Assembly (NCBI GenBank): GCA_002780715.1
Contig: PEUO01000041.1
Span: forward strand, 1-34,826
DNA: 34,826 nucleotides
Direction of reading: 5' to 3'
Source: Deltaproteobacteria bacterium CG03_land_8_20_14_0_80_45_14
GTDB taxonomy: Bacteria > Desulfobacterota > BSN033 > UBA1163
Shown: positions 1 to 34,826 of the stretch, piece by piece
Numbering within the stretch: position 1 is the stretch's first letter
Layout: every line of letters starts with the position of its first letter
Translations under genes and position numbers: made by a program
The notes under the pieces: generated by a model
The model's input: the letters and a program-made list of their open reading frames with translations, nothing else
What the model was told of the DNA's origin: nothing
Database searches by the model: none

Positions 1-1280
1 TGGAGGATTCGCATGAGGTCCCCCAGAGAAATCGCCCCTACCAATCGATCCTTTTCAACGACGGGGAGAAAACTCTGGTTTTGTCCGATGATGAGCGCCT
101 GGACTCGAGAAAAAGGAGTGTCGGGGGAGACCATCGAGAACTCTGTGGTCATATATTCCTTCACCAGGGAACTTTTTAGCCCATGATATTCAGCTTTCTC
201 CACTACCTGTTTGGAAATCAAACCAATCACTTTTTCATTCTGAAGGACAGTAAGGATATTCAGGTTATATCGGGTCAGTATCTCCCCAGCTTCTTCCAAG
301 GTTCGTTCGGGTTCTATGGTCTTAACAGGATAGACCATTGCATCCCTTGCCACCTTTTTGGGCTTCACCATCTCTTTTAATGTCTTGATCAAACGATCAT
401 GGGCCTCTATCAGAGCCATCCCCTTGACTGTTGCAGAGGCCGCTGTGGGATGCCCTCCTCCTCCAAATTCGCTGGCGATCTCTGAGACGTTCACCTCTTC
501 GAGGCGGCTTCTCCCGATTAAGTAGATGCGGTCTTCCATCCTGACCAGGACCAACAGAACATCCAAGTTTTCCATATCTTTCAATTTATGGACGAGGACC
601 GCAATATCCCCCACATAACGATCCACAGAAGCCTCAGCAATCACCACATCGATCCCATGAAAGTTATATCGAGTAGCGGATTGGATCAGGTCATTCAACA
701 GGAAGATTTGTTCCGCTGTCAGTTCCTTGGTGATCACATTCGATAGGATGTTGAGATTTGCCCCTTTTCGGAACAAATACCCAGCCGCTCTGAAATCCTC
801 CTCTTTCGTTGAAGGAAAGGTCAGGTTCCCTGTATCTTCATAAATCCCCAGCATCATCACCGTAGCTTCATCGGATGTGATATCAATTCCCTTTTTCTGA
901 AGGATATCCAGGAGGAGTGTCACCGTCGCTCCGACCTCTGAGATGACTTCCAGGGATCCATGGAGATCCTCCGAAGAGGGAGGATGGTGGTCATAGATGT
1001 GAATTTCCAAATCAGGTTTGGATAAAACCTCTGAAAACTTTCCGATCCGACTGATCTGACGGGTGTCAACCAAAATGAGTCGTTTCACTTCCTGAAGATC
1101 AATATTTTTGATCCGTTCCACCTCAAAGGCATAGAGGGTAGAATGGATGAAAAAATCGCGGAGGCTTCTCTCTTGAGAGCCAGGAAAGACCAAAACCGCA
1201 TTGGGATAAAGTTTTTTAGCGGCCAGCATGGACGCCAAAGAATCAAAATCGGCATTGATGTGGGTGGTGATCACTTCCAT
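1..1280 (-). CDS. DHH/DHHA1 phosphoesterase domain plus CBS-pair protein, 3'-truncated by window edge (likely N-terminal part of a CCA-adding/poly(A) polymerase-like fusion)
   Basis: Own translation from ATG at 1280: MEVITTHINADFDSLASMLAAKKLYPNAVLVFPGS...LVDTRQ...IYDHHPP...GGGGHPTAASATVKG (DHH/DHHA1 motifs), then a CBS-like tail. Absent from the ORF track because it runs off the window. The polymerase fusion is inference. Confidence 0.85.
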   Translation of the reverse strand, partial: MEVITTHINADFDSLASMLAAKKLYPNAVLVFPGSQERSLRDFFIHSTLYAFEVERIKNIDLQEVKRLILVDTRQISRIGKFSEVLSKPDLEIHIYDHHPPSSEDLHGSLEVISEVGATVTLLLDILQKKGIDITSDEATVMMLGIYEDTGNLTFPSTKEEDFRAAGYLFRKGANLNILSNVITKELTAEQIFLLNDLIQSATRYNFHGIDVVIAEASVDRYVGDIAVLVHKLKDMENLDVLLVLVRMEDRIYLIGRSRLEEVNVSEIASEFGGGGHPTAASATVKGMALIEAHDRLIKTLKEMVKPKKVARDAMVYPVKTIEPERTLEEAGEILTRYNLNILTVLQNEKVIGLISKQVVEKAEYHGLKSSLVKEYMTTEFSMVSPDTPFSRVQALIIGQNQSFLPVVEKDRLVGAISLGDLMRIL

Positions 1281-1395
1281 AGAAGACTCAATTAGCAATG
1301 GACAATTAACAATGCAAAATTAAAAATGTAAAAGACTACTTGAACTGCCGTTTTGAAATGCTAATGGCTAATTGATCATTTTGCAATGATCTTTT

Positions 1396-2283
1396 TTAGC
1401 CTCTTGGATGATACCGTTGATGAATCTTCTTCAATCTCTCTCCAGTCACATGGGTATATATCTGAGTGGTAGAGATATCCGAGTGGCCAAGCATCATCTG
1501 GACAGAACGAAGATCGGCCCCTCTTTCTAAAAGATGACTGGCAAAGGAGTGACGGAGAAGGTGAGGGGTGATCCTCTTACGAAGGCCAGCCCTTCGCCCA
1601 TAATCTTTAAGATTCTTCCAGACACCCTGTCTGCTCATCCCCTTCCCCGAACGGTTGATAAAAAGAGATGGGCTTTCCTTCCCCTTCGCAAGGATTCCGC
1701 GGGCTGTTTTTAAATAGAGGCTGACCCGCTTCATCGCTTCGCTTCCGAGCGGAACAATCCTTTCTTTCGAACCCTTTCCATAGAGGAGAACGTACCCCCC
1801 TTCCAGGTTGACCTGATGGGTTGGAAGGTGAGTCAGCTCGGAAACTCTCATCCCTGTCGCATAAAGCATTTCCAGCATCGCCCGGTCTCTCACCCCAAGA
1901 GGAGTCTGAAGATTAGGTTGTTCCAATATTTGTTCGATCTCCTGCAAGGTCAAAATTTCTGGCAAGGTTTTCGCCACCCTGGGTGATTCCAAATTTTCGA
2001 CAGGATTGCTCTCCAGAATTCCCTCTTGAATCAAAAATCGAAAGAAGGTCCGAATGGCGACCAAATTTCTCACGATGGTCTTGGAAGAAAGATTCTTCTT
2101 TTTCAGCGCCAAGAGAAAACCCCTGACATCGAATTTGCTGACCTCTCGGATCTTCTGAATCCCCTTTCCCCTCAGGTGATTTAAGAATCGACTCAAACCA
2201 TGGCTGTATGCCTCGATCGTATTTTTGGAAAGGCCTTTTTCAACGATGAGGTAATGGAGAAATTGGTCCAACAATTGTTCCAT
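1396..2283 (-). CDS. xerD: Site-specific tyrosine recombinase XerD
   Basis: N-terminal SAM-like core-binding domain; catalytic HLLRHSFASHLLERGADLRSVQMMLGHSDISTTQIYTHV. Confidence 0.93.
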   Translation of the reverse strand: MEQLLDQFLHYLIVEKGLSKNTIEAYSHGLSRFLNHLRGKGIQKIREVSKFDVRGFLLALKKKNLSSKTIVRNLVAIRTFFRFLIQEGILESNPVENLESPRVAKTLPEILTLQEIEQILEQPNLQTPLGVRDRAMLEMLYATGMRVSELTHLPTHQVNLEGGYVLLYGKGSKERIVPLGSEAMKRVSLYLKTARGILAKGKESPSLFINRSGKGMSRQGVWKNLKDYGRRAGLRKRITPHLLRHSFASHLLERGADLRSVQMMLGHSDISTTQIYTHVTGERLKKIHQRYHPRG

Positions 2284-2318
2284 CTCAATTTCCTAAACTG
2301 AAAAGGGGAACCAAATAA

Positions 2319-2347
2319 AAAGCAGAGGCGATTATGCCCTCTGCTTT
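2319..2347 (-). terminator. Rho-independent terminator downstream of dut
   Basis: 10-bp perfect inverted repeat AAAGCAGAGG / CCTCTGCTTT with 9-nt loop; minus strand continues into a T-rich tract (CTTTTTATTT). Confidence 0.75.
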
Positions 2348-2377
2348 GATAAAAGATCAATCGTCTTGAGCCTCTCC

Positions 2378-2818
2378 TTAGATTCCTGTGTGACCAAATC
2401 CCCCTCCTTGTCTCTGGGTCGCTGGGAGATTATCGACTTCCTCCAAGGTCGCTCGAAAAACCTGTGAGATGACCATCTGGGCGATTCTCTCTCCATTACG
2501 GAGGGTAAAAGGTTCCTTTCCAAAATTGATCAGAAGGACACCGATCTCCCCGCGATAATCGGAATCGATTGTCCCTGGCCCATTGACTATGCCAATCCCT
2601 TTCTGAATGGCCAACCCACTGCGAGGTCTGACTTGACCTTCAAACCCTTCAGGGATCGCCGCGGCGATCCCGGTAGGGATGAGTTTTCTCTCTCCCGGTT
2701 CCAAGACAACCTCTTTTTCCAGAGAAGCGAAGAGGTCCATTCCGGAGGCCCCCTCGGTCATATATTGAGGCATAGGCGCTGGATGATCTTTTTTCAACCG
2801 TTTGATATAAATTTTCAT
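2378..2818 (-). CDS. dut: dUTP diphosphatase
   Basis: [49 protein letters not shown] trimeric dUTPase motifs. Confidence 0.96.
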
Positions 2819-2853
2819 TGTTGGAGACCTGTCTCCAGAACGGGGCCTATTCG

Positions 2854-4176
2854 TTACTTTCCGGTTAACCGGATCTTGTCCAAATAATTCCCGTCCATCG
2901 GTCCCAATACGGTCAAGCAGAAAAAGCGTTCATCAAAGATATTGTTGGCTAAATGTTGAACGGTTTCTTCCTTTACCTCATCAATCCCTTTGAGAATCAT
3001 TCCCACAGGGAGATAGGTCTGGAAATAGATTTCATTCTTCGCCAGACGGGTCATCAGGTTGTCAGAGCTCTCGAGGCTGAGGAGAAGATTCCCTTTCAAC
3101 TGTTCTTTTGCAGTTTCCAATTCTCCATTCTTTAAAGACCCCTTCTTGAGGCGGTTAAACTCTTTGAGGACCAGTTCGATGGTCTCCTGAAAAGAACCTT
3201 CATTCGTCCCTGCATAAACCACGACCAGTCCCGTATCAATATAAGTCGGAAGATAGGAGTAAACGGAATAGGCCAAACCGCGATTCTCTCGGATCTCTTG
3301 AAAAAGCCTTGAACTCATCCCGCCTCCCAGAATGGTATTCAAGACATACGAGGTGAACCGAAGGGAATGGTTGTATTGGAGTCCTTTGGTGCCGAGGCAA
3401 AAGTGCACCTGCTCTAAATTTCGCTTCCAAATATTGGTCGTGGAAATTGAATCGGGTTTTGTCCTCGCCCTCGCCTTATCCGATTTTTGAATCTGACCGA
3501 ACGTTGCGTCGACCAGGTCAACCACCTCGAGGTGTTTTAAATTTCCAGCCGCGCAGACGATGATTCGGTCAGCCGGATAGTTTTCCTTAAAAAATTGGTG
3601 GAGTTGATCTCGAGGGAAGGATTGAACAAGGTCCGAAGTTCCATAAATAGGAAAACCCAAAGGATGTTCTCCCCAACAAATTCGGTTGAAAAGATCATGG
3701 ATATAATCGTCAGGAGTATCCTCCACCATTTTAATCTCCTGGAGGATCACCATCCTCTCCCTCTCTACATCCTTTAAATCCATGAGAGAATGGAGAAAAA
3801 TATCTGAAAGGAGATCGATGGCGAGGGGCAAATTTTTATCGATCACCTTAGCATAAAAACAGGTGTACTCCCTCCCTGTAAAGGCGTTCAGAGTTCCACC
3901 CACGGAGTCAATTTCCTTGGCGATGTCGAAAGCGGTTCTTTTTTCTGTCCCTTTGAAGAGAAGGTGTTCAATAAAATGGGAGATCCCATTTTCATGGGGT
4001 TGTTCATCTCTCGACCCAGTCACCACCCACACTCCAATGGACACAGACCTGAGATAAGGGATTTCCTCTGTTATTACCCGAATGCCATTATCGAGCACGG
4101 TCTTCTGATATCCAGATCCTGTATCAATCCATGATTGATTCAAGGAATCACGCCTATTTTTAATCTCACCGTCCAT
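2854..4176 (-). CDS. M16 family zinc peptidase (processing peptidase-like)
   Basis: [11 protein letters not shown] (inverted HXXEH zinc motif), [19 protein letters not shown]. Confidence 0.93.
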
Positions 4177-4210
4177 GACTTTCTATCCCCTAACTGTTTA
4201 ACCCCTCTCT

Positions 4211-6340
4211 CTATCCCTTATCCCCTGCATTCGGCTTCGTCTCCCTCAAGGCTGCCTTACGACTCAATCGAACGCGCCCCTGAGGATCGATATCGATCAC
4301 CTTTACAAGCACCTCATCTCCTTCTTTGAGAACATCCGAGACCTCCTTGACATGGCCCTCTGCCAATTGGGAGATATGGATGAGGCCATCCGTCCCCGGA
4401 AAAAGTTCTACAATGGCGCCAAAACCTAAAATCCGTATAACCTTCCCAGTATAAAGCGCACCTACTTCGACCTCTTGGGTGAGCTTCTTGATCATATAGA
4501 TGGCTTTTTCGATGGATTCATAATTCGGAGAGGCCAGCTTCACCAGTCCCGAATCGTCCACATCAACCTTCACGCCGGTCTGATCGATAATGGCTCGAAT
4601 GTTCTTCCCTCCTGGGCCAATGACATCCCGAATTTTTTCCTGCTTCACTTGGAGGCTGACGATCCGAGGGGCATGCGGTGAGAGATCTTTTCGGGGTTCG
4701 GAAATGGTCTCGCTCATCTTATTCAAAATATGGAATCTGCCCTCTCTGGCCTGATCGAGAACTTTTCTCATAATCTCTTTGGAGATGCCCTGAACTTTGA
4801 TATCCATCTGGATGGCTGTAACCCCTTCAGAAGTGCCCGCCACCTTGAAATCCATGTCCCCCAGATGGTCCTCATCGCCCAGGATGTCTGAAAGGACGGC
4901 GCTCTCCCCCTCTTCTAAGATTAAACCCATGGCAATACCAGCTACGGGAGCTTTAATCGGAACCCCTGCATCCATGAGTGAGAGGGTTGATCCACATACT
5001 GTAGCCATGGAGGAGGATCCATTCGATTCCAACACTTCTGAGACAATTCGAATGGTATAGGGAAAATTCTCACTCGAAGGGAGAACAGGCAGGATTGCCC
5101 TTTCGGCCAAAGCCCCATGCCCAATCTCTCTCCGGCTGGGCGACCTCAGTGGGGAAACTTCTCCTGTACAAAAGGGAGGGAAATTATAGTGGAGCATGAA
5201 TGATTTATAGATCTCACCGTTCAAGGAATTAATCTTTTGCTCATCTTCAGAAGTTCCAAATGTGACAACAGCCAGGACCTGAGTTTCTCCACGTGTGAAA
5301 AGGGCGGAACCATGGGTTCTGGGAAGGATACCCACTTCACAGGAGATGGGACGAATTTCTGAAAGCCTTCTTCCATCGATTCTCTGTTTCTTTTCTAAAA
5401 TCAATTTTCGGACCAGTTTACGATAGATTGCTTCGAAAGCGATCCTCACCATCTTTTGTGAGGATTCATCTTGGACCCCGAGCTCCTGAAAGGTCAACTG
5501 AAGGATCTCCTCCAATCGTTCTTTTCTTTCCCCTTTTTCTGTGATGTGAAAGGTTTCCTGGAGTTTCTCTTGAGCGGTTGCGCTGACTTTTTCGTAAAGG
5601 CTTTCTTCTGGTTTTTGGAGTTCGAATTCCCGAGGGGTAACTCCTAAAGCTGACTTCATCTGTTTCTGAAGAGCAATCACCGGTTTCAGGGACCGATGGC
5701 CAAACAGAATGGCCTCCAAGATCTCCTCCTCTTTGACCTCCTTTGCGCTTCCTTCGACCATAATGATGGCATCCTCACTCCCTGCCACAAAGAGATCGAT
5801 ATCGCTCAGTTCCAATTCTTCATACGTGGGGTTGAGGACGAACTCTCCGTCAATCCGACCCACTTTAGCTCCTGCAATGGGTCCTTCGAAGGGGATATCG
5901 GAGAGAGAAAGAGCGCTGGAGGCTCCAATCATTCCTAATATGGAAGGATCATTATCCTGGTCGGCAGAAAGGACGGTGGCGATGATCTGGATCTCATTTT
6001 GAAACCCTTTAGGGAAAAGGGGTCTCAGGGGTCGATCAATAAAGCGGGAGATCAGCGTCTCACGATCGCTGTGTCTCCCTTCCCTCTTAAAAAAACCTCC
6101 TGGGATCCTCCCTGCAGCATAAGTCATTTCTAAATAATTAACAGTGAGGGGAATGAAATCGAGGCCTTCGCGCTTCTTTTCGGATGTCACAGCCGTCACC
6201 AGGACGACCGTCTCTCCATACTGCACCATGACCGAACCGTTTGCCTGCTTCGCCACCTTTCCAGTTTCAATGGAAAAGGGCCTTCCTCCTAAATCGATTT
6301 GTAGCTTCTGACTCATATGAATCTCTTCACTCCTTTTCAT
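4211..6340 (-). CDS. pnp: Polyribonucleotide nucleotidyltransferase
   Basis: Duplicated RNase PH domains ([30 protein letters not shown]), KH ([11 protein letters not shown]) and S1 domain ([20 protein letters not shown]). Confidence 0.97.
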
Positions 6341-6356
6341 TTAGAACATGATGGCA

Positions 6357-6626
6357 TTACTTCCGTAGACCTAACTTATCGATGACCGTTCGATATCGGT
6401 CCACTTTGTTTTCTTTAAGGTAGTTGAGGAGTCTCCTCCGCTGCCCAACCAATTTAAGGAGACCCCTGCGAGAGTGATGGTCTCGTTTGTGTATTTTAAA
6501 GTGTTCTGTCAGATATCGAATCCTTTCGCTGAGAAGAGCGATTTGAACCTCCGGGGAACCCGTGTCCCGTTCGTGGTTTTTAAACTGTTCGATGATCTCT
6601 TTTTTCTTTTCCTGAACAAGTGTCAT
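6357..6626 (-). CDS. rpsO: 30S ribosomal protein S15
   Basis: [51 protein letters not shown]. Confidence 0.98.
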
Positions 6627-6643
6627 GAAATCCTCCTTTTAAA

Positions 6644-7627
6644 CTAAACGTGATCTTCCGTCGGGTATCGTTCTTGGGGTTGAAACACTCTTAACGGGCG
6701 AAGGGCCACGACTTCTGGATTTGCCCAGGGAATATCCGCCCCCTTCACTTCTGATTTTAAAATGGCCACCAACCCATCCCGAGGAGAGGACATCTTGAGC
6801 CATTCCCCTTTTTCGAAGGCTGGAAGGGTCTGTGGAGTAAGATCTTGAACCATCATCTCCTTCCCAGAGCGCACTTTCTCCACCAATTGTTCGTCCCCGA
6901 TCATCTCGGGTAAACTGGGCAAGGCCGCACTCAAAGAAATCAACCACGGTTGAAGGGCATCGGGTTTGGAGATATCCTTTAACCTTTCCCAGGAGATCGC
7001 TTGCTCGAGCGTGAAAGGGCCGCTCCGAGCCCTCCTCAGACGAAGAAGGTGGGCCCCACATCCTATCTTTCTTCCAAGATCTCTTCCCAGGGTGCGGATG
7101 TAAGTTCCTTTTGAGCAAGAAACTTTAAAATGGACAAGGGGGAGCTCAATTTCCTCCATTTGAATATTATAAATTTCTACTTCTCTCTCTTTCCGTCCAA
7201 CCTCGATCCCTTTTCTGGCTAATCGATAAAGGGGTTTCCCCTGCATTTTAATGGCCGAAAACATGGGAGGGGTCTGACGAATCTTCCCTAAAAATGTATG
7301 GATGACACCCTCAATCTTTTCTGCCGGAACTCCCTCCCATGGTTGTTTCAGGACAACCTTACCGGTCCAGTCATCTGTGGTGGTTTCCTCCCCTAACTTG
7401 AGGGTCGCTCCATATTCCTTAGGACCTTCCCTTAAAAAGGGAACCAATTTCGTTCCCTCGTTGATGACAATAGGCAAAACGCCTGTGGCAAAGGGATCAA
7501 GGGTTCCGATATGGCCTGCCTTCTTAATGCCAAATCGATGTTTGATCTCTCTGACCACATCGAGGGAGGTGATCCCTTCAGGTTTATCCACAATGAGGAG
7601 GCCATCAATTCCCCTCTTCATCCCCAT
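6644..7627 (-). CDS. truB: tRNA pseudouridine(55) synthase
   Basis: GLLIVDKPEGITS, GHIGTLDPFATGVLPI, KGTYIRTLGRDLG. Confidence 0.96.
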   Translation of the reverse strand: MGMKRGIDGLLIVDKPEGITSLDVVREIKHRFGIKKAGHIGTLDPFATGVLPIVINEGTKLVPFLREGPKEYGATLKLGEETTTDDWTGKVVLKQPWEGVPAEKIEGVIHTFLGKIRQTPPMFSAIKMQGKPLYRLARKGIEVGRKEREVEIYNIQMEEIELPLVHFKVSCSKGTYIRTLGRDLGRKIGCGAHLLRLRRARSGPFTLEQAISWERLKDISKPDALQPWLISLSAALPSLPEMIGDEQLVEKVRSGKEMMVQDLTPQTLPAFEKGEWLKMSSPRDGLVAILKSEVKGADIPWANPEVVALRPLRVFQPQERYPTEDHV

Positions 7628-7979
7628 TCGGCTCCTTTTCCTGATGGATGCTTTGGATTAACTCTTCCATATGAATCGCATACTCAATGGAGGGATCGAA
7701 TTGAAACAGTATCTCAGGAGTATACCTCAGCCGGATCCGCCGACCCAATTCTTTTCGGACAAATCCCTTGGCGCTGTCCAGACCCTTTATGGACCTCTCC
7801 CTCTCTTGCGGGGTTCCTGCCACGCTGAAATAGACTTTTGCAAACCGGCAATCCTCAGAAACAGTCACCTTGGTGATCGTGACAAAACCAATACGAGGAT
7901 CTTTGATCGACTTCACCAGCATTTGGGAGATTTCTTTCCGAATCAAATCAGCTACTTTTTCTGAACGTTTTCCTTCCAT
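7605..7979 (-). CDS. rbfA: 30S ribosome-binding factor RbfA
   Basis: RSEKVADLIRKEISQML...DPRIGFVTITKVTVSEDCRFAKVYFS. Confidence 0.95.
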   Translation of the reverse strand: MEGKRSEKVADLIRKEISQMLVKSIKDPRIGFVTITKVTVSEDCRFAKVYFSVAGTPQERERSIKGLDSAKGFVRKELGRRIRLRYTPEILFQFDPSIEYAIHMEELIQSIHQEKEPNGDEEGN

Positions 7980-7996
7980 CCGAACCTTTAAAATAA

Positions 7997-8284
7997 TTAT
8001 ACCGTAATGATTTCAATTTCTGTTTGCACCATCTCGACGAGGTGCATCTGCTCAATAAAGTTAACGATGTTATCCAAGCTCGAATTGATATGCCGTCGAT
8101 CATTCCCAACTGTACAGAAACCAATCTGCGCCCGTTGCCATAGGTCATTATCCCCGACTTCTGAAATGGCCACATTAAAACGGTGTCTTACCCGATCAAT
8201 CAGTTTGCGAAGCACATGTCGTTTTTCTTTCAAAGAATGATTTTCTGGAATCCGAAGATCGAGTTGACAAATTCCGATCACCAT
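7997..8284 (-). CDS. DUF503 family protein (YlxP-like)
   Basis: MVIGICQLDLRIPENHSLKEKRHVLRKLIDRVRHRFNVAISEVGDNDLWQRAQIG. Start moved from the ORF-track 8329 to the internal Met at 8284, where family homology begins. Confidence 0.88.
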   Translation of the reverse strand: MVIGICQLDLRIPENHSLKEKRHVLRKLIDRVRHRFNVAISEVGDNDLWQRAQIGFCTVGNDRRHINSSLDNIVNFIEQMHLVEMVQTEIEIITV

Positions 8285-8297
8285 CTCTTTACCCTGA

Positions 8298-8376
8298 ACA
8301 ATGAACCATAAACGATGAACGATGGACAACGAAGTAACAGACTGTTCATCGTATATTGTTCATCGTTCATTGTATC
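8298..8376. repeat. Imperfect inverted/word repeat in the infB-DUF503 spacer
   Basis: Arms ACAATGAACCATAAACGATGAACGATG and (reverse-complemented) ACAATGAACGATGAACAATATACGATGAAC around a ~17-nt centre. Confidence 0.7.
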
Positions 8377-8379
8377 ACA

Positions 8380-10884
8380 TCAGGCTAACCGAGCTTTTAC
8401 TTCTTCCATCTCGTAAGACTCGATGACATCCCCGAGTTTAATATCATTAAAATTCTCAATGCCGATACCACACTCAAGCCCTTGGCTACAATCCTTCATA
8501 TCGTCTTTGAATCGCCTGAGTGAAGAAATCCGGCCGTCATAGACGACGACATTGTCTCGCAGTAATCTCGCATGGGTTCCTTTGACGACTTTCCCATCTA
8601 TCACGAGACTGCCTGCCACGGCTCCCACTTTGCGGATGTTAAAAACCTGTATCACCTGTGCCCTTCCCAAGATATGTTCTTTGTAAGTGGGCTCAAGTAA
8701 TCCTTCCAAGGCATTCTTAATATCGGTGATCGCATCATAGATCACGGAATAAGTCCGGACATCGACATGTTCCTGCTCTGAGAGAGACTGAGCTTTCGGA
8801 CCCGGCCTCACATTAAAGCCAATGATGATCGCATTGGAAGCCGAAGCTAAATTCACATCGGTCTCTGTAATCCCGCCGACCGCATCATGAAGGATATTGA
8901 CCTTTACAGCATTCGTGGAGAGCTTTTTCAATGCCTCTTTCACGGCCTCGATGGATCCCTGGACATCTGCCTTAATAATGACATTCAGTTCTTTTACTTC
9001 CCCCTTCTTAATCTTATCATAGAGCTCCTCTAAGGAGACCTTGCTCAACTTTGAAAGTTCCTTTTCACGAATTTTTTCTTGTCGATAGAGGCTGATCTGT
9101 TTGGCCATCCTCTCTTCGGAGACAACGATGAACGTCTCCCCTGCCTCTGGAATATCGGTAAAACCCACCACCTCCACCGGGATAGAGGGACAAGCTTCTT
9201 CTATCTTCTGCCCTTTATCATTCAGCATCGCTCTGACCCTACCATAGTGCGAACCTGCGAGGAAGGCATCCCCTGTTTTCAACATTCCCTCCTGCACGAG
9301 GAGGGTTGCCACGGGACCTCTTCCTTTGTCCAATTTCGCTTCGATAATGACCCCTCGAGCAGGTTTGTCTGGATTGGCCCTTAATTCTAAAACCTCTGCC
9401 TGGAGGAGGATTAAATCCAGCAACTCTTTAATCCCTGTCTTCTGTTTGGCCGATACCTCAGTAAAAAGGGTATTCCCACCCCATTGCTCCGGGACGAGCC
9501 CATATTCCGAAAGGTCTTTCTTCACCTTTTCGGGGTTTGCGATCGGTTTATCAATCTTATTAATGGCGACCACAATTGGAACTTTGGCAGCTCGCGCATG
9601 ATCGATCGCCTCCTTTGTTTGTGGCATCATCCCATCATCCGCAGCGACCACCAAAACGACCACGTCTGTCACCTGAGCTCCTCTTGCCCTCATAGCGGTA
9701 AAGGCTTCATGACCGGGGGTGTCAATAAAAACCACATGCCCATTCTCTAATTCAACATCATAGGCCCCGATGTGCTGGGTGATTCCTCCGGCTTCCCCTC
9801 CCATCACATTCGTTTTTCTTATTGAATCCAAAAGCATGGTCTTTCCATGATCCACATGGCCCATGATCGTGACTACGGGGGGTCTGGGTTTCAACTGTTC
9901 GGGGAGGTCCTCTTTTCTTTCCAATAGCTCTTGGCGCTCCAAGGAGACTTTCTCCACCTCGTAGCCAAACTCGCTGGCCACCAGAGAGGCGACATCCGCA
10001 TCAATGAGCTGGTTGATATTTACCAGCACACCCATTTCCATCAACTTCTTAATCAATTCTCCACCTTTGACGCCCATCCTTTTTGCAAGATCCCCAACAG
10101 CGATGACTTCAGCGATTCGAATGATTCTTTTAATGGGTTTGGGGATAGTCACCTCTGTCTTCTTCGGCGTCCTTAATACCACCTTCTTCTTCATAGGTCG
10201 GAAGGACCTGAATCTGGGTTCGACCCCTTTCCCTTCACCTTTTTCTCCTTCGACCTCATCTTCCCCCAACATCCTTTCTTCAATTCTCTTTCTCTTTTTT
10301 ATAAACCCCTTTTTCTTCGCAAGGGGCCCCAATCTTTCTTTCTCCAATAATTCTTCTTTTTCCAGTAGCTTCACCTCAACCTTTTTTAGAGGAGCTTCCT
10401 TCGGTTTAAGCTCTTCAGCCTCTTTCTTGCCTTCTGCTATTTCCCCCGCTTCTTCAAGGGTAACCTGGGTTGGCACTGCCCCGATCGATCTTGGGGGGAG
10501 GATCTTTTTCTCTTCAGCCTTTTCCGAAATTTTCGGCTCGGTTTCGGCCTTTCCTTCTTTCTCTTTTGCTTTTGGAATCTTTCCACTTACCACCTCAGTG
10601 GCAACCTCGGGCTCGACGACAGCCAATAGAGGAGGTGGGGCCTCCACTTTAACTTTTAGGGTTCTTACCCTTCTCCGAATCACGGTGGGTTTGACCCGCT
10701 TCTCAACGATTTCTTTCTCAGAGTCCCTTTCGATAATCTTCTCATCAAAGGAGGAGACCTTTTTTTCAGGTTCGGTAAGTTTCTTATCTTTTACCTTCAC
10801 CCCCATTCGTTTCAATTTCATAAGCAGTTTGTCATCCCCCATCCCGACTTCGCGTGCAAGATCGAGGACTTTACTCTTTGTCAT
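8380..10884 (-). CDS. infB: Translation initiation factor IF-2
   Basis: Lys/Glu-rich N-terminus; [16 protein letters not shown] (G1), [15 protein letters not shown] (G3), NKID (G4). Confidence 0.98.
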
Positions 10885-10896
10885 TCCCTTCCTCCT

Positions 10897-11172
10897 CTAA
10901 TTCAACCCTTTCCACTCTTTGGAAAAACCTTTTGCTGAAAGATACCGGAAATCCATCGTCTCCAAGAACCCAACCCCTCTCTTCTTTTTCTTTGCCGTGT
11001 TTAAACATCCGAGATCTGGACAGAGATAAAACCCCCGCCCTGGATGAGGCTTCTTCTCGTTCACCACCACCACTCCTTCATCACTTAGGGTCAACCAAAT
11101 CATTTCCTCTTTCTTCCTTTTCTTCCGACATCCAATACATGTACGAATGGGGGCATGCCCTTTCTGACTCAT
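10897..11172 (-). CDS. ylxR: YlxR (DUF448) family RNA-binding protein
   Basis: PIRTCIGCRKKRKKEEM...PGRGFYLCPDLGCLNTAKKKK between nusA and infB. Confidence 0.92.
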   Translation of the reverse strand: MSQKGHAPIRTCIGCRKKRKKEEMIWLTLSDEGVVVVNEKKPHPGRGFYLCPDLGCLNTAKKKKRGVGFLETMDFRYLSAKGFSKEWKGLN

Positions 11173-12647
11173 GCTCTCTTTCCTTCGATATAATGTTTTG
11201 CTGTTTGGATCAATTTTGACGCCTTCTTGACCCCGATCCCTGGAAGGGCAGAAAGCTTCTCAATATTCGTTTCCAAAATATCATAAACGGTCTTAAATCC
11301 ATTCGCTTCTAATAGTTGGGCCGTTTTCTCCCCTACTCCTTCCATCCGGTCCACCGGATCGAGAGCAGGATCACCAGTTGTTGAAAGAGCTTCTTGGCTG
11401 ACCTCTGCGCCTTCTTCTCTTCGGGACATCTGAATCGCCCCTTTGACGATCTCAGCAGCCTTTTCTTTCTCAATTTCTAAAACCTTTGCTAACTCTTCTG
11501 GGTCAACCTCGGACACCTCCTTGATCGATCGGAAGCCTTCGTTATAAAGGACACGGCTCGCCACATCTCCGATATGAGGGAGGCTCTTAAACTTTTCCAA
11601 AATTTCACTGGAGATCTTCTCCATCCTGGATTCACTCTTAATATCGATCTTCCATCCAGTTAATTTGGAGGCTAATCGGACATTTTGGCCTTTCTTCCCG
11701 ATGGCGAGGGAGAGTTGATCGTCTGCCACGACCACTTCCATATGACGATTTTCCTCATCGATATAGACCCTAGAGATTTTGGCCGGGGCCAAAGCATTAC
11801 ACACATATTTGGCTTGATCTTGAGACCAAGGAATAATATCGATCCGCTCCCCTCGAAGTTCTTGGACCACGCTCTGGACTCGAGAACCCCTCATTCCTAC
11901 ACAGGCCCCCACTGGATCCACATCCCGGTTCGAACTATAGACAGAGATCTTTGCCCTCTCACCTGGTTCCCGGGCAGCGCTGATCATTTTGATCACTCCC
12001 TCAGAGATCTCAGGCACTTCCATCTCAAACAACTTGATCAAAAATCCTGGATGAGTCCTAGAAACAAAAATTTGCGGTCCCTTTGAGTTCTTCTGTACAT
12101 CAAGAATATAGGCCCGAAGCCGCTCCCCTTGCCGGTAGCTCTCCCCAGAAATTTGTTCTTTCGATAAAAGAACGGCTTCTGCCCTACCAATGCTAATATA
12201 GAGATTTCCCTTCTCCATCCTCTGAACGGTTCCACTGACCAAATCTCCCTTTCGATCCTTAAATTCATTATAGACATTCTCTCGTTCAGCGTCTCGCACC
12301 TTCTGGATGATCACCTGCTTCGCCGTCTGGGCTCCAATTCGCCCGAAGTCGGTATTTAACTTCACTCCCAGGCTGTCTCCGATCTGTGCTTCGCTGTCCA
12401 ATTCCCTGGCCTCTTCCAGAGAGATCTCCGTCGATGGATTCGTCACTTCCTCCACAACCTGCTTGAACTGAAACAACTCCACTTCACCCGCCTCTTCATT
12501 AAAGTGGACTTCTATCTCCCCCTGGTGTCCATATTTCTTTCTCGAAGCAGTCAGCACGGCCTGTTCTAAGGCTTCGATGATCACCTTCCGGTCAATCCCT
12601 TTATCCTTTCCCACTTGATCAATCACAAAATTGAGATTGGATGGCAT
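11169..12647 (-). CDS. nusA: Transcription termination/antitermination factor NusA
   Basis: S1/KH region (VDPVGACVGMRGSRVQSVVQELRGERIDIIPW, LAIGKKGQNVRLASKLTGWKIDI) plus C-terminal HhH repeats. Confidence 0.97.
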   Translation of the reverse strand: MPSNLNFVIDQVGKDKGIDRKVIIEALEQAVLTASRKKYGHQGEIEVHFNEEAGEVELFQFKQVVEEVTNPSTEISLEEARELDSEAQIGDSLGVKLNTDFGRIGAQTAKQVIIQKVRDAERENVYNEFKDRKGDLVSGTVQRMEKGNLYISIGRAEAVLLSKEQISGESYRQGERLRAYILDVQKNSKGPQIFVSRTHPGFLIKLFEMEVPEISEGVIKMISAAREPGERAKISVYSSNRDVDPVGACVGMRGSRVQSVVQELRGERIDIIPWSQDQAKYVCNALAPAKISRVYIDEENRHMEVVVADDQLSLAIGKKGQNVRLASKLTGWKIDIKSESRMEKISSEILEKFKSLPHIGDVASRVLYNEGFRSIKEVSEVDPEELAKVLEIEKEKAAEIVKGAIQMSRREEGAEVSQEALSTTGDPALDPVDRMEGVGEKTAQLLEANGFKTVYDILETNIEKLSALPGIGVKKASKLIQTAKHYIEGKRA

Positions 12648-12670
12648 AATTCATCTCTCCCTTTTAACAT

Positions 12671-12703
12671 GAAGCTCCTTCCGCCAAGGCTGGACGGAGC
12701 TTC
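12671..12703. repeat. Palindromic element in the rimP-nusA spacer
   Basis: Perfect 8-bp arms GAAGCTCC (12671-12678) / GGAGCTTC (12696-12703), 17-nt loop TTCCGCCAAGGCTGGAC. Confidence 0.7.
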
Positions 12704-12717
12704 CCTGAAATGTAATA

Positions 12718-13209
12718 TCATTTTATATGGTGCCCCTTTCGGAGCACATCCTGGTCAACTTCCAAGTTGGCTTTTGCCACATTGGAGAGAGGAATCTGAA
12801 AGACCCCTCCCTCTACTTCTATTTCAATTTGGTTCTCTGAAACTCTCAGGAGTCTCCCTTTAAATTGCCGCCGATTTTCAATGGAATCGACAGTCTTCAC
12901 TTTGATCAAACGGTGGCGATATTTCATAAAGTCCTTTTCGGTTTTTAATGGACGGGTAAGACCTGGAGAGGAAACTTCTAACGTATACGGGGTTTGTATG
13001 AAATCCTCTACATCTAAACTCCTTCCAACCTCATGACTGACTCGGATACAATCGTCAAGGGTGACCCCTCCTTCTTTGTCCAGAGTGAGGCGAAGGACCC
13101 ATCCTTTTGATTCTCTCCGATATTCAGTATCTACCAAATCCATTCCTTCATTCAAAAGGATGGGATCGGCAAGGGCGCGTACCCTATCCACAATCTCATT
13201 TTTCACCAT
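12718..13209 (-). CDS. rimP: Ribosome maturation factor RimP
   Basis: GMDLVDTEYRRESKGWVLRLTLDKEGGVTLDDCIRVSHEVGRSLDVEDFIQTPYTLEVSSPGLTRPLKTEKDF. Confidence 0.95.
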   Translation of the reverse strand: MVKNEIVDRVRALADPILLNEGMDLVDTEYRRESKGWVLRLTLDKEGGVTLDDCIRVSHEVGRSLDVEDFIQTPYTLEVSSPGLTRPLKTEKDFMKYRHRLIKVKTVDSIENRRQFKGRLLRVSENQIEIEVEGGVFQIPLSNVAKANLEVDQDVLRKGHHIK

Positions 13210-13233
13210 CTCTCACGCTTAATCAGCTTTTTT

Positions 13234-13264
13234 AAAAAAAAAGCGGGCACATAGCCCGCTTTTT
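13234..13264 (-). terminator. Strong intrinsic terminator/attenuator between lapA and rimP
   Basis: GCGGGC(13243-13248)-ACATA-GCCCGC(13254-13259); minus-strand transcript reads GCGGGCTATGTGCCCGC followed by a long T-tract. A-rich/T-rich flanks make it potentially bidirectional. Confidence 0.88.
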
Positions 13265-13289
13265 CAGCAGACCAACTAATTACGTAATA

Positions 13290-13318
13290 ACTATACTACA
13301 ATTCACTCTGGGATGCAA
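13290..13318 (-). promoter_or_regulatory. Candidate sigma70-type promoter for the rimP-nusA-infB operon
   Basis: Minus strand TTGCAT (13318-13313) - 17 nt - TATAGT (13295-13290), in the lapA-rimP spacer upstream of the terminator hairpin. Confidence 0.5.
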
Positions 13319-13388
13319 GAAAAATTTTAATCCGCCCTGGGGAAATTTCCCTCATCATGATAAAGAATCCCCTTCACTGATCAGAAGG

Positions 13389-13727
13389 TTAACTCTCTTT
13401 TTTGAGAAAAGAGGGCTGATCCAAACCAGGACCCCGAAGCGATTGGATCTCTCTCTCCAACCTTTCAATCGTTTTTTGGTTTTGACGAAGGGTCTTTTTG
13501 AGTTGAAAGCGTCTATAAATGTCACCCACTCCCCCAATCAAGACTCCCAAAAAAATGGAGCAAAGAATAACCAAGAAGAGAGGGAGAGGAATTTTTGGAA
13601 TTTCAAACCATTGATAATTCTCTGTGGGGAAAACGAAGCGCAGTGTGACCTCGCTTCTATTTTGAATGGAAAAAAGGATCGCCACGAAAAAGGCCAACAT
13701 CCAAAGCAATGTTTTGACCCATCTCAC
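13389..13727 (-). CDS. LapA-domain (DUF1049) inner-membrane protein
   Basis: MRWVKTLLWMLAFFVAILFSIQNRSEVTLRFVF...PLFLVILCSIFLGVLIGG followed by a coiled coil. Confidence 0.85.
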   Translation of the reverse strand: MRWVKTLLWMLAFFVAILFSIQNRSEVTLRFVFPTENYQWFEIPKIPLPLFLVILCSIFLGVLIGGVGDIYRRFQLKKTLRQNQKTIERLEREIQSLRGPGLDQPSFLKKES

Positions 13728-13731
13728 CTTT

Positions 13732-14241
13732 TCATCCTCCTTTCTGGACTTTCTTTTTCCTCAAAAGATCCATAAAGGTAGCGTGAAGTTTCTGATAGGT
13801 TTTTTCTAAATATTCAGGGACGATCTTCGTTTCCCCTATCACTGGCATAAAATTGGTATCTCCTGCCCATCTCGGGACAATATGGAGATGGAGATGGTCT
13901 TCTCCAGCCCCCCCTACCTTCCCGATATTCATCCCAATATTGAATCCATGTGGACGAAGGCTTGTCTTCAGCACCTGTGTGGAGGCTTTCAATAAGTCGA
14001 AAAGCTCTTTTAATTCATTACTGTCTAATTGCTCCAGATTGAGGCAGTGGCGTTTGGGAACAACCATCAGATGGCCGTTGGTATAAGGATATTTATTCAT
14101 GACCACAAACACATATTCACCCTGATAGAGGATGAGGTTTTTTTTGTTCTTTTTATCCTTAAGTCCTTTGCAAAAGAAACACCCTCTCTTTTTCTCTCCT
14201 AAAATATAATCCATTCTCCACGGGGCCCAAAGATATTTCAT
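13732..14241 (-). CDS. HIT family (AP4A phosphorylase-like) hydrolase
   Basis: CFFCKG..., NGHLMVVPKRH, GAGEDHLHLHIVPRW (histidine triad). Confidence 0.93.
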   Translation of the reverse strand: MKYLWAPWRMDYILGEKKRGCFFCKGLKDKKNKKNLILYQGEYVFVVMNKYPYTNGHLMVVPKRHCLNLEQLDSNELKELFDLLKASTQVLKTSLRPHGFNIGMNIGKVGGAGEDHLHLHIVPRWAGDTNFMPVIGETKIVPEYLEKTYQKLHATFMDLLRKKKVQKGG

Positions 14242-14402
14242 TGCTTTCCATCCCTTCGCAATAGGTTATCCGCCTTTTATTTCTATCAAAAGCTTTGATA
14301 AGACCTTCCTCCTGACCTATACCGCTACCACGGTTCATCTCTGAGATCAATTTTTAATAGAGATGAGAGGTATATAGGAGTATAGATGTTCATAGAGAAA
14401 AA

Positions 14403-14927
14403 TTAAGAAGCCAACTCCAGATTAAGGTAGAGATAATCCTTCCAGGGATCCGGGGTTTCTTTGATCCCAAGACTCATCGGCAATAGGGGTATCCAAAGGG
14501 GCGCCCTGGGTTTTCGGATCAGCGACATCCCAGCTTCTTCAGGTGTCCTCCCCCCCTTTTTAAGATTACAGGCTATGCAACAGGTCACGACATTGGTCCA
14601 TTCCGTTTGTCCCCCCTTTGAACGTGGAATGACATGGTCATAGGTCAACTCCTTGTGCTCAAAAGGGGTGCCACAGTACTGACACTTTCCCCGATCCCGG
14701 ACATAAAGATTCTGGCGGGAAAATTTAACAATAGGAATTTTTCTTTTAATAAAACGATTCAATCGAATCACGGCGGGTAGCCGTAAGGAAATGCTGACGC
14801 CTCGAATCATGCGATCGTATTCTTCAATCACCTCTACTTTTTCAAGCATCACCATGATGATCGCTTTTTTCCAAGTCACTACTTTTAATGGCTCAAATGT
14901 AGAGTTGAGAAGTAATGTCCATTCCAT
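14403..14927 (-). CDS. HNH endonuclease family protein
   Basis: RDRGKCQYCGTPFEHKELTYDHVIPRSKGGQTEWTNVVTCCIACNLKKGGRTPEEAGM. Confidence 0.93.
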   Translation of the reverse strand: MEWTLLLNSTFEPLKVVTWKKAIIMVMLEKVEVIEEYDRMIRGVSISLRLPAVIRLNRFIKRKIPIVKFSRQNLYVRDRGKCQYCGTPFEHKELTYDHVIPRSKGGQTEWTNVVTCCIACNLKKGGRTPEEAGMSLIRKPRAPLWIPLLPMSLGIKETPDPWKDYLYLNLELAS

Positions 14928-15655
14928 CTTTTAATAAAGAAACAAAAATATCCCTTTGAATTTTGGGTAGATATATCGATTTTTAATTCAATTGTCAAGT
15001 ATTTTAAGGGAGAGCTCTAAAAAATTACTTTACGCTCTCTTGAGATTTCCAGACTTTTCAGAAATCTCTAAGGAACGGAATAGCTTTTTGAATCACCTCT
15101 TCCAATCGAAGGTATTACGCCTGATGAAGGAAACGACAACCTTTCGGTGAGATCATGATTTAAGGGAAAAGCCTTATCCCAAAATGACATTTTTTATCCA
15201 AATAACAATCTTTGTCACTTTAATAAACTAATCTTAAGGGATATTTTTCTCATTCTCAAATGTATTTATCCTTAAATTTCAATAAATTATTCATATTCCG
15301 GTTCAATTTATTAATCTGGCAGAAAAATTGCATAAAAAATACTATAGTTCAATTTTTTTAATTCTTTAAAGAATTTTTCTCTCTATTCCTCCTCCTTTAT
15401 ATTGCAACCCTTGTGTCATTGGCACACAAGTTTAAATATGACGACCTCATTCTTAAATTTCCGAGACTTCTTTTTACTGTAAGGATAAACCGATGGTGAA
15501 GGTGACAAAAGAAACGGTAGTGGCCAATTTATATCTCATGAAGATTCATTTGCTGATCCTCAAGTTATTCGTCGTCAAGGAATTCTCTTCCTTGATGATG
15601 AAAATACTTCATTAAAATTTAATGCTCATAACTAATTTTATTTCATTTAAAGCAG

Positions 15656-15684
15656 TTGACAATTCTCTTTAACTTTGATAGGTT
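15656..15684 (+). promoter_or_regulatory. Candidate sigma70-type promoter for the small exported protein gene
   Basis: TTGACA (15656-15661) - 17 nt - TAGGTT (15679-15684) upstream of the RBS at 15702. Confidence 0.5.
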
Positions 15685-15717
15685 TTATTCAAATTGATCA
15701 TAAAGGAGGAACTTCTC

Positions 15718-16026
15718 ATGAAAGGATTTAAAAAGATTTTGCTGTTATTATTGACCCTTTCATTAGTCATTGGCAGTCTTTATTCAACAGGGTGGGCCGG
15801 AGATAGATTTGGGAAGGATGACCCTGTCGCACATGGATGGAGTGCCCTGGATATAATTTTCGCCAGACCCCTTGGGGTTGCTGCGGGAATCGTGGGGACT
15901 GCCATTTTCGTCGTCTCACTGCCTTTTACTATTCCCGCGGGGGGTGTGGGCGACGCAGCAGATATGTTTATTGTTAAACCTTTCCAATTCTCCTTCACTC
16001 GGGAATTCCCGGATGAAGATATTTAA
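15718..16026 (+). CDS. Small exported/membrane protein of unknown function
   Basis: SD AAAGGAGGA (15702-15710) before ATG 15718; signal peptide MKGFKKILLLLLTLSLVIGSLYSTGWA, then a hydrophobic segment GVAAGIVGTAIFVVSLPFTIPAGG. ORF-track start 15694 (TTG) is less likely. Only convincing plus-strand gene in the window. Confidence 0.8.
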   Translation: MKGFKKILLLLLTLSLVIGSLYSTGWAGDRFGKDDPVAHGWSALDIIFARPLGVAAGIVGTAIFVVSLPFTIPAGGVGDAADMFIVKPFQFSFTREFPDEDI

Positions 16027-16054
16027 AACCAACTAACTGGGAAGGGAAGCACTT

Positions 16055-16086
16055 AAAGAGATGATTGGTAACAGAATTATCTCTTT
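16055..16086. terminator. Candidate bidirectional terminator between convergent genes
   Basis: Perfect 8-bp repeat AAAGAGAT (16055-16062) / ATCTCTTT (16079-16086) between the plus gene ending at 16026 and the minus gene ending at 16100. Confidence 0.4.
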
Positions 16087-16099
16087 TCATATTTCTCTC

Positions 16100-16288
16100 T
16101 TACCAAATTTCCCTCACATTAAGTTCCCCTTTCAATTTCCGATGACAAAAAGGGCAGGCCTTCCCCTCCTTAATAAGCACCTCTTTCATCATCTCGATCA
16201 ATTCGCTATCCTCTAAAATTTGCTTCACGATATGAGGATGCGGCTTTCGATCATATTTGCGGTAAGGAAAACTGCTCTTCCCACTCAT
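16100..16288 (-). CDS. Small CPxC-containing (zinc-ribbon-like) protein
   Basis: 62 aa: ...IEMMKEVLIKEGKACPFCHRKLKGELNVREIW; single CPFC motif. Confidence 0.6.
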   Translation of the reverse strand: MSGKSSFPYRKYDRKPHPHIVKQILEDSELIEMMKEVLIKEGKACPFCHRKLKGELNVREIW

Positions 16289-16382
16289 CTCTCCACTCCT
16301 CCAAAATCATTATAAAATTTCTTTATTCTTTTGGCAAGAGAGTGAAATCAATAACCTCTTTGAGGACAATGAAGAAACAAAG

Positions 16383-16769
16383 TTATTCTGAAAGACTTTT
16401 TAAAAAATTTTTTAAAATGCTGAGGTCTTCAGGGGAGATATCCATAAACCTTACTCCGCATCGGTAATCTCCCCACCCTTTCCCCAAATGGATATCCATC
16501 CAAACTACCTCTGCCAATACTTCGATGGAATTCAAACGAGAACCTGAAGCAAAAAAGAGTTTAATTTTGAGCTGTTGACCAATTTCTATCTCTTGTGAAA
16601 GATAAACCAACAATCCACCCCCACTGGCATTGAGGGCTCGGCCTGTTTGGGTGATGGATGAGGGGATGAGATGGTACTCTATCGGCAAATCGATTGAAAA
16701 TCGGGGATGTCTCCTCCTTTCTAAATTTGCCACCCCCACATGGGATTTCGTTTCTTGTTTTTCTGTCAC
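16383..16769 (-). CDS. PilZ domain protein (c-di-GMP binding candidate)
   Basis: ERRRHPRFSIDLPIEY...ALNASGGGLLVYL...GVRFMDISPEDLSIL (RxxxR and [D/N]xSxxG motifs). Overlaps the upstream gene by 4 nt. Confidence 0.88.
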   Translation of the reverse strand: MTEKQETKSHVGVANLERRRHPRFSIDLPIEYHLIPSSITQTGRALNASGGGLLVYLSQEIEIGQQLKIKLFFASGSRLNSIEVLAEVVWMDIHLGKGWGDYRCGVRFMDISPEDLSILKNFLKSLSE

Positions 16770-18721
16770 TCTCTCATCCCTTTTTCTGATGGGTTAAAGT
16801 GAACATAAAGTCTTGAACAGAATACTTCGAAGAGACACCCCTCGCACTGTGGTTGGATAGGGAAACAATGTCCTCCTCGTTCTTCTTCCCTTCCCATCCA
16901 GGCCATCGGTTCCTCGACCTTCACAGGATTCTGAGGAAAAGCCTCTTTCGTAAAAGATTGGATTTTAATATCTCCCATCGAATTCCTACCTTGATAAGTG
17001 TCGAAATGGGGATCCACAATGCCTAATCGAGAGGCGACTCTATAAATACCTTCCCCAATGATGATTGGAGTATCGGAAAAATCAACCTCCACGACATCCG
17101 GAATCAATTCGTTAATCCATTGGATCGCTATTCGGCTGTTTTGATGACCCATATGGGGGATGACTTGAATCAACTGTTCCAAATCAAAGGCGTTCCAATA
17201 ATTTTTTTCAAGGATAACCTTTCCGATCTGCTGGACCTTAGGGAGTGCTCGATGAAATAGGTCTCTCCAAACTTCTCCAGATACAAAGGGTGTCCCCTCA
17301 AAAGGTGGCAGGTCATCAAGGAGGAGATTCGGTTGAACGATGAGTCGGAATACCCTTTGGGTGTTTTCCAATGCTTTGATAGATTGGCGCTCTTGATCAA
17401 ACCGGGAATGAACCAATATGGTCAAAAGGGCATGAAGGGAATTTTTAAATTCACCCTCCTTTCGACATTCCCCAAACCACATCGAAAAAATATCACGAGG
17501 TCTTTGATAATAAGTTTCCACTGCCTCTCTAAAATACTCTATCCAAGAGAATGAAGGAAGCCCCCCTTTTTCTATTGTCTCTTCTTTGGTTACCTCTTCT
17601 TTCCTTTGTTCTGCCTTTTCTTCACCCTCGGCTTCTCCGGTGGTCCCAGAAATATCCTCTAGCAATTGGGTGGCTTCTTCAAATACTGAAGCTTCAAGGC
17701 GCGACGCTTCAGCCACTTCCTCTTTATCAGAATCCAGTTCTAAATCGTCCAAAGCTGTTTTTTCTTCTTCTTTTTCTTTTGTTTTTTCTTCTTCTGCTTC
17801 TTCTTTCAATTCATCTGAAACAGTTGGAATAAATCCTTGAATGGTCTCGTCCTCAACGGCTTTCTCTAATTCTTCCCCTTCTTGGCACCCATTCTCCATT
17901 GGCACACCCGAGGGGAGCTCCAAAACTTTTTCTGAAGGTTCAAATGTCGCCTCTGCGGAAGTTTCCTCGAGATTGAGTGAAAGGGGTTCCTCTGCAGCCC
18001 CTTCCCCATCTTTTCCCTTCTCCTCTCTGTTCTCCTCGACATGCAGGAAAGGGCTCTCTGGTTCAGCGGAGAAAGGCGACCGCTCATCTTGGTCTTTTAT
18101 CTCCACCTCCACCCACTCCCTCTTTTTCCTTTTATCCACCGCTGGAATAGGTTGTCCAGAAGAATTCTTAAATGCAACGGAAATCCTTTTAATAAAAATG
18201 TCCCCTTCAAAGACTACCTTAAAGGGAGAAGTTTCTCCTGCTGGGAGAGGGTTAATGGGGAGGGGAGTTTCTTCAAAGGTAATAAATTCTTCAAGATCTC
18301 CAAAAAGTTGAATCAGCGCCCAAATATCATTTAAAGTCTCATCCGATATATTTTCCACCCTTCCTGTGACACTCCATGTTCCTCTTTGCGTCTTCCGGAG
18401 ATAGGAGGACTCCAAGGCCAACTGATGGGGGACCAATTCCTGGAATTCGAGAGAGATGGGCGGGAAATTCCTTCTTTCTTCAACAGAGACCGTTGCTCCG
18501 AAAGACTTAAGGGTTTTGGCAAGCATTTCTGCTTTTTTTAAAGAGAGATTTTTTTTGAGGATGATAGGACAACGGTCAACAATCTTTTTTAATAGAAGAA
18601 AGGGAATACTAAAGGTTTTAGAAAGATTATGACAGAAGGGACTTTTTTCTTCTTCGGTGTTATCTCCGATTCCGATGAGGAGGACTCTATATCTCCCTTC
18701 TTCCTGATTTAATCCAACCAT
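16766..18721 (-). CDS. Multidomain protein: L7/L12-CTD-like N-terminus, FxLYD-like domain, long Glu/Lys-rich linker, C-terminal HhH-GPD/endonuclease III-like domain with Fe-S motif
   Basis: VDRCPIILKKNLSLKKAEMLAKTLKSFGATVSVEE; WSVTGRVENISDETLNDIWALIQLFG; acidic linker; SLHALLTILVHSRFDQERQSIKAL, VEVDFSDTPIIIGEGIYRVASRLGIVD, C-FPIQPQ-C-EG-C-LFEVF-C (C-X6-C-X2-C-X5-C). SD AAAAGG upstream. Confidence 0.8.
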   Translation of the reverse strand: MVGLNQEEGRYRVLLIGIGDNTEEEKSPFCHNLSKTFSIPFLLLKKIVDRCPIILKKNLSLKKAEMLAKTLKSFGATVSVEERRNFPPISLEFQELVPHQLALESSYLRKTQRGTWSVTGRVENISDETLNDIWALIQLFGDLEEFITFEETPLPINPLPAGETSPFKVVFEGDIFIKRISVAFKNSSGQPIPAVDKRKKREWVEVEIKDQDERSPFSAEPESPFLHVEENREEKGKDGEGAAEEPLSLNLEETSAEATFEPSEKVLELPSGVPMENGCQEGEELEKAVEDETIQGFIPTVSDELKEEAEEEKTKEKEEEKTALDDLELDSDKEEVAEASRLEASVFEEATQLLEDISGTTGEAEGEEKAEQRKEEVTKEETIEKGGLPSFSWIEYFREAVETYYQRPRDIFSMWFGECRKEGEFKNSLHALLTILVHSRFDQERQSIKALENTQRVFRLIVQPNLLLDDLPPFEGTPFVSGEVWRDLFHRALPKVQQIGKVILEKNYWNAFDLEQLIQVIPHMGHQNSRIAIQWINELIPDVVEVDFSDTPIIIGEGIYRVASRLGIVDPHFDTYQGRNSMGDIKIQSFTKEAFPQNPVKVEEPMAWMGREEERGGHCFPIQPQCEGCLFEVFCSRLYVHFNPSEKGMRE

Positions 18722-18735
18722 GATGTACCTTTTAT

Positions 18736-18819
18736 GCCGAGCAGTTTTTCCCTAAACCATATCGAGGGAGATTTTTAGTCGCCTTCTATAGGATGAAAAA
18801 TTTAGGGTCCCCTCTCGGC
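18736..18819 (-). promoter_or_regulatory. Candidate structured 5' leader RNA
   Basis: Two perfectly nested inverted repeats: GCCGAG/CTCGGC (18736-18741, 18814-18819) and CCCTAAA/TTTAGGG (18750-18756, 18801-18807), ending ~14 nt upstream of the 651-aa CDS start. Confidence 0.55.
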
Positions 18820-18944
18820 TATCCCCGAACAGACCTGATTCATTTTTTCTCCTTATTTTTAAACAATTTTTCAAAATAGTTCAACATATTTTTTATCTAG
18901 CCCTATGGCTTTATAAAAATATTTTTATTCCCCTCAATATTTTT

Positions 18945-19346
18945 TTATTTTCCCACCTCTTTCAATAAAGTCGTTAACCGACTAAAGTCTTTTTCTTCTA
19001 TATATTGAAACTGCAATCCATATCGGTGCTCGCCCCAACTTTCCCTGGCAGCCAAATCACACCAGACCACTTTGGCCACCGCTTTAACCGTGTCCAATTC
19101 TAAGCCTCTTACATAAAATATCTCAATTTTCAATAAAGTTCCTATCGCGACCCTTTCGGGTAGATAGACGAGAAGTCCCCCCTCGCTTGCATTCGCTACC
19201 ATCCCTCCAAAGGTTTCTTTCCCATCAACACGGGAATAATCTAGGGGCAGCTCGACACTAAACCTTGGATGTTTCCTCTTTTCAATCGAGAGGACACCCA
19301 TTTTGGTTTGTGAGGCAGATTGATTTTGTTGATTCATTTTGTACAT
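18945..19346 (-). CDS. PilZ domain protein, paralogue of 16383..16769
   Basis: IEKRKHPRFSVELPLDYSRV...VANASEGGLLVYLPERVAIG...YGLQFQYIEEKDFSRL. Confidence 0.88.
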   Translation of the reverse strand: MYKMNQQNQSASQTKMGVLSIEKRKHPRFSVELPLDYSRVDGKETFGGMVANASEGGLLVYLPERVAIGTLLKIEIFYVRGLELDTVKAVAKVVWCDLAARESWGEHRYGLQFQYIEEKDFSRLTTLLKEVGK

Positions 19347-19370
19347 TTTTAGTTTGGGTTAATTTAAAAA

Positions 19371-19386
19371 TGCATTTTTAATGCCA
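19371..19386 (-). promoter_or_regulatory. Candidate sigma54 (-24/-12) promoter upstream of the PilZ gene
   Basis: Minus strand TGGCAT-TAAAA-ATGCA: GG and GC dinucleotides at sigma54 spacing. Confidence 0.4.
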
Positions 19387-19658
19387 TTTCCTCCCTTTCT
19401 CTTAAAAACCTCCCTTTTGCTTCAAATTTTGGTCAATATTTTACCATATCCATTTAAGATTTGTACATTAAATCATTAGCAAAAATAATACCAATTTCAT
19501 TATTTTTTAAACCCTTTTACAAATTGTCATATTCTTATTATTAGAAAGAGGATATTGTAAATGGGGAAAAGAGTATATTCCTTTTAAAAAGGGGGGTTAT
19601 AAATTTTTAAGTGGATTTTTATTCAATGGATACTTTTTTTAAAGCCTATGAAATATTT

Positions 19659-20195
19659 TCACTGTCTTACCCATTCCGGCTTTGCTTTATAGAGTTCAGC
19701 TTCTTCCGGAATCTTTTTTTCTAGCATGTTCTTGGCTTCTTCAATCTGAATTTTACATTGGTCCATTTCATTCTTGACTTGGTCTCTTTCTCTCCGAAGA
19801 TTTCCTCTCTCCGCTGTACTCTTTGAATCATTAAACCTCTCTGTCAATTTATTATACTTAGCCCTCAAAATTTCCAATTTATCTTGATATTCTCTTAATT
19901 TCTTTTTCCATTCCTCCACTCGTCCCTTCCAATAGTCTTCTCCCCTTCCTAATCGATCCCTATAAGTTTCCTCTTTTTTCTTAGGGGTTGCTCCCCCCTC
20001 AACTTTCGTTTCTTCCTTCTCTTCTGGCAACCCAATTTTTTCAGCCTTAAGTCGATATCTCTCTGGAACTTGCATGATATCATCTGTGAAAGAGACCACT
20101 CCTTTTTCATCAACCCATTTGTAAACCTCTGCAAAAGAGATGTCTGAAATAAAGAAGATGAATAAAATAATAACTAAAATTCGTTTCATAACCAT
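19659..20195 (-). CDS. Exported DUF4124 domain protein with coiled coil
   Basis: Signal peptide MKRILVIILFIFFISDISFA then EVYKWVDEKGVVSFTDDIMQVPERYR (DUF4124), Lys/Glu coiled coil. Start may be 20189. Confidence 0.85.
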   Translation of the reverse strand: MVMKRILVIILFIFFISDISFAEVYKWVDEKGVVSFTDDIMQVPERYRLKAEKIGLPEEKEETKVEGGATPKKKEETYRDRLGRGEDYWKGRVEEWKKKLREYQDKLEILRAKYNKLTERFNDSKSTAERGNLRRERDQVKNEMDQCKIQIEEAKNMLEKKIPEEAELYKAKPEWVRQ

Positions 20196-20201
20196 TTTTT
20201 G

Positions 20202-20218
20202 AGCAATTCTTGTGCCAA
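20202..20218 (-). promoter_or_regulatory. Candidate sigma54 (-24/-12) promoter upstream of the DUF4124 gene
   Basis: Minus strand TTGGCACAAGAATTGCT = TGGCAC-N5-TTGCT, close to the consensus TGGCACG-N4-TTGCW. Confidence 0.5.
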
Positions 20219-20272
20219 ATATCTTTTAGATATTGATTTTAAATTATGATATATTATTATTTGATTAGCCAG

Positions 20273-20356
20273 TACATCAAACCATAGCGCCTCCTTGTTT
20301 CACCCCCATTTGATGTATTGGTTGGGGTCAGTTATGGCCCTCCTCTAACTGATCCC
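20273..20356. repeat. Two adjacent inverted repeats (structured intergenic element)
   Basis: TACATCAAA (20273-20281)/TTTGATGTA (20309-20317), perfect 9 bp; GGGGTCAGTTA (20324-20334)/TAACTGATCCC (20346-20356), one bulge. Confidence 0.65.
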
Positions 20357-20533
20357 TTTTAATTTAATCAATAGAATTATTAGGTTAAGTGTGTTTCCCA
20401 CATTTTTTGTGAATACCCTGTTGAAAACTTTAATCTTTTAATCTAAAAATGGCCTATTCTATATTTTTTTAGCAAAATGCCTAATCTTTAATCAATATAA
20501 TCCTCAATAATTATTAGAGGTTATTCTTAATTT

Positions 20534-21256
20534 TTAACCCAAACCGTTCTTCTTCACTCCTCGCACTACTTCCGATGGAAATCCGAGTTGGGATACAAAT
20601 TCCCTGTGAAATTCTCTAAACCCTATCTTTTCGAGAAAAGGTTGGGCCATGACCCCTCTGCATCCAGCTAAGAGAGGTGGCCTTAGTTTATAAATCCCTT
20701 CATAAATTTGATTCAACCATCTCTCCCCTTTTGTCATGTTGGCTAAAATGATTCTGCCCCCATCTTTTAGAACTCTTTTAAATTCCAAAAGAATGGGAAT
20801 GAAATCTTCAACAGGAAGGATGTCCAAGAGATATTGGCTCATGATGACATCAAACGTTTCGTCCTCGAAAGGAAGATGCCGACAATCGCAGAGATGGAGG
20901 GTATAATTCCTTTGTTTTGTTTTAAAAATTCTTTTTCTTGCCTTCTCCACCATTTTCATGGAGACATCGATTCCATCCACCCATCCATTCTGATTCCTCT
21001 TCAGTATCTCCACAAAATTGAGTCCGGTTCCAAGGGCAACTTCCAAAACTTTTTCTCCGTTCTGAATTGCAGCGATCTCTAATGCCCTTTGACGAGCTTT
21101 TGACTCCATCAAAATTCCAAACAAATCATAGACCGGAGCAATCCAATTATATTTCCGAATAAGTTCTTGATGTGTGTATCTTGCCTCTAAAATCTCTTGT
21201 TTCATTGATAGACTCCCGTGACTCATGTGAGGGCTTTTAACCCCACTATTCCCCAT
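20534..21256 (-). CDS. Class I SAM-dependent methyltransferase (UbiE/methyltransf_11-like)
   Basis: VLEVALGTGLNFVEIL, DGIDVSMKMVEKAR, LPFEDETFDVIMSQYLL, FKRVLKDGGRIILANM. Start may be an internal Met. Confidence 0.9.
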   Translation of the reverse strand: MGNSGVKSPHMSHGSLSMKQEILEARYTHQELIRKYNWIAPVYDLFGILMESKARQRALEIAAIQNGEKVLEVALGTGLNFVEILKRNQNGWVDGIDVSMKMVEKARKRIFKTKQRNYTLHLCDCRHLPFEDETFDVIMSQYLLDILPVEDFIPILLEFKRVLKDGGRIILANMTKGERWLNQIYEGIYKLRPPLLAGCRGVMAQPFLEKIGFREFHREFVSQLGFPSEVVRGVKKNGLG

Positions 21257-21286
21257 CCCTCAGAGGGAAAAATGATCTGGAAATAA

Positions 21287-21314
21287 ATTATAGGATTTGA
21301 AGGAGAAGAGTCAA
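21287..21314 (-). promoter_or_regulatory. Candidate sigma70-type promoter for the methyltransferase gene
   Basis: Minus strand TTGACT (21314-21309) - 16 nt - TATAAT (21292-21287); -35 overlaps the stop codon of the VWA gene. Confidence 0.6.
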
Positions 21315-22984
21315 GATTTTTTTATATGAGTCGGGTTAAAATAATCCCTTATCCTTCCGAGAACAAGGTGGGGGATATCTTCTTTTCGTTTGACCGTATA
21401 GATGCTGATGTTTTTCCTTTTCTCAACAGCCTTTTCAAATCGGGCTGCATAAGGGTTGTCTCCAATGTGAACGGCCGTCACCCGGTTTTGGATCTGTCCA
21501 AAAAATCCGATCAATGCCTCAAGGTTGGTAATTTTCATATCGGTAATGATGAAGAGATCCAAGTTTTTCTTCCCCTGGGTCAATGGGATTAAATCCTCTA
21601 AGTCCAACGCCGTCCCACCCCCAAAATATTTACAAAGAACGCGGTAGATGTCCTCTCGCTGGTCTGTATAATTCAAAATATCCTTTCCCCCCATCGGGGC
21701 ATCACTGAAATTATAGATAGCTACTTTTGAACCATTTTGAAGATAGGCATTGGTGGCACAGGCTGCTCCCAGAACAGCATAGGAGAGGCTTTTTCGAGGG
21801 TTGATCATACTTCCTGAAGAATCGATGGCAATTAAGCAATCGGGAGTGCCTTCCATTTTTCCTCTCCCTTTCCCCTCTCTTTTCGTCCAAATCTGAGTGA
21901 TACCTGGCATGATCTTCCCAAAACTGGTCCAAATATCCACGTCTTGAAAAGGTGACCCAATCTCCCAGGGAGAATGAGAATGTGGATGGAGGGACCCTTT
22001 TTCTTCCAAAGGGACTTTCTTGATAGGGATCGAATAATTTTCCGCCAGCTTCATATAGAAAAGGATGTCTGCATCGATGGGACTCCCTTGACCTCTCCCC
22101 ATCCCTCCTTCCATTCCATAACCCGCCCCTTTTAATTCGTCGGAAAAGTCCTCCACGACATCTTTGAATTCGGACAAAACCATGGTCTGCCTTGCATAAT
22201 CCCTTAAACCCTGATCGATCTCTTCGTTGGAATAGTGGTTCAAATAGTCCTCCCCTTGAGGATTGTGTTCCCCTTTCCCTCCCTTGCTCCCTTGTTGTTT
22301 CTGTTCTTCAACGAGAAGGGGTTTGAGAGAGCGGGCAAACTTTCGGATACTCTCTCCCCATCGTGAGCGATCCAAATAGGGAATTCGTGCAAGTCTTCGG
22401 ACAATATCTGCGTGTCCTTTCACGCTCATCTTGGAAGGCGGAATTCCCAAATCGATTCCCCAAATCTTTTGGTAAAGGAAAGCGATCACTTCCTCGATCG
22501 TCCCTTTTTTCAGGTTTCGATGTAATTCTGGAATCTCCGTAAACCTCTTTCTAACACAATGGGTATCCGCAATGACATCGATAAAGTAATTGGACATCTG
22601 TTTGGCCAATTCCTTATCGCCCACCACTTTCTTTGCCTCTGCATAAAGCCTGAGATGTGTATGGAAATCCCATGGGCAGAAGGTGTAATGGGTAATCCCA
22701 TGATCGAGAAGAGCCTCGATGACTCTTTTTTCAGGCATCTTGTCTTTCATTTGTGAAACAAAAGCACCATTGATGGTCATCTGCTTCTGTTTCATCTCCA
22801 ACCCAACGCCTTCTCCCTCTTCACCCTCACCCTGCTCCGGGTCAGGGATCCCCTTGACCTTGGGCATAGGGATCTCAGGATAGAGATGTTTTCTCCTCAA
22901 CTTGGGCCAAATCTCTTCAATGATCGATTGATAATGTTGTTCTTCCATCCTTAATCGCTGAGGTTCAACAAATCTTCTCTTCAT
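21311..22984 (-). CDS. VWA (von Willebrand factor A) domain protein, MoxR-partner type
   Basis: CLIAIDSSGSMINPRKSLSYAVLGA (MIDAS DxSxS), YFGGGTALDLEDLIP, DLFIITDMKITN. Confidence 0.9.
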   Translation of the reverse strand: MKRRFVEPQRLRMEEQHYQSIIEEIWPKLRRKHLYPEIPMPKVKGIPDPEQGEGEEGEGVGLEMKQKQMTINGAFVSQMKDKMPEKRVIEALLDHGITHYTFCPWDFHTHLRLYAEAKKVVGDKELAKQMSNYFIDVIADTHCVRKRFTEIPELHRNLKKGTIEEVIAFLYQKIWGIDLGIPPSKMSVKGHADIVRRLARIPYLDRSRWGESIRKFARSLKPLLVEEQKQQGSKGGKGEHNPQGEDYLNHYSNEEIDQGLRDYARQTMVLSEFKDVVEDFSDELKGAGYGMEGGMGRGQGSPIDADILFYMKLAENYSIPIKKVPLEEKGSLHPHSHSPWEIGSPFQDVDIWTSFGKIMPGITQIWTKREGKGRGKMEGTPDCLIAIDSSGSMINPRKSLSYAVLGAACATNAYLQNGSKVAIYNFSDAPMGGKDILNYTDQREDIYRVLCKYFGGGTALDLEDLIPLTQGKKNLDLFIITDMKITNLEALIGFFGQIQNRVTAVHIGDNPYAARFEKAVEKRKNISIYTVKRKEDIPHLVLGRIRDYFNPTHIKKS

Positions 22985-22986
22985 CT

Positions 22987-23754
22987 TTAGTAATAAAGAT
23001 TGGGATACCGCACTTTTCCTGGATAAACGAGTTTATCCCTCTCGTAGACCTTCCCCTCGACAATATTTCCAAGCCCCCTAACCCTTCCCCCTACATAAAT
23101 TTCTCCTCCCATCATCCATTCACCCGTATGGAGGCCGATGTTCTTCTTGATCAAAATTTTTCCCCCCCTCATCCCTGCCCCTGTCCAGTTCTTTGAATTT
23201 CCCTCAATGACTAACTCCCCCCCCTCAAGGCCAATGCCCGTGAAATCGCCGGTATCTCCCTCGATCATCAATCGCTTTCCTTTTGAAAGTCGAAATCCAA
23301 TGAGATTGATCTCTGTCTTCAGCTCAGAAAGCTTGAGGACGATCTCTTCTTCCATTGCGTAGTTACATAATGCAGAAATGTAGACGCCGGCTGGTCCTGG
23401 GATGAGATACGGAATCCTTTGGGTGTTCTCTAAAGCAAAGCAAAAGTCTTCAATATCCTCTGCCGTATAATCGACCTCCCTTACATATTTCTCCGCCACC
23501 TCATAAGCCTTGATGATCGTATTGTATTGCACCATCCAGACAAGTTCCTTGGCCTCCTCTTCTAAAAGTTTCTCGTATCCCCGGCGGATCCGATCCATCA
23601 CCGCCTCGGTGGATTGGACAATCTGATCCAGGGGGAGGTCAGGGGTGGGGGCAGCAAAGGTTTTAAATTCCTCAAAGGGATTCTTGGTTATCCAGCTTTC
23701 TTTGTCTGGGGGGAGAATGGAACTCTTTTTTGGCGGGGTGGGGGATTTCATCAT
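22987..23754 (-). CDS. GXGXG-motif beta-helix protein (glutamate synthase alpha C-terminal/FwdC-like fold)
   Basis: GDFTGIGLEGGELVIEGNSKNWTGAGMRGGKILIKKNIGLHTGEWMMGGEIYVGGRVRGLGN. Confidence 0.8.
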   Translation of the reverse strand: MMKSPTPPKKSSILPPDKESWITKNPFEEFKTFAAPTPDLPLDQIVQSTEAVMDRIRRGYEKLLEEEAKELVWMVQYNTIIKAYEVAEKYVREVDYTAEDIEDFCFALENTQRIPYLIPGPAGVYISALCNYAMEEEIVLKLSELKTEINLIGFRLSKGKRLMIEGDTGDFTGIGLEGGELVIEGNSKNWTGAGMRGGKILIKKNIGLHTGEWMMGGEIYVGGRVRGLGNIVEGKVYERDKLVYPGKVRYPNLYY

Positions 23755-23799
23755 TAAATCTAGCCTCTCAAAAACACGATAGAAAAAAACGTTCCCGCC

Positions 23800-25140
23800 T
23801 TAGCTCCTTCGGGTATCGATGTCTTTTTTAACTTCCACATAAAGGGGGTGATCCCCTTCCAAGGGTTCCAAATCCCCCCCTTGAAAAACCTTCGATCCGA
23901 CCGCCAAGGCATCTTTCAGATGTTCGCTCTGTTCTCGATATCTCTGAGAAACTGTTTTCACCGCTTCCTTTGCAAGAAAAATAGGGAAGGGATCATCCCT
24001 TTTCGATCTCTCTTTCTGAGAAAGGACCTCGTCCTTCCATTGGATCCGATGGGCCAACGTATAGGGAATGACTGCCTTGATATGTTCGATGTCGATCTCA
24101 GAATCCTCCATCAACCATGCCAATCCCTGCGCATACTGCTTTATAGAGGAAGGGAGTCGATTGGAGGCACAATTTTTAATTTGGCGGCAGAGATATTCCG
24201 TATAGTGACACCCCTCTTCACAGTTTTCGACAACCCGTTTCTGCCCATACCGTTCACAGAAAGACAATTCAGCGAGAAGCATTCGAGTAAAGGCGCTGGC
24301 ATCGAGGTCCAACTCTAAACTTTCCATCTCTGCACGAATTTGATCACGGTCTTGTCTCTGAAAGGACTTGACCCCTAATACTTCATCAAGATATTCCCCG
24401 TAGGCATTACAAACTTCTTCCATTTTAGAAATCTTCCTCTCATAAGCGATCTTGTATTTCAGAATGTGATAAAGCTCCTTTTCATACTTCGAATGTCTAA
24501 GGATATGATCTTTTCGCTTATCCTTCCCAATGAGAAAAGAAAGATTGGCCCCAGGGTATCTCGACTCCACCATGACATCGAATCGATCCACCAGAGGAGC
24601 GATGATGGTATTGGTCCCTCCATCTTGATAATTGGCGGTGGCAAAAAGACAGTATTCCTCGTTAATGATCATCTCATTGAGGTATTCCCAATTCCCTCGA
24701 TCCACCCCATCCAGGATCATGCTCTGTTTGGTTTCTGGAAGGCGATTGATCTCATCCACAATTTTTACTGGGATTTGGGAAAAATTGGTCCACACCACAT
24801 CCTCCTCGCCTCGATTCAATCTGCCCAGATCCGGTCTGCCAATAATTTTTTCCTCTGTTTGTTCCGGGTGCCCTGAAACCTCACTCCCCCAAATCACGCC
24901 CAATGGAAATTGGTAGATGAGGGAGCAGACATATTCTGCGGAGGTTGTCTTCCCCAACCCTGGTTCTCCAATAATCAATTCCTTTCCCTTCTTCAGGCCG
25001 GTAAGAAGGCTTAGCAGGATCGCCGAATTAAAACGCTCTCCTTTAATTTCTATATCTGGACGGTTGAAGTAGAGATGGTCGCTGATAAATTGGTATATTT
25101 CCATTGCTTGTTTCCGATACCCGTTCTTTTCCACGCCCAC
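23800..25140 (-). CDS. MoxR-type AAA+ ATPase
   Basis: Walker A GEPGLGKTT, Walker B PVKIVDEINRLPETKQ, sensor region LFATANYQDGGTNTIIAPLVDRFDVMVE. Confidence 0.92.
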   Translation of the reverse strand: MGVEKNGYRKQAMEIYQFISDHLYFNRPDIEIKGERFNSAILLSLLTGLKKGKELIIGEPGLGKTTSAEYVCSLIYQFPLGVIWGSEVSGHPEQTEEKIIGRPDLGRLNRGEEDVVWTNFSQIPVKIVDEINRLPETKQSMILDGVDRGNWEYLNEMIINEEYCLFATANYQDGGTNTIIAPLVDRFDVMVESRYPGANLSFLIGKDKRKDHILRHSKYEKELYHILKYKIAYERKISKMEEVCNAYGEYLDEVLGVKSFQRQDRDQIRAEMESLELDLDASAFTRMLLAELSFCERYGQKRVVENCEEGCHYTEYLCRQIKNCASNRLPSSIKQYAQGLAWLMEDSEIDIEHIKAVIPYTLAHRIQWKDEVLSQKERSKRDDPFPIFLAKEAVKTVSQRYREQSEHLKDALAVGSKVFQGGDLEPLEGDHPLYVEVKKDIDTRRS

Positions 25141-25222
25141 TATTCCTTTCTCTCTTCTTCTAAATTTTATCTAAGCGCCAAACCTAAAAATCAATTCCCA
25201 ATGATGAATGATCTTAGCTATC

Positions 25223-25251
25223 ATATTAACATGGCCCATGGCCTAAGACAA
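25223..25251 (-). promoter_or_regulatory. Weak sigma70-type promoter candidate for the MoxR-GXGXG-VWA cassette
   Basis: Minus strand TTGTCT (25251-25246) - 17 nt - TAATAT (25228-25223). Confidence 0.35.
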
Positions 25252-25284
25252 GGTTTCACTTTGATAAAGAAAGTGCCGATTCCT

Positions 25285-25464
25285 TCAGCGGAAACGCTTC
25301 TCTCCTGCTCGAATGGCGATCTCCAGTCGGTTTTCTTCGGGGGCATAGGGGCAGGTATATTTTTCGTTAAACTCGCAGAAGGGATTATAGGCACGATTGA
25401 AATCGATCAGCGCCCTCCCTCCAGGCATCGGTTCGATATGGAGATAACGCCCCTGAGGAGCCAT
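25285..25464 (-). pseudogene. DUF1684 C-terminal fragment (59 codons), probable gene remnant
   Basis: Own translation: MAPQGRYLHIEPMPGGRALIDFNRAYNPFCEFNEKYTCPYAPEENRLEIAIRAGEKRFR*. Matches the remembered DUF1684 C-terminal signature (DFNRAYNP-C-F...CP-P-ENRL-I-AGEK). N-terminal two-thirds absent; one codon short of the ORF-track cutoff. Confidence 0.7.
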
Positions 25465-25485
25465 GCGGGGGTTGGGCCATCCTTT

Positions 25486-26919
25486 TTAAACATTCGTCTC
25501 AAAGCTCTCCAAGTTTCCTTCTAGGGTCAGGGCACGCCGAGCAGCCCGTCCTAATTCCTTATCAAAACGATGGGTCGGGGCATAGACTCGGCAAATGGCC
25601 ACTTTTGCTGGGATATATTGAAATAGTCTTTTCAGGGGTTCCCTCGATATTCTTTTCGACCCCGGATCAAAGATCAGAAGGGTCCCCTCCTTTGATTCAT
25701 GCCAGGGATTGAGGGGCCTCGGGTCATGGTGAGCCATATCGACGTGGAATTCTAGCTCTTTCAGGCGTTTCGGTAAAAAGGCTTTGATCCTCTGTTTCAC
25801 CTCTTCGGGTTTTAAAAAAATCGGTCGTCCCATTTCCATCTCTCTTAGGGTGAGTTTTTCCTCAAAGACACTACTCCATTTCAACTTTCTCAAAAGCACT
25901 TCAGCCCACTTCTCTCCCAATTGCCTTTCCCGAGGCGATAAAGATCCTTTCCACTCCGATACCTTCTCCATCACAAACCAGTCTGTGAGCGAGAGGTATC
26001 GGTCTATCTCCTCCAAAGGATGAAACGGGCATAGAATCTCCATCGTCTCTTTAAATATTTCCTGAAGCTGAAGATCAATGGAACGGGTGGTGCGGTGATA
26101 ATAAACATTTGAGTAAAGATAGAGACGCGCATTGAGAAACATGGCCAATGCATCCATTCCTCTTTTATCCAAAGTCAATCCCTCTTGGCGAAAGGAGGTG
26201 TAGTAAAGGAGTCTCCTCCAATCCACCGGACCGATGGAAACCCCGGTCATATAGGCATCTCGCAACACATAATCGATATTATCGAAGGTAAAGATTCCTC
26301 GAAAGAGTTGCTGGAGGAAGTCCAACCATCTCGGATGTTTTCTTCCCTCCTTCTTTTGAGGCCTCTTGATGAGGAAGGCAACCTGCTCCGGATCAATGAC
26401 TTCTGCTTTTTTAAACAGACCGTGGGGACTTCGCCGGATTCCCTTTAAAAGGGGAGAAATTTTTTCTCGGATGAGATGCTGACCTATCTCCTCATGATTC
26501 GTTTTGAACCGAAAAAGATATTGGTCATCAAAAAAATGGCAGAAGGGGCCATGTCCGATATCATGGAGGAGCCCAGCCAGGCGAAGGAGTTCCTCTACAT
26601 AGGGGAAAGAGGGAAGGTCTGCTTTGAAAATCTTGAAGAGAAAGGGATAAAGCTGTTCAGAAAAAGTCCCCGCGACATGCATGGTCCCAAGAGAGTGTTG
26701 AAAACGAGTATGCTCGGCTGTGGGAAATACCCAGCGAGCGCTCTGTAGTTGAAAGATGCGTCGAAGGCGCTGGACCCAGGGGGTATCGATCACACCCCTT
26801 TCTGTTTCCTCCCCTTCTATCCGGTCGGTCATCACAATGTAATGATAAACGGGGTCTGCGATCAATCCGGTCCCCTGAGTGTTCTCTGCCTCTTTCATGT
26901 CCCTGAGACCTTTTTTCAT
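25486..26919 (-). CDS. HD-domain phosphohydrolase (dNTPase/SAMHD1-like family)
   Basis: [71 protein letters not shown]. Confidence 0.92.
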
Positions 26920-27146
26920 GAGCCATCGTCAGAAAGTTCGCTCCCTTTCTCTTTGTCTTCGGGACGCTTAACCCCCACCTTACCAGCCGCCACCTCTCGA
27001 AGAGCCGTCACAATGGACCGGTTATCCGTATCGACTAATGGCTTGGCGCCTTTCATGATCATCTTCGCTCTTCTGGCTGCCAAAATCACCAGCTCAAACC
27101 GGCTCTCCACCTCTCTCAGACAATCTTCTACAGTTATTCTAGCCAT
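26916..27146 (-). CDS. rpoZ: DNA-directed RNA polymerase omega subunit
   Basis: [30 protein letters not shown]...[17 protein letters not shown]. Confidence 0.95.
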
Positions 27147-27810
27147 TCTTTTCCTCCCATTTTTTCTTATTTTCCTCGAGAGTTAAATCCTTACCCCTTC
27201 GACATCTTTCTGCAATGATGATGGACTTTAATTTCTCAATGGCATCCTCAACTCTATCATTAATGATCACATAATGGTACCCATAGGCCTCTTCCATATC
27301 TCTTTTGGCATTTGACAAACGAAATTTAACCATCTCGAGGGAGTCCGCCCCTCTATTAATCAATCGTTCTCTCAGAACTTTTAGAGAAGGAGGAAGGAGG
27401 TAAATCAATACGGGTTTGCCAATCTCCTTCATCACCTTCTTTGCTCCCTGCGTATCGATATCCAGAATCAGGTCGATCCCTTCTGACTCCAATTTTTTCA
27501 AATCAGGCCGAGGAGTCCCATACCGATTCCCCAGCACTTCTGCCCACTCTAAGAATTCATTTCTTTCCGCCATTTTCTGAAAGATGGAATGGGAAACGAA
27601 GTGATAGTCCTCCCCCTCCTTCTCATCCGGCCGGGGCAAACGGGTGGTAAAGGAAACAGAGAATTGAAGGCCTGACAACTGTTGGATTACCTCTCTGACC
27701 AAAGTGGTTTTCCCTGCACCCGATGGCGCAGAGATGATAAAAATCAACCCTGCTCCTTTTTCACTCATCTCGTGCTTGAACCCAAACCCCTTTTCGTATA
27801 CAAAACTCAT
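27139..27810 (-). CDS. gmk: Guanylate kinase
   Basis: [64 protein letters not shown]. Start could be an internal Met (MSEKGAG). Confidence 0.97.
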
Positions 27811-28685
27811 TCGATATTTTGCACCTGCTCCCGAATCTTTTCCAGTTCAGACTTCATCTCTACCGCCCTCTGGGAGATCTCTGCATCACTGGCCTTGGCG
27901 CTGACGGTGTTCACCTCCCGGTGAATCTCCTGGAGTAAAAAATCCATTTTCCGACCGACCGGTTCATTCCCTTCTAACAAAGCGCTAAATTGAGCCAAGT
28001 GACTTTCTGCCCGGACAATCTCTTCTGTGATGTCTGTCCGTTCTGCCAGCAAGGCGACCTCCTGTTCAAAACGCGAGGGATCAATCTCCATCCCTTCCAA
28101 AAGAGACCGAATTCTATCATGAAGTCGGGTAAGAGTGGCCTTGAGGCGGGGAGGAAATTGCTGTTTGATCCATTGCAACTGTTTAGCAATGCGCTCCAAA
28201 CGTTGTTGAAGATCTTTGGATAGGGATTCTCCTTCTAACCGCTTCATGTCGTCCATATTTTTAAAAGATTGCTTCAAGATCGGAAGAACCTCCTGCCAGT
28301 AAGGCTCTATATCCCCCAATTCTTCTTTTACGGTAATCAAGTCCTTCGCCCCGGCCAACAAATTTAAGGTGATTTCATCTTTCAGTTGAAGCTTCTCTTT
28401 CAAAGCATGAAGGACTCGGTAATACTGCTCGGCAAGATCGAGATCCACACTGAGTTGAACCTTTTCCTCTCCCAAGTTGTCCAGCCTTAGTGAAACATCG
28501 ATCCTACCTCTCGACACTTGGGATCGGATGATCTCTTTAATACGGGTTTCGAAAAGACTCAGACGTTTAGGGAGTTTGAGGTTGATGTCACTATATCGGT
28601 GATTCACGGAGCGGGACTCCACGACCACCTTTCCTAAAGTCGTATCCCCTTCTGCCCTTCCAAAACCTGTCATCGATTTCAACAT
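27807..28685 (-). CDS. yicC: YicC family endoribonuclease-like protein
   Basis: MLKSMTGFGRAEGDT...VESRSVNHRYSDINLKLP...C-terminal [37 protein letters not shown]. Confidence 0.95.
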   Translation of the reverse strand: MLKSMTGFGRAEGDTTLGKVVVESRSVNHRYSDINLKLPKRLSLFETRIKEIIRSQVSRGRIDVSLRLDNLGEEKVQLSVDLDLAEQYYRVLHALKEKLQLKDEITLNLLAGAKDLITVKEELGDIEPYWQEVLPILKQSFKNMDDMKRLEGESLSKDLQQRLERIAKQLQWIKQQFPPRLKATLTRLHDRIRSLLEGMEIDPSRFEQEVALLAERTDITEEIVRAESHLAQFSALLEGNEPVGRKMDFLLQEIHREVNTVSAKASDAEISQRAVEMKSELEKIREQVQNIE

Positions 28686-29233
28686 GGACGGTGTTTTCCT
28701 CCTCTTAAATCGTCTAAGTATTTTTTCCGAAATTGGTTAAAGAGCGTGATGACCTCCCCTTGTCGATAATCGGGATAGGTCCACTCCAAAGGTTGAAAGG
28801 ACTTATTCCGATAGATCAATGTTAAATCAGCATAAATACCATCCCTGAGATAGGGCCGATGAGTATAACCCTTGGTCGTGGCAAGGATCACATGCTCTAA
28901 ACAAATGTATCCCGGGTCGATGTTGATTCGACGGTTTCCATTGAGAGCGACATGCTTTTCTTCGAGGCGATTCGTGGCCTGTTTAATATCAGGGAGGATG
29001 GGAATGGGAATGAGTCGTTCGAAAGTAATGAAGTGACGGAAAAGAGGTTTTCCCATCTCCTGGGTATAATAATCGGTAAGATCAAAGGGGAACCTTTCGC
29101 TGATCGTGTCGGCCTCGCCAAAGGCCGAACGGAGGTCTTTCACTCCTTGATGGAAGAGGTCATGTTCTAAAACAATAAGGCTCATAAAGAGTTTAGCTGG
29201 TTCGGGTTCCTTTGGTTTTCCCATCCTTTTCAT
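28679..29233 (-). CDS. DUF4416 family protein
   Basis: KPEPAKLFMSLIVLEHDLF...FPFDLTDYYTQEMGKPLFRHFITFE...NIDPGYICLEHVILATTKGYTHRPYLRDGIYADLTLIY. Confidence 0.88.
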   Translation of the reverse strand: MKRMGKPKEPEPAKLFMSLIVLEHDLFHQGVKDLRSAFGEADTISERFPFDLTDYYTQEMGKPLFRHFITFERLIPIPILPDIKQATNRLEEKHVALNGNRRINIDPGYICLEHVILATTKGYTHRPYLRDGIYADLTLIYRNKSFQPLEWTYPDYRQGEVITLFNQFRKKYLDDLRGGKHRPC

Positions 29234-30005
29234 TCTCTTTTTTCAGGTAGATGAAAAACTCCTTATTCCCTTTGGGGCCAAGCAGTGAAGATTCCGTGAC
29301 ACCCAGTACCTTCAGCCCCAGTCCTCGACTGAACTTTGAAATCCTATCAATCACTTTTTCATGCAATGCCTTGTCCCTGACCACCCCTCCTTTGCCCACT
29401 TCTCCCTTCCCCACCTCAAATTGGGGTTTGATGAGGCTGAGGATGGCTCCTCCTTTTTTAAGAAACCCAAGGAGGTGAGGAAGAAATTTCTCAATGGAGA
29501 TGAAAGAGGTATCGATGAGGATCAAATCTGTTTCTTCTTGAACCTCCTCTCTTGGTAGATAACGAATATTTTTTCTCTCCAGGTTCACGACCCGGGGGTC
29601 TTTTTGAAGTTTCCATGCCAGCTGTCCATATCCAACATCCACGGCATAAACCTTCTGTGCCCCTTTTTGAAGAACACAATCCGTGAACCCTCCTGTGGAA
29701 GCCCCTACATCCATCACCACCATCCCCTTGGGATCAATTCCAAAGGCCTTGATGGCTCCTTCCAATTTTTCACCCCCACGACTCACATAAGAGGAATCCT
29801 CTCCTTGCAGTTGGAACTGGGCGTCACCATTTATTTGAGTTCCAGGTTTATCAATGATCTTCCCTTCGACAGCAACTCTCCCTGCCATGATCAAGGCTCT
29901 TGCTCTCTCACGAGTTCGTACGCTCCCTTTCTCCACTAAAAGTTTGTCTAAGCGCTCCTTTCTCACCGTATCACAAAGATGAACTCGATCAGCCGCCCTG
30001 TCCAT
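29193..30005 (-). CDS. tlyA: TlyA family rRNA (cytidine-2'-O)-methyltransferase / hemolysin A-like
   Basis: S4 domain ERLDKLLVEKGSVRTRERARALIMAGRV; DVGASTGGFTDCVLQKGAQKVYAVDVGYGQLAWKL; IKPQFEVGK. Confidence 0.93.
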   Translation of the reverse strand: MDRAADRVHLCDTVRKERLDKLLVEKGSVRTRERARALIMAGRVAVEGKIIDKPGTQINGDAQFQLQGEDSSYVSRGGEKLEGAIKAFGIDPKGMVVMDVGASTGGFTDCVLQKGAQKVYAVDVGYGQLAWKLQKDPRVVNLERKNIRYLPREEVQEETDLILIDTSFISIEKFLPHLLGFLKKGGAILSLIKPQFEVGKGEVGKGGVVRDKALHEKVIDRISKFSRGLGLKVLGVTESSLLGPKGNKEFFIYLKKENEKDGKTKGTRTS

Positions 30006-30029
30006 GGGTAGGACAGAACCTGGGCAAAT

Positions 30030-31979
30030 TTATTTGGGGTTGGGATGGGCTCTGCTCACAGAGGTTTTAGATAAGCTCTGATGAATCAATTCTGACCGTC
30101 TTTCTCCAAGCATCTCCTTCACGCCTTTAAAAATTCCGTTCTCATCGATTCCATATTTTTCTCTCAAGAGAGTTTGTGGTCCATGCTCTACAAAAGTGTC
30201 AGGAATCCCCAGGCGTTTCACTTGGATTGAAAAAAGGCTTCTCTCTTGAAAGAGTTCGAGCACCGCACTTCCGAAACCTCCTTGAAGAACATTTTCCTCA
30301 ACGGTAAGGATCTTCCCGGTCCTCTGGGCCCAATCGCATAGGAGGTTCCCATCCAAAGGTTTGAGAAATCGGCTATTGATCACGGCCGCCTGGACCCCAA
30401 CATCTGCCAACTTTTCTGCCGCGCGAAGGGATGGATAAACAGTGGAACCCAAGGCGATAATGAGAATATCTTCGCCCTCCCTCAGAATTTCTCCTTTTCC
30501 AATGTCGATCGATTGGAGGGCCGACTCTTTCTTGACTCCGACCCCTTTCCCCCTCTGATACCGGAAGGCTACCGGGGTGGGACACTCCGTAGCGGTCTTG
30601 ATCATATGTTGAAATTCATTTTCATCTTTGGGAACCATGACGATTAGGTTCGGGATGTGACGGAGATAAGAAAAATCAAACAGACCGTGGTGGGTCGGGC
30701 CATCCTCTCCCACAATTCCTCCACGGTCTAATGCAAAGACGACTGGAAGGTTTTGCAAACAAACATCCTGAAGAACCTGGTCATAAGCCCTTTGTAAAAA
30801 GGTGGAGTAAATGGCGACCACAGGTTTCATCCCTTCAAGGGCAAGCCCCGCGGCAAAGGTGACTGCATGCTGTTCCGCAATGCCAATGTCATAGAATCGA
30901 TCAGGAAATTTCCTTGCAAATTCTTCCAGACCTGTTCCATTCTGCATGGCGGCCGTGATAGCGATCAAGCGCTTATTCTCAATCGCCAACTGGCAGAGCG
31001 TTTCCCCAAAAACCTCTGTATAGGTGGGAAGTTTCTTTGAAGAATCACTTCTAAGTTCTCCTGTCTCGATGACAAAAGGTGGGACGCCATGGAAACGGTC
31101 AGGATTCATCTCTGCAGGGGGATACCCTTTTCCCTTTTTGGTGATCACATGGACGAGAATGGGCCCCCTCAATTTTTTAATATTTTGAAAGGTCTCGATC
31201 AAGTAATCCAAACGATGACCATCGATCGGGCCGATATATTGCATACCCAATTCCTCAAAAAGGAGGCCTGGCATGAAGAAACCTTTCAGCGACTCCTCTG
31301 CCTGTTTGGCAAACCGGAGGACTGACTTTCCGATTCCAGGAAGGGTTTCTAAAAAGCCCTTCATCTCGTCTCGAAAACGGTTTACAAATTGACCAGTCAT
31401 TAACCGGTTGAGGTAAGAGGAGAGAGCTCCCACATTGCGCGAGATGGACATCTCATTATCATTCAGGATAACGATGAGATCTTGGTTAATGTGTCCCGCC
31501 TGATTGAGGCCTTCAAAGGCAAGGCCTGCAGTCATCGATCCATCCCCGATCACAGCGATGACCCTTCCCTCTTCGCCTTTGAGTCTTCTGGCCTCTGCCA
31601 TTCCAAGGGCAGAAGAGATGGAGGTACCGCTATGGCCGGAATCGAAGGCATCATAAACACTCTCATCCCTTTTCGGAAACCCGCTGATCCCCTCGTATTG
31701 TCTCAAGGTATGGAAGCGATCTTTTCTTCCTGTTAAAAGCTTATGGGCATAACTTTGATGGCCCACATCCCATACCAATTTGTCCCTCGGGAAGTCGAAA
31801 ACGTAGTGAAGGGCAGTGGTCAACTCCACCACACCCAGATTCGAAGCGAGGTGTCCTCCATTTTTTGAAACAGTGGAGAGGATCTCTTCTCGTATCTCAT
31901 AGCAAAGTCTCTCCAATTCCTCAGAGTCTAATTTCTTAACATCATGAGAGGTTTGTATCTGATCCAACACTTTTGTCAT
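30030..31979 (-). CDS. dxs: 1-deoxy-D-xylulose-5-phosphate synthase
   Basis: [92 protein letters not shown]. Confidence 0.98.
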
Positions 31980-32097
31980 CGGTCAACCCTGTTGTTAAAA
32001 AAAATGACTCCTGTTAATAGGCTATATGAATCTATCATTGCCATGCAGTGAATGTCACAACCTATATAAAACAACTACGGGGTCAATATTCCTTTAA

Positions 32098-33012
32098 TCA
32101 ATTTTCTCTTGAAAGGATAAACCAAGCAATCTTCTCCAGCGGCTCAGCCTCAGGTCCAAATGAACGGATGGAATCCACTGCCAATTCTACTAATTCCTTG
32201 GCTCTCCTCTTCGACTCTTCAAGTCCTAATAAAGAAGGATAAGCGGCCTTCCCTCTAAAAAGATCACTCCCTGTTTTTTTGCCGAGCAGTTCGGCCTTCC
32301 CTTCAACATTTAAAATATCATCAGCAATTTGAAAAGCAAGCCCAATCCTTTCCCCATAGTGCGTGAAACCCTTCAACGTTTCTTCCTTTGCGCCCCCTAA
32401 CTTGGCTCCCACCCGGACCGAAACCAGGATCAGTGCTCCGGTTTTATGGGTATGAATATATTGTAGCGTGGGAAGATCCACTTTCTTCCCTTCTGATTCA
32501 ATGTCCAACACCTGTCCCCCAACCATTCCCAACATTCCTGCAGCTTGAGCCACCTCATTGATCACATCGAGCGCCAATCCTCCATCCCGAAGACAAAACT
32601 CTTGAATCACTCGGTTCGTCATCAATTTAAAGGCTTCTGTCAGGAGGGCATCTCCGGCTAAAATCCCGATCGCCTCTCCAAATGCTTTATGGCAGGTGGG
32701 TCTCCCCCTACGATAGTCATCATTGTCCAGAGCAGGTAGATCGTCATGGATGAGAGAGTAAGTATGGATCATCTCTAAGGCACAGGCAAAAGGAAGAATC
32801 CCACCTCCCTTTCCTCCTACTGCTTCAAAGGCAGCCATGGATAAAATGGGTCGAATCCGTTTGCCTCCAGCAAAGAGGCTGTACCGAATCGCCTTGTGAA
32901 GGGAAGTCGGAAATATCCCCTCTCCGCCTGAGTTAAGGCGGTTTGGAAAATATTTCTCAAGAGCTGAATCCACAATCTCTTTTTTCTCTTGAAGATATTT
33001 TTTAATATCCAT
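32098..33012 (-). CDS. ispA: Polyprenyl (farnesyl) diphosphate synthase
   Basis: AGGKRIRP, SLIHDDLPALDNDDYRRGRPTCHK (first Asp-rich), GLAFQIADDILNVEG (second Asp-rich). Confidence 0.96.
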   Translation of the reverse strand: MDIKKYLQEKKEIVDSALEKYFPNRLNSGGEGIFPTSLHKAIRYSLFAGGKRIRPILSMAAFEAVGGKGGGILPFACALEMIHTYSLIHDDLPALDNDDYRRGRPTCHKAFGEAIGILAGDALLTEAFKLMTNRVIQEFCLRDGGLALDVINEVAQAAGMLGMVGGQVLDIESEGKKVDLPTLQYIHTHKTGALILVSVRVGAKLGGAKEETLKGFTHYGERIGLAFQIADDILNVEGKAELLGKKTGSDLFRGKAAYPSLLGLEESKRRAKELVELAVDSIRSFGPEAEPLEKIAWFILSREN

Positions 33013-33036
33013 CCAAGCTACCTCAAAATTCAGGCC

Positions 33037-33107
33037 AAGGTTAAGGTTTAGGCTAAGAATTAGAACTTAATCTTTCTAACTTTAACCTGAACCTCAGCCT
33101 TAACCTT
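33037..33107. repeat. Imperfect inverted/word repeat in the xseB-ispA spacer
   Basis: Perfect outer arms AAGGTTAAGG (33037-33046) / CCTTAACCTT (33098-33107); inner sequence made of permuted GGTTTAGGCTAAG/CTTTAACCTGAACCTCAGCC words. Confidence 0.65.
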
Positions 33108-33176
33108 TATTTCAAAATTTGAACTTTATTCACCTTCGGTTCATCGCTTCATGCGACATTTGACATTACTTTTTTA

Positions 33177-33449
33177 TTAATCCTCCTCCTCCTCCGAGTT
33201 AGCCAGAGGAGTCTGGCTTGAGTTCATCGAAGGCTCAAAAGGATGTGCCTTCAGGATTCCATTCTTCCCTTTCAAAAGAATCTCCACTTTCTTCTCTGCT
33301 TCATCCAGTTTTTGGTTACAAAACCGCGAAAGCCGGATTCCTTCTTCAAAGAGTTTCAAGGATTCTTCCAAAGGAATATCCCCTTCCTCCAATTTAGAAA
33401 CCATCTTTTCCAGCTTATTGAGCGCCTCTTCAAACTTTTCTTTTGGCAT
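33177..33449 (-). CDS. xseB: Exodeoxyribonuclease VII small subunit
   Basis: FEEALNKLEKMVSKLEEGDIPLEESLKLFEEGIRLSRFCNQKLDEAEKKVEIL. Confidence 0.95.
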   Translation of the reverse strand: MPKEKFEEALNKLEKMVSKLEEGDIPLEESLKLFEEGIRLSRFCNQKLDEAEKKVEILLKGKNGILKAHPFEPSMNSSQTPLANSEEEED

Positions 33450-33549
33450 TCCCGCCCCTTATCTCCCCTCCCCACCGCCTAGGCACCGGAATGGAGGGTC
33501 AAAAATTTGTATTTAAACAATTAATACTAAATCTTTAAGCCTATGATCG

Positions 33550-34826
33550 TCAAGACTTTTCCGTTTTTTCAACATCACAGAGCAGGGTTCCCTGGTAAAG
33601 TTTTACCTCTACTTTGTCTCCTTGTTTCACGTGGGCAGCATCTCTTAAAATTTGTAACGAAGGAAGCTTACGGGTAATGCTGTACCCTCTTTGAAGGATA
33701 GAAAGGGGGCTCAATGAATCTAACTTCCCCAAAATTCCTCCAACTCTCTGCCGTTGGATCTCAATGGAATATTTGATGTTTTGCCCCAGGCGCTTCTTTG
33801 CCTCAAAAATAAAAAATCGAAGGTTTTTTACCCTTTGCATAGGGTTTCGAAGGAGTAAGCTTTCACTGAGGTGTAAGCACTTTTCTCCCCTTCTTTTAAG
33901 AGTCCATGTGGTTAGAAGACGAAGTCGGTTAACGAGATCATCCACCCTTAAAAAATATTCCTCAATCTGCTTTTCAGGCTCTTTAAAAATCTTTCTGAGA
34001 TGGAATAAATCTGTTCGATATCCTTGTAAAATTTGGAGCATTTGATTCTCCAACCGACCCCCTAAATAGTGGAGGATTTTTTTTATTTCCCTTTTATCCC
34101 TGACCACCAATTCTGCGGCAGCAGAGGGTGTGGGTGCTCTTAAATCAGCTACAAAGTCTGCGATGGTGTAATCGGTCTCATGGCCTACGGCAGAGATGAT
34201 GGGGATTTTAGAATGATGAATGGCCCTTGCCACCGCTTCCTCATTAAAAGCCCATAGGTCCTCGAGGGATCCCCCTCCCCGGCCAACGATGATGACATCC
34301 ACATCTGTAAATTTATTGAAATATTTTATAGCTTCAGCAATCTCTGACGAAGCCCCCTCCCCTTGAACCCGAACTGGAAAGAGAAGGATATGAAGATTTT
34401 CAAACCGTCGTTCAAGAATATGGAGCATATCTTGAATGACGGCTCCAGTGGGAGAAGTGACAATCCCAATTTTTTCTGGGACCATCGGGATCGGTTTTTT
34501 TTGAGCCAGATCAAAAAAACCTTCTTTCTCAAGTTTCTCTCTTAACTGAAGAAAAGCCAGTTGAAGAGCCCCAATTCCTTTAGGTTCTATCGATTTTAAA
34601 ATTAGCTGATAATCTCCCCTCTTTTCATAAAGACTGACCCTCCCCCCGCAAATGACCTGAAGGCCGTCTTCAGGGACGAAACGAAGGGTTCGAGCTTGCA
34701 TCTTAAAGAGGACTGTACGAATCTGGCTGAAATCATCTTTCAAAGTGAAGTAGATGTGCCCAGAGGGTGGAATCCGAAGGTTTGAAATTTCTCCCTCGAC
34801 CCAAACATCAGGAAATTTATCTTCAA
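33550..34826 (-). CDS. xseA: Exodeoxyribonuclease VII large subunit (5' end beyond window)
   Basis: Reading frame continues upstream of the listed start to the window edge (..FPDVWVEGEISNLRIPPSGHIYFTLKDDFSQIRTVLFK OB fold); IVTSPTGAVIQDMLHIL; VIIVGRGGGSLEDLWAFNEE; SAVGHETDYTIADFVADLRAPTPSAAAEL. Confidence 0.97.
   Translation of the reverse strand, partial: EDKFPDVWVEGEISNLRIPPSGHIYFTLKDDFSQIRTVLFKMQARTLRFVPEDGLQVICGGRVSLYEKRGDYQLILKSIEPKGIGALQLAFLQLREKLEKEGFFDLAQKKPIPMVPEKIGIVTSPTGAVIQDMLHILERRFENLHILLFPVRVQGEGASSEIAEAIKYFNKFTDVDVIIVGRGGGSLEDLWAFNEEAVARAIHHSKIPIISAVGHETDYTIADFVADLRAPTPSAAAELVVRDKREIKKILHYLGGRLENQMLQILQGYRTDLFHLRKIFKEPEKQIEEYFLRVDDLVNRLRLLTTWTLKRRGEKCLHLSESLLLRNPMQRVKNLRFFIFEAKKRLGQNIKYSIEIQRQRVGGILGKLDSLSPLSILQRGYSITRKLPSLQILRDAAHVKQGDKVEVKLYQGTLLCDVEKTEKS

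Follow-up and report, generated by a model that had tools for sequence, protein, structure and literature searches.

The described proteins closest to the C-terminal part of the 651-aa protein reported here are endonuclease III (EndoIII) and MutY, members of the HhH-GPD superfamily with a 4Fe-4S loop (PF00730, PF10576). The crenarchaeal glycosylase Sis-HhH-GPD is active without the usual Lys, having Glu in its place and Ser at the Asp position (PMC11754123). The N-terminal part recalls the C-terminal domain (CTD) of ribosomal protein L7/L12 and the ClpS fold, with a sequence match to PF00542 and secondary structure elements in the same order. The adjacent genes encode stand-alone PilZ proteins, which are described as small adaptors or effectors working with partners (PilB-PilZ-FimX, CdbS); CdbS affects chromosome organization in Myxococcus (PMC10313047). 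The likeness to EndoIII/MutY lies in the exact cysteine spacing, the helix that precedes it and an hhalign register over about 200 columns, but the 651-aa protein lacks both catalytic residues (Lys, Asp) as well as the HhH glycines, and is fused to L7/L12-like and FxLYD-like domains. Unlike L7/L12 itself, the L7/L12-like domain is here the N-terminal module of a larger, non-ribosomal protein, and elsewhere it precedes Yip1 and RDD membrane domains. The PilZ genes adjoin that of their presumed partner, and the literature searched contained no EndoIII-type Fe-S partner of PilZ.

The gene is located on a 34,826 nt contig (PEUO01000041.1) of Deltaproteobacteria bacterium CG03_land_8_20_14_0_80_45_14, the whole of which is referred to as the window. 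It begins with ATG on the minus strand; on the plus strand, stop codons occur throughout 16766..18721. The features of the gene and its neighbors are as follows.

16766..18721, minus strand: gene for the 651-aa protein (L7/L12-like, FxLYD-like, acidic linker, EndoIII-type Fe-S domain; segment order kept in 12 full-length homologues)
18470..18700, minus strand: L7/L12 CTD-like segment, residues 8-84 (Pfam PF00542, model, Foldseek)
18098..18469, minus strand: FxLYD-like segment, residues 85-208 (NCBIfam NF038353, below cut-off in the window protein)
17561..18097, minus strand: Glu-rich variable linker, residues 209-387 (composition, poor conservation)
16769..17560, minus strand: divergent HhH-GPD/Fe-S C-terminal domain, residues 388-651, 264 residues (hhalign, PDB profile matches, mutY model)
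17135..17161, minus strand: degenerate HhH hairpin IPHMGHQNS, residues 521-529, with Gln527 at the Lys position (hhalign register)
16817..16867, minus strand: [4Fe-4S]-type motif C619-X6-C626-X2-C629-X5-C635 (invariant in 12 species; rarity tests)
16383..16769, minus strand: PilZ-A (Pfam PilZ, 54.9 bits; RxxxR and NxSxxG motifs; downstream position conserved)
18945..19346, minus strand: PilZ-C, directly upstream (Pfam PilZ, 54.4 bits; position conserved)
19659..20195, minus strand: exported coiled-coil protein with DUF4124 (Pfam DUF4124, 33 bits; position conserved in family f1, see below)

An earlier note, made from the sequence alone, had proposed that this is an undescribed fusion of an EndoIII-like Fe-S domain to FxLYD-like and L7/L12-like domains through a long acidic linker. 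The fusion is real and conserved: a neighborhood survey of 17 genomes from one Desulfobacterota family (f1) recovered 12 full-length homologues, all with the same segment order, and the gene occurs in three genera. The architecture as a whole matches no Pfam or NCBIfam family and is absent from the literature searched. The linker, put at about 170 E/K-rich residues in the note, measures 177 aa (residues 210-386) with 29% Glu, and among the 12 homologues it varies in length and is poorly conserved in sequence. Whole-protein identities range from 37 to 66%. The three domains are under purifying selection (dN/dS about 0.08–0.25) while the linker drifts. Besides the 12 genomes with a full-length gene, one (G010) has it cut by a contig end, and in 4/17 it is lost or eroded. 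G001 retains remnants of both termini, separated by less than 50 nt, G014 has only an N-terminal remnant, and G007 and G013 have none. The G001 locus (C65, 3847-4138, L110) has about 560 codons missing internally with both ends and the flanking genes kept, reflecting either a deletion or a misassembly. One of the relatives is the metagenome-assembled Syntrophaceae bacterium UBA1163.

The cysteine motif occupies residues 619-635, CFPIQPQCEGCLFEVFC, and its spacing is exactly the C-X6-C-X2-C-X5-C of EndoIII and MutY, as first read by eye. C619, C626, C629 and C635 are invariant across the full-length homologues of the 12 species. The motif arose in only 1 of 20000 shuffles of the 651-aa protein. 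In a set of 406 ORFs (150 aa or longer) from the window and neighboring loci, it was confined to members of this protein family. An Fe-S loop of EndoIII type is secure at the level of sequence, and the C-terminal domain would be predicted to bind a 4Fe-4S cluster.

Single-sequence Pfam searches gave no HhH-GPD assignment, the C-terminal domain not being recognized above threshold. A PDB search with the C-terminal profile returned MutY/EndoIII chains as 18 of 21 matches, each weak singly (E 0.25–1), and the NCBIfam mutY model matched five of the 12 members (best E 0.0059). Profile alignment by hhalign against 19 EndoIII/MutY-type proteins from relatives gave Prob 74.5 and E 2.7e-5 over 199 columns, compared with a maximum Prob of 1.4 in 80 column shuffles. 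The best profile match (Prob 95, E 3.6e-8) was to a divergent EndoIII-like family of Desulfobacterota proteins of about 250 aa (L050/L113 and L114-L120; likeness IPGIG..SRMA / IPHMG..SRIA), which have the Cys motif and, unlike the 651-aa protein, are stand-alone and retain the GPD Asp; L050 alone gave Prob 92.6. L050 itself aligns to the EndoIII/MutY set with E 1.8e-12, and no match to Pfam HhH-GPD was recognized for it; its contig, which may be mobile, carries a DNA adenine methylase-like ORF close to it. Most of the similarity comes from the Fe-S loop and its preceding helix: without the Cys tail the hhalign score drops to shuffle level, and a PDB profile search with the domain so trimmed found no HhH-GPD chain. 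The register is nevertheless consistent, with 22 residues around the hairpin aligning gap-free to L050, and hhalign reproduces the by-eye alignment, placing IYRVASRLG under IFRVCNR and IPHMG under LPGVG. Given the drop to shuffle level, the Fe-S loop is the secure part of the proposed EndoIII domain, and the remainder of the HhH-GPD fold, judged from this register, is probable. AlphaFold2, given only the window protein and L032, produced no confident model of the C-terminal domain (pLDDT 35); the low-confidence model has a helix-loop-helix at the predicted hairpin, and Foldseek with it returned noise.

The catalytic positions are not maintained. In the hhalign register the Lys column of the 12 homologues reads Q,P,Q,Q,R,R,R,R,Q,R,S,P and the Asp column G,R,G,E,S,S,T,T,N,S,Q,G, and the HhH glycines are gone, with IPHM where LPGV is expected. 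The lost Lys and degenerate HhH loop (IPHMGHQNS) anticipated from the window protein are therefore borne out, but the suggestion that a catalytic Asp may remain fails, as neither column is conserved. This argues against the usual HhH-GPD chemistry, as far as aligned columns can tell; it does not prove inactivity, because Sis-HhH-GPD works with neither residue (PMC11754123).

At the N-terminus, PF00542 matches residues 45-80 of the window protein (E 5e-4, below cut-off) and is found in 10/12 homologues, with scores of 20.7–23.7 bits that miss the curated cut-off of 25.9; the genome also encodes a paralogous N-terminus that exceeds it, at 26.2 bits. A low-confidence AlphaFold2 model (pLDDT 41, from the window protein and L032 only) has the order beta-alpha-alpha-beta-alpha-beta, and in a Foldseek search with it L7/L12 CTD structures lead (prob 1.00), with ClpS next, bearing out the resemblance noted earlier. 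The FxLYD-like segment is less certain. NF038353 gives E 0.02 with the whole protein and 0.0016–0.0022 with the trimmed domain; it matches eight of the 12 members weakly, but the window protein, at 14.7–17.8 bits, stays under the cut-off of 23. L7/L12-CTD-like N-termini are also seen fused to a zinc-ribbon-like segment and Yip1 or RDD membrane domains (G000:C17, L002 613-1767; L022; L023), and L023 additionally carries a T2SSG/pilin-like part. The occurrence of a similar N-terminus ahead of Yip1 and RDD domains in other proteins of these genomes indicates that it is a mobile non-ribosomal module. Of the 396 genomes sampled from the phylum, 35 have matches to the N-terminal profile, some possibly through the FxLYD-like part alone.

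The C-terminal profile found nothing outside f1 across the same 396 Desulfobacterota genomes, and inside f1 its only other match was L050, as a distant stand-alone HhH-GPD protein. A second family of the same class (f2; L015-L018, L107-L109) retains all 190 N-terminal residues (E 1.2e-32 by hhalign), with a C-terminus that is different or unrecognizable and ends LLGADYCQDGNCEHCSLS; profile comparison of this C-terminus gave no tie to HhH-GPD and no alignment to the Fe-S domain. The end LLGADYCQDGNCEHC of the f2 C-terminus is possibly a decayed Fe-S end with three Cys. On present evidence, the whole fusion appears to have a narrow taxonomic range, one small Desulfobacterota family.

The gene neighborhood in f1 has a conserved order of DUF4124, PilZ-C, the gene for the 651-aa protein, PilZ-B and PilZ-A, with PilZ-B missing from the window, where the start of PilZ-A overlaps the stop codon of the 651-aa protein's gene by 4 nt (GTGA). 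The c-di-GMP motifs RxxxR and [DN]xSxxG are intact in the window PilZ genes and in the homologous PilZ ORFs listed. PilZ-B is present in 10/12 genomes with an intact gene (it is absent from the window genome and G004) and intact in 0/4 of those without (Fisher p 0.008, uncorrected for phylogeny). PilZ-A and PilZ-C persist in G007, G001 and G014 despite the loss of the gene, suggesting that these two have additional roles. In f2 the homologue directly follows DUF4124, and PilZ genes are nearby where the region is present. Upstream of the cassette, window positions 20534-25140 contain a conserved run encoding a methyltransferase, a large protein of no recognized family, an FwdC/glutamate-synthase-alpha-like protein and an AAA-like ATPase. 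On the opposite strand, 15694-16026 (plus) encodes a small exported-looking protein whose place is conserved in f1. Rfam searches of the window and the cassette detected neither riboswitches nor other RNAs.

Several explanations may be considered. If the EndoIII likeness were limited to the Fe-S loop, with another all-helical fold making up the rest of the C-terminal domain, the collapse of the hhalign and PDB profile results without the Cys tail would be accounted for; the alignment of roughly 200 columns, ordered as expected, to more than one set of templates (several in all), the gap-free 22 residues shared with L050 around the hairpin and the helix-loop-helix modeled there make this quite improbable. 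Less probable again is an active, atypical DNA glycosylase that uses another catalytic residue and has the N-terminal domains as accessories. Its Fe-S loop would be that of EndoIII/MutY, several homologues have Ser or Thr in the Asp column, and Sis-HhH-GPD, with Ser at that position, is active without the Lys (PMC11754123). Set against this are the unconstrained Lys (Q/P/R/S) and Asp (G/R/E/S/T/N/Q) columns, the lost HhH glycines, checked neighbors (PilZ, DUF4124) that form no dedicated repair cassette, and the presence in the genome of three other proteins that pass the HhH-GPD cut-off.

The earlier note had favored a DNA-binding or structural/sensory Fe-S protein. The EndoIII-type Fe-S loop it read is supported, but the conserved PilZ cassette, the best functional clue, shifts the reading from DNA binding towards a signaling component. 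A non-catalytic, redox-sensitive DNA-binding protein associated with the nucleoid or with repair, through which PilZ would tie c-di-GMP to chromosome organization, has a precedent in the effect of CdbS in Myxococcus (PMC10313047); with the hairpin, the main backbone-binding element, degenerate and the linker strongly acidic, it seems unlikely. The most economical reading suggested by the data is a non-catalytic Fe-S scaffold/sensor or regulator working with the co-encoded stand-alone PilZ c-di-GMP receptors, to which we give a probability of about 0.5. It is suggested by the Cys motif and EndoIII/MutY profile homology, the loss of Lys and Asp, the purifying selection, the cassette, the co-occurrence with PilZ-B and the DUF4124 neighbor in f2. 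Arguing against it are PilZ-A and PilZ-C outliving the gene, the two genomes (window, G004) that have the gene and no PilZ-B, the activity of Sis-HhH-GPD, and the f2 N-terminus with its unalignable C-terminus.

Under the scaffold/sensor reading, the C-terminus would be a degenerated EndoIII/MutY-type domain that retains [4Fe-4S] binding, tethered by the long acidic linker to the FxLYD-like segment and to a protein-binding domain of L7/L12-CTD type with a ClpS-like fold. PilZ may dock on the 651-aa protein in a c-di-GMP-dependent manner, and the cluster may either stabilize the C-terminal domain or report on redox state or iron supply. A downstream partner would bind to the L7/L12-like head. 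Here we infer cluster binding, the PilZ contact, the absence of catalysis and the direction of the signal. A more specific proposal, in which a repair Fe-S glycosylase fold has become a non-enzymatic redox- or iron-responsive PilZ partner whose cluster state gates PilZ output via the L7/L12-like docking head, is doubtful.

The individual domains, like the Fe-S motif, are of known kinds; no counterpart of the full architecture and its PilZ cassette was found in Pfam, NCBIfam or the literature searched. If the scaffold/sensor reading is right, a DNA-repair Fe-S module would have been reused outside repair and tied to second-messenger receptors, and the L7/L12-like domain would gain a role outside the ribosome. 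If the gating proposal is true, Fe-S status would be linked to c-di-GMP signaling, a connection not found in the literature searched.

Follow-up and report, generated by a model that had tools for sequence, protein, structure and literature searches.

The genes for a MoxR-type AAA+ ATPase, a GXGXG beta-solenoid protein and a VWA protein form a real module, and relatives in which the same parts lie together range from unrelated bacteria to DPANN archaea. We consider it rather probable that the three products make up one ATP-driven protein-remodelling complex, similar to NorQD, in which a dedicated client or adaptor would dock through an N-terminal tag. The trio was studied in a window of 34,826 nucleotides from Deltaproteobacteria bacterium CG03_land_8_20_14_0_80_45_14 (contig PEUO01000041.1), where it occupies positions 21311-25140 of the minus strand in the order ATPase, GXGXG protein, VWA protein, with gaps of 45 nt and 2 nt (Table 1). 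Gene order, coordinates and the 2 nt between the last two genes are exactly as given in a preliminary description of this DNA.

Table 1. Features of the three genes and their products in the window
Feature	Residues	Position	Strand	Remarks
MoxR-type (clade 7) AAA+ ATPase	446 aa, GTG start	23800..25140	-	Pfam AAA_5, AAA_lid_2
Walker A GEPGLGKT	58-65	24946..24969	-	G58, G63, K64, T65 invariant 35/35
Walker B (..VDE)	125-130	24751..24768	-	D129, E130 invariant
Putative helix-2 insert region GHPEQTEEKIIGRPDL with GRxxL motif	90-105	24826..24873	-	GHPEQTEEK, R102, P103, L105 invariant
Cys4(+His) in lid region	C295-x11-C307-x3-C311-H312-x5-C318	24187..24258	-	
GXGXG protein, third component	255 aa	22987..23754	-	GXGXG 2.6e-5; TIGR03122 54.6 bits, below cut-off
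N-terminal tag N25-P-F-x-x-F30 in predicted-disordered arm (1-40)	25-30	23665..23682	-	
Helical domain, including TAEDIEDFC and GPAGVYISALCN	41-132	23359..23634	-	DSSP of model
GXGXG beta-solenoid	137-244	23023..23346	-	pLDDT mostly >90
VWA partner protein with N-terminal zincin-like domain	557 aa	21311..22984	-	
N-terminal helical/zincin-like domain	8-234	22283..22963	-	AlphaFold2 model; HExxH in archaeal homologues
Metal-site candidate H95-G-I-T-H99 at HExxH position, Glu to Gly	95-99	22688..22702	-	H95, H99 37/37
Candidate third ligand D136	136	22577..22579	-	37/37
Beta-rich arm ahead of VWA core, candidate finger	305-379	21848..22072	-	AlphaFold2 model
C-terminal VWA domain; MIDAS D388-S-S-G-S392, T458, D482	381-549	21338..21844	-	

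Conservation and setting of the trio

The preliminary description called for a gene-neighbourhood survey, and the possibility that the three genes are not conserved together is refuted by it. The ATPase, the GXGXG protein and the VWA protein are present in the same 26 of 198 sampled genomes of the window's phylum, and this co-occurrence (26/26/26) is far beyond chance. In a second phylum (64 genomes) the ATPase is found in 18 genomes, the VWA protein in 17 and the GXGXG protein in 18, with the complete trio in 16; three partly covered genomes have matches at contig ends. The order ATPase-GXGXG-VWA on one strand holds in 62 of the 65 named loci with sufficient sequence, and in the remaining three the GXGXG and VWA genes are placed elsewhere in the genome. 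A deep branch has the alternative order ATPase-VWA-GXGXG, and one complete chromosome carries all three genes with the ATPase about 3 Mb distant. Values of dN/dS between 0.03 and 0.08 in all three genes indicate purifying selection. The divergence of the three proteins is correlated (r = 0.93-0.97), which is expected for any co-inherited genes.

No fourth gene that might be a candidate target is conserved across 20 extended loci. An HD-domain gene, a methyltransferase and other flanking genes were rejected as the target, being common to the window's family only, and Ku and ligase genes adjoin the deep trio L060 but are absent beside L059, L061 and L062. A mobile-element origin was also considered and rejected, since searches of viral and plasmid collections gave no relatives.

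These surroundings bear on whether the trio is a conflict or defence system in which the solenoids would act as sensors or effectors, akin to the ternary MoxR-vWA-VMAP systems, a reading that we regard as very improbable. Ternary MoxR-vWA layouts with a variable third component have been described as conflict systems (PMC7159879, PMC10907252), in which the motor is presumed to restructure the third protein (PMC7159879); the three-part layout is shared with the trio, and the archaeal arrays described below are diversified. However, the trio has no PADLOC match, viral and plasmid relatives are absent from the collections searched, and the window copy lies amid housekeeping genes and is retained across its family. 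The contexts are not of the defence type, and no trypsin, caspase or TIR effector domains were seen. The third protein of the trio is a tagged beta-solenoid whose only convincing match is to GXGXG; it has no peptidase, nucleotide-cyclase or adaptor domain of the VMAP kind.

Domains and conserved residues of the three proteins

The labels of the preliminary description, a MoxR-type AAA+/VWA pair with a GXGXG protein, hold by Pfam, family matches, MIDAS and Foldseek, but they are weak against curated thresholds. In the ATPase, Pfam AAA_5 scores 26.8 bits, above its 22-bit cut-off, and AAA_lid_2 scores 22.7 bits, at the cut-off, in agreement with a lid domain. The GXGXG protein scores 24.3 bits for GXGXG, under the cut-off of 32.5, and the VWA protein scores 14.9 bits for VWA_2, far under the cut-off of 27. 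Independent support for these two labels comes from their families, in which GXGXG is matched by 20/20 and VWA_2 by 18/19 members.

The Walker A and B motifs, the sensor 1 Asn and the Arg residues of the ATPase are invariant in 35/35 relatives, as befits a MoxR-type protein. A PDB sequence search with the single ATPase gave no match, while a search with its profile placed the uncharacterised protein 2r44 first and Mg-chelatase subunits next. The GRxxL sequence at residues 101-105 may be equivalent to the GRxLL motif of the NorQ H2i (PMC13036017). C295, C307, C311 and H312 are kept in 35/35 relatives and C318 in 33/35, and together they could form a Zn or Fe-S site. This Cys4 site is kept in several archaeal relatives and lost in others; since many archaeal ATPases lack it, the general mechanism can do without it.

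The N-terminal domain of the VWA protein is related to an HExxH metallopeptidase-like domain. The intact motif is found in 14/14 archaeal VWA partners and at L060, L061, L156 and L158, while the window has HGITH, without the catalytic Glu of zincins. The window clade has lost this Glu but retains the His and Asp ligands, so the domain there probably holds a metal without cutting. Its resemblance to peptidases raises the alternative of ATP-dependent proteolysis, in which the HExxH form of archaea and deep bacteria would be a real peptidase, the solenoids would deliver substrates, and the window clade would be an inactive pseudo-enzyme or use another catalytic residue. The intact HExxH sequences fit this alternative, and arrays of tagged paralogues resemble interchangeable adaptors; however, Gly (23) or Ala (12) replaces Glu at position 96 in 35 of the 37 sequences of alignment A5, window included, with Glu in two, and the VWA proteins match no Pfam peptidase family, so that we hold it to be quite unlikely. 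In the COG3864/DUF2201 proteins, too, a VWA domain comes after an HExxH-type domain. The VWA parts align (hhalign E 3.5e-6), but the N-terminal domains were left unaligned by hhalign with three DUF2201 sequences, and Glu is lost in the window. DUF2201_N (PF13203) was not found in the window VWA protein, 18 relatives or 5 archaeal relatives, and DUF2201 was rejected as the parent family.

The MIDAS residues (D388/S390/S392/T458/D482) are present in 37/37 aligned VWA proteins, with one unreadable letter at D388, as in partners of the NorQD/CbbQO type. Ahead of this domain, the model has a beta-rich arm with predicted strands at 324-339 and 364-379, which may serve as a finger. Foldseek pairs the predicted structure with VWA domains of solved structure, among them NorD from the NorQD complex (E 5.7e-5); the VWA fold takes up only a minor part of the query, which keeps the overall TM-scores low.

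The GXGXG protein was first pictured as a bare beta-helix. The GXGXG fold stands, but this is a tagged multidomain protein. In an alignment of 37 sequences, N and P of the NPFxxF tag are kept in 36/37 and both F residues in 37/37, and the AlphaFold2 model has a pLDDT of about 55-59 in the arm and a mean of 82.7 for the whole protein. The best Foldseek matches are FwdC/FhcC and glutamate synthase, which share the GXGXG beta-solenoid fold. Unlike these, the protein has a helical domain and a disordered NPFxxF arm where they have their enzyme context, no Fwd, Fhc or Glt genes were seen near the trio, and its score for TIGR03122 (FwdC), 54.6 bits against a cut-off of 130.65, places it outside subunit C.

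Several of these features would also suit a chaperone along the lines of NorQD, CoxDE or MoxR that supplies a metal or Fe-S cofactor to an enzyme encoded elsewhere; the GXGXG protein would then belong to that enzyme or act as a carrier. The ATPase has its conserved Cys4(+His), the VWA protein has HxxxH...D and an invariant Cys103, FwdC is a subunit of a W/Mo enzyme, and the best structural matches of the VWA protein include NorD, a protein with a role in iron insertion. We think this unlikely: the 20 extended loci have no metalloenzyme or cofactor gene as a conserved neighbour, the FwdC cut-off is failed, and the many solenoid variants of the archaeal arrays are unlike a single enzyme subunit. 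The preliminary description had noted the lack of an adjacent metalloenzyme, correctly, and metal insertion, a theme that it named for MoxR ATPases with VWA partners, has no direct support as the function here. It missed the likely metal sites inside the machine, judging from the residues of the ATPase Cys4 and the VWA HxxxH...D.

Archaeal arrays of tagged proteins

The preliminary description also overlooked the archaeal relatives, in which one motor is combined with an array of tagged proteins; its interpretation overall is partly supported. In archaea, a single motor lies beside 2 to about 10 paralogues, mostly of the solenoid type, and the array members carry a cassette-specific tag at the N-terminus. 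In four of five arrays the tag is 50-61% identical, compared with 20-33% elsewhere in the protein; the array L207 has no such excess (71 vs 70%). Homology to the GXGXG protein is indicated for three arrays (hhalign E 5e-12 to 3e-6), and L209 has a weak link to that protein (E 3.7e-4, prob 36%). By hhalign, homology includes the region of the helical domain. Each archaeal solenoid-type protein bears its own cassette's tag, so the tag would be an address on an otherwise variable protein. NPFxxF and the archaeal tags differ in sequence, and their equivalence is therefore an analogy.

A proposed remodelling machine with a dedicated partner

Among known systems, NorQ/NorD and CbbQ/CbbO (PMC13036017, PMC9976466) also pair a MoxR-clade ATPase with a VWA protein that has an N-terminal domain, a pre-VWA arm (a predicted one in the trio) and a DxSxS-T-D MIDAS; for NorQ/NorD, further likenesses are the GRxxL motif near the trio's putative helix-2 insert and the match of the VWA model to NorD in the NorQD cryo-EM structure. 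The trio differs in lacking an operon with a target enzyme, in its conserved GXGXG gene as a third member, in the Cys4 site of the ATPase and in the zincin-like character (HxxxH/HExxH) of the N-terminal domain of its VWA protein. RavA-ViaA is a MoxR ATPase with a VWA partner in a free-standing operon without a target (PMC3893208); by description it resembles the trio in both respects, but a GXGXG partner is not reported. We found no description of the trio in searchable openly licensed papers, including those on MoxR with GXGXG, Woesearchaeota, DPANN or FwdC, and we agree with the preliminary description that a GXGXG protein in this combination is unusual.

In the remodelling complex that we favor, the AAA+ protein would be the ring motor and the VWA protein would act on it as a lever, the role that NorD has for NorQ: the arm before the VWA core would enter the ring pore, and the MIDAS would bind an acidic group of the target. 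The GXGXG protein would be a dedicated third subunit, either client or target-binding adaptor, which is close to the client scaffold or adaptor proposed earlier and still the leading idea. Its flexible NPFxxF tag would dock it onto the motor, and the beta-solenoid would be presented for remodelling or to grip a further target. A whole family of proteins, mostly of the solenoid type, would share a single motor in archaea. More tentatively, these machines may represent an undescribed modular class of AAA+ machine with a VWA-metallopeptidase(-like) lever, in which short, cassette-specific N-terminal tags address interchangeable beta-solenoids; the solenoids would have expanded into arrays in DPANN archaea, while Desulfobacterota, Latescibacterota and other groups would have a reduced form with a single solenoid and a pseudo-peptidase.

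To our knowledge, MoxR-VWA motors are widespread and their client recognition is poorly understood. Since the third partner comes from an adjacent gene, invariably accompanies the motor and has an apparent docking tag, three proteins suffice for a direct test of client recognition. The DPANN-type archaeal hosts of the arrays have very small genomes, and the arrays suggest a general principle of an address plus a variable solenoid. The change from HExxH to HGxxH provides a natural series, possibly from peptidase to pseudo-enzyme.

Conservation of the three genes

The three open reading frames, their transcription order and the spacing of only 2 nt between the last two genes were all as described from the sequence initially, and the window coordinates bear them out; the gap between the ATPase and GXGXG genes is 45 nt. 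At curated Pfam cut-offs, the window proteins match AAA_5, AAA, and AAA_lid_2 only. The GXGXG and VWA scores fall below the curated cut-offs, and these two labels are backed by matches across relatives and by predicted structure (mean pLDDT 82.7 and 81.6, respectively). The nearest named relatives are in Syntrophaceae / Thermodesulfobacteriota (Desulfobacterota) metagenome bins.

Coordinates of the trio, its neighbors, and features at loci of relatives (L-numbers)
Feature	Sequence	Positions	Strand	Remark
MoxR-type AAA+ ATPase	window	23800-25140	-	first in transcription order
GXGXG protein	window	22987-23754	-	second
VWA protein	window	21311-22984	-	third
HD-domain hydrolase-like gene	window	25486-26919		trio flank
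Class I methyltransferase	window	20534-21256		trio flank
Cluster of two PilZ-domain genes and a 651-aa protein of unknown function	window	16383-19346	-	PilZ-domain genes on either side of the 651-aa protein
PilZ-domain gene	window	16383-16769
PilZ-domain gene	window	18945-19346
Non-homologous end-joining genes (Ku, ATP-dependent DNA ligase)	L060	6411-8180		after the deep-branch trio, same strand
VWA gene between two proteins	L210	4643-8035		N-terminal 28 aa of the two near-identical, remainder more divergent, solenoid look absent
Frame change	L158	8628-8698		splits Woesearchaeota ATPase gene near 3' end; sequencing error or real

The preliminary description had proposed looking for the trio in other neighborhoods; it is conserved there, and it is a module. 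In 198 genomes from the window's phylum, the ATPase (E < 1e-100), the GXGXG protein (E <= 1e-14), and the VWA protein have an identical presence set of 26 genomes. Of 64 genomes searched in a second phylum, to which a Latescibacteria chromosome belongs, 18 have the ATPase, 17 the VWA protein, 18 the GXGXG protein, and 16 all three; in the incomplete sets of genomes G415, G436, and G437, the matches by their coordinates reach or sit near a contig end. Where a named locus includes an almost entire ATPase gene and the sequence beyond it spans 2.6 kb or more downstream, the order is ATPase-GXGXG-VWA on one strand in 62/65 cases. In the exceptions (L132, L139, and L153) the GXGXG-VWA pair is at another place in the same genome, and on the G215 chromosome the ATPase gene and the pair are about 3 Mb apart. 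A deep branch (L060, L061) has the order ATPase-VWA-GXGXG; L059 and L062 have VWA-GXGXG in that order, with an ATPase at another site in the genome of L059. Both kinds of trio occur as separate loci in G004 (L061, on contig C138, with L018) and in G163 (L062, on contig C140, with L077). The dN/dS values of 0.03-0.08 show that the trio genes are under purifying selection, and the correlation of distances across 63 relatives (r = 0.93-0.97) demonstrates co-inheritance, though by itself not interaction.

Comparison of the neighborhoods of relatives found no fourth conserved gene adjoining the trio beyond the family level; the two flanking genes recur in the same family only. The Ku/ligase pair of L060 is absent from L059, L061, and L062. 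The 651-aa protein has a weak ribosomal L7/L12 C-terminal match, and seemingly similar PilZ clusters with several related small proteins are present at L063 and L065. A role in defense was unsupported by genomic context, PADLOC, and viral or plasmid searches.

Motor motifs and candidate metal sites

For NorQD, it is reported that the VWA protein is turned by the ring motor via a finger in the pore and that its linker is remodeled; this is proposed to make the target accessible for metal insertion (PMC13036017). In NorQ, the helix-2 insert touches the NorD finger with its GRxLL motif (PMC13036017). The trio has both NorQD-like parts, the ATPase and the VWA protein. Walker A, Walker B, the sensor Asn, the Arg residues, and the block GHPEQTEEK are invariant in 35/35 ATPase relatives, and after this block comes GRPDL, which resembles GRxLL and may be its equivalent. 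The VWA protein has conserved MIDAS residues (D388, S390, S392, T458, and D482) among aligned relatives, and its model has many VWA domains as structural matches, one of them NorD from the NorQD complex (9qhe_G, E 5.7e-5).

In the N-terminal domain of the VWA protein, H95, H99, D136, and a Cys at position 103 are each present in 37/37, while position 96 is Gly in 23, Ala in 12, and Glu in 2. A complete HExxH occupies this site in 14/14 archaeal VWA proteins adjoining an ATPase and in the deep bacterial branch. Because the His and Asp residues are kept, position 96 is changed, and HExxH is found in those relatives, the domain is suggested to hold a candidate metal site that has lost the peptidase Glu in the window's clade; only the HExxH forms could plausibly act as peptidases. 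The ATPase has C295, C307, C311, and C318 conserved in 35, 35, 35, and 33 of 35 relatives and H312 in all 35; this set of residues is also present in the deep branch, and is kept in some archaeal relatives and absent from others. Insertion of metal by the machine, the theme raised in the preliminary description, is retained as a rival reading: there are candidate metal sites within the machine itself, but no metalloenzyme is linked to the trio.

The GXGXG protein and archaeal arrays

Residues 1-40 of the GXGXG protein are predicted to be disordered and contain N25-P-F-x-x-F30 (N and P in 36/37, both Phe in 37/37); four helices and then a beta-solenoid are predicted to follow. The solenoid has structural matches to FwdC/FhcC and glutamate synthase, and identity as FwdC was ruled out (54.6 bits vs. 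a cut-off of 130.65).

The Woesearchaeota record L158 is one of the best 80 ATPase loci, and 18/194 genomes of its phylum have ATPase matches at E below 1e-30. The VWA protein is within the same stretch as the ATPase at 14/20 archaeal loci examined, and at several the ATPase is accompanied by arrays of solenoid-type proteins: about 10 members at L158/L163 (a clear GXGXG part in only two), 7 at L215, 6 each at L208 and L209, 4 at L207, and 3 at L199, while L210 has 2 tagged proteins that are not evidently solenoids. In profile comparison with the window's GXGXG family, L163 (E 5e-12), L208 (1.5e-6), and L215 (3.4e-6) matched, and L209 matched weakly (3.7e-4). Each array has its own common tag at the predicted N-termini, for example RQF in L163 (the sole invariant residues of ten members), VEDIVxQYEGL in L208, KPEEK in L209, GIEKRE in L215, and DKLLK in L199. 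Pairwise identity in four arrays is 50-61% in the tag region vs. 20-33% in the rest, with tag patterns and regions picked by eye after the sequences were read, and tag counts are therefore descriptive, not a test. L207 has no such excess (71 vs. 70%) because its members are close copies along their whole length.

On the reading we favor, the GXGXG protein would be a dedicated client or adaptor of the motor, to which its N-terminal tag would recruit it, and in archaea the tag may be a common address for several solenoid-type proteins. NorQD, CbbQO, RavA-ViaA, and VMAP ternary systems are already covered in the literature; a search that included few subscription papers found no account of MoxR with GXGXG, or of such arrays in DPANN archaea. 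We rate the trio as a new form of the MoxR-VWA motor, itself a known kind.
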